A DNA stretch of 64,000 nucleotides. Source: Methylobacterium mesophilicum SR1.6/6 (lineage in GTDB: Bacteria; Pseudomonadota; Alphaproteobacteria; Rhizobiales; Beijerinckiaceae). The stretch is from contig NZ_CP043538.1 of assembly GCF_000364445.2 (NCBI RefSeq), positions 4,297,447 through 4,361,446 on the forward strand, given 5' to 3'. Positions 1-64,000 of the stretch are shown in pieces. Every line of letters starts with the position of its first letter. The first letter of the stretch is position 1. Under the pieces are notes generated by a model, which was not told the DNA's origin, did no database searches, and saw only the letters and a list, made by a program, of their open reading frames with translations. Both the position numbers and the translations under genes were made by a program.

Positions 1-720
1 GTCGGCGGCGAGACGCAGGCCCGCAAGCGGCTGAAGGCGTTCCTGAAGGACGGCTTCTCCGGCTACGGCGCCGGGCGGAACAGGCCGGAGGCCGCCGCCG
101 CCTCGCACATGAGCCCCTACCTGCATTTCGGGCAGATCTCGCCGGTGGAGATTGCCCTCGCGGTGCGGGCGGCCAAGGCCGGCGATGACGACGACCGGAG
201 CGCCTATCTGGAGGAGCTGATCGTCCGGCGCGAACTCGCCATGAACCACGTCTTCTACACGGAGGGCTACGACGATTACGAGACGGCCGTCCCGGACTGG
301 GCGCGCAAGACCTTGGCCGAGCACGCCAAGGACAAGCGTCCCCACGCCTATTCGGAGGCGCAACTGGCGGCCGGCGAGACCCACGACCGCTACTGGAACG
401 CGGCGATGCGCGAGATGCGCGAGACCGGCTACATGCACAACCAGCTGCGGATGTACTGGGGCAAGAAGATCCTCGAATGGTCCCCCTCGCCCAAGGAGGG
501 CTTCGCCCGCACGCTCCGGCTCAACAACCGCTACTTCCTCGACGGGCGCGATCCGAATTCCTTCACCAACGTCGCCTGGGTGTACGGGCTGCACGACCGC
601 CCCTGGCAGAACCGCCCGGTCTTCGGCACGGTGCGCTATCAGAGCGAGAACTCGCTGAAAAAGTTCGACGCCAAGTCGTACGTGCAGGCGGTGGAGAGGC
701 TCTGCGCGGCGGAGGGGTGA
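1..720 (+). CDS. phrB: Class II CPD photolyase, C-terminal part
   Basis: The frame is already open at base 1, so only the last 239 residues of a deoxyribodipyrimidine photolyase are visible; the N-terminal half lies outside the window. The enzyme uses light and reduced FAD to split cyclobutane pyrimidine dimers. The blocks MSPYLHFGQIS, HNQLRMYWGKKILEW, DGRDPNSFTNVAW and PVFGTVRYQS are typical of the FAD-binding helical domain of class II photolyases rather than class I or cryptochromes. The end is intact (TGA at 718-720). An ATG at 109 is internal and not the start. It fits a pigmented, sun-exposed phyllosphere lifestyle, which is inference. Confidence 0.92.
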   Translation, partial: VGGETQARKRLKAFLKDGFSGYGAGRNRPEAAAASHMSPYLHFGQISPVEIALAVRAAKAGDDDDRSAYLEELIVRRELAMNHVFYTEGYDDYETAVPDWARKTLAEHAKDKRPHAYSEAQLAAGETHDRYWNAAMREMRETGYMHNQLRMYWGKKILEWSPSPKEGFARTLRLNNRYFLDGRDPNSFTNVAWVYGLHDRPWQNRPVFGTVRYQSENSLKKFDAKSYVQAVERLCAAEG

Positions 721-791
721 GGATCGCGCCATAGGTCCAACCCGGTCTGTGGCCCGCCGCCCGGCACCGGCCTGTCCGACGCTTGGTCGCG

Positions 792-1772
792 TCAGGGCTG
801 CAGTCCGGCAGCCCGGGAGAGGGCGGCGGTGTGGCGGTAGGCGCGGGGGCTCATGGCGTAGCGGTCGCGGAAGCGGCGGGAGAAGTGCGCTTGATCGGCG
901 AAGCCGCATCGGTACGCCACTTCGCCGAGCTGGAGATGGAGGCAGGCCGGATCGGACAGGCGCTGCGCGGCCTTCTCGAGCCGCAGCTGCCAGATCCAGG
1001 CGGCGATGTTGTGCCCGTCCTCGCGAAACAGCGCCTGGAGGTGACGCAGCGATACGCCCACCGCGGCCGCGACTTCCGCCGGACCGAGGGCGGGGTCGCC
1101 GAAATGCGCCGCGACATAAGCCCTGGCCCGTTGGACGATCAGCGTCCCGTGCAGAGCCTTCGGCGGTTCCATCGCCATCCGCTCGGCGAGGCTCGCGGCG
1201 ACGAGGTCGATTCCCGTCGATGCCATGCGCTCCGCCGCCTCCGGCACCAGCCGATCGCCGACGCTCAGCAGGTTCCGCAGGAACGACCAAGTGAGCGTCG
1301 TGGTCGGCAGGCTGCCGCCCACGGTCAGGCCGGCGAACCGGCGGGTCGAGCCCAACATGCCCTCCAGCCGCTGCCGCGGGATCTGGATGGCCAGAACTTC
1401 GCTGTATCCGTTGTGCTCGATCGTCCAGGGGGTGTTCGTATCGCGGACTGAGAAATCCCCCGCGTTGTCCGTCGTTGATTGACCGTACTGACTCGCTCTG
1501 ACCGTGCCGTGGAGCACGATGCTCATGAACAAGAAATCCGTTTTGTTGTTCTCGTGTCGGAGCGTTTGTGGTGTCGTTGCGGCTCTGAGATTGCGCAGGG
1601 AAAATTTCGTGAACGCGAGGTTTCCGACGCTCGCGCCCTCAATCGTTGCATCGAAGGGCTCGTCGGACAGACAGTTCTGCGCCATCGGAACGAGCCGATC
1701 TTCGCAGATCTCGCGCCATTTCCGGAAGCGCTCCTTCGACTGAACTTCAGCTGTTGAGAAGATCGTCTTCAT
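792..1772 (-). CDS. AraC family transcriptional regulator
   Basis: About 326 residues. The C-terminal ~100 residues form an AraC/XylS double helix-turn-helix, with AEVAAAVGVSLRHLQALF as first helix pair and a second one ending in the family block FSRRFRDRYAMSPRAYR. The N-terminal ~200 residues resemble the AraC-binding-like sensory domain found with this HTH in alphaproteobacterial activators. I chose ATG 1772 (MKTIFSTAEV); an upstream ATG at 1826 would add 18 polar residues not expected of the family. Convergent with the photolyase. Target and ligand are unknown. Confidence 0.85.
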   Translation of the reverse strand: MKTIFSTAEVQSKERFRKWREICEDRLVPMAQNCLSDEPFDATIEGASVGNLAFTKFSLRNLRAATTPQTLRHENNKTDFLFMSIVLHGTVRASQYGQSTTDNAGDFSVRDTNTPWTIEHNGYSEVLAIQIPRQRLEGMLGSTRRFAGLTVGGSLPTTTLTWSFLRNLLSVGDRLVPEAAERMASTGIDLVAASLAERMAMEPPKALHGTLIVQRARAYVAAHFGDPALGPAEVAAAVGVSLRHLQALFREDGHNIAAWIWQLRLEKAAQRLSDPACLHLQLGEVAYRCGFADQAHFSRRFRDRYAMSPRAYRHTAALSRAAGLQP

Positions 1773-1865
1773 CGTGCCGGGCCTATGGACCCGTTCACCG
1801 CGATCGGCAACCGCGCTGTTGCTCACGGCCGCGTGATCAAGGGCTGCCCCGGGCGCCCGCTCGCT

Positions 1866-2741
1866 TCACGCCGCCCGATCGTCGGCGGCCGGGGCGGGAA
1901 GCAGTGTTATGAAGGCCTGCAGCGGGCCGCTGGCTTCGCCGGACCAGACGAGATGGGTACGGTTGAGGCGCAGGCGCGGCGGCAAAGGGTGGCGTTTCAC
2001 CGCCGTGCTCAGCACCGCGTGGTCGAGCACTGCAACCGGCACGATGGCTGCCCCGGTCCCGGCCGCCACGCAGGCCACGATGGCGTGGTACGAACTCATC
2101 TCGAGAACCCGCTCCGGCGATACGCTGCCCTCGGCCAGCCACTCGATCAGGCGCTGGCGATAGGAGCAGCCGTGCGGGAACGCGACCAGCGTCCGGCCGC
2201 CCAACTCGGCCGCTTGGCGGATTGTCGCCGTGTCGCGTCCGGTGATCAGAACCAGTTCCTCGTCGAAGGCGGGCCGTGACGAGAGGCTCCGGCGCTCGAA
2301 CGGCTCCGAGACGAAGGCCGCCTCGACCTCGAACCGGTCCAGCTGATGCAGCAGCGCGCGGGTCGTGCCGGTCCGCAATTCGAGGGTGACGTTCGGATAC
2401 TGCGCGTGGAAGGCCGAGAGGAGGGGCGGCAGCCGTGCGCCGGCCGCGCTCTCCAGGGAGCCGAGCCGCAACGCGCCGCGGACGACCCCGCTGCGCAGGT
2501 CCTGCTCGGCGGCGTCGGCCATCTGCAGCAGCTTCTCGGCGTGGCCGAGGAGCGTGCGGCCGGCTTCCGTCAGCGTCAGGCTGCGCCCCTGGCGCCGGAA
2601 CAGCGCGACCCCGAGCCGCTCCTCGAACTGCTTGATCCGGGTGGTGACGTTGGAGGGCACTCGGTGCAGTTGCGCCGCCGCGCGGGTCACGCCGCCTTCA
2701 CGCACCACGCAGCGGAAGATGTGAAGGTCGTCGAGATCCAT
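1866..2741 (-). CDS. LysR family transcriptional regulator
   Basis: A 291-residue LysR-type regulator: N-terminal winged HTH (MDLDDLHIFRCVVREGG through the recognition helix near PSNVTTRIKQFEERLG) followed by a periplasmic-binding-protein-like effector domain. It is divergent from the exporter at 2807, the usual layout for a LysR controlling its neighbour. Three in-frame ATGs exist (2762, 2750, 2741). I prefer 2741 because DLDDLHIF is the normal LysR N-terminus and because a perfect palindrome, a likely operator, occupies 2743-2759 immediately upstream. The inducer is unknown. Confidence 0.87.
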   Translation of the reverse strand: MDLDDLHIFRCVVREGGVTRAAAQLHRVPSNVTTRIKQFEERLGVALFRRQGRSLTLTEAGRTLLGHAEKLLQMADAAEQDLRSGVVRGALRLGSLESAAGARLPPLLSAFHAQYPNVTLELRTGTTRALLHQLDRFEVEAAFVSEPFERRSLSSRPAFDEELVLITGRDTATIRQAAELGGRTLVAFPHGCSYRQRLIEWLAEGSVSPERVLEMSSYHAIVACVAAGTGAAIVPVAVLDHAVLSTAVKRHPLPPRLRLNRTHLVWSGEASGPLQAFITLLPAPAADDRAA

Positions 2742-2742
2742 C

Positions 2743-2759
2743 GTTCTCATGACAAGAAC
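2743..2759. promoter_or_regulatory. Putative LysR operator (GTTCT-N7-AGAAC)
   Basis: Perfect palindrome of GTTCT and AGAAC separated by seven bases, containing the T-N11-A core typical of LysR sites. It sits between the likely LysR start at 2741 and the divergent transporter start at 2807, so it could serve both autoregulation and control of the exporter. No binding evidence; assignment rests on symmetry and position. Confidence 0.45.
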
Positions 2760-2806
2760 CATACGTCACGAGAATTCATTTTCCAACAACGATCGGCGGA
2801 TGTTCA

Positions 2807-4036
2807 ATGCACGGGATGAGCACTCTGCAGCCCGCCTCCGCCACGCCCCGGCGCACGATCCGGCCGATCGTCGGGAGCGGCCTCGTCGCCCTCGCCATCG
2901 CCATGGGGATCGGCCGCTTCGCCTTCACGCCCCTCCTGCCGCTGATGGTACGGGACGGCACCTTGAACCCGGCGGCCGGCGCGGAGTGGGCGGCGGCCAA
3001 CTACGTCGGCTACCTCGTCGGCGCCCTGACCGCCTCGTGGTTCGGCGGAAACCCGCGCCGCGGCCTGATGGTGAGTCTGCTCGGCGTGGCGGCGACGACC
3101 CTGGCGATGGCGACGGTCGAGGCCGGCTCCGTCCGCGTCGTCGGCGCCGGGCTGCGCGCCGCCGCCGGCGTGTTCAGCGCCTGGGCTCTGGTCTGCGCGA
3201 GCGGCTGGTGCCTGACTGAACTGGCCCGGCGGCAAGCCGGCCCGGCCGGCACGTGGATCTATACGGGCGTCGGCCTCGGCATCGCGCTGGCCGGCCTGTT
3301 GACCTGGCTCGGGGGGCTTCAGGCGGCAGATACGCTGTGGCTTGAGCTGGGGCTGGCGGCGGGCGTCGGCGCGCTGCTCGTCTGGATCCTGTCGCGCGGG
3401 CAGGCCACGACGGCGCCCGGGATCACGGAACGCGTGTCGGCCGCCGCCGCGCCGGTCCGCTCGAACCGGCAACGCGCCCTGGTGCTCTGCTACGGCATCT
3501 TCGGGTTCGGCTACATCGTTCCGGCCACGTTCCTGCCGGCCATGGCGCGTGATCTGGCCCCCGATCCCCGGGTCTTCGGCCTGACATGGCCGCTGTTCGG
3601 CTTGGCCGCCGCCCTGTCGGTCGCCGCCGTGGGGCGCTGGTTGCCGCACGGGTCACGCCAGCGCATCTGGGCCCTGGCACAGGGCGTCATGGCGCTCGGC
3701 ACCGCGTTGCCGCTGTTCGCCCCGAGCCTCGCGGGCATCGCCGCGTCGGCGGTCCTCGTGGGCGGGACATTCATGGTCGCCACCATGGCGGGCTTGCAAC
3801 TTTCGCGCGAGGTGCGGCCGGACGATCCGACGCCGCTGATCGCCCGGATGACCGCCGCCTTCGCCGCCGGTCAGATCGCCGGCCCGCTATCGGTGCGCGC
3901 GATCGGGTCCGGCCGCTGGGCCGGCTGGAACGCGCTGGACTGGACCGGGGCGGTCGCCACGCTGCTGCTGATCCTGTCCGCGCTCTGGCTGTGGCGCGAT
4001 GCTCGGCCCGCCCCCGAAGCCAGGGGCTTCTCGTGA
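2807..4036 (+). CDS. YbfB/YjiJ family MFS transporter
   Basis: A 409-residue inner-membrane protein with about 12 hydrophobic segments. The N-terminal block GLVALAIAMGIGRFAFTPLL is characteristic of the YbfB/YjiJ branch of the major facilitator superfamily. Substrate is unknown; relatives are presumed exporters. GGCGGA at 2795-2800 sits six bases before ATG 2807; ATG 2816 is an alternative. It is divergent from a LysR regulator with a shared ~50-base intergenic region, so it is probably that regulator's target. Confidence 0.85.
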   Translation: MHGMSTLQPASATPRRTIRPIVGSGLVALAIAMGIGRFAFTPLLPLMVRDGTLNPAAGAEWAAANYVGYLVGALTASWFGGNPRRGLMVSLLGVAATTLAMATVEAGSVRVVGAGLRAAAGVFSAWALVCASGWCLTELARRQAGPAGTWIYTGVGLGIALAGLLTWLGGLQAADTLWLELGLAAGVGALLVWILSRGQATTAPGITERVSAAAAPVRSNRQRALVLCYGIFGFGYIVPATFLPAMARDLAPDPRVFGLTWPLFGLAAALSVAAVGRWLPHGSRQRIWALAQGVMALGTALPLFAPSLAGIAASAVLVGGTFMVATMAGLQLSREVRPDDPTPLIARMTAAFAAGQIAGPLSVRAIGSGRWAGWNALDWTGAVATLLLILSALWLWRDARPAPEARGFS

Positions 4037-4239
4037 CGCGCCGGCCGGCTCTTCCGTCAAGCCGACGGCCTTGGGGCGGCTCGGTCATGCGGCGAGCGCC
4101 GGGGTCTCGCCGGGGCGCGGCGCCGCGCCGACGACCATTCCGCTCGCCGGTCAGAATTGAAATTCTTCGCATAGGTTAGGTCTTAACCATCCGCTAACCC
4201 AAGGTGATGCTATTCTAGGTAGTGATGGAGGGCTACCCT

Positions 4240-4452
4240 ATGCTTTACGATAGTGATGACGTCGAACGCCGCCTGCCTGACGGCGCCCTGGAAGATGCCG
4301 TCATCAAAGCCATGGAACTGCGCGAGGTCGTCCTTGGCCTAGCCTTGAACGATCTCACCCTGCTGGCGGATCTCATGCTGCTGGAATTGGGAAGGCGGTC
4401 CCGAAGCGCGCTCTTGGACGGGTGCGTGCCTGAACGCCTCGCGGCCGCCTGA
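4240..4452 (+). CDS. Small hypothetical protein
   Basis: Predicted 70-residue acidic soluble protein without a recognised domain. GGAGGG at 4227-4232 lies seven bases before ATG 4240, which decides this start over GTG 4222 and ATG 4225. The first half is charged (MLYDSDDVERRLPDGALED) and the middle is Leu-rich and probably helical (VVLGLALNDLTLLADLMLLEL). No signal peptide. The preceding ~70 bases are relatively AT-rich and could hold the promoter. Function unknown; the strong ribosome-binding site is the main support. Confidence 0.6.
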   Translation: MLYDSDDVERRLPDGALEDAVIKAMELREVVLGLALNDLTLLADLMLLELGRRSRSALLDGCVPERLAAA

Positions 4453-4556
4453 GCCCTGCCGGGAACGCGCCTCCGTCTAGTCGATCCGACAGGTCAGACC
4501 CGGTCCTCCGAGGGTCTGCCGCGGCGTGGAAGCCTGTCGAGCGCCAGCCCGTCCGG

Positions 4557-4826
4557 TCAATCGGGATCCGGGTGCCGCTTGAACGTGAACGGTTCGATCT
4601 CGTGCAGGAGTTCGGTGCCGCACCACAATTGTGCACGGCCGGGTCCGCTCACAGTATAGGCCAGCTCAAGGGCTTCGCCATGATCCAGAGCGACGATGGA
4701 ATGGGTGTGGATGGTCTTACCTTGCGTGTCGAGCCGTCGGACGTGATACACCGTTTCCGTATTAATCCGGTGAAGGGTGGAAATTTCCAGTCTCTCGACG
4801 GTTTCTGATTCGATCATGACGGGCAA
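4557..4826 (-). CDS. Small hypothetical protein
   Basis: Predicted 89-residue soluble protein, unrecognised. It has alternating polar and hydrophobic stretches suggestive of a small beta fold (TVYHVRRLDTQGKTIHTHS, ALELAYTVSGPGRAQLWCG). The start could be ATG 4826 or ATG 4817 (MIES). The upstream DNA on its strand is locally AT-rich, consistent with a promoter. Convergent with the small gene ending at 4452. No function assigned. Confidence 0.55.
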   Translation of the reverse strand: MPVMIESETVERLEISTLHRINTETVYHVRRLDTQGKTIHTHSIVALDHGEALELAYTVSGPGRAQLWCGTELLHEIEPFTFKRHPDPD

Positions 4827-5168
4827 TCCTTACACAGATTAGAATTACATCCGTTCGTAGATCGCCAAAGGCGGCTCCGTGGCTGTATAAGGTGATCATT
4901 TGTGTCGAGTCAAAATTTTAAATACTCCAGTTAACTTGTGGGAAGCGTTGGATTAAAACGGGTCCGCTTGCGTGCGGCCTCTGTTGCTCGCCAGCGTCGA
5001 GGCGCCGGCTTCACGGCGGCGGAGCGTCGGGTTTCGGTCTCGGATTGCGGACGGATCGCGCCCGCCCCTGAGAGGATTCCACGAAGGCCGCAATCGAATC
5101 GGGGCGGAATTCTGTGCCACACCGGAGGCTTACGCTGATGAGGCGACGGCCTGCCAACGCAAGTCGGC
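4827..5168. other. Intergenic region with an AT-rich pocket
   Basis: No convincing gene. Bases about 4830-4935 are far more AT-rich than the surroundings, with runs such as caaaattttaaatactcc, and probably hold the promoter of the small gene at 4826. The rest (4940-5168) is GC-rich; the open frames in it are compositionally biased and have no ribosome-binding site. Confidence 0.5.
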
Positions 5169-5372
5169 TCAGACGTCGGTCCTGACGTCGCGGTTCGCGA
5201 ACCGGTCGATGACCCTAGTGACGAGCCAGACGACAAGAAAGGCTGCGGCCGAGGCGATGAACACCGCGGTCTCGGAAATATCGAGGCCGATCACGCATTC
5301 GAGGACGCTGGCCGCGGCAATGGCGAGCAGCGACAATCCGAGGGCGAACAGGCGGGGTTCGGCGAATCTCAT
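5169..5372 (-). CDS. Small two-helix membrane protein
   Basis: Predicted 67 residues with two hydrophobic segments (about residues 8-27 and 36-52) and a charged C-terminus; probably an inner-membrane protein. Its ATG overlaps the TGA of the upstream CBS-domain membrane protein by four bases, so the two are almost certainly translationally coupled and may act together. No family recognised. Confidence 0.6.
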   Translation of the reverse strand: MRFAEPRLFALGLSLLAIAAASVLECVIGLDISETAVFIASAAAFLVVWLVTRVIDRFANRDVRTDV

Positions 5373-6727
5373 GCGCGCGTCCTGTCGCGACCGTATTGGT
5401 CCAGGGCCGACCGGGGATCTCCGACGCGGCTGGCCAGCACACGGGCAACGCGGTGGCCGGCCATTTCGCTCACTTCGAAGTGCCAGCCGCCGGCCTCGAA
5501 GCCGTCGCCCGCCACGGGAATCCGCCCTAGCTGGAAGACGACGAATCCCGCGAGGGTCGAGAATTCGTCGCTCTCCTTACCCTGCGCGACACCCAGACGG
5601 TCGAGCCCTTCGGCCGCCGGCATCATGCCGTCGAGCGACAGGGAGCCGTCCGGGAACTCGATCACGGACGGCACCTCGCCATCCTCCGGGATCTCCCCGG
5701 CGATGGCTTCGAGCAGGTCCATCGGCGTGACGATGCCCTCCAGGGTCCCGTACTCATCGACGACGACCGCCAGGCGCACGGACTGACGCCGGAAGATCTC
5801 CAGGAGGTCGAGGATCGAGAGCCCTTCGGGCACGACGGTGGGCGGCTGCATGGCGGCCGCCACGTCAACGGGCTCGCCGTCGAGGATCTGATTGAGCAGA
5901 TCCTGTTTGGCGACGACGCCGACCACTTCGTCGATCATGCCCCGGCTCACGATCATCCGGACATGGTCGCACCGGCGGATGGCGGCGCGGACGGCGTCCG
6001 CGTCTTCCGTGAGGTCGATCCATTCGACATCGTGGCGCGGGGTCATGATGTCCCGTGCCCGACCTTCGCCGATCGCGAAGATGCGCTCGACCGCCTCCTG
6101 TTGCGCCTCCCGGATCAGGCCGGCCTCCTGGCTGGCCTGGACGAGCAGCTTCAGCTCCGCCGTCGAGTGCAGGGCCCCCTCGCCATGGCCCGGCTGCAGC
6201 CCGAGCAGGCGGAGGACGCCGTTGCCGAGCCCGTTCAGAAGCAGGATGGCCGGCCGGAACACGAACAGGAACAGGCCGAGGGGCCGCACGACGGCCAGGG
6301 CGGTGCGCTCGCTGCGCTGGAGGGCGAGGCTCTTGGGGGCTAACTCACCCAGGACGATGTGCAGGGCCGTCATGACCACGAAGGCGATCACGACCGCGAT
6401 GCTGTGCGCGGCGGCCGTCTCGAGGGGGGACGGCAGCCACGCCACGGCCGGTTCGATCACGTGCGCCAGGGCGGGCTCGCCGATCCACCCCAGCGCCAGC
6501 GATGCCAGCGTGATGCCGAGCTGGGTGGCCGCGAGATACGCGTCGAGGTGATCGGTTGCCCGCCGGAGCGCCGTCGCGTTCATCCGTCCGTTGGCGACCA
6601 ATTCGGCCACGCGGCTGCGACGCACCGAGACCAGCGCGAACTCCGCGGCTACGAAGAAGCCGTTGGCGAGGACGAGGACGAGGACGGCGGTGAGTCCCAG
6701 GATTGTTGACCACGCCTCATCCGACAT
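5369..6727 (-). CDS. Hemolysin family protein (CNNM/CBS/CorC domains)
   Basis: A 452-residue HlyC/CorC-family protein. Order: an N-terminal CNNM (DUF21) membrane domain of about four segments (from VLVLVLANGFFVAAEFALVS to about residue 190), a CBS pair (beginning near ARDIMTPRHDVEWIDL and including VVVDEYGTLEGIVTPMDLL), and a C-terminal CorC/transporter-associated domain. Relatives are implicated in Mg/Co efflux; the hemolysin name is historical. ATG 6727 starts at MSDEAWS, just before the first membrane segment. It is coupled to the 67-residue membrane protein downstream. Confidence 0.9.
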   Translation of the reverse strand: MSDEAWSTILGLTAVLVLVLANGFFVAAEFALVSVRRSRVAELVANGRMNATALRRATDHLDAYLAATQLGITLASLALGWIGEPALAHVIEPAVAWLPSPLETAAAHSIAVVIAFVVMTALHIVLGELAPKSLALQRSERTALAVVRPLGLFLFVFRPAILLLNGLGNGVLRLLGLQPGHGEGALHSTAELKLLVQASQEAGLIREAQQEAVERIFAIGEGRARDIMTPRHDVEWIDLTEDADAVRAAIRRCDHVRMIVSRGMIDEVVGVVAKQDLLNQILDGEPVDVAAAMQPPTVVPEGLSILDLLEIFRRQSVRLAVVVDEYGTLEGIVTPMDLLEAIAGEIPEDGEVPSVIEFPDGSLSLDGMMPAAEGLDRLGVAQGKESDEFSTLAGFVVFQLGRIPVAGDGFEAGGWHFEVSEMAGHRVARVLASRVGDPRSALDQYGRDRTRA

Positions 6728-6987
6728 AGGGCTCACTGCTCCGCGAAGGGTTCGTGTGCGTCGCCGGTCCGACGCACGGGGCCCCCCGGATAGACGTACG
6801 AGCCGTGCACTCCAACGCCGACGCGGACAGCGATTGCCCGCCCCGTCGTCCGCGGCTCTGACGCCCGCCGCCGTGTTATCTCCGGCGCGGGGCCTTGTCA
6901 GGGCCCCGCCGCGCGGCGTCCCAGGGGCCATCCGCCGATGGTTGCGGTATAGCGGTTGCTTCGGTGGCCGGGGTACAGTGCTCTATC

Positions 6988-8367
6988 ATGGTTCAGATGC
7001 GGGATGACGCGCCGGAGACGATCGACGCCCCGCGTCCGAAGCGCTCCGGCTATCGCCGCTCGATCCTGCGCCTGCGCTCGGCCTCACTCGGCGCCTTTCC
7101 GCTCTGGCGCAGCCGGCTCCTGTTCCTAGTCGGCGGCATCGGCGTGGGCCTCGCGGCCGTACTCATGGCCAAGGGCGCCGATCTCGCCCAGGACGGATTC
7201 CGGCGGCTCACCGCGCCCTCGCCGCTGATCGCCCTGGTGCTGACTCCGGCGGGCTTCGCCCTCGCGGCGCTGCTGGCCCGCACGGTGTTCCCGAACTCGC
7301 AGGGCTCCGGCATCCCGCAGGTGATCGCCGCACGGCATGCCCGGGATACGCGCTTCCGCTTCTCCCTGATCTCCGCCCGGGTCGCCGTCGGCAAGGTGCT
7401 GGTCCTGTTCCTGGGGCTCCTCTGCGGCGCCTCGGCGGGCCGCGAGGGCCCGACCGTGCAGGTCGGTGCGGCGATCATGGCCGCCTTCGGACGCCTGACC
7501 CCGGACCGCTTGCCGAACCTGCTGCTCGCCGGCGGCGCGGCCGGCGTCGCCGCGGCCTTCAACACGCCGCTGGCCGGCATCGTGTTCGGCATCGAGGAAC
7601 TGGGCCGGGCCTACGAGGCGCGCTCGTCCGGCCTCATCGTGGCGGGGATCGTGGCGGCGGGCCTGACCTCGCTCTGGCTGCTCGGCAACTACACCTACTT
7701 CGGCACGACGCAGGCCGACCTGCCGCTGGCGGCGAGCTGGATCGTACCGCTGATCGCCGTCGTGGGCGGCCTCGCGGGCGGCGTGTTCAGCCGCCTCGTG
7801 ATCCTGTTCGCCCGAGGCCTGCCCGGTCCGGCCGGCCGCCTGATCAAGGCCCGGCCGGTGGTCTTCGCGGCGGTGTGCGGCCTCTGCGTCGCCCTCTGCG
7901 GCCTCGCCTCCGGGGGTACCGCCTACGGCACCGGCTACGAAGAGGCCCGGACGATCCTCCACGGCGACGCCGCGGCAAGTTGGACCTACGCGCCGCTGAA
8001 GTTCGCCGCCACCGTGCTCAGCTCGATCAGCGGCATTCCCGGAGGGCTGTTCGCGCCCTCGCTCGCGGTGGGAGCGGGGATCGGCGGCACGATCCATACC
8101 TTCCTGCCGGACATGCCGGTGGGCGCCCTCGTGCTCATCGGCATGGTGGCCTACCTCACCGGGGTGCTCCAGGCGCCGATCACGAGCTTCGTCATCGTCA
8201 CCGAGATGACCCAGAACCACGCGATGGTGATCCCCCTGATGGTGGCGGCGCTGCTGGCCGACGCCGCCTCGAAGGCCGTCTGCCGGGGCGGGCTCTATCA
8301 CACGCTGGCGGAGATCATGCTGGAGCGCGCCGACGTGCCGGCGCAGCCTGTCGCCAAGACCGGCTGA
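6988..8367 (+). CDS. ClC-type chloride channel/antiporter
   Basis: A ~459-residue polytopic membrane protein of the CLC family. The anion-pathway motifs are all visible: GSGIP near residue 104, GREGPTVQVG with the gating glutamate position occupied by Glu, and GIPGGLFAPSLAVGAG near the third filter segment. No C-terminal CBS domains, as in many bacterial CLCs. It probably exchanges Cl- for H+ or conducts Cl-, for example in acid or osmotic stress. ATG 6988 (or 6997) is preferred over upstream codons that would add a low-complexity leader. Confidence 0.9.
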   Translation: MVQMRDDAPETIDAPRPKRSGYRRSILRLRSASLGAFPLWRSRLLFLVGGIGVGLAAVLMAKGADLAQDGFRRLTAPSPLIALVLTPAGFALAALLARTVFPNSQGSGIPQVIAARHARDTRFRFSLISARVAVGKVLVLFLGLLCGASAGREGPTVQVGAAIMAAFGRLTPDRLPNLLLAGGAAGVAAAFNTPLAGIVFGIEELGRAYEARSSGLIVAGIVAAGLTSLWLLGNYTYFGTTQADLPLAASWIVPLIAVVGGLAGGVFSRLVILFARGLPGPAGRLIKARPVVFAAVCGLCVALCGLASGGTAYGTGYEEARTILHGDAAASWTYAPLKFAATVLSSISGIPGGLFAPSLAVGAGIGGTIHTFLPDMPVGALVLIGMVAYLTGVLQAPITSFVIVTEMTQNHAMVIPLMVAALLADAASKAVCRGGLYHTLAEIMLERADVPAQPVAKTG

Positions 8368-8420
8368 CGAGGGGGGCTGGCCGGTCCTGAGAATAAAAGC
8401 GGCCCGCACCCGAACCCTGC

Positions 8421-8445
8421 GGAACGGTCTCGCTTGGCGGCGGTT
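8421..8445 (+). promoter_or_regulatory. EcfG-type general stress promoter
   Basis: GGAAC (8421-8425), 17 bases, then GTT (8443-8445; preceded by G rather than the preferred C). This resembles the alphaproteobacterial EcfG consensus GGAAC-N16/17-CGTT. It lies about 50 bases before the DUF1328 gene, whose family is commonly stress-induced. Only pattern and position support it. Confidence 0.5.
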
Positions 8446-8493
8446 GAGGCAGCGATTGTCGGCCCTGCCGCGGGGCCCCTCCGGAGTGATGCC

Positions 8494-8673
8494 ATGACCC
8501 TTCTCAAGTGGGCCCTCATCTGTTTCGTGATCTCGCTGATCGCGGGCGGCCTCGGTTTCACCGGCATCGCCTCGGGAGCCGGCTCGCTGGCGCGGATCCT
8601 GTTCGGCCTGTTCCTGCTCATCGCCATCGTGATCGTCGTGATCGCCTTCGCGGTCGGACAGGCGGTGTTCTGA
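8494..8673 (+). CDS. DUF1328 (YtjA-like) small membrane protein
   Basis: A 59-residue protein with two hydrophobic helices (about residues 5-26 and 34-57) separated by a short Gly-rich turn, matching DUF1328/YtjA small inner-membrane proteins in length and layout. Starts at ATG 8494 ([11 protein letters not shown]). Function is unknown; homologues are often under general stress control, and an EcfG-like promoter lies just upstream. The next gene begins 10 bases after its stop and may be co-transcribed. Confidence 0.8.
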
Positions 8674-8683
8674 GGCCGACGCC

Positions 8684-9568
8684 GTGCGGGACAAGGTCTG
8701 CCTCGTCACCGGGGCGACCAACGGCATCGGCTACGAGATCGCGCTGGGGCTCGCGCGCCGCGGCGCGCGGGTCGCCATCGTCGGGCGCGATCCCGGGAAG
8801 ACGCAGGCCTGCGCGGCGACGCTGCGCGCCGCTGTTCCCGGCGCCGTCGTGGATGCGCACGTCGCCGACCTGTCCGCGCAGGATGAGATCCGGCGCCTCG
8901 CCGGCGCGCTCCGGGACGCCTATCCGCGGCTCGACGTGCTGGTGAACAATGCCGGCGCGATCTTCGACCGTCGCACGGTGACGGTGGACGGGATCGAGCG
9001 CACCTGGGCGCTGGACCACCTCGGCTACGTCCTGCTCACCCTCGAACTCCTCGACACCCTGAAGGCCTCGGCCGCGGCCGGGGCCAAGCCGCGCATCGTC
9101 AACGTCGCCTCGGCGGCCCATTACCGCGGGCACATCGACTTCGACGACATCGAGGGCACGCGGCGCTACGGCGCGATGCGGGCCTACGCGCAGGCCAAAC
9201 TCGGCAACGTGCTGTTCACCTACGCGCTGGCCCGGCGGCTGCGCGGCAGCGGCATCACCGTCAACGCCCTGCACCCGGGCGTGATCAATACCGGCTTCGC
9301 CAAGAACACCGGCGGCCTGTTCGGCGCGGCTTGGTCGCTGATGCGGCCCTTCCTCACGAGTCCGGAGAAGGGCGCGGAGACCTCGCTCCACGTGGCGACC
9401 GCCCCCGAACTCGACGGCGTCACCGGCCGCTACTACTCCCGTGCCCGGCCGAAGACGTCCTCGGCCGAGAGTCGCGACGAGGCGGTTCAGGAGCGCGTCT
9501 GGGCACTCAGCCTCGCGCAGGTGGGCCGGAGCGGGTCAGAGAGTGGTGTCGGACCGGGCGCTGGCTGA
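8684..9568 (+). CDS. SDR family oxidoreductase (retinol dehydrogenase-like)
   Basis: A 294-residue short-chain dehydrogenase. Visible motifs: TGATNGIG (nucleotide-binding glycine motif, residues 8-15), NNAG, a Ser in VNVASAAH, and YAQAK for the catalytic YxxxK. A conserved RARPKTSS-type C-terminus resembles the retinol dehydrogenase/WW-domain oxidoreductase group, which usually prefers NADP(H). GTG start at 8684 with GAGG about nine bases upstream. Physiological substrate unknown. Confidence 0.87.
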   Translation: MRDKVCLVTGATNGIGYEIALGLARRGARVAIVGRDPGKTQACAATLRAAVPGAVVDAHVADLSAQDEIRRLAGALRDAYPRLDVLVNNAGAIFDRRTVTVDGIERTWALDHLGYVLLTLELLDTLKASAAAGAKPRIVNVASAAHYRGHIDFDDIEGTRRYGAMRAYAQAKLGNVLFTYALARRLRGSGITVNALHPGVINTGFAKNTGGLFGAAWSLMRPFLTSPEKGAETSLHVATAPELDGVTGRYYSRARPKTSSAESRDEAVQERVWALSLAQVGRSGSESGVGPGAG

Positions 9569-9836
9569 AACGGGGACCGCCAGCGCGCCTCTCGCGCGCA
9601 GAACGATCGCTTGTGCGTGCGCGCTGCCGGGCTTGGGCGGGTCTTTGCCGCCGCTCCCTGTTCCGGGCAGATGAAGCGAAGCGGCAGCTGATCCGAGAGC
9701 CGGCGTACGACACCGCGAAGCGTCCAGATCAACCGGACACTGCTGCCGTGGCGGCGCTCGGCGTGCCCGATCTCGGATCATCTCCCGCAGCGTTCTGGCG
9801 TCCGCGACAGGGCCGGTTGCGGGCCAACGTCGCTCC

Positions 9837-10796
9837 TCACGCCGCCGCCCGCACCTTGTGCTCACCCTGCTGCTGGATCTCGATGAACACCCGGGTCACG
9901 TCCGGGCTGCGCTGCTTCAGTGCCCGGTCGAGGCGGGTCACGAGGCTCTCGACCTCGCCGGCACTCAGATCATCGGTCATGTCGATGCTGAGGTTGACCA
10001 GGATATCGGAGGGGCCAAGGTGCTGGGTAAGCACCTCGTTGACGTGGAGAACCCCCGGCTCGGCGCGGGCCAGTTCCGAGATCGCCGCGACGATCTCGGG
10101 ATCGGCCGCCTCGCCGATCAGCAGCCCGTGGGTCTCGATCATCAGGAAGCCGGCCATCCCGACCAGCACCAGGCCGATTCCCACCGAGGCCCAGCCGTCG
10201 AGGCTCGGCATCTCCAGGAGGTGGGACAGCGCGACGCCCGCCAGCGCGATCAGCAGGCCGATCAGCGCCGCGGTATCCTCGGCGAGCACGGTGAACAGGG
10301 TCGGATCCTTGCTGCGCCGGATCGCCCGCACGGCCGAGTGCTTGCCCTTCTCGGCCCAGAACTGGCGCATCGCCACGAAGAAGGACGTGCCCTCGGCCGC
10401 GATGGCGAAGCCGAGGATCGCGACGTTCACCCAGATTCCCGGCACCCGGTAACCGAGGAGCTCGGCGTCCACGTCCGGCTCGGGGTGGCGGACACGCTCG
10501 ATCCCCTCGTAGATCGCGAAGAGGCCGCCGCCGAGGAAGATCATCAGCGCCACCACGAAGGCGTAGAAGTAGATCTCGCGCCCGTAGCCGAATGGGTGTC
10601 GTGCGTCGGCCGGCTTCTCGGCCCGCTTCATGCCGACGAGCAGCAGCACTTGGTTGGCGGTGTCGACCACCGAGTGCACGCCCTCGGCCAGCATCGCGGT
10701 GGAGCCCGTCAGCGCACCGCCGACAAACTTCGCCGCCGCGATGGCGAGATTGGCGCCCGCCGCCGCGTAGATCGCCCCCGTGCTCTCGTGCGCCAT
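9837..10796 (-). CDS. Cation diffusion facilitator transporter
   Basis: A 319-residue CDF-family metal efflux protein. Six membrane segments are discernible; the metal-site helices carry HSVVD (TM2) and AEDTAALIG (TM5), followed by a cytoplasmic C-terminal domain rich in short beta/alpha elements. The TM5 signature and the TM2 context resemble the ZnT9-like branch more than ZitB/FieF, so the metal (Zn, Fe or Mn) cannot be stated. ATG 10796 (MAHESTGAIYAAAGAN) starts directly at the first membrane helix. Divergent from the HIT-protein gene. Confidence 0.88.
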   Translation of the reverse strand: MAHESTGAIYAAAGANLAIAAAKFVGGALTGSTAMLAEGVHSVVDTANQVLLLVGMKRAEKPADARHPFGYGREIYFYAFVVALMIFLGGGLFAIYEGIERVRHPEPDVDAELLGYRVPGIWVNVAILGFAIAAEGTSFFVAMRQFWAEKGKHSAVRAIRRSKDPTLFTVLAEDTAALIGLLIALAGVALSHLLEMPSLDGWASVGIGLVLVGMAGFLMIETHGLLIGEAADPEIVAAISELARAEPGVLHVNEVLTQHLGPSDILVNLSIDMTDDLSAGEVESLVTRLDRALKQRSPDVTRVFIEIQQQGEHKVRAAA

Positions 10797-10960
10797 CCGG
10801 ACCCCCCTTGAACGCGCCTGAGCGCGTGGATGCGCGGCCGGGAACCGGACGGGGTTCCAACCGCGGCGGTGCAAGCGTTCCGGATGGCTCCCGGTTCCCG
10901 TGTGGACGCGGACGGTCGCCCCGTGCAACCTGCGCCGGCTCAGACATCCTGGGAGGACGC

Positions 10961-11398
10961 ATGGCCGACGCCCGCTACGACCCCGACAACATCTTCGCCA
11001 AGATCCTGCGGGGCGAGATCCCATGTCACCGGGTCTACGAGGACGCGCACACGCTCGCCTTCATGGACGTGATGCCCCAGGGCGAAGGCCATACCCTGGT
11101 GATCCCCAAGGCGCCGGCCCGGGGGCTCCTCGATGCCGCGCCAGATTCACTCGCGGCCTTGACGGCGAGCGTCCAGAAAGTGGCGCGGGCCGTGAAGGCG
11201 GCGTTCCAGGCGGACGGACTGACCCTGTTTCAGTTCAACGAGCCGGCCGGCGGGCAGACCGTGTTCCACCTGCACGTCCACATCATCCCGCGGCGCGAGG
11301 GCGTGCCTCTGAAGCGCCACGAGGGGGGCATGGCCGACAACACCGTTCTGGCCGAGTTCGCCGCGCGGATCCGCGCGGCACTCGAAGGGCAGGGCTGA
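10961..11398 (+). CDS. HIT family nucleotide-binding protein
   Basis: A 145-residue histidine-triad protein: DNIFAKILRGEIPCHRVYED at the N-terminus and the catalytic motif HLHVHIIPR near residue 105. HIT proteins hydrolyse AMP-lysine or dinucleoside polyphosphate type substrates; the precise substrate is unknown. GGGAGG at 10951-10956 lies five bases before ATG 10961. Full length for the family. Confidence 0.9.
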   Translation: MADARYDPDNIFAKILRGEIPCHRVYEDAHTLAFMDVMPQGEGHTLVIPKAPARGLLDAAPDSLAALTASVQKVARAVKAAFQADGLTLFQFNEPAGGQTVFHLHVHIIPRREGVPLKRHEGGMADNTVLAEFAARIRAALEGQG

Positions 11399-11506
11399 CG
11401 CTCGAGCGTCGCGGGCGCTCAGACCTGTCCGGCGCAGGTAAGCGCTCCAAGGCGAGGACTGGAAGCGCGACCGGTTGCAGCGCGACCCGGCAGTTTTTCG
11501 AGGCGC

Positions 11507-11911
11507 TCAGGCCGCGCTGGCGGCTTCGTCCTTCTGCGCCATGGTGGCGAGCAGCCGCCGCAGGGCAGCGTTCTCGGTCTCCAACTCGCCGATGCGCTTC
11601 AGCAGCGCGCTCACGGACGCATCGGTTGCCGCCGGATCGGGAGGCGCGGCGGCGGTCCGGAGCTTCTGCTCGAAGACGACGCCGATGCCGTCCTCCCGCC
11701 GCCAGCGCAGGGTCGCGCGATAGGTCCGGTCCTTCTGCGGAATGTAGAGGTCGAAGGCATCCGGCAAGGTGGTGGCATCGCTCATCATCAGCCGCGCGCC
11801 GGTGGCGGACATGTCGCGCACCAGACAGTCGAAGCTCGATGCGCCGTTGTTGAACACGATGCGGCCCTTGAGGAAGACCCTCTGGCGCGCCTCTCTGCGA
11901 TGCTCCGACAT
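11507..11911 (-). CDS. PilZ domain protein (predicted c-di-GMP binding)
   Basis: A 134-residue soluble protein. The PilZ domain occupies roughly residues 4-85: the Arg-rich first motif is HRREARQR and the second is DMSATGARLM, fitting the RxxxR and D/NxSxxG ligand motifs. The C-terminal ~35 residues (ELETENAALRRLLATMAQK) form a likely short coiled coil, which may mediate dimerisation or partner binding. Start ATG 11911 (MSEHRREARQR). Partner unknown. Confidence 0.85.
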   Translation of the reverse strand: MSEHRREARQRVFLKGRIVFNNGASSFDCLVRDMSATGARLMMSDATTLPDAFDLYIPQKDRTYRATLRWRREDGIGVVFEQKLRTAAAPPDPAATDASVSALLKRIGELETENAALRRLLATMAQKDEAASAA

Positions 11912-12168
11912 GCGGGCGGCTCCGGAACCCTGAAAACTCCGCAATTCCTGCACGCCAGCTCTTAAGGAATCTTCGTCGCGATAGCGGACATCGGCCTTAT
12001 CTCACTGGTGGATAGCGGTAGAGATAACCTCGGAGACACGTTCCCACCCGGACGCCGGTGCGGCATCCGCCGGATCCCGTCCCTCCCGCCCTCGCAAAGG
12101 GAAGAGGGGGCGAGGCGGAACGGCTCTCTCGCGCTCGCGAAACGGCAACCCGCGGAGAGGCCGCCGAC

Positions 12169-12399
12169 TCAGGCGATGAACCGCCGGTCCACCGTCTGGA
12201 ACAGGTAGAACCCGTTGAACCGCACCGCCGTGTCGGCGGCGCGGTCGTCGAAATCGAGGGGCTGCCGGCTGCCGTCGCAGAGCTTGCCGCCGAAGGTCCA
12301 GCGCCCGGCGCCGATGAAGGGCGGGACCGTGCTGGCCTCCGGTACGGCGCAGCAGAGGCCTTCCTCGCCCTTGAGCTGGAACAGGTTGTAGCTTCGCAT
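12169..12399 (-). CDS. Small hypothetical protein
   Basis: Predicted 76-residue soluble protein, unrecognised. GGAGGAC on its strand sits five bases before ATG 12399, a strong ribosome-binding site. It contains two Cys in a row (GEEGLCCAVPE) and several aromatic residues (FIGAGRWTFGG, FNGFYLFQTVD). It lies alone, about 120 bases downstream of the nadE stop, on the same strand. Confidence 0.6.
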   Translation of the reverse strand: MRSYNLFQLKGEEGLCCAVPEASTVPPFIGAGRWTFGGKLCDGSRQPLDFDDRAADTAVRFNGFYLFQTVDRRFIA

Positions 12400-12516
12400 C
12401 CGAAGTCCTCCGCCTGGCCGCCCTCAGAAGCCGAATATTCCCAATACGAGATCTCGCATTGCGAAGAATCGGCTTGACCGTGCTCATAATGGCACAATCG
12501 GTCGAGTTTGTGACGG

Positions 12517-14586
<2,070 letters not shown>

Positions 14587-14859
14587 CTGTCCGGATGAGG
14601 GGTGGCTGCCGATACCATATGGGATGTGGCCAGGAATCGGCGATCACGCCCGCACAGCGCAGAGCGAAGCGATCGGGAACCGTAGGGGAGGAACGGGCGC
14701 TCCCCGGGTCGGCCTCGCTCCGGCCACTGCCACGGCTCCGACCCCGCATGGTTTCCACAGCACGGGTCGCGGCAAGCCTCCATTAACGACGTCTGGCCTA
14801 ACTCAGGAACAGCCGCCGCGCGTCGGCGGATCCCTGTTTCGAGTATCGTCTGAGAACCC

Positions 14860-17800
14860 ATGCGCGCATCGGGACGGCCTCCGTACTCCCATCGTGATCC
14901 CGCCCGCCCGGTCCGCGGCGGCGACCGTTCGGGGCTCTCTCTGGGAGCCCTGGCGCACAGGCTGATGGCGCTCCGCGCGAGCCTCACCCGCCGCCTGTCC
15001 GGCTCCCCGGCCGGGCTGCCCGCACGGCCGGCCTACGGGACCGCCGGACGCCGGGCCGAGCCGAGTTGGCTCACGCCGCCCGGCGCGATGGTCGGCCGCG
15101 AGGCCTTCGAGCGCGCCCCGCGCGCCGTGGCGCCGGAGGCCCACTGGCCGGCCCAGGTCTTCGACGACCGGGCGAGTCTCGACGCCCTCGATGCCTTCGA
15201 TGCGCCGGCCTTCGAGAGCCGGATCGACCGCAGCGCCTCTTCGCCGGGCGTGCTGGTGCGCCAGCCGCGCCGCCCCGCCGCCATCGCCCCCGACTATGCG
15301 CCCGAAGCAGGGCCGGTCGAGACGCCTGTCGCCGCGCCGGCTCCGGCCGCACCTTCGGTTCGTTACACCCGCACCCCCGATTCGGTGCTGCAGGAACGCC
15401 GCCAGCGCGCCCTGGAGGCCGAGCGCGTCGCCCTGGAGCGCGCCCGCGCCGAGGCGCAGGCCGCCGCCCTGGCCCTCGAGACCGAGCGGGCTGCCCGCGA
15501 GGAGGCCGAGCGGGAGCGGGTCGAGCGCGAGCGGATCGCCACCGCGGACGCAGAGCGCACCTTCGCGCCGGCCCTGGCCGAAGTCGCCGCGCCGGACGTG
15601 GAGCCTGTGCCCCTGTGGCGCCAGCCCTTCGTCGCGCCGCCCGGCGTCCGCTTCTTCCGTACGCCGGACCGCCGGCCGGTCCGGCCCGCCGTCGAGCTGG
15701 CCGCGTCCACGGCGGCGATCACCCCGGTCGCGGCCGTGTCGGACGTCTCCGCGTCTGTCGAGGCCGCCGCCGAGGTCCCGGCCCGCGACTGGTCCGACCT
15801 CCCGGACTGGTCCGAGGTCCAGCCCTGGTTCGACGGTGGCGACTGGTCGTCCGTGGAGGCCTGGTCCACCCTGGAGGCGCAGCCCGCCGAGGCCGCTCCG
15901 ATCCCGGCGGCCGTGCAGGCCGCCTCCGACGAGCGCTTCGTCTCGATGACCGGCGACATCGCGCACCTGCGTTCGCTGCCGCCGCGGCCGGTCTACGTGC
16001 TCGACCGGCTGGTGCGGTTCGACCAGCCGCCGCGCCCGGCCGACGGGCAGGATAACGGCACGGAGGCCGGTCTGCGGACTGACGCGGCCGCGTCGATCCG
16101 GAGCGCCTTCCTGCCGCCCGTCGCGTCTCCGGCGGCGTCCGGCCTGTCGCTGGTCTTCGGACCCGGCAGCGCTGCGGCCGAGCCCCCGGCTGCGGCTGCG
16201 GCTGAAGCCCCGCGCCGCGCCCCGGCCCTCAGCGCTATGGCGGCCCGGGCGGCGATCCGCGCGGCCGGTCAGCCGGGGGTCGTGCCACCGGCAGCTCCGG
16301 TCCAGCCCGAGGCCCTCCCGGTTCCGGTCGCCGAGCGCGCCGAGGCCGAGCGCGTGGTGATCCCGATGACGCCGCGCCCGGTCCTGCTCCGCGGCAAGCT
16401 TGCGCCGCAGCCCGAGCCGGTCCCGGCCGAGATCGAGGCCGGGCCCATCTCGGCTGACGGTGTTGCGGCGGATGTGGAGGCGGGTGTCGAGGCGGTGGAA
16501 GCCGTCGCGGAGACGCCTGCCGCGGTCGCAGTGCCGATGGTCGCGCCCCGGGCGCATCTGATCCCGGCCGGCCGCCACCTTGAGATCGCGCCGATCGAGA
16601 ACGCCGATTACGAGCTGCCGTCCCTCGAACTGCTCGCCCTGCCGGCCCCCGGCGGCAGCGAGGAGGTCGACGCCGACGTGCTGGAGCAGAACGCCCTCAA
16701 CCTGCAGCAGACGGTCCAGGATTTCGGCGTGCGCGGCGACATCCTGGCGGTGCGGCCCGGGCCGGTCGTCACCCTCTACGAGCTCGAGCCCGCGCCGGGC
16801 ACCAAGTCCAGCCGCGTCATCGGGCTGTCGGACGACATCGCCCGCTCCATGTCGGCGGTCTCGGCCCGCGTCGCGGTCGTCCCCGGCCGGAACGTGATCG
16901 GCATCGAATTGCCGAACGACACCCGCGAGACGGTCTACCTGCGCGAATTGCTCGCGTCGGCCGACTTCGCCGAGAGCAAGCACAAGCTTGCGCTGTGCCT
17001 CGGCAAGAACATCGGCGGCGAGCCGATCATCGCCGACCTCGCGCGCATGCCGCACCTCTTGGTCGCCGGCACCACCGGCTCGGGCAAGTCGGTGGCGATC
17101 AACACCATGATCCTCAGCCTGCTCTACCGGCTCAAGCCCGAGGAGTGCCGCCTGATCATGGTCGACCCCAAGATGCTGGAGCTGTCGGTCTACGACGGCA
17201 TCCCGCACCTGCTCTCCCCCGTCGTCATCGATCCCAAGAAGGCGGTCATCGCCCTCAAGTGGGCCGTGCGCGAGATGGAGGAGCGCTACAAGAAGATGGC
17301 CAAGATCGCCGTCCGGAATATCGACGGCTACAACGCCCGCATGAAGGAGGCCCGCGAGAAGGGCGAGACCATCACGCGCACGATCCAGACCGGCTTCGAC
17401 CGCCATACCGGCGAGGCGGTGTACGAGGACGAGGCGATGGACCTCGCGCCGCTGCCGTATATCGTGATCGTGGTGGACGAGATGGCCGACCTGATGATGG
17501 TGGCCGGCAAGGACATCGAGGGGGCGATCCAGCGTCTGGCGCAGATGGCGCGGGCGGCGGGCATCCACCTGATCATGGCGACCCAGCGCCCGTCGGTGGA
17601 CGTGATCACCGGCACGATCAAGGCCAACTTCCCGACCCGGATCAGCTTCCAGGTGACCAGCAAGATCGACTCGCGCACCATTCTCGGCGAGATGGGCGCG
17701 GAGCAGCTTCTGGGCCAGGGCGACATGCTGTTCATGGCCGGGGGCGGGCGCACGACGCGGGTGCACGGGCCGTTCTGCTCGGACAGCGAGGTCGAGACCG

Positions 17801-18243
17801 TCGTGGCGCACCTCAAGCGCCAGGGCCGGCCCAGCTACCTCGACGCCGTCACCGCCGACGACTCGCCTGAAGAGCAGCCCAAGGAGGGCGGACGGTCCGG
17901 ACGAGGCAAGGCCGCCGCGGCCGACAAGGCCGAGCGGTCCGACGAGCCCGAGGAGGAGGCCCCCGTCTTCGACATCGGCGCCTTCGCGGCGGCGGCCGGC
18001 GGCGAGTCCGACGACCTCTACAAGCAGGCGATCGAGGTGGTGCTGCGCGACCAGAAGGCCTCGACCAGCTACATCCAGCGCCGGCTGCAGATCGGCTACA
18101 ACCGCGCCGCCTCGATCATGGAGCGGATGGAGATCGAGGGGATCGTCGGCCCGGCCAATCACGCCGGCAAGCGCGAGATCCTGGTCGCCGGTGCGCCGCA
18201 CATGTCGAGCGGCATGGCGAACGGGATGTACGACGACGAGTAA
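14860..18243 (+). CDS. ftsK: DNA translocase FtsK, no membrane domain
   Basis: 1127 residues. The C-terminal half is a canonical FtsK/SpoIIIE motor: Walker [16 protein letters not shown] near residue 737, Walker [17 protein letters not shown] near 867, and a C-terminal winged-helix gamma domain ([20 protein letters not shown]) that normally reads KOPS sites. It pumps DNA to resolve chromosome dimers at division. Residues 1-600 are a Pro/Ala/Glu-rich linker with a charged coiled-coil stretch (about 185-230) and Trp-containing repeats near 309-340. No hydrophobic helices are visible, unlike classical FtsK with four. An in-frame TGA at 14851 excludes a longer N-terminus. Followed by lolA, as in other alphaproteobacteria. 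Confidence 0.93.
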
Positions 18244-18254
18244 GAGCCCCCGCT

Positions 18255-18282
18255 CCGGGCCGCTCCGCACGGAGCGGCCCGG
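18255..18282 (+). terminator. Hairpin after ftsK
   Basis: Thirteen-base perfect stem (CCGGGCCGCTCCG with its complement) and a very short loop, 12 bases after the ftsK stop. There is no clear T-run, so it may act as an attenuator or RNA-stabilising hairpin between ftsK and lolA rather than a strong terminator. Confidence 0.5.
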
Positions 18283-18379
18283 GCGTCGTATCTTCGCCAC
18301 AGGGCGGGGTTCTAAGCCCCGTGTCCCGCCCTTCGTTTGCCGCCGGAACCCGCCTGCGGGCTCCCAGGAGACTCTGCCG

Positions 18380-19318
18380 ATGATCGGCCGCCGCACCCGC
18401 ACAGCCGGCTCCTTGATCGCCGCCGGGCTGTGGCTCGCGACCGCCAGCAACCCGGCCGAGGCGCAGGTCGGCGCCTTCATCGACAGCCTCTTCGGCCACA
18501 AGGAGGAGCCCGCGCCGCAGCCGGAGGCCGCTCGTCCCGCGCCTGCACCGGCCAAGAAGCCGGCTCCGAAGGCCAAGGAGGCGAGCAAGGAGGCCGGCAA
18601 GGACGCCAGCCGAGAGGCCGCGAAGGACGCGCCGAAGACCGGCAGCCTCAAGGGCGGCAAGGGAGCCGACAAGGCCGAACACAAGGCCGCCGAGCCCAAG
18701 GTGGCGGCGGTGGGCGCGCCCGTCGCGATCGCCCCCTCCGAGCCGGCGGATGCCGCCACCCTGCTCGCCCAGGCCAACGCCTATTTCAACGGGATCAACA
18801 CCCTGACCGGCAGCTTCATGCAGATCGGCGCCGACGGGCGGCGGATCGGCGGCAAGCTGACGCTCGCCAAGCCCGGCCGCCTGCGCTTCGACTACGATCA
18901 GCCCTCGCCCCTGGAAGTCGTCGCCGACGGCACCTCGGTGGCGGTGCGTGACCGCAAGCTCAACACCCAGGATCTCTACTTCATCGCCCAGACGCCGCTG
19001 AAATTCCTGCTGCGCGAGAAGATCGACCTCGCCCGTGACCTCACCGTCACCGACGTCTCCAACGACCCCGGCGGCGTGCGCATCAGCCTGGAGGACCGGA
19101 CGACGCTGGGCGGCACCTCGAAGATCCAGCTCGTCTTCGATCCCGAGGTGAAGACCCTGTCGCAGTGGCGGATCACCGATCCGCAGGGCTACATCACCAC
19201 GGTGCAGCTGTCGAACCTGCAGAAGGGCAAGGGCGTCGACGGCAGCGCGTTCTTCATCAATTACGGGCGCGCCGAGGACAAGGCGATGCAGCAGCAGATC
19301 CAGCAGTCGCAGCAGTGA
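18380..19318 (+). CDS. lolA: Outer-membrane lipoprotein carrier LolA-like protein
   Basis: A 312-residue periplasmic protein. Residues 1-28 form a signal peptide ending near NPAEAQ. Residues 41-120 are an unusually long Lys/Ala/Pro/Glu linker. The LolA domain follows from about 124, including LTGSFMQIGADGRRIGGKL and KPGRLRFDYDQPSPLEVVAD. LolA ferries lipoproteins from LolCDE to the outer membrane. ATG 18380 follows CCAGGAG. It is downstream of ftsK, a conserved alphaproteobacterial neighbourhood. It is much longer than enterobacterial LolA (about 200 residues) because of the linker. Confidence 0.87.
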   Translation: MIGRRTRTAGSLIAAGLWLATASNPAEAQVGAFIDSLFGHKEEPAPQPEAARPAPAPAKKPAPKAKEASKEAGKDASREAAKDAPKTGSLKGGKGADKAEHKAAEPKVAAVGAPVAIAPSEPADAATLLAQANAYFNGINTLTGSFMQIGADGRRIGGKLTLAKPGRLRFDYDQPSPLEVVADGTSVAVRDRKLNTQDLYFIAQTPLKFLLREKIDLARDLTVTDVSNDPGGVRISLEDRTTLGGTSKIQLVFDPEVKTLSQWRITDPQGYITTVQLSNLQKGKGVDGSAFFINYGRAEDKAMQQQIQQSQQ

Positions 19319-19324
19319 GGGGCT

Positions 19325-20065
19325 CTACGCGTCGGTCGCGCTGAACTGAACCGCACCGACCTGCCGCCACCGGTCCAGCTCCCGGTCGATCGCCCCCTCG
19401 GTACCGCGCAGGAACTCCGCGGGCGGCAGGCCCGGCGCGATGGCGGCGAGGTAGCTCACCACGACCGTGCCGGATCGGGTCGCTGCACCTCCGGGCCAGA
19501 ACAGGCCGGAATTGAGCGCCACCGGCACCACCGGCAGGCCGAGCCGGCTGTAGAGCAGCTCGACGCCGCGCTTGAAGCGCAGGGGAGCGCCGATCCCGCC
19601 GCGGGTGCCCTCGGGGAAGATCAGCACCGAGCGCCCGGCCGCGACTGCCGCCCGGCCACCGTCGATCATGGTGCGCAGCGCCTGGGTGCCGTTGGCTCGA
19701 TCGATGACGATCATCGGCGAGCGCCGCAGGAACCAGCCGACCACCGGTATGGCCAGAAGCTCCCGCTTGGCGACGATCGCCACGTCCGGCACCAGGACGA
19801 GGAAGGCCAGCGTCTCCCAGGTCGACTGGTGGTTGGCGACGATCAGGCAGGGCTCGGCCGGCAGGTGCTGGCGGCCCTCCTCGACGTAATGCAGCCCGAC
19901 GATGCGCCGCAGCCCGCCGAGAATCCCGCGCGCCCAGAGGCGCGTCGCCCGGCGGATCGGCCCCTGAGGGGATCCGGACAGGAGGAAGATCGCCAGCGGC
20001 GCCAGGAACAGGGTCGTCCAGGCCGCCCAGTAGACGGCGAACAGAAGCGAGCGGGCATTTGCCAT
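19325..20065 (-). CDS. plsC: 1-acyl-sn-glycerol-3-phosphate acyltransferase
   Basis: A 246-residue inner-membrane acyltransferase making phosphatidic acid from lysophosphatidic acid. Motif I is NHQSTWET, with Glu at the position where many family members have Asp (the HX4E variant seen in proteobacterial PlsC). Motif III is FPEGTRGG. A hydrophobic N-terminal segment (about residues 7-28) anchors it. ATG 20065 (MANARSLLFAVYW) begins at this anchor; ATG 20131 is an unlikely upstream alternative. Convergent with lolA. Confidence 0.88.
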   Translation of the reverse strand: MANARSLLFAVYWAAWTTLFLAPLAIFLLSGSPQGPIRRATRLWARGILGGLRRIVGLHYVEEGRQHLPAEPCLIVANHQSTWETLAFLVLVPDVAIVAKRELLAIPVVGWFLRRSPMIVIDRANGTQALRTMIDGGRAAVAAGRSVLIFPEGTRGGIGAPLRFKRGVELLYSRLGLPVVPVALNSGLFWPGGAATRSGTVVVSYLAAIAPGLPPAEFLRGTEGAIDRELDRWRQVGAVQFSATDA

Positions 20066-20225
20066 GACAGGGCCTCGGCGAGGGGCCCGGGACAGGGCAG
20101 GGTCCGGGCATAGCGCCTGCCGGCCGGTCACGCACGGCCTTTTGCCTCACAGGCGGTGAGCGGACTGTCGCGTGCCGCGAAATCGGCTATCGGAGCGCAA
20201 CGCCCTCCGAACCCCAGCGTGGCCC

Positions 20226-21035
20226 GTGCACTTCACCGTCACCACTTGGAACATCAACTCGGTGCGCCTGCGCATCGACTCGGTGCTGCGCTTCCTGGCC
20301 GAGCACAGGCCGGACGTGCTCTGCCTGCAGGAGACCAAGTGCCCCGACGACGCCTTCCCGCTGAAGGCCCTGCGCGGCTCCGGCTACGAGCACGTGATGT
20401 TCGCCGGGCAGAAGGGCTACAACGGCGTCGCGATCCTCTCGCGCTTCCCCCTGCATACCCGCGCCGTGATGGGCTTCTGCGAGCGCCAGGATGCCCGCCA
20501 CATCTCGGCCGTGCTCGGCCCTGAGGCGGGCGCCGCCGCCGGGATCGTGCTGCACGATTTCTACGTCCCCGCCGGCGGCGACGTGCCCGACCGCGACCTC
20601 AACCCGAAATTCGCCCACAAGCTCGACTTCCTCGCCGAGCTGCGCGCCTGGGGCGGCAAGCGTGTCTCCGGGCCGGCCATCCTGGTGGGCGACCTCAACG
20701 TCGCGCCGCTGGAGCACGATGTCTGGTCGCACAAGCAGCTCCTCGACGTGGTGAGCCACACGCCCGTGGAGACCGAGGCGCTGGAGATCCTGCGCGGGGA
20801 GGCCGGCTGGATCGACGCGGCCCGCGACCTCACCCCGGAGCCGGAGAAGATCTACACGTGGTGGAGCTACCGGTCTCGCGACTGGTCGGCCGCCAACAAG
20901 GGGCGGCGCCTGGACCATGCCTGGGTGTCGCCGGACCTCGCCGGAACCGTCCGCAAGGTCGAGGTGCTGCGCGAGGCCCGCTCCTGGGAGCGACCCTCCG
21001 ACCATGCGCCGGTGACCCTCACGCTGGAGTTGTGA
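20226..21035 (+). CDS. xthA: Exodeoxyribonuclease III
   Basis: A 269-residue AP endonuclease/3'-5' exonuclease of the ExoIII/APE1 fold, for base excision repair. Motifs: TTWNINSVRLR at the N-terminus, LCLQETKC with the metal-binding Glu, GYNGVAILSR, VGDLNVAP with catalytic Asp and Asn, and the C-terminal SDHAPVTLTLEL. GTG 20226 is preferred (HFTVTTWNINS is the family N-terminus); an in-frame ATG at 20172 would add 18 residues. It lies in the usual ftsK-lolA-xth neighbourhood. Confidence 0.92.
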   Translation: MHFTVTTWNINSVRLRIDSVLRFLAEHRPDVLCLQETKCPDDAFPLKALRGSGYEHVMFAGQKGYNGVAILSRFPLHTRAVMGFCERQDARHISAVLGPEAGAAAGIVLHDFYVPAGGDVPDRDLNPKFAHKLDFLAELRAWGGKRVSGPAILVGDLNVAPLEHDVWSHKQLLDVVSHTPVETEALEILRGEAGWIDAARDLTPEPEKIYTWWSYRSRDWSAANKGRRLDHAWVSPDLAGTVRKVEVLREARSWERPSDHAPVTLTLEL

Positions 21036-21102
21036 GAGCGGGCGGAACTGCCGCCCGGTCCGAGCATTGCCCGCTCACGATCCCGTGACGCGAGCTGGCC
21101 CC

Positions 21103-21201
21103 ATGCGCAAGATCCTGATTGCCTTCCTCCTTCCCAAGGTCGTTTCCTACCTGCGTCGCCGCTACGGTGGCCCGCATGCCGGGCGCAACCGCGCATTCTG
21201 A
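21103..21201 (+). CDS. Very small basic membrane-type peptide (tentative)
   Basis: A 32-residue frame beginning MRKILIAFLLPKVVSYLRRR, with a short hydrophobic N-terminal stretch followed by an Arg-rich tail. It lies between xthA and the SDR gene on the same strand. An imperfect EcfG-like element (GGAAC-N16-CATT, 21044-21068) lies upstream. No strong ribosome-binding site is visible. Reported because composition is peptide-like rather than random GC-rich sequence; it could be spurious. Confidence 0.35.
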   Translation: MRKILIAFLLPKVVSYLRRRYGGPHAGRNRAF

Positions 21202-21303
21202 CAGGGGCCGCCGCCTGGGCCGGCCTGTGACGGCCGGGCGCAGGCGGCGGCGACGGCGGCGGCCCTAATTCCTCGTGATCACCCACGACGCGGAGCCGCT
21301 TTC

Positions 21304-22182
21304 ATGACCCAGGACCCGCGCGAAGCCGGACCCCGGCCCCCGTTCCCCGGTGACCAGCAGCAGCCGCGGCCGGGCCTCACCACGAAGATGACGCCGCGCC
21401 CCGACCACGGCGAGGAAAGCTATGTCGGCAAGGGACTCCTGACCGGACAAGCGGCCTTGATCACCGGCGGCGATTCCGGGATCGGCCGGGCGGTGGCGAT
21501 CGCCTACGCCCGAGAGGGCGCCGACGTGACGATCTCCTATCTCGAGGCCGAGCAGGAGGACGCCGAGGAGACGAAGGCCTGGGTCGAGAAGGCCGGTCGC
21601 CGTTGCCTTCTGCTTCCGGGCGACATCCGCGACGAGACTCAGTGCCGGCATCTCGTGGCGCGCACCGTGGAGACCTTCGGGCGTCTCGACATCCTGGTGA
21701 ACAACGCCGCCGCCCAGGTGGTGAACGAGGGCCTCGACGACTTGAGGGCCGGCGACATCGAGGGGTCGTTCCGCGCCAACGTGTTCGCGATGTACTACCT
21801 CGCCCAGGCCGCCGTTCCGCACATGAAGCCGGGCGGCGCCATCGTGAACAGCACCAGCGTGCAGGCCAAGGTCGCCGGCCCGAACATGCTGATCTACGCC
21901 GCCACCAAGGGCGCCATCGCGAGCCTGACCATCGGCCTGTCCAATCTGCTGGCTCCGAAGGGGATCCGGGTCAATTGCGTCGCACCCGGACCGGTCTGGA
22001 CGCCGATCCAGCCGATCGTGAAAAGTCCGGAGCAGATGGAGCAACTCGGCGCTCAGACGCCGCTGGGCCGCGCCGGCCAGCCCGCGGAACTGGCCCCGGC
22101 TTACGTGCTGCTCGCCTCACGGGAGGGCAGTTACATGTCGGGTGCCCTGGTCCCGGTCACGGGCGGCATGCCGATGCTCTGA
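21304..22182 (+). CDS. SDR family oxidoreductase (YghA/YhdF-like)
   Basis: A 292-residue short-chain dehydrogenase with the ~40-residue N-terminal extension typical of the general-stress YghA/YhdF branch (PGLTTKMTPRPDHGEESY). Motifs: ITGGDSGIGRAVAIAYAREG, LVNNAAAQ, catalytic Ser in NSTSVQAK and YAATK. C-terminus YMSGALVPVTGGMPML is typical of the group. The substrate is unknown; related proteins are glucose/alcohol dehydrogenase-like and stress-induced. Confidence 0.88.
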   Translation: MTQDPREAGPRPPFPGDQQQPRPGLTTKMTPRPDHGEESYVGKGLLTGQAALITGGDSGIGRAVAIAYAREGADVTISYLEAEQEDAEETKAWVEKAGRRCLLLPGDIRDETQCRHLVARTVETFGRLDILVNNAAAQVVNEGLDDLRAGDIEGSFRANVFAMYYLAQAAVPHMKPGGAIVNSTSVQAKVAGPNMLIYAATKGAIASLTIGLSNLLAPKGIRVNCVAPGPVWTPIQPIVKSPEQMEQLGAQTPLGRAGQPAELAPAYVLLASREGSYMSGALVPVTGGMPML

Positions 22183-22203
22183 CCGAGCCTGCGGCGAGGA
22201 CCT

Positions 22204-23475
22204 TCACGGTCGCAGCGGCGCGCCGGCCCGTTCCGGCGCCAGCAGTACGCCCGCGAGACCCAGGGCCGCCGCGAGGGCGAGCCACAGGGGCGCGGCATTG
22301 GCCGAATGGGTCTCGGTAACGAGATAGACGAGGATCGCCGGCGTGGTGCCGCCGAAGACGCCGAGCGCGAGATTGTAGCTTACCGCCGAGCCGGACCCCC
22401 GCACGCGCTGGCTGAATAGCTCCGTCAGCATCGCTCCCAGGGGGCCGATGTAGACGGACAGCACCAGCATGTAGAGAACCTCGCCGGCCAGCACGAAGGT
22501 CAGTTCGGCCTGGGTCAGCAGTCGGAAGATCGGCCACGCCAGGACGATGAAGGCCGCAGCTCCGGCCATCATGACGGGGCGCCGGCCCACGCGGTCCGAC
22601 AGGGCGCCGAAGACCGGACCCAAGACGATCAGGATCGCCGTGCCGATCGTCCCGAGCCCCGACGCGGTGGCCGGCGTGAGCCCATCGGTGCGGACCAGGA
22701 AGCCGCGCAGGTAGATGACACCCAGGTAGATGCCGACGCCCGCGAGCACGCTGATCAGGAAGCCGCACAGCATCGCGCGCCCCTCGCTCCGGATAGCCTC
22801 GACGATCGGGAACGCGCGCTCCGCGGGCAGCGGCCGGTCGACGACGAGGATGGCGCGCCGAAGCCACAGAGTGCACGCCCCGAGGAGGATCCCGAACAGG
22901 AACGGGATGCGCCAGCCCCAGTCCAGCACAGCCTCCCGGGGCAGCCACGCCTCCATCAGGAAGAACACGAACGAGCCGAGCATCTGTCCGATCCCGATGG
23001 TGCAGGCCGGAAGGGCGCAGTAGAAGCCGCGCCGCTCGGCGGGACAGCGTTCGCCGAGGAATGTGATCGAGGTGGTGAACTCGCCGCCGACCGACAGGCC
23101 CTGGACCAGCCGGCAGACGACGAGCAGGATCGGCGCGGCGATCCCGAGGGCCGCGTAGGTCGGCAGCAGACCGATGCAGACTGTCGATAGCGCCATCAGG
23201 CCCACGGAGAGGGTGAGGGCGGAGGTCCGCCCGTACCGGTCCGCCACGTGGCCGAAGAACAGGCTGCCCAGGGGCCGCACCAGGAACGCGGACGCGAACA
23301 CGCCGTAGGTCGCGAGCAGCGACACCACGGGATCGGCAGCCGGGAAGAACAGGCGCCCGATGATGTGCGCGCCGAAGCCGTAGATCGTGAAGTCGTACCA
23401 TTCGAGAGCGTTGCCAGCGGCGCCGGCGAGAGCGGATCGATGGTGCAGGTCCGGCCTGATCCGCAATGTCGTCAT
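22204..23475 (-). CDS. MFS transporter, metabolite:H+ symporter type
   Basis: A 423-residue, 12-segment inner-membrane transporter. The start (ALAGAAGNALEWYDFTIYGF) and FVRPLGSLFFGHVADRYGR are the hallmark of the metabolite:H+ symporter (ShiA/ProP-type) family. VGGEFTTSITFLGERCP fits the conserved TM4-TM5 region of that family. Expected substrates are organic acids or compatible solutes; the actual one cannot be told. Convergent with the SDR gene. Confidence 0.87.
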   Translation of the reverse strand: MTTLRIRPDLHHRSALAGAAGNALEWYDFTIYGFGAHIIGRLFFPAADPVVSLLATYGVFASAFLVRPLGSLFFGHVADRYGRTSALTLSVGLMALSTVCIGLLPTYAALGIAAPILLVVCRLVQGLSVGGEFTTSITFLGERCPAERRGFYCALPACTIGIGQMLGSFVFFLMEAWLPREAVLDWGWRIPFLFGILLGACTLWLRRAILVVDRPLPAERAFPIVEAIRSEGRAMLCGFLISVLAGVGIYLGVIYLRGFLVRTDGLTPATASGLGTIGTAILIVLGPVFGALSDRVGRRPVMMAGAAAFIVLAWPIFRLLTQAELTFVLAGEVLYMLVLSVYIGPLGAMLTELFSQRVRGSGSAVSYNLALGVFGGTTPAILVYLVTETHSANAAPLWLALAAALGLAGVLLAPERAGAPLRP

Positions 23476-23680
23476 CGAGCGCGCACTTGTTATTGTCGTC
23501 GTTACGCGTCTCTGCTGTCATCAGCACGATAACAGCCCGGCCGAATCAGACTAGCACGATTGCCGGACGCGCGCGTAGCGCCCTCTCTGCGCAGATCTGC
23601 GAGAGGCGGGAGGACAGCCTCTCGGCGGCACCGGCCGGCGATGTCCGGCAGCGATCGAGGAGCTTCGGTTCCAACGAGAA

Positions 23681-23705
23681 ACCCGCCGCGCGGGGCGCGG
23701 CGGGT
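23681..23705 (-). terminator. Hairpin terminator of ssb
   Basis: An 11-base perfect GC-rich stem with a three-base loop, 41 bases after the ssb stop, followed on the minus strand by TTCTCGTTGG, a weak T-rich stretch. Position suits termination of ssb. Confidence 0.6.
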
Positions 23706-23745
23706 CCGATGTTCAAGCCTGGTGTCTGCGTGACCGTGAAAGGTC

Positions 23746-24294
23746 CTAGAACGGGATGTCGTCGTCCAGATCGTAGCCGCCGCGGCCCCCACCCCCGCCC
23801 GAGGAGGCGGGCGCCGGACGGCGCTCACCGCCCTGGGCGCGGCCGCCGCCGAAATCGCCGCCGCGGTCACCACCCCGGTCACCCCCGCGGCTGATCTGGC
23901 CGCCGCCCTCGTCCTCACCGGCGAAGTCCCCGCCACCGCCGCCGCGACCGTCGAGGATCGTCATCTCGCCGCGGAAGCGCTGGAGCACCACCTCGGTGGT
24001 GTACTTCTCGACGCCCGAATTGTCGGTCCACTTCCGGGTCTGGAGCTGGCCCTCGATATAGACCTTCGAGCCCTTGCGCAGGTACTGCTCGGCGACGCGG
24101 GCGAGGTTGTCGTTGTAGATCACGACCGAGTGCCACTCGGTCTTCTCCTTGCGCTCGCCGGTCGCCTTGTCCTTCCACGACTCGGAGGTCGCGAGCCGCA
24201 GGTTGCAGACCGGGTCGCCCGAGCCGAGGCGGCGCATCTCCGGGTCCCGCCCGAGATTGCCCACCAGAATCACCTTGTTGACGCTGCCCGCCAT
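23746..24294 (-). CDS. ssb: Single-stranded DNA-binding protein
   Basis: A 182-residue SSB. The OB-fold domain (about residues 1-108) starts [20 protein letters not shown] and contains [12 protein letters not shown]. It is followed by a Gly-rich linker with Asp/Arg repeats ([16 protein letters not shown]), and the conserved acidic tip DLDDDIPF that recruits repair and replication partners. GAGGAGA precedes ATG 24294. A LexA box ~130 bases upstream suggests SOS control. Confidence 0.95.
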
Positions 24295-24426
24295 CGCTCT
24301 CTCCTCACCGTACGGATCTCACTGGGCATCTGCCCGGCGGCGCGCGAACCATGCGCCTGGGCCTCCGGAGCGGCAACCTGCGGTGCGGGCTTGTGCCCGC
24401 TTTCCGCAGCGCCGCCGGATCCGTTT

Positions 24427-24441
24427 GTTCTACATCTGTTC
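24427..24441 (-). promoter_or_regulatory. LexA box (GAAC-N7-GAAC) upstream of ssb
   Basis: Reads GAACAGATGTAGAAC on the ssb strand, a perfect match to the alphaproteobacterial LexA operator GAAC-N7-GAAC. It is ~130 bases upstream of the ssb start and 22 bases beyond the stop of the next gene, so ssb is the only plausible target. ssb is a known SOS-regulated gene in other alphaproteobacteria. Confidence 0.75.
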
Positions 24442-24462
24442 CAGAGTGGCAGCAAGCCGCCG

Positions 24463-25479
24463 TCACGACACGCGCACGACCAGCTTGCCGAAATTGCGCC
24501 CTTTCAACAGGCCGATGAAGGCCTCCGGCGCCTTCTCCAAACCCTCGACCACGTCCTCGCGGTAGCGGACCCGCCCCTCCTGGATCCAGCCGCCGACCTC
24601 ATCGCGGAACGTCGCCGCCTGGTCGGCGAAATCCCAGACGATGAATCCCTGGATGTGCAGCCGGTTGGTCAGCACGGAGCGCATCAGGCCGGGCAGGCGG
24701 TCCGGCCCGGGCGGGACCTCGGTGGCGTTGTAGGCCGAGACCAGGCCGCAGACCGGGATCCGCGCGAACGGGTTGAGCAGCGGCATCACCGCGGCGAAGA
24801 CCGCGCCGCCGACGTTCTCGAAATAGACGTCGATGCCCTTCGGGCAGGCGGCGGCGAGCGCGCCCGGCAGGTCGGCGCCGCGATGGTCCACGGCGGCGTC
24901 GAAGCCCAGTTCCTCGGTGAGATAGCGGCACTTGTCCGGGCCGCCCGCGATCCCGACAGCCCGGGCGCCCTTCAGCTTGGCGATCTGCCCGACGAGCGAG
25001 CCGACCGGTCCCGCGGCGGCCGCGACCACGACGGTCTCGCCGGCCTTGGGCCGGCCGATGTTGAGGAGGCCGGTATAGGCGGTCATGCCCGGCATCCCGA
25101 GCACGCCCAGCGCCGTGGAAGGCGGAGCGGCCGCGGGATCGACCTTGCGGGAGCCCTTGCCATCCGTGACGAAATAGTCCTGCCAGCCCGCGAAGGCCGT
25201 GAGCAGGTCGCCGACGGCGTGGTCCGGGTGGTTGGAGGCGACGACCTCGCCCACGGTCTCAGCGGTGATCGGCGCGCCGATCTCCACCGGGGCCGCGTAG
25301 GATTTCGCGTCGCTCATCCGGCCGCGCATGTAGGGGTCGAGCGACAGCCAGCGGGTGCGCAGGAGGACCTGCCCCGGGCCGGGCTGCGGAACCGGCACCT
25401 CCTCCAGGCGGAAGTTGTCGGGGCGCGGCTCGCCCTGCGGGCGCGAGGCCAGGACGATGCGACGGTTCATGGCGGTCAT
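24463..25479 (-). CDS. NADP-dependent MDR oxidoreductase (CurA/YncB-like)
   Basis: A 338-residue zinc-independent medium-chain dehydrogenase of the leukotriene B4 12-hydroxydehydrogenase/CurA branch. Visible: SLDPYMRGRMSDAKSYAAPV near the N-terminus, MPGMTAYTGLLNIG, nucleotide loop AAAGPVGSLVGQIAKLKGAR, and YFENVGG. Such enzymes reduce activated alkenes with NADPH; natural substrate unknown. GGGAG lies seven bases before ATG 25479, which fixes the start. Transcribed towards ssb, divergent from the DUF4174 gene. Confidence 0.88.
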   Translation of the reverse strand: MTAMNRRIVLASRPQGEPRPDNFRLEEVPVPQPGPGQVLLRTRWLSLDPYMRGRMSDAKSYAAPVEIGAPITAETVGEVVASNHPDHAVGDLLTAFAGWQDYFVTDGKGSRKVDPAAAPPSTALGVLGMPGMTAYTGLLNIGRPKAGETVVVAAAAGPVGSLVGQIAKLKGARAVGIAGGPDKCRYLTEELGFDAAVDHRGADLPGALAAACPKGIDVYFENVGGAVFAAVMPLLNPFARIPVCGLVSAYNATEVPPGPDRLPGLMRSVLTNRLHIQGFIVWDFADQAATFRDEVGGWIQEGRVRYREDVVEGLEKAPEAFIGLLKGRNFGKLVVRVS

Positions 25480-25602
25480 GGCAAACTCCCGGATCAGGCA
25501 ATCGCCCCCGATCTGGGGCGCCGGGTCGCGACGGCCAAGGCGCCGCGGTGATCTCCGGGCCGGATCACGCGTTGTCCCGGTTCTGAAGCAGGAAGCGGCG
25601 CC

Positions 25603-26001
25603 ATGCGGGGAACGGCACTGGGTCTCGGATTGGCGGTCCTGGCCGCGGGAGCCGCATCGGCCGGCCCGCTCGACAGCTACCGCGACCGCGCGCGGGTGCT
25701 CGTCCTGTCCGCCCCCGACGCCGGCGACGCACACCTCAAGGCGCAGCGGACGGCGCTGGGTTCGGCCCGTGCCAGCATCGCCGAGCGCGACCTCGTGGTG
25801 CTGGAAGCGGTCGGCTCCGGCGCGGAGGCGCGGGCCCTGCGCGCCCGCCTCGGCCTTCCAGCCGACAGCTTCCGGGCTGTCCTGATCGGGAAGGACGGGG
25901 GCGCCAAGCTCACCGCCGAGTCGCCGATCGCGCCGCAAACGCTGTTCGCCACGATCGACGCGATGCCGATGCGACGCGCCGAGATGCGGGAGCGTCGCTA
26001 G
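25603..26001 (+). CDS. DUF4174 domain periplasmic protein
   Basis: A 132-residue secreted protein: residues 1-20 are a signal peptide (MRGTALGLGLAVLAAGAASA), then a DUF4174 domain with the typical YRDRARVLVLSAPD start and FRAVLIGKDGGAKL, a thioredoxin-like small fold. Function unknown. AGGAAGC precedes ATG 25603. Stands alone between divergent and downstream small genes. Confidence 0.75.
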   Translation: MRGTALGLGLAVLAAGAASAGPLDSYRDRARVLVLSAPDAGDAHLKAQRTALGSARASIAERDLVVLEAVGSGAEARALRARLGLPADSFRAVLIGKDGGAKLTAESPIAPQTLFATIDAMPMRRAEMRERR

Positions 26002-26150
26002 GGCCAAGTCCGGGACCAAGTCTCCTGTGCGCGGGCGGGGGGCGGACACCAACGGTTAAGCCTACCGCCCTATCACCGAAACGTGTCGACGGCCGTTGCC
26101 CGGCCGTCCGTTGAGGCCCGTCAGGACGCTCGCACGAGACGCTCGAATCG

Positions 26151-26327
26151 ATGACCCGACAACAAGTTGCCACCGCCATCCGCCGCCTCGCTGCCGCGCA
26201 GGTCGAGGACATCGAGCGCGCGGTCCGCGACGGCCACAAGACCATCGCGCTGAACGAGCTGGCGGACCTGAACCGCCAGCTCAAGGCCTTCGCGGCAGCG
26301 CTCAAGAAGGCCCCGGCCCGGATCTGA
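26151..26327 (+). CDS. Small helical hypothetical protein
   Basis: A 58-residue frame starting MTRQQVATAIRRLAAAQVED. It is Ala/Leu/Lys-rich with regular charge spacing, so probably one or two amphipathic helices; no membrane segment or signal. It lies between DUF4174 and a convergent secreted protein. No strong ribosome-binding site is visible. Unrecognised, possibly lineage-restricted. Confidence 0.45.
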   Translation: MTRQQVATAIRRLAAAQVEDIERAVRDGHKTIALNELADLNRQLKAFAAALKKAPARI

Positions 26328-26339
26328 GCCGGTGCGGCG

Positions 26340-26717
26340 TCACCACCGGGGTCCTTCCCACCGACGGGGCGGGATGTCCTCGGGGGGAGGTGGCGGCGGG
26401 GGCGGGCCGCGGTCGAAGGCCGGCTCGTCGCAGACCCGAACCCGGCGCAGCACCGGCGCTCCGTCCGCATCGAACCGGCGCCGCACGAATTCCCGGCACG
26501 CCTCAGGGGGCGCCGCGGTGAAGCGGGGACCGCGAAACTCCGGCCCTGGGCGCGGCGGCGGTGGCGGCGGCCGGCGCTCGGGTTCATCCTCCTGCATCGG
26601 GCCGCCGTCGTCGTGGGATGGCGGATAAGGCCCGTCGAAGTCGGCAGCCAGCGCCGGGCCGGCGGCGAGGAGAAGGGCAAGGAGTCCGGTTCGGGCGAGA
26701 AGGCGACAGGCGGGCAC
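26340..26717 (-). CDS. Secreted proline-rich hypothetical protein
   Basis: A 125-residue protein with a signal peptide (about residues 1-24, cleavage near GPALAA) and a low-complexity mature chain containing two poly-Pro tracts (RRPPPPPPRPGPEF and RGPPPPPPPPEDIPPRR). Two Cys (in EACREF and RVCDEP) could form a periplasmic disulfide. Function unknown. Lies in line with another secreted small protein at 26828. Confidence 0.55.
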   Translation of the reverse strand: MPACRLLARTGLLALLLAAGPALAADFDGPYPPSHDDGGPMQEDEPERRPPPPPPRPGPEFRGPRFTAAPPEACREFVRRRFDADGAPVLRRVRVCDEPAFDRGPPPPPPPPEDIPPRRWEGPRW

Positions 26718-26827
26718 GGGGGCCTCGGCGGAGTCGGGCGCGCGGGGATCGCGGCCATCGTCCCCGGACGTTGCGCCGGTCCGCCTGAACCGCTCCCGTG
26801 AAGCGATGTCGGCTGCCGTTCAGCCGG

Positions 26828-27211
26828 CTATTTCTGCATCGCGTTGACCTCGCACTGCGCGTACTCGCCGCTCGCCTTCACGTAGGCATTGAGCTTCTGC
26901 ATGTAGGCCTCGGCGATCGGCCGGAAGGCTTGCGCCTGGAGATTGTAGGCCTTGATCGCGTCGTTGTAGCTGTAGGCCTCCCAGCCCGGGCATCCGTCCT
27001 TGGCGTCGAGGCAGGCGGGCTTCTCCGGCAGCGGCGGCTTGCTCGGCCGGGCGGAGGGCGGCGGCGGCTCGGGCGGTGTGCAGGCCGCAACCGCTGGCGC
27101 GGCCGGGGACGGCGCGGCAGGGGCCGCCTTGGCGGCCGGCTTCGCGGGCGGGGCCGCGAGGGCGAGGGTCGGCGCGAGCAAGCCCGCGATCAGGAGAAGC
27201 GTGCCGCGCAT
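26828..27211 (-). CDS. Secreted Ala/Pro-rich hypothetical protein
   Basis: A 127-residue protein: signal peptide MRGTLLLIAGLLAPTLALA, a ~55-residue Pro/Ala/Lys linker, and a helical C-terminal part (AYSYNDAIKAYNLQAQAF to the end) with Cys residues in KPACLDAKDGCPG and YAQCEVN. Probably periplasmic. Start ATG 27211 gives the signal peptide directly. No function recognised. Confidence 0.6.
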   Translation of the reverse strand: MRGTLLLIAGLLAPTLALAAPPAKPAAKAAPAAPSPAAPAVAACTPPEPPPPSARPSKPPLPEKPACLDAKDGCPGWEAYSYNDAIKAYNLQAQAFRPIAEAYMQKLNAYVKASGEYAQCEVNAMQK

Positions 27212-27278
27212 GGCGTGATGAGAGCTCCGATGGGCCCGGAGCCGCCTTCGGCGGCGGGCGGGAGCGGGTTCTGCGGCA

Positions 27279-28208
27279 TCAGGCCCGCGGCGACAAGGCC
27301 TCCTGAACGGGCTCCCGGCGGGGCGCGGAAGCCGCCCGCCGGCCCGGCGCCTGCCCGGCCGAACGCTGTTTCGGGCCGCGCGCCAGCGCCACGAGCGGCA
27401 GCGACAATCCGACCGCCAGCACCCACCAGGCCGGCCGGATCGGACCGGAGACATCCAGGTTGGCGGCGAGCACGAGACTGGCCGGGACGCCGCTGGCGAG
27501 CCCGTACCACGCCGCCTCCAGCCCCGCCGTGGCAAGGGCCGCCAGGATCGCGAGAAGCAGGAGCGACCAGGGCCGCTCCGGGAGCGAGAACCGCCGCATC
27601 ACCCGCCACCCCATCAGCAGCAGGAACAGCCCGGTCCAGAAGACCGGGTCGCTGACGTCGATCTTCGACTGCAGGAAGTAGTGGGCCAGCCCCAGGACGG
27701 CGATCGTGTAGACGAGCCGGTGCAGGCGGTTCCAGTTCGGGCCGAGGTTTCGGATCGCCGCGTCCGTGGAGGTCAGCCCCAGGGCGATGAGGCCGATCAG
27801 CGCCACGAAGCCGATCGTCAGGTAGAGCCGGAGCGCGATCTCCGAGACGACTTTGGTGAGGATCAGGTTCTGATCGACCGCGTAGAGCGTGAGGTGGGCG
27901 ACCGCGTAGGCCATCACGGTGACGCCGAGCATGCGTCGCACCACGACGACCTTCGGCCAGTCGGCGAGGCGCCGGAGCGGCGAGATCGCCAGCGACAGCA
28001 GCAGGAAGCGGACCGCCCACTCGCCGGTGGCATGGATCAGGGCGGTGATCGGCTTCGCGCCGAGCGCGTCGAGCCGGTAGGCGGCGGCGAGGTAGAGCGC
28101 CGGCGCGACGCAGGCCGCGAACACCGCGAGCTTCAGCCAGGAGAGGCGTCCGGCGCGGTCGAGCCAGGGGAGGGGGACGGCGAGGGGAGCGGCCAAGCGG
28201 TCGAACAT
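27279..28208 (-). CDS. msrQ: MsrQ, heme-binding subunit of methionine sulfoxide reductase
   Basis: A 309-residue polytopic heme protein of the MsrQ (YedZ) family, which passes electrons across the inner membrane to periplasmic MsrP for repair of oxidised methionines. Six or so membrane segments carry the expected His residues, for example in HATGEWAVRFLLLSLAISP, AYAVAHLTLYAVD and RLHRLVYTIAVLGLAHYFL. The ~40-residue C-terminal tail is basic and not conserved. No msrP is adjacent on either side, although the two usually form an operon. Confidence 0.88.
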   Translation of the reverse strand: MFDRLAAPLAVPLPWLDRAGRLSWLKLAVFAACVAPALYLAAAYRLDALGAKPITALIHATGEWAVRFLLLSLAISPLRRLADWPKVVVVRRMLGVTVMAYAVAHLTLYAVDQNLILTKVVSEIALRLYLTIGFVALIGLIALGLTSTDAAIRNLGPNWNRLHRLVYTIAVLGLAHYFLQSKIDVSDPVFWTGLFLLLMGWRVMRRFSLPERPWSLLLLAILAALATAGLEAAWYGLASGVPASLVLAANLDVSGPIRPAWWVLAVGLSLPLVALARGPKQRSAGQAPGRRAASAPRREPVQEALSPRA

Positions 28209-28406
28209 GGGTCTCGAACGGGGCTCTGTCGGTGGGTGAGGGCGGCGGCCCGGTCCGGTCGCGCCCGCGGCGAGAACGGCCGGCTCCGGCCATCGGTGCC
28301 GTCACGGGTCGGTTCGCCGCGGCGGCGCGGCGGTTACACGACGGCGTTGACCTGTGTGGTTGACCGCGCCGCCTCCGCGGCGAGATAGCGTGACGACGGA
28401 CACCGG

Positions 28407-29432
28407 ATGGATCCCATGCAGTACCGCACTCTCGGCCGTTCCGGCCTCAAGGTCTCGCCGATCTGCCTCGGCACGATGATGTTCGGCGGCCCCACAGACG
28501 AGGCCACCGCCGGCCGCATCGTCGGCAATGCCCGGGACGCCGGGATCAACTTCATCGACACGGCCAACGTCTACACGGAGGGCCGCTCGGAGGAGATCAC
28601 CGGCCGGGCGATCAAGGGTGAGCGCGACGCCTGGATCCTGGCCACCAAGGTCGCCAATCCGACCGGACAGGGCGTCAACGACCGCGGCCTTTCGCGCGTG
28701 CACGTGATGAAGGCCGCCGAGGACAGCCTGCGCCGGCTCGGCACGGACTTCATCGACATCTACTACCTCCACAAGGAGGATCACGATACGCCGCTGGCCG
28801 AGACGGTCCGGGCGCTGGCCGACCTCGTGCGGACGGGCAAGATCCGCCATTTCGGCGTCTCGAATCATCGCTCGTGGCGGGTCGCCGAGATCTGCCGGCT
28901 CTGCGACGAGGCCGGGATCGACCGGCCGGTGGTCAGCCAGCCCTACTACAACGCGTTCAACCGCATGCCCGAGACGGAGCACCTGCCGGCCTGCGCGCAT
29001 TTCGGGCTCGGCGTCGTGCCGTACTCGCCGCTCGCCCGCGGCGTGCTCACCGGCAAGTACGATCCCGATGCGCCGCCGCCGGCCGAATCCCGCGCCGGCC
29101 GCCAGGACACGCGGATGATGCAGACCGAGTGGCGCCCCGAATCCCTGCGCATCGCCCGGACCCTGAAGGAGCATGCCGAGGCGCGCGGCATCACGGCCGG
29201 GCAGTTCGCCACTGCCTGGGTGCTCAACAACCGCCTCGTCACCGGTGTCATCGCCGGGCCGCGGACGGAGGCGCAGTGGCAGGAATATCTCGGCGCCCTC
29301 GACTACGCCTTCACCGCGGAGGACGAGGCACTGGTCGACGGGTTCGTCGCCGCCGGCCACCCGACGACGCCGGGCTACAACGATCCGGCCTATCCGCTGG
29401 AGGGACGGGTGCCGCGCAGCGGCATGGACTGA
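28407..29432 (+). CDS. Aldo/keto reductase
   Basis: A 341-residue (alpha/beta)8-barrel oxidoreductase using NADPH. Catalytic residues are in FIDTANVYTEGRSEE (Asp, Tyr), ATKV (Lys) and YYLHKED (His). The cofactor-site blocks are FGVSNH, PYYNAFNR, YSPLARGVLTGKY and GPRTEAQ. It resembles the bacterial AKR group acting on small carbonyls; substrate unknown. Start ATG 28407; ATG 28416 is an alternative. Convergent with the DUF1772 gene. Confidence 0.9.
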   Translation: MDPMQYRTLGRSGLKVSPICLGTMMFGGPTDEATAGRIVGNARDAGINFIDTANVYTEGRSEEITGRAIKGERDAWILATKVANPTGQGVNDRGLSRVHVMKAAEDSLRRLGTDFIDIYYLHKEDHDTPLAETVRALADLVRTGKIRHFGVSNHRSWRVAEICRLCDEAGIDRPVVSQPYYNAFNRMPETEHLPACAHFGLGVVPYSPLARGVLTGKYDPDAPPPAESRAGRQDTRMMQTEWRPESLRIARTLKEHAEARGITAGQFATAWVLNNRLVTGVIAGPRTEAQWQEYLGALDYAFTAEDEALVDGFVAAGHPTTPGYNDPAYPLEGRVPRSGMD

Positions 29433-29452
29433 GCCCCGTCAACTGGGTCCCG

Positions 29453-29881
29453 TCAGCTGAGCGCCCAGACGAAGCAGGCCGTCGCGAGGGCGCCGAGGGC
29501 CGACCGCACGGCGTGGAGGAGGGTCCACCGCTCGAGCAAGGCGCGGGAGGTGCTGTCCGCCACCTCCGGCGCCGTCGCCATCAGGATCCGGTTGGTTGGC
29601 AGGATCGCCACGACGGTCCAGGGCCAGTTCGCCAGCATGAGTAACCCGCCGCCCAGGAAAGCGGGCCGGTCGCTCGTCCACCACGCCGCGACGCCCAGCA
29701 GGAAGCCGACGACCGCGAGTGGCGCCTGGATGGCGAAGCCGCGCTTGTAGGCCGGCTTCCACGCCGTCAGCACAGCGCGATCGTCCAGGATCATCCGCGC
29801 CGGCTGCTCGACGAGGTTGATGTAAAGGGCCGCGCCCGTGAAGAGCGCGGCGGTCGTCAGGGCGAGAAGACCGGTCAGCAT
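29453..29881 (-). CDS. DUF1772 family membrane protein
   Basis: A 142-residue protein with four hydrophobic segments (about residues 3-20, 51-70, 76-95, 124-141) and the family block AALYINLVEQPARM, matching DUF1772 (anthrone oxygenase-like) membrane proteins. Enzymatic activity cannot be inferred. Convergent with the aldo/keto reductase, 20 bases apart. Confidence 0.75.
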   Translation of the reverse strand: MLTGLLALTTAALFTGAALYINLVEQPARMILDDRAVLTAWKPAYKRGFAIQAPLAVVGFLLGVAAWWTSDRPAFLGGGLLMLANWPWTVVAILPTNRILMATAPEVADSTSRALLERWTLLHAVRSALGALATACFVWALS

Positions 29882-30124
29882 CCGGCCGGCTTACCATCGG
29901 TCGGGACCGATCGCATGTCCCGGCCGTCGGTTCGGCCTTGAACTTTCTGCGCCGGGCCGTTATCTCGTGGATCAACAGTTCTGATGGCAGTCGAGAGGCT
30001 GCGGTTCGGGAGTGGGCCCCACCGGGTCCGCTCTTTTTTTTCGCCGCACAGCCACTCGCCACCCGAGGCCGCACGCTGCGGACGGGCCACGCAGGACGCC
30101 GCGAAGGTTGCGCGCTGAACACCC

Positions 30125-30890
30125 ATGTCGTCCGAGATCGAAGCGGATCTGTCCGAGAAGCGCCTCGTCCGCGAGGCCGGTACCGCCGCGCGCATCGCGC
30201 AGGCGATCGAGGGGCCCCTCCAGGGGCTCGGCTTCCGGCTGGTCCGGGTGAAGATGTCCAACATCAACGGCTGCACCGTGCAGATCATGGCGGAGCGGCC
30301 GGACGGCACGTTCACGATCGACGATTGCGAGGCGGTGAGCCGCGCGATCTCGCCGATCCTCGATGTCGATGATCCGGTTGGCGGCGCCTACAACCTCGAA
30401 GTGTCCTCGGCCGGGGATCGACCGGCCGCTGGTGCGGGTCTCCGACTTCGCCCGCTGGGTCGGCTACGAGGCGAAGGTCGAGCTGAGCCCACCGCTCGAC
30501 GGGCGCAAGCGTTTCCGCGGAATCCTCGGCGCGCCGGATCTCGGCCGGCTGACCGTCCCGATCGACTTGCCCGACGTGAAGGAAGGGCTTCCGAGCCGCA
30601 TCGATCTGCCGCTCAAGGATGTCGCCGAGGCCCATCTCGTCCTCACCGACGACCTGATCCGCGAGTCGCTCCGCCGCGGCGGCCCGCCCGCTGGGGACGA
30701 GGCCGCCGCGGCTGAGGACGAGGATCCCGCCGAGGAGAGCGCGGCGCCGCCGGCGCGCAGCCCGTTCCGGCCGCAGGGACCGAAGAAGGCCAGCCCCGCC
30801 GCCAAGCCCCAGAAGCAGGCCCGGACCGGCCCCAGGAAGCCGGTCGTGACCAAGGCGTCGCGGCTCAAGGACCGCGATTCCCTGCACTGA
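30125..30890 (+). pseudogene. rimP: RimP, ribosome maturation factor, one-base frameshift
   Basis: RimP assists 30S subunit assembly. The 5' frame encodes the N-terminal domain to YNLEVSS (about residue 94). The 3' frame, shifted by one base, continues with [17 protein letters not shown] and runs to 30890 with an Ala/Pro/Lys-rich tail. The break falls at GGGG (30413-30416); removing one G restores the conserved SS-x-GIDRPL motif. First gene of the rimP-nusA-infB cluster. It is either a sequencing/assembly error or a genuine lesion. If real, the product loses its C-terminal SH3-like domain. Confidence 0.85.
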
Positions 30891-30954
30891 GACCCCAGCG
30901 TCGGCCGCCCGGTGGCCGCCCTGTAGATTTGATGGAAGAGAAGGACCGAAACCG

Positions 30955-32580
30955 ATGGCCGTCGTCAGCGCCAACAGGCTCGAACTCCTCCAGATCGCCG
31001 ATGCGGTCGCCCGCGAGAAGGTGATCGATCGCTCCATCGTGATCGACGCGATGGAGGAGGCGATCGCCAAGGCGGCCCGCTCCCGCTACGGCGCCGAGAC
31101 CGACGTTCACGCCGAGATCGACCCGAAGACCGGGGCGCTGCGCCTGTCGCGCCACCTTCTGGTCGTCGATCAGGTGGAGAACGACGCCCGCGAGATTACC
31201 CTGGATCAGGCTCGCCGCTACAACCCGGGCGCGCTGGTCGGCGACGTGATCTCCGACACCCTGCCCCCCTTCGATTTCGGCCGCGTCGCCGCGCAATCGG
31301 CCAAGCAGGTCATCGTCCAGAAGGTGCGCGACGCCGAGCGTGCCCGCCAGTTCGACGAGTACAAGGACCGCATCGGCGAGATCCTCAACGGCATCGTGAA
31401 GCGCGTCGAGTACGGCAACGTCATCGTCGATCTCGGCCGCGGCGAGGGCATCGTGCGCCGGGACGAGATGATCCCGCGCGAGACCTTCCGGCCGGGCGAC
31501 CGCATCCGTTCCTACCTGTTCGACGTGCGCTCGGAAGTGCGCGGGCCGCAGATTTTCCTGTCGCGCTCGCACCCGCAGTTCATGGCCAAGCTGTTCGGCC
31601 AGGAAGTGCCCGAGATCTACGACGGCATCGTCGAGGTGAAGGCGGTCGCCCGCGACCCGGGCTCCCGCGCCAAGATCGCGGTGATCTCCCGCGACGGCAG
31701 CATCGACCCGGTCGGCGCCTGCGTGGGCATGCGCGGCTCGCGCGTTCAGGCCGTGGTCGGCGAATTGCAGGGCGAGAAGATCGACATCATCCCGTGGTCC
31801 GAGGACGAGGCGACCTTCATCGTCAACGCCCTCCAGCCGGCCGAGGTGGTGAAGGTGGTGCTCGACGAGGAGGCCGACCGAATCGAGGTGGTGGTACCGG
31901 ACGACCAGCTGTCGCTGGCGATCGGCCGCCGCGGCCAGAACGTGCGCCTCGCCTCCCAGCTCACCGGCTGGGACATCGACATCCTCACCGAAGCCGAGGA
32001 ATCGGAGCGCCGCCAGAAGGAGTTCGCCGAGCGGACCCAGGTCTTCATGGAGGCGCTCGACGTCGACGAGACCGTCGGCCAGCTGCTCGCGGCGGAAGGC
32101 TTCCGCAACGTCGAGGAGATCGCCTACGTCGACCTGCAGGAGCTGTCCGGGATCCAGGGGCTCGACGAGGAGACCGGAGCCGAGATCCAGGCCCGCGCCC
32201 AGGATCACCTCGCCCGGATCGAGCAGGCGCACGACGCCCGCCGCACCGAGCTCGGCGTCGCCGACGAGCTGCGCGAGATCGAGGGCGTCACCACGCCCAT
32301 GATGGTGGCGCTCGGCGAGAACGACGTGAAGTCCGTCGAGGATCTGGCGGGCTGCGCCACCGACGACCTCGTCGGCTACACGGAGGGCCGCGGCCCCGAG
32401 GCCGTGCGCCATGCCGGCTATCTTGACGGGTTCGACCTGTCCCGTGCCGAGGCCGAGGCCCTGATCATGGCCGCGCGCCTCAAGGCCGGCTGGATCGAGG
32501 CGCTGCCGGAGCCGGAGGCCGAGGAGGGCGCCGAGGCGGCCGAGGGCGAGGAAGCCGCCCCGGCGCAGGCCGAGGCCTGA
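30955..32580 (+). CDS. nusA: Transcription termination/antitermination factor NusA
   Basis: 541 residues. Order: N-terminal RNAP-binding domain (from [17 protein letters not shown]), S1 domain ([19 protein letters not shown]), two KH domains ([15 protein letters not shown] and [13 protein letters not shown]), then C-terminal acidic repeats with helix-hairpin-helix-like character (ending in an Ala/Glu tail). It modulates pausing, termination and antitermination. Located between rimP and the YlxR-L7Ae gene, as is usual. AAGGA upstream of ATG 30955. Confidence 0.96.
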
Positions 32581-32605
32581 GGCGGCAGCCGGCGGCGGAG
32601 GCGCG

Positions 32606-33328
32606 ATGGTCGCGGTCGACACGACCCTGTCCGAGGACGGGCTGGTTGCCGGGGGGCTCGATGCCGGCCCCAGCCGCCGCGCGCCCGAGCGGACCTGCAT
32701 CGTCACGCGCGTCGCCCAGGCGCCGGACGGCATGATCCGGTTCGTGCGTGGGCCGGACGGCAGCGTCGTGCCCGACCTGCGCGCCAAGCTGCCGGGCCGC
32801 GGCGCCTGGGTCAGCGCCCGGCGGGACGCGGTTGCCGCCGCCGTGCGGAAGAACCTGTTCTCCCGGGCGTTCAAGGAGCCGGCCCCGGCCGCTCCCGACC
32901 TCCCGGACCGGATCGCCGCGGCCCTGCGGGCGGATCTCCGTCAGGCGATCGCGCTGGCCAACAAGGCCGGCTGCATCGTGGCGGGCTTCTCGAAGGTGGA
33001 GGCGGCCATTGGCGGCCAGCCCGGCGCCCTCGCGGTGATTCACGCCGCGGAGGCCAGCCCGGACGGGCGGCGGAAGATCGCGTCGGCCTTGCACCGGCGT
33101 CACGGTGAGGCCATGTCAAGGATACCGATCGTCGACGACCTGTCCGAAGACGAATTGGACATGGCCTTAGGTCGGGATCATGTGATACACGCTGCGCTCG
33201 TCGCAGGAGCCGGAGCTGCCGGCTGCCTGTCGCGTTGGCGTCGGCTACGCTCCTTCGAGGGCGCCGCCGCGGCGACCGGGGAGCCCGATCCAGCCCGAAT
33301 CGGCGGGATCGACGAAGCCTCACGTTGA
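32606..33328 (+). CDS. YlxR (DUF448)/L7Ae-type RNA-binding protein
   Basis: 240 residues. N-terminal YlxR domain (APERTCIVTRVAQAPDGMIR, LPGRGAWVSARRDAV), then an L7Ae-like region (LRQAIALANKAGCIVAGFSK), the fusion typical of alphaproteobacteria, and a disordered tail. YlxR/RnpM in other bacteria binds RNase P RNA or influences transcription; its role here is inferred from position between nusA and infB. Starts 25 bases after nusA, so co-transcribed. Confidence 0.85.
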   Translation: MVAVDTTLSEDGLVAGGLDAGPSRRAPERTCIVTRVAQAPDGMIRFVRGPDGSVVPDLRAKLPGRGAWVSARRDAVAAAVRKNLFSRAFKEPAPAAPDLPDRIAAALRADLRQAIALANKAGCIVAGFSKVEAAIGGQPGALAVIHAAEASPDGRRKIASALHRRHGEAMSRIPIVDDLSEDELDMALGRDHVIHAALVAGAGAAGCLSRWRRLRSFEGAAAATGEPDPARIGGIDEASR

Positions 33329-33404
33329 CGACGCAGGATAGTTTTGGCCGGCGCCACCGGGCGTCGGTTCACGGGACGATGGAAACCCTCAGGGTTCAGG
33401 CTGA

Positions 33405-36327
33405 ATGAGCGATACGAACAACCCGGGCGACAAGACTCTGAACAGGACTTCCCCGAAGCCGCTCTCCCTTAAGCGGCCGATCGAGGCGGGAACCGTGCGT
33501 CAGAGCTTCTCCCATGGCCGCTCCAAGCAGGTCGTGGTCGAGACGGTGAAGCGCCGTGTCATCGGCGCCGCGCCGGCCGCCCCCGCCCGTGAGCCGGCAC
33601 CCGCACCGCGCCCGGCTCCGGCCGCGCCCGCCGCGGCGGCGCTCGCCCGCCGCGGCGGCGCCACGCCCGGCCCAGCGGGCCGCCTCGGGCGTGGTCCTGC
33701 GGACGCTGAGCGAGCAGGAGAGCGCTGCCCGCGCCGCCGCCCTCGCCGACGCGCAGCGCCGGGAGGCCGAGGCCCGCCGCAAGGCCGAGGCCGACGCCGA
33801 GGCGCGCCGTCGGGAGGCCGAGAGCAGGCGCGCGCGAGCGCGAGGCCGCCGAGGCGCGCCGCCCGCGAGGAGGAGGAGCGCAAGGCCGCCGCGGCCGCCG
33901 CTGCAGCCGCCGCCGCCCGAGGCCGCGAAGACGGCCGAAGCTCCGGCCCCCGAGGCGCAGGCTGCTCCGGCGCCGGCCGCCCAGCCCGCCCCCGCCGCTC
34001 CGTCCCGTCCGGCCGCCGCGCCGGCGCCCACCCGCCCGGCGGCCGCTGCGCCCGCGCGGCCGGCCGAAGCTGCTCGCCCGGCTGCCGCCGCTGCCCGCCC
34101 TGCGGCCGCGCCGGCCGCTGCCGCGCCGCGCCCGCCGCTGACGCCGCGTCCTTCGACGGGCGAGCCGCGCAAGACCATCACCGCGGACACGCGCAAGCCC
34201 CGCGACCTCAACTTCATGGCCCGCCCGGCCGCGCCGCCGGAGCCGGAGAAGAGCGCGACGCCGGCCACCGCCGCCCGTCCCGCCGGGGCGGCCGCGACGG
34301 CGCGTCCCGCGGGCCGCGGCGCCCAGACCAACGACGACGAGTCGGAGACGAAGCGGGTGATCCGCCGTCCCGGCATGCCGCTCAAGATCATCACGCCGCC
34401 CAAGACGCCGAAGTCGCCCGGCGGCGACCGCAACCGCGGCCGTCTGACCATCGCCAACGCGACCTCCGGCGAGGAGGAGCGCACGCGCTCCGTGGCGTCG
34501 TTCCGCCGCCGCCAGCAGCGGATGAGCGGCCGCGGCCAGGTGGAGCAGAAGGAGAAGCTGTCCCGCGAGGTGACGATTCCCGAGACGATCACCATCCAGG
34601 AACTCGCCAACCGCATGTCGGAGCGGGCCGTGGACGTGATCCGTCTGCTGATGAAGCAGGGCCAGATCCACAAGATCACCGACGTGATCGACTCGGACAC
34701 CGCCCAGCTCATCGCCGAGGAACTCGGCCACACGGTCCGCCGCGTCGCCGAATCCGATGTCGAGGAGGGTCTCTCCTCCGACGAGCCGGATCTGGAGGAG
34801 GATCTCGATCCCCGTCCGCCCGTGGTCACCATCATGGGCCACGTCGACCACGGCAAGACGTCGCTGCTCGACGCGATCCGCAAGGCGAACGTGGTCGAGG
34901 GCGAGGCCGGCGGCATCACCCAGCACATCGGCGCCTATCAGGTCGCGGCCCCGTCCGGCGACATGATCACCTTCATCGACACGCCCGGCCACGCGGCGTT
35001 CACGTCGATGCGTGCCCGCGGCGCCAAGGTCACCGACATCGTGGTGATCGTGGTGGCGGCCGATGACGGCGTCATGCCCCAGACCATCGAGGCCATCCAG
35101 CATGCCAAGGCGGCTGGTGTCCCGATGATCATCGCGGTCAACAAGATCGACAAGCCGGATGCCAAGCCCGAGCGGGTCCGTACGGAACTGCTGCAGCACG
35201 ACATTCAGGTCGAGTCGATGGGCGGCGAGACCCTGGAGTTCGAAGTCTCGGCCAAGACCGGCGCCGGCCTCGCGGAGCTGCTGGACGGCATCCAGATCCA
35301 GGCCGAGATCATGAACCTGCGCGCCAACGAGAAGCGCGACGGTGAGGGCACGGTGATCGAGGCCCAGCTCGACCGCGGCCGCGGTCCCGTGGCCACGGTC
35401 CTTGTCCAGCGCGGCACCCTGTTCACCGGCGACATCGTCGTGGCGGGCGCGGAGTGGGGCCGCGTGCGCGCCCTGATCGACGATCTCGGCGAGAACGTGC
35501 AGTACGCGGGTCCTTCGGTCCCCGTGGAGGTGCTGGGCTTCAACGGCACGCCGGATGCCGGCGACCGCGTCATCGTGGTGCCCAACGAGGCCCGCGCCCG
35601 CGAGGTCACCGAATACCGCGCCCGCCAGAAGCGCGAGCGTCAGAACGCCCGCACCGGCGGCGCCAACCGCTCGCTGGTCGACATGATGCGCGACCTTAAG
35701 GAGGGCGCCGGCCGCAAGGAGCTGCCGGTCGTCATCAAGGGCGACGTGCAGGGCTCGGTCGAGGCGATCTCGGGCGCCTTGGAGAAGCTCGGCAACGACG
35801 AGGTCGCGGCCCGCATCCTCCTGTCGGGCGTCGGCGGCATCACCGAATCGGACATCACCCTGGCGCAGGCCTCGAAGGCGGTGGTCATCGGCTTCAACGT
35901 GCGCGCCCACAAGGAGGCCCGCGAGGCCGCCGAGCGGGCCGGCATCGAGATCCGGTACTACAACATCATCTACGACCTCGTGGACGACATCAAAGCCACG
36001 CTGTCGGGCATGCTGCCGCCGACCCTGCGGGAGGAGCGCCTCGGCGAGGCAACCATCCAGGAAGTCTTCGAGGTCTCGAAGGTCGGAAAGGTCGCCGGCT
36101 GCCGGGTCACCGACGGCATCGTGGAGCGCGGCGCCCATGTCCGCCTGATCCGCGACAGCGTGGTGATCCACGAGGGCAAGCTGAAGACGCTCAAGCGCTT
36201 CAAGGACGACGCGAAGGAAGTCACCTCCGGACAGGAGTGCGGCATGGCCTTCGAGAACTTCGAGAACATGCGCGCGGGCGACACGATCGAGTGCTACCGG
36301 GTCGAGGAGATCCGCCGCACGCTCTGA
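33405..36327 (+). CDS. infB: Translation initiation factor IF-2, frame-shifted N-terminal linker
   Basis: IF-2 delivers initiator tRNA to the 30S subunit. From about 34150 on everything is intact: the IF2_N-like part, the GTPase with GHVDHGKTS and [16 protein letters not shown], and domains II-IV ending at 36327. The 5' start at 33405 ([15 protein letters not shown]) is in another frame. The shift lies in an 18-base direct repeat with period 19 (33625-33642 and 33644-33661). Omitting one unit joins the frames as [16 protein letters not shown] further 80-base stretch (33836-33915) looks like three compensating shifts in the Ala/Glu linker. Error or real cannot be told here; IF-2 is essential. 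Confidence 0.88.
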
Positions 36328-36348
36328 CGGTCCGGATCCGTCCGGACA

Positions 36349-36388
36349 GGGCGGTCGCGGCATCCGCCGCGGCCGTCCTTTCTTTTTT
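36349..36388 (+). terminator. Rho-independent terminator after infB
   Basis: A 12-base GC-rich stem (36349-36360 with 36367-36378, with G-T pairs) with a six-base loop followed by a T-rich tail (tttctttttt, 36379-36388). It lies ~20 bases after the infB stop and before rbfA, suggesting that rbfA-truB is partly uncoupled from infB transcription. Confidence 0.75.
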
Positions 36389-36431
36389 CAGGACGTGAGC
36401 CGGCCGCCCACGCGGTTCGGCCCGAGACGCA

Positions 36432-36860
36432 ATGGCCCAGAAACCGACATCCACCGGCCCCTCGCAGCGTCAGCAGCGCGTGGCCGAACTCATCCGTCAC
36501 GCCCTGGCCGAGGTGCTGCAGCGCGGCGACATTCAGGATCCTGTGCTCGGCACGCATGTCGTGACCGTTCCGGAGGTGCGGATGTCGCCGGACCTGAAGC
36601 TCGCCACCGCCTACGTGATGCCCCTCGGCGGCCTCGACGAGGCGCCGGTGATCGCCGCCCTGGAGCGCCACCGGAAGGTGCTGCGCCAGGAGGTGGCGCG
36701 GCGGGTGAACCTGAAATTCGCGCCGGAGCTGCGATTCCGGCGCGATGAGACCTTCGACGAGGCGGCGCGGATCGACCGTCTGCTGCGCGACGAGCGCGTG
36801 CAGCGGGATCTCGATCACGGCCGGGACGCGGACGAACCGGAGACCGGATCGGGGCATTGA
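36432..36860 (+). CDS. rbfA: 30S ribosome-binding factor A
   Basis: A 142-residue RbfA, a KH-fold factor for late 16S rRNA/30S maturation. Family blocks: [19 protein letters not shown] near the N-terminus, [20 protein letters not shown], and [20 protein letters not shown] at the end. Slightly longer than the family, with a short charged tail. Between infB and truB, as usual. Its TGA ends at 36860, just before or overlapping truB depending on the start. Confidence 0.93.
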
Positions 36861-36913
36861 TCCCGAACACCGAATGCAAGGGGACGGGGCTCAGCCCCGC
36901 GGGACACGAGGAT

Positions 36914-37942
36914 ATGACGGTTTCCATCGACGATCATTCGCACGGCGAGCGTCCTCCCGCGGTTCCGAGCGCCGAGCGTCGGGGCCCGGAGGGCCGCCGC
37001 CCGCAGCGCGGCCCGCGCCCGGACCGGCCCAAGCGCCGCGACGTCTCGGGCTGGGTGATCCTCGACAAGCATGTCGGCATGACCTCGACCCACGCTGTCG
37101 CCGTGGTGAAGCGCGCCTTCAACGCCAAGAAGGCCGGGCATGCCGGCACCCTCGATCCCCTCGCGTCCGGCATCCTGCCGATCGCGCTCGGTGAGGCGAC
37201 CAAGACCGTCCCCTTCGTCATGGACGGCCGCAAGGCCTACCGCTTCACCGTTCAGTGGGGCGTCGAGACCGATACCGACGATGCCGAGGGGCGCGCCGTC
37301 GCCACCAGCGATGCCCGCCCGGACCGCGCGGCGGTCGAGGCGGCGCTGCCGGCCTTCGTCGGGGCGATCGAGCAGGTGCCGCCGCGCTACTCCGCCATCA
37401 AGATCCAGGGCGAACGCGCCTACGACCTCGCCCGCGAGGGCGAGACCGTGGAGCTGGTCGCGCGGCCGGTGCAGATCGACCGACTCGCGGTGATGGAGCA
37501 TGACGGCGAGCGCACCGTGATCGAGGCCGAGTGCGGCAAGGGCACCTACGTCCGCGCGCTCGCCCGCGACCTCGGCCGTATGCTCGGCTGCTACGGCCAT
37601 GTCGCGGCCCTGCGTCGGACCCGTGTCGGTCCCTTCTCGGAGGCCGAGGCCTGTCCGGTCAGCGCCCTCACGGAAGGCAGCCCCGAGGCCGCGATGACCT
37701 ACCTGCGCCCGGTGGAGACGGCCCTTGACGCGATCCCGGAAGTCGCCGTTTCCCGCGATCTGGGCCTGCGCCTGATGCGCGGGCAGCCGGTCATCCTGCG
37801 GGGCCGCGACGCGCCTGTGGAGGGCAAGGCTTTCGCGACCTGCGCGGGCATCCTGGTGGCCGTCGGCGACGTGGAACGCGGCGAATTGGTGCCCCACCGT
37901 GTGTTCCATCTCGGCGGGACCGCTCCGAACCGCGGGGCGTGA
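36914..37942 (+). CDS. truB: tRNA pseudouridine-55 synthase
   Basis: A 342-residue TruB, converting U55 of tRNA to pseudouridine. The core contains SGWVILDKHVGMTSTHAV, AGHAGTLDPLASGILP with the catalytic Asp, ALGEATKTVPF and PPRYSAIKIQGERAYDLAR, then a C-terminal PUA-like region. ATG 36914 follows GAGGA; TTG 36857 would overlap rbfA and add a non-conserved leader. Last gene of the rimP-truB cluster. Confidence 0.92.
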   Translation: MTVSIDDHSHGERPPAVPSAERRGPEGRRPQRGPRPDRPKRRDVSGWVILDKHVGMTSTHAVAVVKRAFNAKKAGHAGTLDPLASGILPIALGEATKTVPFVMDGRKAYRFTVQWGVETDTDDAEGRAVATSDARPDRAAVEAALPAFVGAIEQVPPRYSAIKIQGERAYDLAREGETVELVARPVQIDRLAVMEHDGERTVIEAECGKGTYVRALARDLGRMLGCYGHVAALRRTRVGPFSEAEACPVSALTEGSPEAAMTYLRPVETALDAIPEVAVSRDLGLRLMRGQPVILRGRDAPVEGKAFATCAGILVAVGDVERGELVPHRVFHLGGTAPNRGA

Positions 37943-38144
37943 GGCCCGAGGCTTGGCGGATTCGAGCGCATCGCTCTCTCCCCCGCAGAGAAGCGAGGGG
38001 GACGCGTGGGGCTATGGTCCGCCAAGACCTTTGCGCCGCCCGACGAGTCCGAACTTGATGCGTGATCACGCCTGAGGCGCGTGCGCGCAGGTGGAACGAA
38101 CCTGAGCCGTAGGACTTTGGCCCCGCGGGCGATCCGGGGCGGCA

Positions 38145-39530
38145 ATGCGCGAACTCGACTACGATGTGGCGGTGATCGGCGCCGGCACGGCCGGTATCGC
38201 GGCATACCGTGCGGCCGCCGCGGCCGGCGCGCGGGCCGTGCTGATCGAGCGCGGCCCCGGCGGTACTACCTGCGCGCGGGTGGGCTGCATGCCGTCCAAG
38301 CTGCTGATCGCCGCCGGCTCGGCGGCCCACGCGGCGCGCAACACCGCGCTGTTCGGAATCCGGGTGTCGGACGTCGTGGTGGATGGCCCGGCCGTCCTGA
38401 AGCGCCTGCGCGCCGAGCGCGACCGGTTCGTCGGGAGCGTGTTCGAGGGCCTGGACGAACTCCCTGACGAGAGTCGGATCGCCGGAAGCGCCCGCTTCCA
38501 GGACACGCGGACGCTCATCATTGACGATCACACGCGCGTCCGCTTCCGGGCCGCCGTCATCGCCACGGGGTCGAGCCCGGTCGTGCCGGAGCCGCTGCGC
38601 GCGCTCGACGATCGTCTCCTGACCACCGACACCCTGTTCGAGATCCCCGATCTGCCGGACTCGCTCGCGGTCCTCGGCGCCGGAGCGGTCGGTATCGAGA
38701 TCGCGCAGGCCATGGCGCGGCTCGGCGTCGCCGTTACGGTGATCGATTCGGGCGAGACCGTTGCCGGTCTGTCCGAGCCCGCCCTTGCGCGCCAGGCGGC
38801 CGAGATCTTCGGCGCCGAGTTCGACCTCCAGCTCGGTGCTAAGGTTCAGGCTGCGGCCCCGGACGGTGACGGTGTGCGCCTCGATTGGACGGATCGCGCA
38901 GGGCGCGCACAGGTGACGCGCGCATCGCGCGTCCTCGCTGCGGCCGGCCGGTCCCCCAATCTCGCGGGCCTCGGACTCGAGGCGGCCGGCCTGCGCCCCG
39001 GAAAGGGCGGCGTGCCGGATTTCGATCGGTGCAGTCTGGTCTGCGCGGGCGGGCAGAACCTGATCGCCGGTGACGCGGACGCGTGGCGGCCGGTGCTGCA
39101 CGAAGCGAGCCGGCAGGGGGAGATCGCTGGGGCCAACGCGGCGGCCCTCGCGGCAGGGCGACCGGTCGCAAGTCCCGATCCTTGGCCGAGCTTCGCCATG
39201 GTCTTCACCCATCCGCAGGCCGCCGTGATCGGCGCGCCCTACGACCCGGATGCCGCGGACCGCGTGGTCGGAACGATGGACTTCTCAGACCAGGGGCGAG
39301 CCCGGGTCGAGGGGCTGAACCAGGGCGGCATCCGCATCTGGGCCGATCGCGGCGGCCGGTTGCTGGGCGGCGAAATGCTCGGACCGGCCGTGGAGCATCT
39401 TGCGCATTTGTTGATTTATGTTGTTGCCCAGGGCTTGTCGGTTCCGAGCCTGGAAGCGTGGCCGACTTATCATCCGACAATGGAAGAGGGGCTTATGAGC
39501 GCCCTGTCGGACGTCCAGCGAAAGATTTGA
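38145..39530 (+). CDS. Class I pyridine nucleotide-disulfide oxidoreductase (dihydrolipoyl dehydrogenase-like)
   Basis: 461 residues. FAD site DVAVIGAGTAGIAAYRAA; redox-active pair in CARVGC (Cys43 and Cys48); NAD site AVLGAGAVGIEIAQAMARL; C-terminal dimer-interface motif TYHPTMEEGL with the conserved His-Pro. It resembles dihydrolipoyl dehydrogenase, but no 2-oxoacid dehydrogenase genes are nearby, so its role is open (mercuric- or glutathione-reductase-like activity is possible). It precedes the phytochrome kinase gene by 85 bases on the same strand, so they could be co-transcribed. Confidence 0.85.
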   Translation: MRELDYDVAVIGAGTAGIAAYRAAAAAGARAVLIERGPGGTTCARVGCMPSKLLIAAGSAAHAARNTALFGIRVSDVVVDGPAVLKRLRAERDRFVGSVFEGLDELPDESRIAGSARFQDTRTLIIDDHTRVRFRAAVIATGSSPVVPEPLRALDDRLLTTDTLFEIPDLPDSLAVLGAGAVGIEIAQAMARLGVAVTVIDSGETVAGLSEPALARQAAEIFGAEFDLQLGAKVQAAAPDGDGVRLDWTDRAGRAQVTRASRVLAAAGRSPNLAGLGLEAAGLRPGKGGVPDFDRCSLVCAGGQNLIAGDADAWRPVLHEASRQGEIAGANAAALAAGRPVASPDPWPSFAMVFTHPQAAVIGAPYDPDAADRVVGTMDFSDQGRARVEGLNQGGIRIWADRGGRLLGGEMLGPAVEHLAHLLIYVVAQGLSVPSLEAWPTYHPTMEEGLMSALSDVQRKI

Positions 39531-39615
39531 ACGCGTTGATCTTGTCGCGACCACAATCATTGCGCTTGGTCGATCCGACCGCCATACCCGTCTGAATGAG
39601 CTGGTTCTATTTCTG

Positions 39616-42231
39616 ATGCCGCCGAGCCAGACCCCAGATAGCGGCATCGACCTTGATGCGCTCGCCCTCGACGAACTCGACCGCTTGGATCAGGGCGTGA
39701 TCGGCCTGGATCCGGCCGGCAGCGTCGTGGTTTTCAGCGAAGGTGCCAGTTCGATCTCGGGTCTGTCGCGCGAGGCGGTGCTCGGGCGCGATTACTTCCG
39801 CGACGTGATGCCGGGCACGAACGTGCCGGGCTTCCGCGGCCGTTTCCTGGCGGGTGCTCGCCGGGGGGGCCTGGACGAAAGCTTCGATTACGTCTTCGGC
39901 CGGCTTCCGCAGCCTCTGCGTGCCCGGGTCCGCATGCGCCATGGTCAGGTCGCGGGCACACAGCCGGTCACGTGGCTGACGATCGACCCGCTTGAGAGCC
40001 TCGGGGCTGGCCTGTCGCGCGAGGCCGTGATGGCGGCGATCGGGCGGCGTGTCCGCGCCGAGCCGGTGGATGCCAGCCTCTGCGAGCGCGAGCCGATCCA
40101 CATTCCGGGCTCGATCCAGCCCAACGCCGTGATGCTGGCCGCCGATGCCGCGACCCTTCACGTGCAGGCTTATTCGGCCAACGTCTCCGAGATCGTCGAT
40201 CCGGTCGAGCCGCCGCTGGCTGGGCGGCCCCTGGCCGACGTGCTGCCGGCCGATTTCGTCGCGGCGATCCGGGTCCGGCTCGGAGGCGGGACCCTGGAAG
40301 ACGGCCGCTCGCTCCGGCGCCGGATCACGTTTCTGGGCTCCGGCGCGACCTACCACGCCGTCGCCCACGCCCATGCTGGGCGCCTGATCGTCGAGCTGGA
40401 ACTTGAACCGGATTCCGACGACGATTTCGCGACCGCGAGTCAGGTTGATACCGAACTCGCCGTCGGGCGCCTGCGCGAGGCCGGGAGCTTGGCGGACGCC
40501 GCCCGGATCGCGGCCCTGGAGATCCGGGCGCTCACCGGGTTCGAGGCGGTCTTGGTCTACCGCTTCGACACCGACTGGAACGGCGAGGCGGTGGCCGAGG
40601 ATAAGGCGCCCGACTGGTCGCGCAGTCTCCTCGGTCTGCGCTTTCCCGCCTCCGACATCCCCGCCCAGGCCCGCGCCCTCTATACGAAGGCCAAGAGCCG
40701 CTTCGTGATCGACCGCGACAGCGTGCCGGTCGGCTTGGTGGCCGCCCCGGGGGGCGGCAACGCCCCCATCGACCTGACCTTCGCGCAGCACCGGACGCTC
40801 TCGCCGATCCACCTGGAGTATCAGCGCAACCTCGGCGTGAACGGCTCGATGTCGATCTCGATCATGGTCGAGGGCCGGCTCTGGGGCCTGATGATCGGAC
40901 ATCATCGCCGCCCGCACTATGTCACGCCGGAGACCCGCTCCGCCGCGACGGTCCTGACCGACGCCTTCGCCATGCGGGTGCAGGAGATCGAGTCGCGCCG
41001 TCTCTGGGACGAGCGGCAGGCCCATCTCGACGTCGAGGGTCGGCTGGTCCGCGGGCTGACCCGCTCCGACGACTTCGTGGCCGCCTTGACCACCGGAGCG
41101 ACCACGCTCCTCGACCTGTTCAGCGCCACCGGGGCCGGCATCGTCTCGGGCGGGCGGGTCACGCTGATCGGCCGGACGCCGCCGGCCAAGGCGGTGACGG
41201 CGATCGCGGCTTGGCTGCGGGATCGCGTGCCGGCGAGCGAGGGCGGCTACAGCAGCAACACCTTCTCCGCCGAGTATCCGAAAGCTGCTCTCCACCGGGA
41301 GATCGCCAGCGGCCTGCTCGCCGCTTTCGTGGACGAGTCGCGCGAGAACCTGCTGCTCTGGTTCCGTCCCGAAGTCCCCAGCACGGTCACCTGGGGCGGC
41401 GATCCGCGCAAGCCGGTGCTGGCGGGCAGTGGCCCAGTGGCGGTCCTCCCGCGGCGGTCCTTCGAGCGCTGGATCGAGGAGCGCACCGGCTTCGCCAGCC
41501 CGTGGGCCGATTGGCAGATCCAGCTTGCCGGCTCCCTGGCGGAGGCCGTGGAGGGCGTCGTGCTGCGGCAGCGCCGCAAGATCGACGAACTGACCAGCCT
41601 GCTCGCCGAGAAGGAGCGGCTCCTCGAACAGAAGGACCTGCTGACCCGGGAAATCGACCACCGGGTCAAGAATTCCCTCCAGATCGTTTCGGCTTTCCTG
41701 CAGATGCAGCGCCGCCAGATCGCAGACGGCGACGCGCGGCAGGCCTTCGCCGACACCTCCGCGCGGGTGATGAGCGTCGCGCGCGTGCATGACAGCTTGT
41801 ACCAGGCCGAGCGGGTCGACGAGGTCGATCTCGGCCAGACCATCGAGAGCCTGTGCAACGACCTCGCCGGCTTGGCGGGCGACGGCCATGCCGTCGACCT
41901 CACCGCCGAGCCGGGGCTGATGGTGCCCTACCGCAAGGCGGTGGCCCTCTCGCTGATCGCCACGGAACTTGTCACCAACGCCTTCAAGTACGCGGCGAAC
42001 CCGGCCGGCGGCGGCCGGGTCGAGGTCAGCGTCTCGGCCTCCGGCCCCGGCGAGGTGCAGCTCCGCGTCTGCGACGACGGCGGTGGCCTGCCCGACGACT
42101 GGGCCGACGCCAAGGCCCGCGGCAAGGGATCGGGTCTCGGCATGAAGCTCATCCGGGCAATGTTGGACCAGATCAACGCCAAGCTCGACGTCGCCAACAA
42201 TCCCGGCGCCTGCTTCACGATCACCGCGTGA
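39616..42231 (+). CDS. bphP: Bacteriophytochrome histidine kinase with PYP-like N-terminal domain
   Basis: 871 residues, no membrane segments. Order: PYP-like PAS (about 19-126), phytochrome PAS with chromophore Cys156 (CEREPIHIPGSIQP), GAF (about 290-460; PASDIPAQAR with Asp347, SPIHLEY with His399), PHY (LLWFRPE; tongue motif PRRSF at 612-616), HisKA_2 kinase (His682 in REIDHRVKNSLQ) and HATPase (ELVTNAFKYA, GSGLGMKL). The core residues predict a biliverdin-binding red/far-red sensor. In the PYP-like domain, residues aligned with the chromophore Cys69, Tyr42 and Glu46 of PYP are Gly67, Phe40 and Ala44, so it probably binds no p-coumarate. Stop overlaps bphO start. Confidence 0.9.
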   Translation: MPPSQTPDSGIDLDALALDELDRLDQGVIGLDPAGSVVVFSEGASSISGLSREAVLGRDYFRDVMPGTNVPGFRGRFLAGARRGGLDESFDYVFGRLPQPLRARVRMRHGQVAGTQPVTWLTIDPLESLGAGLSREAVMAAIGRRVRAEPVDASLCEREPIHIPGSIQPNAVMLAADAATLHVQAYSANVSEIVDPVEPPLAGRPLADVLPADFVAAIRVRLGGGTLEDGRSLRRRITFLGSGATYHAVAHAHAGRLIVELELEPDSDDDFATASQVDTELAVGRLREAGSLADAARIAALEIRALTGFEAVLVYRFDTDWNGEAVAEDKAPDWSRSLLGLRFPASDIPAQARALYTKAKSRFVIDRDSVPVGLVAAPGGGNAPIDLTFAQHRTLSPIHLEYQRNLGVNGSMSISIMVEGRLWGLMIGHHRRPHYVTPETRSAATVLTDAFAMRVQEIESRRLWDERQAHLDVEGRLVRGLTRSDDFVAALTTGATTLLDLFSATGAGIVSGGRVTLIGRTPPAKAVTAIAAWLRDRVPASEGGYSSNTFSAEYPKAALHREIASGLLAAFVDESRENLLLWFRPEVPSTVTWGGDPRKPVLAGSGPVAVLPRRSFERWIEERTGFASPWADWQIQLAGSLAEAVEGVVLRQRRKIDELTSLLAEKERLLEQKDLLTREIDHRVKNSLQIVSAFLQMQRRQIADGDARQAFADTSARVMSVARVHDSLYQAERVDEVDLGQTIESLCNDLAGLAGDGHAVDLTAEPGLMVPYRKAVALSLIATELVTNAFKYAANPAGGGRVEVSVSASGPGEVQLRVCDDGGGLPDDWADAKARGKGSGLGMKLIRAMLDQINAKLDVANNPGACFTITA

Positions 42232-42824
42232 GCCCGTCCACCGCGATGGAGCGCGCCAACCTGCATGCCCGCCTGCGCGCGGCGACCGCGCCGGCCCACC
42301 AAGCCCTTGAGGACGACCTCGACTGGCGAGCGCGGGTGGCGACGCTGTCCGGCTACCGCGACCTGCTGGCGCGGCTCTACGGCTTCCACGCCGTGTGGGA
42401 AGCGACCATCGGGCTAGGGCTCGCCGACGAGGCGTTCCTCGCGCCGCGCCGCCGCCTCACCCGTCTGGCCGCCGACCTCGACCATCTCGGTCTGGCGCCG
42501 GGCGCGGTCGCGGCGCTCCCGCGGCCGGCGCCTCATGTCCTGGCCGATCCCGCCGCGGCGACCGGCGCGCTCTACGTGCTGGAAGGCTCGACGCTGGGCG
42601 GCCAGCTGATCGGCCGGCACATAGCCGGGCTGCACGGATTCTCGAACGACGGGCTCGCCTATTACCGGGCCCACGGTGCCGCGGCCGGCGCGATGTGGAC
42701 CGCCTTCCGCTCGCGCCTCGAACGCTTCGCGGATGATCCCGAGGCGGAGGCCTCCCTCACCGGAGCGGCCGTGACTACGTTCGCGGCCATGCGCGGATGG
42801 CTCTGCCCGGCGCCGACCGCCTGA
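42228..42824 (+). CDS. bphO: Biliverdin-producing heme oxygenase
   Basis: A 198-residue BphO-type heme oxygenase that opens heme to biliverdin, the chromophore of the upstream phytochrome. Proximal His in LRAATAPAHQALE; distal-helix region YVLEGSTLGGQLIGRHI. GTG 42228 overlaps the bphP stop in GTGA (four bases), indicating translational coupling; ATG 42246 is an alternative. The pair is thus a self-contained red-light sensor. It ends 10 bases from the convergent LysR gene. Confidence 0.9.
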   Translation: MSPSTAMERANLHARLRAATAPAHQALEDDLDWRARVATLSGYRDLLARLYGFHAVWEATIGLGLADEAFLAPRRRLTRLAADLDHLGLAPGAVAALPRPAPHVLADPAAATGALYVLEGSTLGGQLIGRHIAGLHGFSNDGLAYYRAHGAAAGAMWTAFRSRLERFADDPEAEASLTGAAVTTFAAMRGWLCPAPTA

Positions 42825-42833
42825 CAGGGCCGC

Positions 42834-43709
42834 TCACCGCAGCCCGTCCCGCGCCAGCATCAGATGGGCGATCAAGCGTTCTGCGAGGCGGCTGGGCGGC
42901 CGTCCGGCGGGGCGCAGCAGCAGGGTCTCGATCGGGATCCCGGGCCGGAACGGCCGCAGGACGATCGGCAGGCCGGTCAACTCCCGGGCGGGGACGGGAT
43001 CGACGATGGCGCCGCCGAGACCCTCGGCGACCAAGCCGCAGCGTGCGGCCGTGTATTCGGCCATCAGGGCAAAGTGCGGAACCACTCCGGCGGCCTCCGT
43101 CGCCGCCTGGACTGCGCTCGATCCGGCTGAGATCAGCGGCACGCCGGCCAGATCCGCTGCGGTCACGACGCGCCTGTCGGCGAGGGTGTGCCGCCGCGGC
43201 AGCGCGCAGACGGCCATCGTCGTGAGGTACGGCTCGGCCGTCACCCCGGTATAGCCGGATCGCGGCCGCGCGAGGCCGAGGTCGCACTGACCGGACGCCG
43301 TCCAGGACCAGATCGTGTCCGGGCTCGGCACATGGACCGCGATGCGCAGGCCCGGGCACTCGGCATCGAGGCCGCGGATCGCCCTCGGCAAGAGCCGGGA
43401 CGCTAGGGACGGCTGGCAGGCCACGCGCAGCGAGCCCGTCCCGCGATCCCGGATGCGGCGCGCGGCCTGCTGCAGGTGGTCGAGCCCCGCGAAGGTCTGC
43501 GCGACCTCGTGGGCGAAAGCCTCGCCCTCCAGCGTCGGTACCGCGCTGCCGTGGCCGCGGACGAAGAGCGGGAAGCCGAGTTCCGCCTCCAACTGCGCGA
43601 CGGCGCGGCTGATTTGGGGCTGGCCGATCTTCAGAGCTGCGGCCGCCCGGGTCATGCCGCCGTGCCGTATCACCGCGCGAAACAGGTCCAGATGCGCCGG
43701 ATTGATCAT
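42834..43709 (-). CDS. LysR family transcriptional regulator
   Basis: A 291-residue LysR-type regulator: HTH in MTRAAAALKIGQPQISRAVA, then an effector domain with VACQPSLASRLLPRAIRG. Divergent from the DMT transporter at 43807. A strong palindrome (43733-43762) lies between them, so it probably controls that gene and itself. Inducer unknown. Confidence 0.87.
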   Translation of the reverse strand: MINPAHLDLFRAVIRHGGMTRAAAALKIGQPQISRAVAQLEAELGFPLFVRGHGSAVPTLEGEAFAHEVAQTFAGLDHLQQAARRIRDRGTGSLRVACQPSLASRLLPRAIRGLDAECPGLRIAVHVPSPDTIWSWTASGQCDLGLARPRSGYTGVTAEPYLTTMAVCALPRRHTLADRRVVTAADLAGVPLISAGSSAVQAATEAAGVVPHFALMAEYTAARCGLVAEGLGGAIVDPVPARELTGLPIVLRPFRPGIPIETLLLRPAGRPPSRLAERLIAHLMLARDGLR

Positions 43710-43732
43710 GCCGATCTCGCATGGACTCGGGC

Positions 43733-43762
43733 CATTGTGTCATTTGGCGGCATGGCACAATG
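43733..43762. promoter_or_regulatory. Palindromic operator in LysR/DMT intergenic region
   Basis: Inverted repeat CATTGTGTCAT / ATGGCACAATG (10 of 11 positions matching) with an eight-base spacer, centred 39 bases upstream of the LysR ATG and ~60 bases before the transporter ATG. Such spaced palindromes next to divergent LysR genes are typical regulator binding sites. Confidence 0.55.
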
Positions 43763-43806
43763 CCTGTGTCAATGAGCACTCGATCATCCCTCGGAAAGGG
43801 CCGACC

Positions 43807-44253
43807 ATGCTCGCCTTCGCGGTCTCCGCGCTCCTCGCCATCCTGGCGGGCGCCGGGCTCGTCCTGCAGCAGATCCTGAACGCCAATCTGCGGGCAGAGC
43901 TGGACTCCGCCTCCTGGGCCGGGTTCTCGAGCTATTTCGTCGGCCTGACCTGCATGGCGCTCCTGGCCGTGGCCCTGCGCGACCCCGTGCCGGCAACGAG
44001 CCTGGCGGCGCGGGTTCCGTGGTGGACCTGGAGCGGCGGCCTGTTCGGCGCACTCTTCATCGGGCTCGCCATCCTGCTCGTCCCGAAGCTCGGCGCCGCG
44101 ACCTTCTTCGCCCTGCTGGTGACAGGTCAGATGCTCGCGTCGGTCGTCTTCGATCAGGTCGGGCTTCTGGGCCTCGCGCAGCGGCCGATCGACCTGCCAC
44201 GGCTTATCGGGATCGTGCTGCTGGTGGGTGGGGTTGTGCTGATCCGGCGGTAG
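43807..44253 (+). CDS. DMT-type transporter (DUF606/YdcZ family)
   Basis: A 148-residue protein with five hydrophobic segments. LLAILAGAGLVLQQILNANL and the second half TFFALLVTGQMLASVVFDQ are characteristic of the short YdcZ (DUF606) branch of the drug/metabolite transporter superfamily, which act as dimers. ATG 43807. Divergent from its presumed LysR regulator. Substrate unknown. Confidence 0.82.
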   Translation: MLAFAVSALLAILAGAGLVLQQILNANLRAELDSASWAGFSSYFVGLTCMALLAVALRDPVPATSLAARVPWWTWSGGLFGALFIGLAILLVPKLGAATFFALLVTGQMLASVVFDQVGLLGLAQRPIDLPRLIGIVLLVGGVVLIRR

Positions 44254-44404
44254 ATTGGGGGGCCGGTCAGCCCTTTCGCGGTGGTCGGCGGCTGCACCCG
44301 TATGACGCGCACCGTTCCCGGAAAGATGGAGCGAAGCGGAGCCTGCTCCGTGACCCAGCACACGAAGCGCCGCGATAGCGGCCCGATAGGTTCCAGATGG
44401 ACGC

Positions 44405-44478
44405 TGCGCGGTGTCCTTTTGCCGGGTTCCGGATCACCCTCCGCTGCCTTCCAGGCGTCCGGAAAAGGGGCAGCGCAG
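44405..44478. repeat. Imperfect inverted repeat in intergenic DNA
   Basis: Arms near 44405-44425 (GCGCGGTGTCCTTTTGCCGG) and 44459-44478 (CCGGAAAAGGGGCAGCGC) are imperfect reverse complements, separated by about 35 bases. The 291-base gap between the DMT gene and gmk (44254-44544) holds no other feature. It may be a REP-like palindromic element or a bidirectional terminator between these convergent genes. Confidence 0.4.
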
Positions 44479-44544
44479 ACACGGCTCCGTACGATGCTGC
44501 CTGCCCCACCCCACACCTTGTAAAAGCTGAGGCAGGACTGGGCT

Positions 44545-45207
44545 CTACGGCGTCTCGGCTAGCAGCCCTTCGACGAACCCGGCGAGGCCGGTCCGGCGCG
44601 CCCGCTTCAGCCGCTCGGCCGCCAGGATGCCCTGGAGTGAGCGGAAGGCGTTCTGCAGGTCGTCGTTGACGAGGACGTAATCGTACTCGACCCAGCGCTG
44701 GATCTCCGTCCGCGCGTTGGAGAGGCGCTTCTCGATCGTCTCGGCCGAGTCCTCTGCCCGGCGCTCCAGGCGCTGGCGCAGCTCGGCCATGCTGGGGGGC
44801 AGGATGAAGACGGTCACGACATCCTGGGCGAGCTTGGAGCGCACCTGCCTGGTCCCCTGGTAGTCGATGTCGAAGATCATGTCCCGGCCGGCCCCGAGCA
44901 CCTTCTCCACCGGCCGGCGGGGTGTCCCGTAGAAATTGCCGTGGACCTCGGCCCATTCGAGCAGGTCGTCGCGGCTGCGCAGGTCATCGAAGGCCTCGCG
45001 CTCGATGAAGTGGTAGTGCCGCCCGTCGATCTCGGAGGGCCGCCGGGCCCGGGTGGTCACGGAGATCGACAGGTCGAGCGCCCAGGCGGGATCCTGCGCG
45101 ATCGCCCGCGTCAGGGTGGTCTTGCCCGCCCCGGAGGGCGAGGACAGGATCAGGATCAACCCGCGCCGCGCGATGGGGTCGGAGACGCTCCCGGCCGGCT
45201 CGGTCAT
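44545..45207 (-). CDS. gmk: Guanylate kinase
   Basis: A 220-residue enzyme converting GMP to GDP with ATP. P-loop LSSPSGAGKTTLTRAI; GMP-binding blocks SVTTRARRPSEIDGRHYHFI and EWAEVHGNFYGTPRRPVE; IDYQGTRQV and lid region. Full length. Downstream of yicC on the same strand (gap 49 bases), a conserved pairing. Confidence 0.95.
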   Translation of the reverse strand: MTEPAGSVSDPIARRGLILILSSPSGAGKTTLTRAIAQDPAWALDLSISVTTRARRPSEIDGRHYHFIEREAFDDLRSRDDLLEWAEVHGNFYGTPRRPVEKVLGAGRDMIFDIDYQGTRQVRSKLAQDVVTVFILPPSMAELRQRLERRAEDSAETIEKRLSNARTEIQRWVEYDYVLVNDDLQNAFRSLQGILAAERLKRARRTGLAGFVEGLLAETP

Positions 45208-45256
45208 GCGCGTGGCTCCCCGGCGTTTCGCATCCGTACCCTCATGGTTGGTCCCG

Positions 45257-46132
45257 TCATTCGATGTTCTGGACCTGCTCGCGGAACTGCTCGACCACGG
45301 CCTTCAGGTCGAGCCCGATCCGCGACAGGCTGATGTCGTTGGCCTTGGCGCAGAGCGTGTTGGCCTCGCGGCCGAATTCCTGGGCCAGGAAATCGAGCCG
45401 GCGACCGATCGCGCCGCCCGCCGCCAGGAGTTCGCGGGCGCTGGCAACGTGGGCGCGGAGCCGATCCAGCTCCTCGCGGACATCCGCCTTGCCGGCGAGC
45501 AGCATGGCCTCCTGATGCAGGCGGTCGGGATCGAGGCCGCTGCCGCCGAGCGCCTCGACCGCCGCCATCAGTCGCGCCCGCACCGCCTCGGGCTGGCGCG
45601 CCGGGTTCTCCTCCGCGGCCTCGGTCAGGGCCGCGATCCGGTCGACCTGTCCGGTGACGACCTGCTCGAGCTGGCGCCCCTCGGCGCGGCGGGCCTCGAC
45701 GAGATCCGCGACCAGCCGGACCACGCCCGCCGCGAGATCGTGGGCGAGGGTGTCGGTGTCCGCAGCCTCGTCCTCGACCTCGATCACGCCGCGGACGTTG
45801 AGGAGGCCATCCAGGGTGGCGGGCGCCACGCCCTCAGGAACAGGGACCCGGGCGACCGCCTGCGCGAGGCTCGCCAGCAGGGTCTCGTTGATCCGTACCC
45901 GGGCGGTGCTGTCCGGCTTGGTGAGCGTCAGGGTCAGCTGGCACTGGCCGCGCGTCAGCGTCTTCTGGAGCGCGGTGCGGGCGGTCTCGCCGAGTCCGTC
46001 ATAGCCCGACGGCACGCGGGTGCGCACGTCGAGCCCGCGCCCGTTGACGCTGCGGACCTCCCAGGCCCAGTGCACCGGCCCGGCGGTCCCCGCCGTCCGG
46101 GCGAAGCCCGTCATGCTCGCGATCTGGGCCAT
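45257..46132 (-). CDS. yicC: YicC/YloC family endoribonuclease
   Basis: A 291-residue member of the YicC family, RNases/adaptors linked to RNA turnover. N-terminus SMTGFARTAG and VRSVNGRGLDVRTRVPSG; C-terminus KADVREELDRLRAHVAS, LDFLAQEFGREANTLCAKA and the conserved end VEQFREQVQNIE. Full length. Located upstream of gmk as in most proteobacteria. Confidence 0.92.
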   Translation of the reverse strand: MAQIASMTGFARTAGTAGPVHWAWEVRSVNGRGLDVRTRVPSGYDGLGETARTALQKTLTRGQCQLTLTLTKPDSTARVRINETLLASLAQAVARVPVPEGVAPATLDGLLNVRGVIEVEDEAADTDTLAHDLAAGVVRLVADLVEARRAEGRQLEQVVTGQVDRIAALTEAAEENPARQPEAVRARLMAAVEALGGSGLDPDRLHQEAMLLAGKADVREELDRLRAHVASARELLAAGGAIGRRLDFLAQEFGREANTLCAKANDISLSRIGLDLKAVVEQFREQVQNIE

Positions 46133-46260
46133 GGCGACCCCCGTCCCTCAGAAGATCGGGGCCTGTAGCACGGATCTCAGCGGGGGGAAGAGGCCGGTCG
46201 ACCGGTCGGGCCGCGGATGACGCGCGTCGCGGCGCCGGCACGGGGGCGCGGCGCCCCGGA

Positions 46261-46701
46261 TCACGCCGTCGGTTGGTCTTTCGTCATGGCCGCCGTCATG
46301 GCCGCGACGTCCATCCACATCAGCTCGATCACGTGGCCGTCGAGATCCTCGAGAGTCCGGCCGTACATGACCTCGCCCATCTCCTGCTTCGGCCGGAGGT
46401 CGGCGCGCCCCCCGGCGGCGACGGCCCGGTCCACGCTGGCATCGACGGCCGCGCGGCTCTCCTCCGACAGGCAGACCAGCACCTCGGTGGCGGACCGCGC
46501 GTCGGCGATCGGACGGGGGGAGAACCCGGCGAAATGCGCGTGGCTGAGCAGCATGACCACGATCGCGTCGGAGAACACCATCGCGGCGGCCGTGCCAGGC
46601 TGGGAGAAACGGGCGTCCCGTGTCGCACCGAGCGCCGCGTAGAAGCCGGCCGAGCGCTCGACGTCTTCGACGGGCAGGTTCACGAAGATCATCTTGGGCA
46701 C
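46261..46701 (-). CDS. VOC (glyoxalase-fold) family protein
   Basis: A 146-residue protein with two beta-alpha-beta-beta-beta modules: FVNLPVEDVERSAGFYAALG at the start and ELMWMDVAAM at the end. The potential metal ligands His (MLLSHAHF, GHVIEL) and Glu (IELMW) are present. Typical of the small PhnB/YaeR-like dioxygenase/glyoxalase group; reaction unknown. It separates mltG from yicC. Confidence 0.82.
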   Translation of the reverse strand: MPKMIFVNLPVEDVERSAGFYAALGATRDARFSQPGTAAAMVFSDAIVVMLLSHAHFAGFSPRPIADARSATEVLVCLSEESRAAVDASVDRAVAAGGRADLRPKQEMGEVMYGRTLEDLDGHVIELMWMDVAAMTAAMTKDQPTA

Positions 46702-46720
46702 GGGTCTCTCCTCGTCTCAC

Positions 46721-46746
46721 GGAACGCTGCGCGGATACAGCGTTCC
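46721..46746. repeat. Perfect inverted repeat upstream of the VOC gene
   Basis: GGAACGCTG and CAGCGTTCC, nine bases each, separated by eight bases. It lies 20-45 bases upstream of the VOC-protein start and downstream of mltG (both minus strand). It may be an operator or an mltG terminator; the GGAAC...CGTT resemblance to an EcfG promoter has a 15-base spacer, one short of the norm. Confidence 0.5.
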
Positions 46747-46792
46747 ATACAGGAGGCTCGGACCGGCGCGGCCGCGGACCCCCGGGCGAAGG

Positions 46793-48208
46793 TCAGCGTC
46801 GTCCGCGCGGCGCCGCAGTCGGTTCGCTGAGCGCCGGAACGGTCTTGGGCGAACCCAGGTCGTAGCTGCGGTTCTTCAGCGGATCGAGGCGCGTGCCCTC
46901 GGAGGCGTCGAAGGCGCGCGAGCCCGGCGTGCCGGTGTCGAGGGCGAAGGCCGCGTTGGTGTTGACGCCGTTCGAGGCGGGGATACCGCCCGGCGCGTAG
47001 GCCGAGGCGCGCCCGGGCGTCGCCGGATCCGGGCCCGGCTCGACCTTGTCGACGGCGTCCGGCGGCGCCTGACGGCTCTTCTCCACCGCGCGCCAGCGGG
47101 CGACGTTGCGCTGGTGCCCTTCGAGCGAGTCGGCGAAGGCGTGTCCGCCGCTTCCGTCGGCCACGAAGTAGAGATCCTTGGTCCGCGACGGGTTGGCCAC
47201 CGCCTCCAGGGCGGCCTTGCCGGGATTGGCGATCGGGCCCGGGGGCAGGCCCTCGATCACGTAGGTGTTGTAGGGCGTCGGCCGATCGATCTCGGAGCGC
47301 AGGATGCCCCGTCCGAGGGTGCCGCGGCCGCCCACGAGACCGTAGACGATCGTCGGGTCGGATTGCAGCTTCATCCGCTTGTTGAGGCGGTTGATGAACA
47401 CGCCGGCCACCCGCGGGCGCTCGTCGGCGCGGCCGGTCTCCTTCTCGACGATGGAGGCCAGGGTGACCATCTCGGCCGGGGTCCGCACCGGCACGTCGGC
47501 GCTGCGCCGCAGCCAGATCTGGTTCAGCACCTCGCGCTGCTTGGCCTTCATCAGGTTGACGATCTGCTGGCGGGTGGCGCCGCGCTCGAACTTGTAGGTG
47601 TCGGGCAGGAGCGAACCCTCGGGCGGGATCTCGTTGATCTCGCCGGTGAGCACGTCGTTGTCGTTGAGGCGGCCCACGATCTGCTCGGAGGTCAGGCCCT
47701 CCGGGAAGGTGATGGCGTGCTGCACCTGCCGGCCGGTGGCGATGGTGTCGAGGGTGTCGGCGATGCTGGCATGGGCCTTGAACACGTACTCGCCGGCCCG
47801 CAGTGCCGGCCGGCCGCCGAAGCGGGCGGCGAACTCGAACAGTCCGGTATGGTCGATCACGCCCTCGCGCTTCAGGGTCTCGGCGATCTCGCCGGTGCCG
47901 CTGTGGGTCGGGATCACCACGACCTTGTCGGCCGTGAGCGGGCCCGGCTCGCGCACCTGCCGCTGGAACAGGGTGATGCTGATCATCGCCGCGATGGCGA
48001 TGACCACCGCGAAGGTCAGCGCCCCGCTGACGAGTCCCACGAACCCGCTCCGCTCGCGCTCGGGCTTCTCCGGAGGCGGAGGCGCGACGGTGGGCTTGAT
48101 CGCCTCGCCGGGCGAGCGCGGCGAGAGCCGCTGCGGCAGCGCCGGCTCGTCCGTCGGATCCTGCGTGATGCGCTCGGGCGCGGGCAACTTGGAGCGGCGG
48201 AAGAACAT
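46793..48208 (-). CDS. mltG: Endolytic murein transglycosylase MltG
   Basis: A 471-residue YceG-family enzyme that cleaves nascent glycan strands and may terminate peptidoglycan polymerisation. A single membrane anchor lies near residue 70 (FVGLVSGALTFAVVIAIAAM), followed by a LysM-like segment and the catalytic domain with SIVEKETGRADERPRVAGVF (catalytic Glu) and GPIANPGKAAL. A low-complexity C-terminal tail of ~90 residues. ATG 48208 (MFFRRSKLPAPE) is chosen; the next ATG upstream at 48283 adds a basic leader. Confidence 0.9.
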   Translation of the reverse strand: MFFRRSKLPAPERITQDPTDEPALPQRLSPRSPGEAIKPTVAPPPPEKPERERSGFVGLVSGALTFAVVIAIAAMISITLFQRQVREPGPLTADKVVVIPTHSGTGEIAETLKREGVIDHTGLFEFAARFGGRPALRAGEYVFKAHASIADTLDTIATGRQVQHAITFPEGLTSEQIVGRLNDNDVLTGEINEIPPEGSLLPDTYKFERGATRQQIVNLMKAKQREVLNQIWLRRSADVPVRTPAEMVTLASIVEKETGRADERPRVAGVFINRLNKRMKLQSDPTIVYGLVGGRGTLGRGILRSEIDRPTPYNTYVIEGLPPGPIANPGKAALEAVANPSRTKDLYFVADGSGGHAFADSLEGHQRNVARWRAVEKSRQAPPDAVDKVEPGPDPATPGRASAYAPGGIPASNGVNTNAAFALDTGTPGSRAFDASEGTRLDPLKNRSYDLGSPKTVPALSEPTAAPRGRR

Positions 48209-48358
48209 CGGGATCCTGTCTGGGCCCGTGCGACCCGTCACGCGTCGCGGGCCGGGATCGGCTGCCCGCGACCGGGTGCGCACGTCGAGGTCTGAGACCC
48301 TAGTCGGGTTTGTGGCGAAAATGCCGTCTCGCGCTGCAGTGACGTCGGTTCGTCGCGC

Positions 48359-49249
48359 TCAGGCCTGGGGTTGGCAGGTCGCGCAGTAGAACGTCGAGCG
48401 GTTGGCCTGGACGATCCGGGCGACCGATCCCCCGCAGCCCGGCCGGCTGCAGGGCAGCCCGAAGCGGTCGTAGACCCGGAAGGCGTGCTGGAAGGCGCCG
48501 GCGCTGCCATCCGTGTGGACGTAGTCGCGGAGGGTGGAGCCGCCGGCCGCCACCGCCTCCTCGAGAACCTGCACGATCGCCTTCGCCAGGGCGTTGGCCT
48601 TCGGTGTCGGGCGACCGTCAGGCTTCGCGAGACTGCCCGCCGGGGCCTCCGGGTGAAGGCGCGCCCGGTGCAGGGCCTCGCAGACGTAGATATTGCCGAG
48701 GCCGGCGATGAGACGCTGATCCAGCAGCGCGGCCTTCAGCGGCGCGATCTTGTAGCGGAAGAGCCGCGCGATCACCGCTCCGGTGAGCCCGTCGAGGGGC
48801 TCGATCCCCATCCTGGCGAAGTGGCGGCAGGCGGCGAGATCGCGGCTCGGCACGAGGTCCATGAAGCCGAAGCGGCGCGCGTCGTTGTAGGTGACGGTGG
48901 CGCCGGTGCTCATCGCCATCACCACATGGTCGTGCTTGGGTGTGCCCGATGCGCCCTCCAGGTAGAAGTCCCCGGGGGACAGATTGCGGCCGTCGGGAAG
49001 CGCCACGTCGAACCGGCCGCTCATGCCGAGATGCATGATCAGCGTCTCGCCCGAATCGAGGTCGGCGGTGAGGTATTTCGCCCGGCGGGCGAGGCTCGTG
49101 ACCGCCCGTCCCTCCAGCCGCGCGGCGAACCGATCCGGAAACGGGAAGCGCAGGTTGGGCCGCCGCAGGGTGATGCGGCTGAAACGGGCGCCGACCATGG
49201 CGGGGGCCAAACCCCGCCTGACCGTCTCGACCTCGGGAAGCTCGGGCAT
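48359..49249 (-). CDS. mutM: Formamidopyrimidine-DNA glycosylase
   Basis: A 296-residue Fpg/MutM that excises 8-oxoguanine and nicks the abasic site. The N-terminal catalytic Pro and Glu are in [25 protein letters not shown]2TH region [21 protein letters not shown]-terminal zinc finger [11 protein letters not shown] with FYCATCQ. Complete. It lies between mltG and smr on the same strand. Confidence 0.95.
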
Positions 49250-49374
49250 CTCTCTCGCGGCTTGCCTGTGCGGCGCCTCGCGCGCCGGTCCCGGATATCG
49301 GCGGGTACGGCCGCCATGGCAACGGCGCCGATGTCGCGCGGCCGGTTCCTGCGCCGGGTCCGCGTCCCCGCCCG

Positions 49375-50010
49375 CTAGCGCCGCCGCAGCCGGACGTAGA
49401 GCGCGCCGCCGCCGCCATGATGGCGGGCGGCCTCCTCGAAGCCGACGACGATCCCGCGCAAGTCCGGACCGCGCAGCCAGTGCGGGACGCTGCGGCGGAG
49501 AACCCCGCGCTCGGCGAAGGCCTCCGAATAGCCCGGCCCCCCCTTGCCCGTGACCACCAGCACGTAGGCATGGCCGGCGGCCCGCGCCCGCAGCAGGAAA
49601 CCCGTGAGCGCGGCGTGGGCTTCCGCCTGCACCATCCCGTGAAGGTCGATCCGCGCCTCGATCGCCAATCGCCCGCGGCGCAGACCGACCTTTGCGGTCC
49701 GCTCCAGTCCCGGGCTCGGGGCGTGGCGCTGGGGCGGCGCCTGGTAGGGTGCGGCCGTCGCCGGCCGCGGCGGCTCGGGCGCCGGCTTCGGCGGGGTTTT
49801 CGCGCGCGGCCTTTTGGCGACCGGCGGCGCGCTCGGCTTCAGGATCGGGGCCGTCAGCGCCGGCATGGTGGCGGTTGGGCTCGCCGGGGCGGGGGCGGTC
49901 TCGGGAACTGGCGGTGCGCGGCCCGGCAGCGGTGTGACCAGCTTGGCGATCGCGTCCCAGAGCCGCGCCTCGCCGGCGGTGAGGCGCCGCCCGCGGCGCG
50001 GCGCTCTCAC
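49375..50010 (-). CDS. Smr domain protein
   Basis: 211 residues. Residues 1-110 are a Pro/Ala-rich basic linker; residues ~120-211 form a Smr (MutS2-type) domain with [13 protein letters not shown] (DLHG) and VVTGKGG (TGKG), predicted endonuclease-type motifs. It overlaps the stop of mltA by four bases (ATG 50010 over TGA 50007), so both are translationally coupled. Role unknown. Confidence 0.87.
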
Positions 50011-51188
50011 GGCGCGTCCCCGCGGAGGGCGAGGCGTTTCGGCAGCAGCACCACGAAACCGATGGCGTCGCGCAGGTTCCCGGCTGCGACGCCGGCCTCA
50101 TCGCCGGTCCCGACGAAGAGGTCGCCGCGGGCCGGTCCGACGATGGCCGAACCCGTATCGGCGGCGACGACCATCCGTCCGGTCTCGCCCGGCGCCGCGC
50201 CCGGAAGCGGTCCCGCGAGCCAGAACGGCAGCCCGTAGCGCCACAGGGTCGAATCGACGGCCAAGCTGCGGCCGGGGCTGAGCGGCGCGTTGGCGGCCCC
50301 GGGCGGGCCGAGGGTGGGATCCGCCACCTCGGCGAGGCGGAAGAAGATGTAGGAGGCATTGGCACGGATCAGCCGCCGGGCAATGTCCGGGTGCTCGCGC
50401 AGCCAACCCGTCCAGCGGGCCAGGGTCAGGCCCTCCAGCGGCAGATGCCCCTCCTGCACGATCAGCTTGGCCACCGCCGTGTAGGGCCGTCCGTTCCGTC
50501 CGTCGTACAGGACCCGCACGGCGCGCCCGTCCGGCAAGCGGACGCGTCCGGAGCCCTGCACCTGCAGGACCAGCAGGTCGACGGCATCGCGCAGCCACAG
50601 GATCGGCCGTGCCCTCGATCCCAGCGCCCCGTCCTCGATCGCGGCCCGATCGGGATAGGGCGCGAAGCCGTCCGCAGTGGCGCGGGCGGCCCGCAGGTTG
50701 GGGTCCAGACCCGGCCGGGTCTCGCCGGGGCCGAGAGAGACGAGGTCGTCGGGGCGGGCCAGGACCGGTGCGGTGAAATTCGGCCCCGGCTCGAGGGAGC
50801 CCGTCAGTTCCGGCTCGAAGTAGCCGGTCAGGAAGCCGGGGCGCTCGGAACCGGGCCGCTCGACGCGGAAGGCGTCGAAATGCTCCCGGAAGAAGGCGGC
50901 GGCATCCCCCCGGTCGCCCGCGGCCGCCGCACAGGCCTCGGCCAGGGCGGCGGGATCGCCCGCGACGCCCGCCGGCTGCGGCAGGGCGGGCGGTGGCGCG
51001 GCGCAGACGCGGCGAAAGGCGTCCAGCGCCGCAGCAGGCTCCGGACCGGGAAAGCCCGGCAGCGTCTCGGGGGCGACGGGCGTCAGGACCGCGCCGCCGA
51101 CCCGCTGAGGGGCGGCGGTCGATGCCTGAGTCAGCAGGGCGAGGAGGACGGCCGGGACGATTCCGGACCAAGCACGCGGGATCGGCAC
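50007..51188 (-). CDS. mltA: Membrane-bound lytic murein transglycosylase A
   Basis: A 393-residue secreted MltA: signal-like N-terminus (ARAWS-type, [20 protein letters not shown]), MltA domain with [15 protein letters not shown] and [15 protein letters not shown], and the C-terminal 3D domain [19 protein letters not shown] with conserved Asp residues. It cleaves peptidoglycan glycan strands. No lipobox Cys is evident near the signal, so it may be periplasmic rather than a lipoprotein. Confidence 0.9.
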
Positions 51189-51206
51189 GGCAAGGCTGTC
51201 ACGAAG

Positions 51207-51923
51207 TCAGGCGCCGGCCTCGGTGGCCACGAGCTGCCAGTTCGGATCGCGGGAGCCCAGGCTGCGGGCGAAGGTCCAGACGTCGGGCACCTCGACCACG
51301 GTCTCGGCACTGCCATCCACGACCTTGCCCTCGGCATTGCGGGTGGCGGTGATCAGGTTCGACAGGAAGCGCACGGTGATCTGTGCGACGCGGTTGCGCA
51401 CCTCGACGGCGACGATCTCGGCCTTGTCGATGGAGACGAAGGTGGTCTCCAGGGTCTGCCGGTTGCGCTCGCGCTCGGCGATGGCCCGCTCGAACGCCTC
51501 GCCGACCTCCTTGGACAGGAGTCCGCGCAAGGTCTTCCTGTCGCCCTTGGCAAAGGCGATCATGATGGCCTCGTAGGCGGACTTGGCACCCTCCAGGAAA
51601 GCTCGCGGATCGAAGCTCGGCTCCGCCTGCACGCAGGCCTCCAGCCCGCGGGACACCTCCGAGCCGGGCTCGGCGATGCCGCGCCAGTCGCGCGGCGCGG
51701 CGGCGGGGGCCGAGGCGGGCTGCACCCGGTCAGCGCCGGGCAGGCGCACGACATTGTCCCCGTCCGTCCGCGTCTGGGGCTCGGTGCGGCTGCGATCGAC
51801 GGGCTTGAACGGCGAGCGTTCCGCGCCGGTCTTCTGGCCGAGCACGGAGCGCAGACGCCAGATCACGAAGACCGCGAGCGCGAGAAAGATGATCGTCGTA
51901 ACGTCGAAACTGTCCTGCATCAC
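51207..51923 (-). CDS. timA: Tim44/TimA family adaptor protein
   Basis: 238 residues. An N-terminal membrane helix (TTIIFLALAVFVIWRLRSVL), a ~60-residue linker, and a C-terminal Tim44-like domain (DPRAFLEGAKSAYEAIMIAF, TVRFLSNLITATRNAEGKV, ELPNWQLVAT-type end). This alphaproteobacterial family (TimA), related to mitochondrial Tim44, is thought to act as a membrane adaptor. Located just upstream of mltA on the same strand and divergent from secB, an arrangement typical of alphaproteobacteria. Confidence 0.88.
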   Translation of the reverse strand: MMQDSFDVTTIIFLALAVFVIWRLRSVLGQKTGAERSPFKPVDRSRTEPQTRTDGDNVVRLPGADRVQPASAPAAAPRDWRGIAEPGSEVSRGLEACVQAEPSFDPRAFLEGAKSAYEAIMIAFAKGDRKTLRGLLSKEVGEAFERAIAERERNRQTLETTFVSIDKAEIVAVEVRNRVAQITVRFLSNLITATRNAEGKVVDGSAETVVEVPDVWTFARSLGSRDPNWQLVATEAGA

Positions 51924-52247
51924 CGATCCGATGGTGGCCGCGGTGGGACCCTGTGCCCCTTGCTCAAGTCCTGCGCGGTGCGGCGCCGGCTAAGCGCGCA
52001 TGGGTCCTGGCGACTCATATCCGACCAACGCGCCGGGGGCGAGCCGGTTGTCCCCGAGCAAAACGCGTTCCCGCATCGGATATGGGTCGCGGGTGCCGCC
52101 GTCGCCAGCGCCACGCCAGCTCGCTTGTCCAGGCACGATGCGCGTGTTAGCGGCCCTGCGGTTTGGGTAGTTCCGCGGCGCGTTCCGGCGGCTCCCGCTG
52201 AGAAAACCCGCGCCGGCCTCGCCGGCTGATCGAGAAGGATGATCCGC
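51924..52247. other. timA/secB divergent intergenic region
   Basis: About 320 bases between divergent timA and secB. It must hold both promoters, but no match to a known consensus was clear. GAGAAGG (52231-52237) is the secB ribosome-binding site. No gene, tRNA or repeat recognised. Confidence 0.5.
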
Positions 52248-52748
52248 ATGGCCGACTCTCCGGCAGCGAACGGCAACGGCGGCGGCATGCCGCAGGGCGA
52301 TGCTCCGATGATCAACGCCCTGGCGCAGTACACGAAGGATCTGTCCTTCGAGAACCCGAACGCGCCGCGTTCCCTGCAGCCCAAGGAGGGGCAGGGACCG
52401 CAGATCAACATCCAGGTGAACGTCAACGCGTCGCAGCTCTCGGAGACGGATTTCGAGGTCGAACTCAAGCTCGAGGGCGACGCCAAGGTCCAGAACGATG
52501 TGCTGTTCGCCTTCGAGGTGACCTATGCGGGCGTGTTCCGCCTGGTGAACATCCCGGCCGACCAGATTCATCCGGCCGTGATGATCGAGTGCCCGCGCCT
52601 GCTCTTCCCGTTCGCGCGCCAGATCGTGGCCGAGGCGGTGCGCAACGGCGGCTTCCCGCCCCTGTACATCGATCCGATCGACTTCGTCAGCCTCTACCGC
52701 CAGCGGATGGTGGAGCAGCAGGGCGCGCAGGGTCCGCTGGCCTCCTGA
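52248..52748 (+). CDS. secB: Protein-export chaperone SecB
   Basis: A 166-residue SecB, holding precursor proteins unfolded for SecA. Typical blocks: [65 protein letters not shown] and [18 protein letters not shown] 52248 (MADSPAANG) has GAGAAGG ten bases before it; ATG 52239 would leave only one base. Divergent from timA, a well-known arrangement. Confidence 0.94.
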
Positions 52749-53181
52749 CGTCGCGCCCGGCGGCGCGTCAGCGGCCGTTACCGCGAGGAGCCGCCGCGAG
52801 CGCGCGCAGAGCATTCGCGGGGCGCCCGTCGAGACGGGGAGCGCGCAGCACGATCCAGCTCCGCGGTAACTCGGCTTGGCCGGACAGCGTGCCAGTCTCC
52901 GCGGCGCGCTGCCACGGCGAGCCCGGCCTCGACGGTGGCGGACAGTCCAGGCGCCGAAATCGCCCCTCTCCGACCACCGGCCTCGTGGTGATGCGGCACC
53001 TTCGAGCCCACAGCGAGGTCTCGCCGAAGCAGCGGTCCGTCGGGAGCGGGCTCTGGTCGGGCGGGAACCCGATCCCGAGCGCACAGGAGCTGTCGGATCC
53101 GGGGTGCGGCACTGCCGTTCCGGGCTTGACCGTGGCGGGTCCCGAGTCCAGGTGCGGGGCCCGCTACGGCTCCAGGATCGC
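52749..53181. other. Intergenic region after secB
   Basis: About 430 bases without a supported gene. A 114-codon frame on the minus strand (52768-53112) exists but lacks a ribosome-binding site, a recognised family or typical codon use. No terminator with T-run or promoter is obvious. Confidence 0.45.
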
Positions 53182-54414
53182 ATGGCTCCCACCGCTCACC
53201 TCGCCCTGATCAATCTGTTCATCGGAGACATCCAGGGCGGCCTGGGACCGTTTCTCGGAACATGGCTGGCGCAATCTGCCGGGTGGAGTCCGGCCCGGAT
53301 CGGGTTCGTCATCACCCTGGTCGGATTCGGCACGCTGTTCCTCAGCGGCCCCTTCGGCGCCCTGGTCGACCGGTACCCCCGGCCCCGCCTGCTGATCGGG
53401 CTCGCCTGCGGCGCGATCCTGGCCGGCACGCTGCTGCTGCTTCCGGCCAGAAGCCTGCCGGCCGTGCTGGCCGCGCAACTCCTCGCTGCGGCCGGCGGCA
53501 CGCTGCTGCTGCCGGCGGTGGCAGCCCTGACCCTGGGGATCGTCGGGAAGGACCAGTTTCCCAAGCAGCAGGGCCGCAACCAAGCCTTCAACCACGTCGG
53601 CATCCTCGCCGCTGCCGGCGGCATCAGCCTGGGCACCGCCACGTTCGGGCCTGCGATCGCCTTCTGGGTGCTGGGCGGAATGGCGGTCGCGGCGATCGTC
53701 GCAACACTGACGACACCGGCCAGGGCCTGGAACCGACGTCGCGCGGTCGGCTGGAAGGAGGACGAGGAGGACGAGCCGGCGCGCAGCGGCCTGCGACAGG
53801 TCCTGGGCAATCGCCGGCTCCTCGTGCTCACGGTGGCGCTGACGCTGTTCAATCTCGGCAATGGCGGCATGCTCTCGCTGCTCGGCCAGAAGCTCGTGGC
53901 CACCGCCGCCGACGCCACCACTTGGACGGCGCGCTACGTGATGGTGGCGCAGCTGGTGATGGTGCCGGTGGCGCTGTTCGCCGGGTCCCTCGCGGACAAG
54001 CGCGGGCGGCGACAGCTCCTGATGGTCGCCTTCGCGGTCTTGCCGGTGCGGGCGCTCCTGTCCGGCCTGATCGACGATCCGGTCTGGCTCATCGCCGCCG
54101 AGGTCTTGGATGGCGTGGCCTCCGGGATCGTCGGGGTCGCGGTGCCGGTGGTCGTCGCGGACCTGACCTGGGGATCCGGGCGCACGCAGACGGCGCTCGG
54201 CAGCGTCAACGCGGTGCAGGGAGTGGGTGGTGCCCTGTCGGGCTGGTACGGTGGCCTGTCCTACGGGCTGTTCGGCTGGACGGGCTCGTTTCTCGCCCTT
54301 GGGGTGCCGGCTCTCGTCGCCCTGGCGCTCGTGATCTGGCTCGATGCGACGCCCGAGCCCGGACGGAGGCGCCGTCGGCAAGAGCGCCGCAGCGCGGCCG
54401 TGCAGGGGACTTGA
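53182..54414 (+). CDS. MFS transporter
   Basis: A 410-residue membrane protein with about 12 segments. It has LALINLFIGDIQGGLGPFLG at the start, the loop motif GPFGALVDRYPR between TM2 and TM3, and GSLADKRGRRQLL for the symmetrical loop after TM8, typical of MFS. The substrate is unknown; the family has resemblance to efflux permeases of the DHA1 type. Start ATG 53182 begins directly at the first segment. Convergent with rpoH2. Confidence 0.82.
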   Translation: MAPTAHLALINLFIGDIQGGLGPFLGTWLAQSAGWSPARIGFVITLVGFGTLFLSGPFGALVDRYPRPRLLIGLACGAILAGTLLLLPARSLPAVLAAQLLAAAGGTLLLPAVAALTLGIVGKDQFPKQQGRNQAFNHVGILAAAGGISLGTATFGPAIAFWVLGGMAVAAIVATLTTPARAWNRRRAVGWKEDEEDEPARSGLRQVLGNRRLLVLTVALTLFNLGNGGMLSLLGQKLVATAADATTWTARYVMVAQLVMVPVALFAGSLADKRGRRQLLMVAFAVLPVRALLSGLIDDPVWLIAAEVLDGVASGIVGVAVPVVVADLTWGSGRTQTALGSVNAVQGVGGALSGWYGGLSYGLFGWTGSFLALGVPALVALALVIWLDATPEPGRRRRRQERRSAAVQGT

Positions 54415-54533
54415 CGGTCTACGTGAGCGGAACGACGCGATCCGAGCCGGCGCCACGTTCGGGCCTGTTCCGCGGCTTGGGGTCGTTTCGCTGCGCGCGA
54501 TGACGGCGGGAACCGAGACGCCCTGAAACGCGA

Positions 54534-54555
54534 AAGCCCGGCCGGGGCCGGGCTT
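54534..54555 (-). terminator. Terminator of rpoH2
   Basis: Ten-base perfect stem AAGCCCGGCC / GGCCGGGCTT with a two-base loop, 25 bases after the rpoH2 stop and ~120 bases after the convergent MFS gene. It may work in both directions. Confidence 0.65.
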
Positions 54556-54580
54556 CGTTCCGATGTCTCTCCGCCTCGGT

Positions 54581-55456
54581 TCAGCCGATATGGGGGCTGC
54601 CGGTGGCGGCGGGGAAGCGGTCGGCGAGGGCGCGGCGCAGCTTCTCCAGGGCCCGGTTCTCGATCTGGCGGACGCGCTCCTTCGAGATGCCGAGGCGCTG
54701 CCCGAGGGCTTCCAGGGTGGCCTGATCCTCGGCGAGCCGGCGCTCGCGCAGGATGCGCAACTCGCGCTCGGACAGAACTGTCAGGGCCTGCTGGAGCCAG
54801 CCGAGGCGGCGCTCGCCGTCCACCGTGGCGCTCACGGTCTCGTCCGGCAGATCGGCGCCGTCGACCAGGAAATCCATCCGCTCCGAGGAGGCGTCGCTGT
54901 CCTCGCCCACGGGGGCGTTGAGCGACATGTCCGGGCCGGACAGGCGCGCGTCCATCAGGGCGACATCGTCCCGCGAGACGCCGATGGCGCTGGCGATGCG
55001 GCGGTGGATCTCGTCGCCGACATGCTCCTCGGTGGATTGCATGAGGCGGGCACGCAGCCGGCGAAGGTTGAAGAACAGGGCCTTCTGCGCGGAGGAGGTG
55101 CCCCCGCGGACGATCGACCAGTTGCGCAGGATGTAGTCCTGGATCGAGGCCCGGATCCACCACGTCGCGTAGGTCGAGAAGCGGACATCCCGCTCCGGCT
55201 CGAACCGGGCGGCGGCTTCCATCAGGCCGACATGACCTTCCTGGACGAGATCGGCCATCGGCAGACCGTAGTGACGAAAACGCCCCGCCAGAGCAATGAC
55301 GAGGCGCATATGGGCCGAGATCAGGCGGTGAAGGGCGCGCTCGTCGCGGTCATCCTTCCAGCGAACGGCGAGGCCGCGCTCTTCCTCCCGCGCCAGGAAG
55401 GGCGCCTCCATCGCAGTCCGAATGAACTGCCGTCGAATTCCCGCGATCTCAGCCAT
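54581..55456 (-). CDS. rpoH: RNA polymerase sigma factor RpoH2-type
   Basis: A 291-residue heat-shock-class sigma factor. Region 2: YGLPMADLVQEGHVGLMEA, FSTYATWWIRASIQDYILRN; RpoH box SSAQKALFFNLRRL; region 4: LGQRLGISKERVRQIENRAL. SIVRGGTSSAQKALF and the EPERDVRFSTYATWW form match alphaproteobacterial RpoH2 rather than RpoH1 (typically KRFEPEKGFRLATYAMWW). RpoH2 is tied to oxidative and general stress. The upstream EcfG-type promoter fits that. Confidence 0.92.
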   Translation of the reverse strand: MAEIAGIRRQFIRTAMEAPFLAREEERGLAVRWKDDRDERALHRLISAHMRLVIALAGRFRHYGLPMADLVQEGHVGLMEAAARFEPERDVRFSTYATWWIRASIQDYILRNWSIVRGGTSSAQKALFFNLRRLRARLMQSTEEHVGDEIHRRIASAIGVSRDDVALMDARLSGPDMSLNAPVGEDSDASSERMDFLVDGADLPDETVSATVDGERRLGWLQQALTVLSERELRILRERRLAEDQATLEALGQRLGISKERVRQIENRALEKLRRALADRFPAATGSPHIG

Positions 55457-55549
55457 CCCGCCTGCCTCTTGTTGTCGAGTGCTGTTGCGGCGCCGGACCT
55501 GCTAGTCCGGCGCGCAGGCGCCTCCCAGGGGCGACGCCAGGCAACCGAC
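55457..55549 (-). other. rpoH2 leader region
   Basis: Between the EcfG-type promoter and rpoH2 lies about 93 bases of leader with no further motif recognised. The remaining part up to the carD terminator is non-coding. Confidence 0.35.
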
Positions 55550-55575
55550 AACGGAAGGCGAAACACGAAAGTTCC
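55550..55575 (-). promoter_or_regulatory. EcfG-type general stress promoter of rpoH2
   Basis: On the minus strand GGAAC (55575-55571), 17 bases, CGTT (55553-55550): a perfect match to the EcfG consensus GGAAC-N16/17-CGTT. It lies ~95 bases before rpoH2. In Sinorhizobium, rpoH2 is controlled by the EcfG-type factor RpoE2. Here it predicts the same cascade. Confidence 0.75.
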
Positions 55576-55716
55576 GCGTCACTGCCCCAGAATGCGACAG
55601 CGGATCGACCACGATCACGTGTTCCATCGGGATGACATGGGCTCGGGCGATGGATCGTCCAGTGCCGTTCGGACCAAATTCGCCTTGGTCATGTGGGCAA
55701 GTCCGCACGAAGCAAG

Positions 55717-55743
55717 AAAAAACCCGGCCGCCAGGGCCGGGTT
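55717..55743 (-). terminator. Rho-independent terminator of carD
   Basis: Nine-base stem (55721-55729 with 55735-55743) and five-base loop, followed on the minus strand by a run of six T. It lies ~28 bases after the carD stop and separates carD from rpoH2. Confidence 0.8.
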
Positions 55744-55770
55744 CGAGGGTCGTGCCGTCGTGAGCAGGGC

Positions 55771-56370
55771 TCAGGCGGCCTCTTCCTGGATGTCGTCGCC
55801 GTCGGTCTCACCCTCGGCTTCGGGCTCCGCCTCGCTCTTGGCCCGGCGGGGCGACTTCGCGAGGCTCTGCTCGATCAGCTTCAGCGCCTCGGTCTCGGTG
55901 ATGCGGTTCACAGACGAGATCTCGCGGACGATCCGGTCCAGGGCCGCCTCGTAGAGCTGCCGCTCGGAATAGGACTGCTCGGGCTGGGCCTCGGAGCGGT
56001 AGAGATCGCGCACAACCTCGGTGACGGCCAGCAGGTCGCCCGAGTTGATCTTGGCCTCGTATTCCTGGGCGCGGCGCGACCACATGGTCCGCTTGATCCG
56101 GGCGCGGCCGGTCAGCAGATCCAGGGCCTTCTTGACCAGCTCCGGCTCGGCCAGCTTGCGCATGCCCACGCTGTTGGCCTTCGCGGTCGGGACGCGCAGG
56201 ACCATCTTGTCCTTCTCGAACGACACAACGAACAGCTCAAGCTTGTAGCCCGCGATCTCTTGCTCCTCGATCGCGGTGATGCGACCGACGCCGTGGGCCG
56301 GATACACGACAGCCTCGCCGGTCTTGAAACCTTGCCGGCCTGCGGTCGTCGTCTTCTTGGCTGTGGTCAT
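55771..56370 (-). CDS. carD: CarD family transcriptional regulator
   Basis: A 199-residue CarD/CdnL-type protein that binds the RNA polymerase beta subunit and stabilises open complexes. The N-terminal RNAP-interaction domain includes GEAVVYPAHGVGRITAIEE and FEKDKMVLRVPTAKA; the C-terminal helical domain includes WSRRAQEYEAKINSGDLLAV. An acidic tail (EAEPEAEGETDGDDIQEEAA) ends it. Start ATG 56370 with GGAGG about ten bases upstream; longer frames add an unconserved leader. Confidence 0.92.
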   Translation of the reverse strand: MTTAKKTTTAGRQGFKTGEAVVYPAHGVGRITAIEEQEIAGYKLELFVVSFEKDKMVLRVPTAKANSVGMRKLAEPELVKKALDLLTGRARIKRTMWSRRAQEYEAKINSGDLLAVTEVVRDLYRSEAQPEQSYSERQLYEAALDRIVREISSVNRITETEALKLIEQSLAKSPRRAKSEAEPEAEGETDGDDIQEEAA

Positions 56371-56873
56371 GCGAGAAGGGCCTCCACTGGCGCGCAGCCG
56401 TTCGACGCCGCGCGAAACCGTGTTGTTCCGGGCGGGACACCCGGTTTGCCTCGCCGCTTCCCATGATCGCGCCCGAGGCGAAATCCAGGACATCCCCGGC
56501 GCGGCCGTGCACAAGCCTGGATCGTCCGCCGAAGTGTGCCTCGGCGGTCGATCGCGTACCACTCCTAACCCACGAAGATCGAAGGTGTTTCAGCTGGAGG
56601 AAGCACGTCAGGCGCGAGCGACGGCAGGCGGATTGTCTACCACAATCCGGCGCGCAGATCAAAGCATCCCTGAAGACGCATGCGCGAGCTCAGCGCTGCG
56701 ACCAAGAGTTTTACACTGGCGCGCCGGGACAGAAATGCCCCTCGAGCGGATCAGGGCTTCGCGCTGTGCAGGCCTTCTTCGTTCCGAAATTCCGTGTCCG
56801 TCCTGGACGATGTCCCCGGACTTGCCCGGCCCGGAGCGGGGGATGCCGAAATCGTGAGGACCGTCCGCTCTGA
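56371..56873. other. Intergenic region between carD and fdxA
   Basis: About 500 bases without a supported gene. It should hold the promoter of carD (minus strand). No recognised promoter, tRNA or RNA motif; no frame has both a ribosome-binding site and sensible codon use. Less G/C-rich than surrounding genes. Confidence 0.45.
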
Positions 56874-57212
56874 TCAGTCGCCCGAGCCGGGGTTCGGCGA
56901 GAAGTGCGCCTCGAGCTTTCCGCTCTTGCCGTCCCACTCCTTGGCGTCCGCGGGAGCTTCCTTTTTCTGCGTGATGTTGGGCCAGGACTTTGCGTAGTCG
57001 GCGTTCAACTTCAGCCACGTGTCGAGGTTCGATTCGGTGTCCGGCTTGATCGCCTCGGCCGGGCATTCCGGCTCGCAGACGCCACAATCGATGCACTCGT
57101 CCGGGTGGATGACGAGCATGTTCTCGCCTTCATAGAAACAATCGACCGGACAGACCTCGACGCAGTCCGTGTACTTGCACTTGATGCAATTGTCGGTGAC
57201 GACGTAGGTCAT
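56874..57212 (-). CDS. fdxA: 7Fe-type ferredoxin FdxA
   Basis: A 112-residue ferredoxin of the FdII type with a 3Fe-4S and a 4Fe-4S cluster. Cluster ligands are in [19 protein letters not shown] and [16 protein letters not shown]. The helical C-terminal extension ([19 protein letters not shown]) is typical of alphaproteobacterial FdxA. An electron carrier, partner unknown. ATG 57212. Same strand as helicase, S4 protein and carD. Confidence 0.93.
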
Positions 57213-57456
57213 CGGATGTCTTCGTCCTAAAACACGACTTGGCCCGGGCGGAGCCCTGGAGCGGTCCGCTCGCCCGGGTGGCGCTCGGTAAGCGGGACGC
57301 CGGTGACGCTCGGCGCGGAGCCGGGCTTCGGAGGCCACGGCTCTAGACCGTGCCTCACGGGCTGACAAGCGCGCGGGCGCCGCAGCGGGGCGAAGATTTC
57401 AACTCCCGAGACGGCGGCTTTCCAGACACGAACGCGGTCAGCGACGGCGGCCCTCT
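57213..57456. other. fdxA upstream region
   Basis: About 240 bases upstream of fdxA without a recognisable gene; together with the doubtful small frame 57457-57645 it makes a ~440-base gap. It probably contains the fdxA promoter. No consensus motif identified. Confidence 0.35.
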
Positions 57457-57645
57457 CTACGTGAGGCACGACGGGCGAGCCCGGTATTCAGATCCGCCGA
57501 CGGCGCCGCACTGGATGCCCGGCGTGGTTCTGGAATTCGGGGCCACCTCCGCAGTCCGAGGATGACGCGGTGGCCGACCTGATGGCCGGCTGGTTCCTGC
57601 CAGTTCGACCACGTCCCGCAGCTTCGCCTCGCCGCCGTCGGCCAT
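57457..57645 (-). CDS. Small hypothetical protein (tentative)
   Basis: A 62-residue frame starting MADGGEAKLRDVVELAGTS. GAGGAG lies seven bases before its ATG (57645), and the frame begins 11 bases after the S4-protein stop, so translation initiation here is plausible. The C-terminal two thirds are low in regular structure and could be a frameshifted remnant. Unrecognised. Confidence 0.4.
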   Translation of the reverse strand: MADGGEAKLRDVVELAGTSRPSGRPPRHPRTAEVAPNSRTTPGIQCGAVGGSEYRARPSCLT

Positions 57646-57656
57646 CGCCGATCTCC

Positions 57657-57950
57657 TCACAGCGACGGGTCCTGCGGCGGGGAGCCCCCCGACAGATCGT
57701 CGTACAGCAGGCGCGCCTCCGGAGCGGGCCCGCGCCGCACCCCCAGGCCCAGCACCCGTACCGCCAGCGTCGCGTGCGGCGCCGCGACCGTCACGACGTC
57801 GCCGATGCCGATGCCCTTCGCCGGGTTCTCGGTCCGACTGCCGTTGACCCGGACGAAACCGTCCGAAGCCAGCCGCGCCGCGAGGGAACGGGTCCGCGCG
57901 AAGCGCGCGAACCAGAGCCATTTGTCGAGACGCTGCCGATCCTCCCGCAT
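57657..57950 (-). CDS. S4 domain RNA-binding protein (Hsp15/RqcP-like)
   Basis: A 97-residue protein consisting almost only of an S4 RNA-binding domain: RLDKWLWFARFARTRSLAA and VRVNGSRTENPAKGIGIGD. The family includes Hsp15 and RqcP, which act on stalled 50S subunits; the role here is inferred. It begins 12 bases after the helicase stop and is probably co-transcribed with it. Confidence 0.87.
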   Translation of the reverse strand: MREDRQRLDKWLWFARFARTRSLAARLASDGFVRVNGSRTENPAKGIGIGDVVTVAAPHATLAVRVLGLGVRRGPAPEARLLYDDLSGGSPPQDPSL

Positions 57951-57962
57951 GCGCGGCGGCGG

Positions 57963-60900
57963 TCAGCGCTTCCCGCCGTCGCCGGCTTCGAGCTGTGCCT
58001 TGAGCGCAGCCAGCTTGGCGAAGGGTGAATCCGGATCCGGCGCCCGTTCCCGGCGCGGGGGGCGCTGGTCGGGACGCGGCCCGGCATGGCGTTGCTCCGC
58101 GCCGCGCTGATCGTCCCGGCGCTCCGGCCGGCCACCTTCGAAGCGGTCGCGGCGAGGGCCACGATCCCGCCCGGGGCGTGGTCCGCCCTCGCCACCGTCA
58201 GCCCGGCGATGCTCCGGCCGGCCGCCTTCCGGGCGTCCCTGCCCGGGGTGCTGCCCCTGCTGGCCGCCGTCGCGGCCGCGACCGGCCCCGCGCGGACGAT
58301 TCTGAGGACGCTGGTGGGCCGGGCGCTGATGGCGCTGCAGACGCCAAACCTCGATCTGAGGGGCCTCGGCGGCCTGCTCGCCCTCCGCATTCGCAGCCTC
58401 TGCGCCCGCTTCCGCGGGGGGCGCGGCCGGCTCCGCCTCTGACGTCTCGGGGGCGGCCTCGGTCCCGGCCGTGGCGGGCTCTGCGGCCTCCGCAGAGGCC
58501 TCGGCGGGCTGGTCCGATTCGGCGACGGGTTCCTCGGCCGGGGCGTCGGTGCCGCGGGACGCTTCCGCCGCCGGCTCGTCGGAGGCCGCCTCGGCCGCGG
58601 GCTCCGAAGGCGGGATCTCGGCGGGCGCCGGCTCGGCAACGACCGCCACCGGCTCGTCCGCGGCGGCGGCAGCTTCGGTTCCGACCGCGCCGCCCTCCGC
58701 AGCCTCGGCCGTCGCGGATTCCTCCGCCGCGGGCCCTTCCCCGACGGGCTCGGCCGCGTCCGCCTGCGCGGCGACAGCCTCCTCGGAGGCCGCCTCGGCC
58801 TCCGGAGAAACCTCGGCGGCGGCCGGTGCCGCAGCCGGCGTCGTGGCGGCCGCCGGAACGAGTGGCACCGTGATCGCCGGACCGGGACGCGACTCCGCGT
58901 TGTAGCCGAGGGACTTCAGGATCGAGGCGAAGTCCTCGCCCGAGCAGCCGACGAGCGAGGTCATGCCCACCGTGGCCACGAAACCGTCGCCGTCGGCCGT
59001 GCCATCCGGCGGGGCACCCGGGGTCGTGCCGGGACGGTAGGCGATCGCCGGGCGGATCAGGTCGGCGAGCCGCTCCAGGATGTCGACCCGCACGGCCCGC
59101 TCGCCGCTCACCCGGAAGCCGGCCGCCCGGTAGAGGCCCTTGGCGATCTCGCGGTCGACCTTGATGGACGTGCGTCCGGAGCCGGCGAGATGCGCGATCT
59201 CGTCGAGGCCGCGCTGGTCGAGTCCGCCGTTGCGCAGGGCCCAGAGCTGGGCCGCGAGGGTGCGCGGCGCCGGCTTCAGCAGGGCCGGCAGGAAGATGTG
59301 GTAGGCACCGAAGCGAACGCCGTGCCGGCGCAACGCGCCGCGGCCATCCTGATCGAGGCTGCGCATCTCCTGCGCCACCTTCGAGCGCTCCAGCACGCCC
59401 AGAGCCTCGACAACCTGATAGCCGATGCCCTTGGCGAGCCCGGTGAGGTCGGCCGCCGTCTCGATCTCCATCAGCGGGCCGAGGAGCCGCACGATGGTGG
59501 CCTTCAGCCACGCGTCGAGGCGCGCCTCGACCTTCTCGCGGTGCGCACCGGCCAGGCTCTCGTCGGCCAGCAGGCGGATCTGCGGGGCGAACAGCTTCTC
59601 GCCGGGGGTCAGCTTGGCGACGGGCGCCCCGGTCCAGCGGATCGTGCCGTCGTGCGCGAGCACGAGGGTCGAATCGGCCGTGCCGGCGAATCGGTCGGCC
59701 CGTGCCTCGATCTCGCCCGCGAGCGCCTTCTCGGCGGCGCTCCTCAGGGTCTTGGCTTCGTGGCCCTCGGCGCTGGCATCGGGAACGAACAGGAATCCGT
59801 GAAGGTGGCCGACATGCTGACCCTCGACGGTGACGTCACCGTCGGCGGTGATCTGGGCTTCGAGCATCGTGTTCTCTCTCAGGCGCCGCATCAGGACGCT
59901 GGTGCGCCGGTCGACGAAGCGGCTCGCGAGGCGTTCGTGCAGGGCGTCGGACAGCCTGTCCTCTACCCGACGTGTCTCGCCCTGCCAATGTTCCGGGTCG
60001 CGCAGCCAGTCGGGTCTGTTGGCGACGAACGTCCAGGTGCGTCCCTGGGCGATCCGGCGCGACAGGGTGTCGATGTCGCCGTCGGTGCGGTCGATCATCG
60101 CCACCTGCTCGGCGAACCACGTGTCGGGGATGCGGCCCGCCATGCCCTTCATCAGGAATCGATAGAGCTGCGCCACCAGATCGGCGTGCACCTGCGGGTG
60201 GACCTTGCGATAATCCGGCACGCCGCAGACGTCCCAGAGCCGGCGCACGCCGGCCGGGCTGCGGGCGAGGTCGCGGACGTCGTCCTCCTTCATCAGAATC
60301 TCGAGGGCCTGCTGGTCCTCGCCCATGGGGGCGCGGGTCAGACCCGTTTCGCGCGGGTGCTCGTCGAGGCTCGCCTGCAGGGCCTCCAGGCTGCCGAAGC
60401 TCAGGTCCGGGTTGCGCCACTGCAGGATGCGGAGCGGGTCGAAATCGTGGCTCTCCAGCCGCTCCACCAATTCGGCCTCGAAGGGCGGGCAGCGCCCGGT
60501 GGAGCCGAACGTCCCGTCCGACAGGTGCCGTCCTGCACGGCCGGCGATCTGGCCCATCTCGGCGGGGGTGAGCTTGCGGAAGCGGGTGCCGTCGTACTTC
60601 CAATTGGCCGCGAACGCGACGTGGTCGACGTCGAGGTTGAGGCCCATCCCGACCGCGTCGGTGGCGACGAGGTAGTCGACGTCCCCGGCCTGGTACATCT
60701 CGACCTGGGCGTTGCGGGTCCGGGGCGAGAGCGCGCCCAGCACCACCGCGGCGCCGCCGCGCTGGCGGCGGATCAGCTCGGCGATGGCGTAGACCTCCTC
60801 GGCCGAGAACGCCACGATGGCCGTGCGCCGGGGCAGGCGCGACAGCCGCTTCTCCCCCGCGAAGGTGAGCTGCGACAGCCGCGGCCGCGTCGTGGTGTGG

Positions 60901-61409
60901 ACGTTGGGGATCAGGCTCTGGACCAGCGGCAGCATGGTCGAGGAGCCGATCAGCAGGGTCTCCTCTCGGCCGCGCACGTAGAGCAGGCGGTCGGTGAAGA
61001 CGTGGCCGCGATCCATGTCGGCGGCGAGCTGGATCTCGTCGATGGCGACGTACGCCACGTCGAGGTCGCGGGGCATCGCCTCGATGGTGCAGATCCAGTA
61101 GCGCGGCCGGTCCGGCTTGATCTTCTCCTCGCCGGTGACGAGCGCGACCTTCTCGGGGCCGACTTTGGCGACGACGCGCAGGTAGACCTCCCGGGCGAGC
61201 AGCCGCAGGGGCAGCCCGATCATCCCGGTCGGGTGCGCGAGCATCCGCTCGATGGCGAGATGCGTCTTGCCGGTGTTGGTCGGCCCGAGGACCGCCGTGA
61301 CGCCGCGGGCGCGAACGTCGCGGGGCAGCGAGCGGCTTTGCGAGGGGCGGAGCAGCGCGTCGATGGTCGGCGGTTCCTTCGGATGAGAAGGCCGTCGCGG
61401 CGCCGTCAG
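57963..61409 (-). CDS. SUV3-like DEAD/DEAH-box RNA helicase
   Basis: About 1150 residues. Walker A is GPTNTGKTH (61297-61263), Walker B-type AIDEIQLAADMDRGHVFTDR, and motif VI AGRAGRHLSDGTFG, matching the SUV3/mgpS-like helicases of alphaproteobacteria. A long Ala/Glu/Pro-rich region (about 60000-58400 downwards) and an Arg/Gly/Gln/Pro-rich RNA-binding-like tail end in FAKLAALKAQLEAG. The open frame upstream of Walker A to the stop at 61446 contains no ATG, GTG or TTG; CTG 61409 is given only as a limit. Methionine 61244 would delete Walker A. An indel near the start, with ATG 61480 as true start, is likely. Confidence 0.82.
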   Translation of the reverse strand: MTAPRRPSHPKEPPTIDALLRPSQSRSLPRDVRARGVTAVLGPTNTGKTHLAIERMLAHPTGMIGLPLRLLAREVYLRVVAKVGPEKVALVTGEEKIKPDRPRYWICTIEAMPRDLDVAYVAIDEIQLAADMDRGHVFTDRLLYVRGREETLLIGSSTMLPLVQSLIPNVHTTTRPRLSQLTFAGEKRLSRLPRRTAIVAFSAEEVYAIAELIRRQRGGAAVVLGALSPRTRNAQVEMYQAGDVDYLVATDAVGMGLNLDVDHVAFAANWKYDGTRFRKLTPAEMGQIAGRAGRHLSDGTFGSTGRCPPFEAELVERLESHDFDPLRILQWRNPDLSFGSLEALQASLDEHPRETGLTRAPMGEDQQALEILMKEDDVRDLARSPAGVRRLWDVCGVPDYRKVHPQVHADLVAQLYRFLMKGMAGRIPDTWFAEQVAMIDRTDGDIDTLSRRIAQGRTWTFVANRPDWLRDPEHWQGETRRVEDRLSDALHERLASRFVDRRTSVLMRRLRENTMLEAQITADGDVTVEGQHVGHLHGFLFVPDASAEGHEAKTLRSAAEKALAGEIEARADRFAGTADSTLVLAHDGTIRWTGAPVAKLTPGEKLFAPQIRLLADESLAGAHREKVEARLDAWLKATIVRLLGPLMEIETAADLTGLAKGIGYQVVEALGVLERSKVAQEMRSLDQDGRGALRRHGVRFGAYHIFLPALLKPAPRTLAAQLWALRNGGLDQRGLDEIAHLAGSGRTSIKVDREIAKGLYRAAGFRVSGERAVRVDILERLADLIRPAIAYRPGTTPGAPPDGTADGDGFVATVGMTSLVGCSGEDFASILKSLGYNAESRPGPAITVPLVPAAATTPAAAPAAAEVSPEAEAASEEAVAAQADAAEPVGEGPAAEESATAEAAEGGAVGTEAAAAADEPVAVVAEPAPAEIPPSEPAAEAASDEPAAEASRGTDAPAEEPVAESDQPAEASAEAAEPATAGTEAAPETSEAEPAAPPAEAGAEAANAEGEQAAEAPQIEVWRLQRHQRPAHQRPQNRPRGAGRGRDGGQQGQHPGQGRPEGGRPEHRRADGGEGGPRPGRDRGPRRDRFEGGRPERRDDQRGAEQRHAGPRPDQRPPRRERAPDPDSPFAKLAALKAQLEAGDGGKR

Positions 61410-61445
61410 GGCGCGGGCGGGGAGGGGTTCTGTCGGCCGGTCGCG

Positions 61446-61808
61446 TCAGGGACGATAGGGCCGGATGGGTCGTCCCCCATATGGGATGCCGCCGCCGCCA
61501 GGTCCAACGCCGCCAGGTCCAACGCTTCCGGGGCCAAAGCCTCCAGGCCCAACCTGCGGCGTGATCATCGGGTAGATGTCTATCTGCGTCGTCGGCGTGC
61601 CCGGCTGGGGTGCGAGGTCGGCGCAGAGCGTGTCGGCATTCGCGGTCAGCGGACCGCGGCGGGGCGGGCGATGCTCGATCACTTCAGCCGACGAGGACGC
61701 ATCGCCGCCGCATCCGGCTTCAGCGGTGCCGGCGCTCAGCCGGTCCGCGGCCGCCGGGCCGGCGAGGGCGATCAGGACCGGGACGATTCGGAGGACGGGC
61801 ACGCGCAT
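61446..61808 (-). CDS. Secreted Gly/Pro-repeat hypothetical protein
   Basis: A 120-residue frame with a signal peptide (MRVPVLRIVPVLIALAGPAAA). Its C-terminus has GPGG repeats (GPGGFGPGSVGPGGVGPGGG) and ends with GGRPIRPYRP. It may be an exported surface or periplasmic protein. No ribosome-binding site is convincing and no family is recognised. Its 3' end shares DNA with the possible helicase start at 61480. Confidence 0.5.
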   Translation of the reverse strand: MRVPVLRIVPVLIALAGPAAADRLSAGTAEAGCGGDASSSAEVIEHRPPRRGPLTANADTLCADLAPQPGTPTTQIDIYPMITPQVGPGGFGPGSVGPGGVGPGGGGIPYGGRPIRPYRP

Positions 61809-61874
61809 CCACGAATTATCGCCCGGCCGGTGAAGATTTCATCCCCGACGGCCGTCCTCGCGGTCGGAGGCGGC

Positions 61875-62165
61875 TCAATCCACGCCTTCGACCAGCACCA
61901 CCTCGCCGATTCCCGCGGGCCTGCGCTTCTCGACGGCGGCCTGATACTCGGGTGAGAAGTAGTAGGTGCGGGCGGCCTCGTAGGACTCGAACTCCAGCAC
62001 GACGTTGCGCGGCCGGCCCTCGCCCTCCAGCGCCTCGCAGCGGCCGCCGCGGACCAGCGGCTTGCAGCCGTACTTGCGCATGGCCTCGGAGGCCATGGCG
62101 GCGTAGTCCTTGTAGGTCTCCGGGTCGGTGACCGTCATCCGGACGATGATGTAGCCCTTGGGCAT
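61875..62165 (-). CDS. DUF1330 domain protein
   Basis: A 96-residue ferredoxin-like-fold protein. YIIVRMTVTDPETYKDYAAM and VVLEFESYEAARTYYFSPEY are typical of DUF1330; the ACKPLVRGG-like block GCKPLVRGGRCEALEGE follows the family pattern. Function unknown. Full length for the family. Separate from neighbours. Confidence 0.85.
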   Translation of the reverse strand: MPKGYIIVRMTVTDPETYKDYAAMASEAMRKYGCKPLVRGGRCEALEGEGRPRNVVLEFESYEAARTYYFSPEYQAAVEKRRPAGIGEVVLVEGVD

Positions 62166-62249
62166 TGTCAGGCCTCCCTGGCGCGGCGGCCGCGCCCCGC
62201 AGGCGTGCCGGGAAATCGGCCGCCGGTCAAAGGCGGCGCAACGGCGGCG

Positions 62250-63194
62250 CTATTGCCCGGGCAGGCTCGCCTGCGCGACGTCGCCGCTGGCCGCGGGGGC
62301 GGCTCCGGCCGTCCCGATGGTCTCGGCGGCGCCGCTCTGGGTCCAGCGCATCGCCTCGATGATGTTCGTGCCGACCGTGGTGAGGACCGAGATGCGCAGC
62401 GGAATCAGCGCCCGTGTCCCCGCGACCGGCGCGAGCCAGACCGACATCTCCCGGTTCTCCTCCATGAACTTCACCCCCGGCCGGTCCGGACGGTGGCCCG
62501 CCACTGCTTGGTAGCGGGCGTTGCAGACGAGGACCTGTCCGGCATAGCCCGGCTTCTGCACGGGCCGCGTCTCGGCGTAGCTCAGCAGCACGTTGAACCG
62601 GGTGGCGCCGTCGAAGACCGGCAGGGTCCGGTTGCAGTTGTCCGGGTCCAGGGGCTCGCCGCGTCCCTGCGTCGGCATCAGCAGGGCGCTCACCGGATCG
62701 AGGATGCCGCGCTTGTTGGCGGCTGTGACCGGCACGCGGTCCTGCATGTCGACGAGCGGCGGCGCGATCTCGGACTGGACCACGTTTCCGTGGGCCAGAG
62801 CCATGCGCACGGCGATCCCGGAACTCGCCGTGTGCGTGGCGATCGAGAAGGCGCCGGGCTGGGGCGCTGCCGCGAAGGTTCCGGAGGCCCGGGCCGAGCC
62901 CCGGCCGCCCGTGATGGCGCCGACGAGGCCGGTGAGCGTCGCCGACACGTCCATGAGGTAGCGGTCGCGGTCGAAGGAGCCGGCGAGCCGCGCGGTGCCG
63001 ATCGGCAGGCCCGCGAGATTGATGCTGTAATCGACCGCCACCGTGGCGGGCGCCGCCGCCCCCGGCCGCTTTGCCCGCGCCCGCGCCTCCGCCGGGCCGG
63101 CCAGGGCCGCGACGGCGAGGACGGCGCCGACGACCCGTCCGAGGGGACGCAGGGTCACGGGCTTGATCGTCCGACGGACAGGCGTGGCGCTCAT
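62250..63194 (-). CDS. DUF3108 domain periplasmic protein
   Basis: A 314-residue exported protein with an N-terminal signal (TLRPLGRVVGAVLAVAALAG, cleavage near AEARA). The DUF3108 domain is recognised by VDYSINLAGLPIGTARLAGS and YLMDVSATLTGLVGAITGG. The C-terminal half includes VWLAPVAGTRALIPLRISV. Proteins of this family are predicted envelope beta-barrel-like lipid-associated proteins with unknown function. Divergent from rpmB. Confidence 0.82.
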   Translation of the reverse strand: MSATPVRRTIKPVTLRPLGRVVGAVLAVAALAGPAEARARAKRPGAAAPATVAVDYSINLAGLPIGTARLAGSFDRDRYLMDVSATLTGLVGAITGGRGSARASGTFAAAPQPGAFSIATHTASSGIAVRMALAHGNVVQSEIAPPLVDMQDRVPVTAANKRGILDPVSALLMPTQGRGEPLDPDNCNRTLPVFDGATRFNVLLSYAETRPVQKPGYAGQVLVCNARYQAVAGHRPDRPGVKFMEENREMSVWLAPVAGTRALIPLRISVLTTVGTNIIEAMRWTQSGAAETIGTAGAAPAASGDVAQASLPGQ

Positions 63195-63509
63195 GATCCG
63201 GATCGCATCCCAGGAGGTCGGGCCCCGATGCCCGCTCGGCCACGCCCGTCTCAGGCGGTGCGGTGCCTTCCTGCGGGCGGAGTACGGCTATATCCCGGCA
63301 TCGTGGTTAACAGACCGTTGGGGCTCCGCCGCGCTCAGCTTGCCGCCGCGGACCTTGACGCAACGCACCTGCGTCGCCTATAGGCTCGCGCCTTCAACAG
63401 GACTCCGCCGGACCTGGAACACGCAATGGGCGCCGCCCGCTGCGACGACGATCGCGCCGGCCGCGATCGGGTCTTCATCGAGCGGAACGAGACGGGATCT
63501 TAAGTCATC
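63195..63509. other. DUF3108/rpmB divergent intergenic region
   Basis: About 315 bases without a gene. It contains the rpmB promoter described separately and presumably the DUF3108 promoter. Bases 63282-63325 are locally less GC-rich. No tRNA or RNA gene recognised. Confidence 0.45.
63355..63383 (+). promoter_or_regulatory. Sigma-70-type promoter of rpmB
   Basis: TTGACG (63355-63360), 17-base spacer, CTATAG (63378-63383). The -35 matches the housekeeping consensus at five of six positions. It lies ~125 bases before the rpmB ATG and is the only good match in this gap. Confidence 0.55.
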
Positions 63510-63812
63510 ATGGCGCGCCGCTGCGAACTCACCGGCAAGGCCGTTCAGGTCGGCCACCTCGTGAGCCACTCGAACCGCAAGACCAAGTGCCGGTTCCTGC
63601 CGAACCTGTGCAACGTCACCCTGCAGTCCGACGCGCTGGGCAAGCGCGTCCGCCTGCGGGTCACCGCCCACGCCCTGCGCTCGGTTGAGCACCGCGGCGG
63701 CCTCGACGCCTTCCTGATCAAGGCCGGCGAGGGTGACCTCTCGCAGACCGCGCGCCTGCTGAAGCGCGAGATCCACAAGAAGCTCGCCGAGACCCAGCCC
63801 GCCGCGGCCTGA
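63510..63812 (+). CDS. rpmB: 50S ribosomal protein L28
   Basis: A 100-residue L28 of the long alphaproteobacterial type. [20 protein letters not shown] with [20 protein letters not shown] at the start and [20 protein letters not shown] in the middle. Constituent of the large subunit. Single gene with its own promoter and a following hairpin. Confidence 0.96.
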
Positions 63813-63850
63813 GCCCGCGGGCTTCGCGCCCCCTTTCGTCGGACGGTTCG

Positions 63851-63880
63851 AGCCGCCGCAGCCCCTGGGCTACGGCGGCT
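63851..63880 (+). terminator. Hairpin after rpmB
   Basis: AGCCGCCG and CGGCGGCT outer arms with an additional inner GCCC/GGGC pairing (30 bases overall), 38 bases after the rpmB stop. Followed by only a weakly T-containing tail (tccgctt), so termination is probable rather than proved. Confidence 0.55.
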
Positions 63881-63925
63881 TCCGCTTGCGCGTGGCGGGC
63901 CATCGATCCGTGCAATTCCGACCAC

Positions 63926-63976
63926 ACCCTCATCCTGAGGTGCCCGCGTCAGCGGGCCTCCAGGGAGGGCTCCAGG
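63926..63976. repeat. REP-like intergenic palindrome
   Basis: Contains CCCTCATCCTGAGG, a GCCCGC/GCGGGC stem and a AGGGAGGGCTCCAGG tail. This pattern resembles a dispersed palindromic element common in Methylobacterium and related Rhizobiales genomes. Only one copy is seen in the window, so the repeat status is from memory of the family. Confidence 0.4.
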
Positions 63977-64000
63977 AATCGCGGTGCTATCTGGAGGGCT

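Follow-up and report, generated by a model that had tools for sequence, protein, structure and literature searches.

The window (the whole 64,000-nt stretch of DNA analysed here) contains, at 39616..42231 on the forward strand, an ATG-initiated open reading frame for an 871-residue histidine kinase of the Ppr type. A PYP-like domain, predicted to be chromophore-less (residues 13-125, 39652..39990), precedes a phytochrome core and a kinase module, the domain order of Ppr. The core consists of a PAS_2 domain that starts at the biliverdin cysteine, Cys156 (residues 156-262, 40081..40401; Pfam PF08446, E 1.3e-16), a GAF domain (residues 292-454, 40489..40977; PF01590, E 4.5e-11) and a PHY domain (residues 473-653, 41032..41574; PF00360, E 2.9e-44). 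A HisKA_2 dimerisation/phosphoacceptor domain with the motif DHRVKN (residues 679-751, 41650..41868; PF07568, E 1.4e-22) and a HATPase_c domain (residues 776-870, 41941..42225; PF02518, E 1.4e-13) follow, all encoded on the + strand. Met1 and Cys156 do not vary across 24 aligned sequences, one of which is the window's own. With the N-terminal biliverdin cysteine in 24/24 and a PAS2-GAF-PHY core, the protein is by sequence a biliverdin-type bacteriophytochrome, in agreement with the preliminary description of a phytochrome kinase with a Cys156 core at this position. The kinase passes the HisKA_2/HWE gathering score (PF07568, 80 bits against a cut-off of 22.3; PF07536, 35 bits against 22.8), and the NCBIfam equivalog NF041576 matches it at 258 bits, under its cut-off of 1040.

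Downstream, the heme oxygenase gene bphO (42228..42824, + strand; PF01126, E 2.7e-12) probably begins at a GTG that overlaps the kinase stop codon within GTGA. Because an in-frame ATG, a second candidate start, lies 18 bases past the GTG, the latter is not proven as the exact start. Among 11 window-clade relatives, GTG is the sole start listed near the kinase stop in nine, one has a further ATG, and bphO was not found in one. The overlap is conserved in the window clade and supports the coupling of bphO to the kinase that had already been proposed from it. Upstream on the same strand, the gene for a dihydrolipoyl dehydrogenase-type flavoprotein (38145..39530; NF004939, 520.6 bits, cut-off 435) ends 85 bp before the kinase gene; this conserved neighbour is absent from the preliminary description. 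Linkage was counted where flanking sequence accompanied the locus, which in the window clade meant 11 of 27 loci and in the 'other' Cys-less group 20 of 21. At the nine loci of other genera, searches with the window's proteins found neither neighbour.

No receiver domain (PF00072, 121 matches in the genome) lies inside the window. The nearest matches flank the kinase gene at distances of about 76 kb on the upstream side and 45 kb on the downstream side, so the earlier observation that no response regulator is adjacent extends to the entire window. A link to PhyR and the general stress response was considered because the PhyK model NF051872 matched the kinase domain under its cut-off (109.5 bits, cut-off 750); a literature search for such a link found nothing.

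The N-terminal domain is recognizably related to photoactive yellow protein. TIGR02373 (photo_yellow) matches residues 17-112 at E 7.4e-19 and 68 bits; as this is below the curated cut-off of 143, we regard the domain as a PYP homologue under the equivalog line. That model detects just about a fifth of PYP homologues (Xing 2022, PMC9664959). Pfam's generic PAS model gives a weaker match (E 7.7e-6). The top PDB sequence match is the PYP domain of Ppr, 1mzu (E 3.1e-18), and further matches are PYPs and PYP-derived tags alone, up to two unrelated rows at E 1.2. In a fold search, 37 PYP-derived entries (PYP, FAST, nanoFAST) rank above every other PAS domain, placing the domain nearer PYP than other PAS folds. 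Together these results rule out a generic PAS domain and bear out the PYP resemblance noted at the outset. The domain shares its predicted fold, N-terminal cap and glycine/phenylalanine scaffold with Halorhodospira halophila PYP, but it lacks the chromophore residues and forms part of a kinase. Likewise, domain order and best PDB match recall Ppr of Rhodospirillum centenum, a PYP-bacteriophytochrome-histidine kinase (PDB 1mzu), yet that protein retains Tyr42, Glu46, Arg52 and Cys69, and all four are replaced here.

In the alignment, PYP residues Tyr42, Glu46, Thr50, Arg52 and Cys69 correspond to Phe40, Ala44, Ser48, Leu50 and Gly67, which shows that the three positions first assigned by eye (Phe40, Ala44 and Gly67) were correct. 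Phe40 (codon 39733..39735), Ala44 (39745..39747) and Gly67 (39814..39816), the last opposite the chromophore-binding cysteine, each occur in 27/27 loci of the window clade. Ala44 is also found in 65/66 Cys-less loci, a set that omits nine loci of a degenerate clade. Arg96 (39901..39903), opposite PYP Tyr98, marks the Cys-less lineage: arginine occupies this position in 64/66 Cys-less loci, versus phenylalanine in 18/18 Cys69-intact loci. The window-clade pocket is fixed as A44, M65, G67, Arg96 and L or F at 50. Leu50 is no sign of pigment loss, as it also occurs in 11/11 single-domain PYPs with Cys69. Gly67, Phe40 and Ala44 are fixed within the window clade; outside it, residue 67 varies among G, S and A. 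By calculation, the domain is expected to retain the PYP fold, and it has lost the side chains that form the thioester bond and hydrogen-bond the phenolate. Judged from its sequence, it should no longer be able to bind p-coumaric acid. In the definition of the PYP photoreceptor family by Xing 2022, Cys69 is conserved; the window protein has Gly67 in its place.

That Ppr proteins of methylobacteria can have Cys69 substituted was already reported (Xing, Gumerov and Zhulin 2022, PMC9664959), and the novelty implied in the preliminary description is not supported. Those proteins share with ours the genus, the architecture, the loss of Cys69 and an operon that also encodes heme oxygenase and dihydrolipoamide dehydrogenase. 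Within Methylobacterium, 18 species retain Cys69 in a fused Ppr and 71 are without it, mostly in the same operon. Species with Cys69-intact proteins include M. platani, M. terricola, M. aquaticum and others (L215-L225). In our trees, which like the linkage counts used loci other than L215-L225, the Cys69-intact proteins are the sister group of Cys-less Ppr, and the shared architecture and operon agree with their orthology to the window protein. They differ from it in their intact chromophore site (18/18 of those other loci and 11/11 loci L215-L225) and in having Phe, not Arg, at PYP Tyr98 (18 loci). Since the Cys69-intact species form a sister group, the loss is old and fixed. It had been suggested that orthologues with the cysteine would make the change a local mutation; such orthologues do exist, in 18 species, but alignment and tree rule that explanation out. 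The loss fits a single event in the genus.

A scan of genome contigs kept the best 80 of 145 places. Three entries (L001, L003 and L126) represent the locus of the window itself, and L085, whose kinase was not found in its frame, was omitted from the trees and dN/dS. Eighteen genomes had no match to the window's domain. One of these, G078, is 70% complete, and two others, G057 and G058, gave weak matches to a Cys69-intact query (E 7.6e-4 and 1e-4), which we took as other PAS domains; a biliverdin-site motif was looked for in stretch L201 of G058 and not found.

Calculation shows that the domain is under purifying selection in the window clade. By a simple pairwise method with partly saturated synonymous sites, its dN/dS is 0.15 (27 loci), lower than for the PAS2 and PHY domains in these proteins. 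Outside this clade the Cys-less domain is less constrained, with median values for PYP, PAS2 and PHY of 0.332, 0.231 and 0.283 in the C-C loci (17 of 18) and 0.376, 0.415 and 0.333 in the other Cys-less loci (13 of 21); 14 of 18 Cys69-intact loci were also sampled. A strongly diverged, 'degenerate' paralogue clade (nine loci, L087-L095) was omitted from dN/dS and from the 66-locus Cys-less comparison. Relative to the core, the PYP domain evolved at a ratio of 2.40 inside the Cys-less clade versus 1.26 inside the Cys69-intact clade, and 4.9 on the Cys-less stem, in a comparison that omits L226, L233, L236 and L200 and whose 12-row 'window' group includes L030-L032. The faster relative rate is as compatible with partial relaxation or a new function as with a structural role. 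A relic, dead and kept by fusion, could explain the lost functional residues, the faster relative evolution, the dN/dS of 0.33-0.38 in other Cys-less groups and the diverged paralogues. For the window clade, however, this option, raised in the preliminary description, is disfavoured by the dN/dS of 0.15, the residues invariant across 27 species and the absence of any orthologue lacking the domain among those surveyed; we judge it improbable. Because the loss is common to most of the genus, ancient and accompanied by continuing selection, the domain probably now has another job.

The domain might still be a weak blue-light sensor that binds p-coumaric acid or a similar phenol non-covalently. 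The PYP fold is retained, and Methylobacterium is plant-dwelling, with plants supplying phenylpropanoids. We nevertheless think this very unlikely: Tyr42, Glu46, Arg52 and Cys69 are all substituted, and for another Ppr from methylobacteria, attempts to dock p-coumaric acid are reported to have failed (Xing 2022, PMC9664959). The window's genome has no PF00221 ammonia lyase. This family occurs in 31 of 111 genomes: 18/18 with Cys69-intact Ppr, 5/71 with only Cys-less Ppr and 8/22 without fused Ppr, a distribution that agrees with pigment loss but on which we rest no conclusion, as both kinship and enzyme type confound it. All 18 Cys69-intact genomes have a form bearing a Leu-Ser-His signature, which we take to denote histidine ammonia lyase; five further matches are of a third kind. 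Seventeen of the 18, those in the phytochrome tree, form one group there, hence the confounding by kinship. Histidine ammonia lyase has been named as a possible alternative route to p-coumaric acid (Xing 2022, PMC9664959).

For some methylobacterial Ppr, Xing et al. 2022 instead proposed redox sensing through a Tyr42Cys/Ser50Cys pair. Both cysteines are present in 16/18 loci of one Cys-less subclade, and a dehydrogenase lies in the operon. The window clade, in contrast, has F40 and S48, with cysteines at PYP 42 and 50 in 0/27 loci, so the published form is excluded for the window protein. Residues 12-125 contain no cysteine at all in 27/27 window-clade loci and in 50/75 Cys-less loci. The dehydrogenase also lies upstream of Cys69-intact Ppr (16/18) and is therefore no marker of redox sensing. 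We give a redox role here almost no credence.

Alternatively, the emptied pocket may bind another small molecule non-covalently and gate the kinase as a light-plus-ligand sensor. Engineered PYP tags of the C69G type (FAST) bind ligands reversibly, and FAST entries are among the fold-search matches. The new pocket set is fixed in the window clade, and the high PYP/core rate on the Cys-less stem was followed there by strong constraint. On the other hand, no ligand is known, residue 67 varies outside the clade, M65 may fill the cavity, and Leu50 is shared with single-domain PYPs that have Cys69. The polar phenolate-holding groups are lost, so binding would not be FAST-like. We consider such a sensor possible but doubtful. 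Less likely still is a broader history in which an ancestral Methylobacterium lost the p-coumaric acid site once, the pocket was then rebuilt with Ala44, Met65, Gly67, a hydrophobic residue at 50 and Arg96 as a cysteine-free sensor of a different, non-covalent ligand, and sister lineages rebuilt theirs differently, one with a cysteine pair. If true, a two-colour light receptor would have become a red-light-plus-metabolite receptor.

We lean, by a little over even chances, toward a Ppr-type red/far-red kinase in which the pigment-free PYP domain acts constitutively on the phytochrome dimer, as a structural or allosteric module. As such a module, the emptied domain would control how stable the biliverdin photocycle is or how it reverts in the dark, and through this the output of the kinase, replacing the blue-light tuning attributed to the intact domain in Ppr. 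The product of the overlapping bphO gene would provide the biliverdin, and an unlinked response regulator would receive the phosphate.

Although PYP serves as a model photoreceptor, little is known of how it signals when fused to kinases. The existence of a cysteine-free clade means that redox sensing as proposed in print cannot hold in general. With 18 species that have the chromophore residue and 71 that do not, mostly in the same operon, Methylobacterium offers a natural experiment on the role of PYP.

The Ppr-type kinase ORF at 39616-42231 (+) encodes 871 aa in which Pfam detects PAS_2, GAF, PHY, HisKA_2 and HATPase domains. The window lies at G000:C1:4297447-4361446, in a genome that is a single contig. 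Against TIGR02373 (photo_yellow), the first 112 residues score 68 bits (E 7.4e-19), below the 143-bit cut-off. The best PDB match of the N-terminal domain is the Ppr photoactive yellow protein (PYP) domain 1mzu (E 3.1e-18), and all further matches better than E 1.2 are PYPs or tags derived from PYP. In the alignment, Phe40, Ala44 and Gly67 face PYP Tyr42, Glu46 and Cys69, as the preliminary description had assigned them, and Leu50 aligns with Arg52. Nearly all named homologues of the kinase come from Methylobacterium. The same genome encodes a second phytochrome (L163, G000:C1:3527742-3528281), a PAS2-GAF-PHY-HWE kinase with a weak receiver match at its C-terminal end and no PYP match.

The PYP-like domain finds matches in 93 of the 111 genomes of the genus, and reading the sequences gave 93 fused loci in 89 genomes. 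Eighteen of these have Y42/E46/S50/R52/C69 all intact; Cys69 is absent from 75 (71 genomes), and none of the 89 genomes holds both states in fused form. The 4 further matching genomes contain a single-domain PYP only. Together with the 18 unmatched genomes, they were searched with the phytochrome core. Phytochromes occur in 20 of these 22 genomes, but none of their near-full-length matches exceeds 40% identity (a 236-aa fragment reaches 43%), whereas the fused loci are approximately 59-100% identical over the length read; L085, whose frame lacks the kinase, is 45% identical over the part read. Because of this gap, we see no Ppr orthologue without the PYP-like domain in the 22 genomes.

Single-domain PYPs with Cys69, Tyr42 and Glu46 occur in 11 Methylobacterium genomes (L096-L106), of which 7 also carry a Cys-less Ppr and none a Cys69-intact one. 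There is also a strongly diverged clade of Cys-less Ppr paralogues (L087-L095); G086 and G089 carry a member of it in addition to the main Ppr. A survey of 298 genomes from the family finds strong matches in frames of kinase length in this genus only; elsewhere the frames are short or the matches weak. A contig scan found 145 places encoding a relative. The best 80 of these 145 include 35 Methylobacterium loci (11 with Cys69, 24 without) and 45 from other genera, with a single exception to Cys69 among the latter, Ala in Thiohalocapsa halophila (L240). Its PYP-bearing frame is 1124 aa, and its Chromatiaceae kin (L233, L236-L238) retain the Cys. The Ppr of Roseicella frigidaeris (L231) retains Cys69 and Glu46, with Cys replacing Tyr42.

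On a tree built from the phytochrome core, excluding the PYP domain, one branch separates the Cys-less loci (FastTree support 0.967, 75 rows; in a fast IQ-TREE run on 40 of the 75 rows, SH-aLRT is 96). The Cys69-containing Methylobacterium loci form their own group (0.903, 17 rows, FastTree; 99, 10 rows, IQ-TREE). The outgroups that root the tree are long-branched, so the case for loss rather than gain also draws on the presence of Cys69 in 44 of 45 other-genus relatives (best 80 of 145). Two changes of Cys69 state are needed on a 60-row tree, one of them at L200, from another genus, where the state was read by eye. This phytochrome of the same family (864-aa frame, 2811-5402) sits on a long branch, and its PYP-like N-terminal part seems to be without Cys69 as well.

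Seventeen alignment columns distinguish the two states. In Cys-less loci, Glu46 becomes Ala (65/66), Arg52 hydrophobic (66/66) and position 98 Arg (64/66); part of the 17 columns changed on the Cys69-containing side, as at PYP Phe96, which is Phe in Cys-less and Tyr in Cys69-containing loci. Leu likewise occupies position 52 in all 11 single-domain PYPs retaining Cys69. Within the window clade of 27 Cys-less loci, I29, F40, A44, S48, V64, M65, P66, G67, F94 and R96 are invariant, and residues 12-125 contain no cysteine in any member (50 of 75 Cys-less loci overall). Y42C and S50C occur together in 16 of 75 Cys-less loci, all in one subclade of 18 (the C-C subclade). Most scaffold glycines and phenylalanines are kept in the main Cys-less groups, and some are lost in the degenerate clade.

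Could the domain be a dead relic? Median pairwise dN/dS of the PYP domain in the window clade is 0.150 (27 loci, 349 of 351 pairs usable), with PAS2 at 0.276, GAF at 0.075 and PHY at 0.226. The PYP, PAS2 and PHY values are 0.205, 0.344 and 0.206 in Cys69-containing loci (14/18), 0.332, 0.231 and 0.283 in the C-C subclade (17/18), and 0.376, 0.415 and 0.333 in other Cys-less loci (13/21). On a single topology, the Cys-less stem has a PYP/core length ratio of 4.9 and the Cys69-containing stem one of 2.95; within clades the ratio is 2.40 and 1.26, respectively, and 1.66 in the 12-row group around the window. These values indicate rapid PYP change around the loss and renewed conservation in the window clade, which argues against a relic there, although constraint is weaker in other parts of the Cys-less lineage.

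The dehydrogenase gene (38145-39530, +), a dihydrolipoyl-dehydrogenase paralogue, lies upstream of Ppr irrespective of chromophore state: in 16/18 Cys69-containing, 11/11 window-clade, 18/18 C-C and 19/20 other Cys-less loci. The heme oxygenase gene bphO is downstream in 14, 10, 18 and 19 of the same loci, and one linkage miss sits near a contig end. The operon is thus alike in both states. With the window's proteins as queries, neither neighbour was found at the 9 loci of the diverged paralogue clade or at 9 other-genus loci. The 4-base overlap of kinase stop and bphO start recurs in the window clade, the Cys69-containing clade and many other loci, compared to longer gaps in the C-C subclade.

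In the part of Xing et al. 2022 (PMC9664959) covered here, methylobacterial Ppr homologues make up many of the Cys69-substituted PYPs, some with Y42C and S50C; p-coumaric acid docking was unsuccessful for one, dihydrolipoamide dehydrogenase and heme oxygenase are the listed operon contents, and redox sensing is proposed. Since the dehydrogenase adjoins Cys69-intact Ppr (16/18) and Cys-less Ppr outside the paralogue clade (48/49) nearly equally, it lends no particular support to redox sensing. The 984 homologues analysed by Dohmen et al. 2025 (PMC12826048) have Cys69, and the portion of that paper covered contains no treatment of Cys69-less ones. The literature searches turned up only these two PYP papers, the others listed being judged by title and opening of the abstract, and no study of the cysteine-free clade. 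The kinase domain of R. centenum Ppr binds CheW, according to the part of PMC2993699 covered.

A PF00221 ammonia lyase with the Leu-Ser-His signature is present in 18/18 genomes with Cys69-intact Ppr (L165-L184), compared to any PF00221 in 5/71 Cys-less genomes, a comparison in which kinship and pigment supply are confounded.

The results on pigment-site loss and its age, on the predicted fold and on selection acting on the domain are computational. The main rival reading is that the PYP-like domain may sense a ligand. Most likely, the domain would now be a pigment-free, fixed structural or allosteric part of a red-light receptor.
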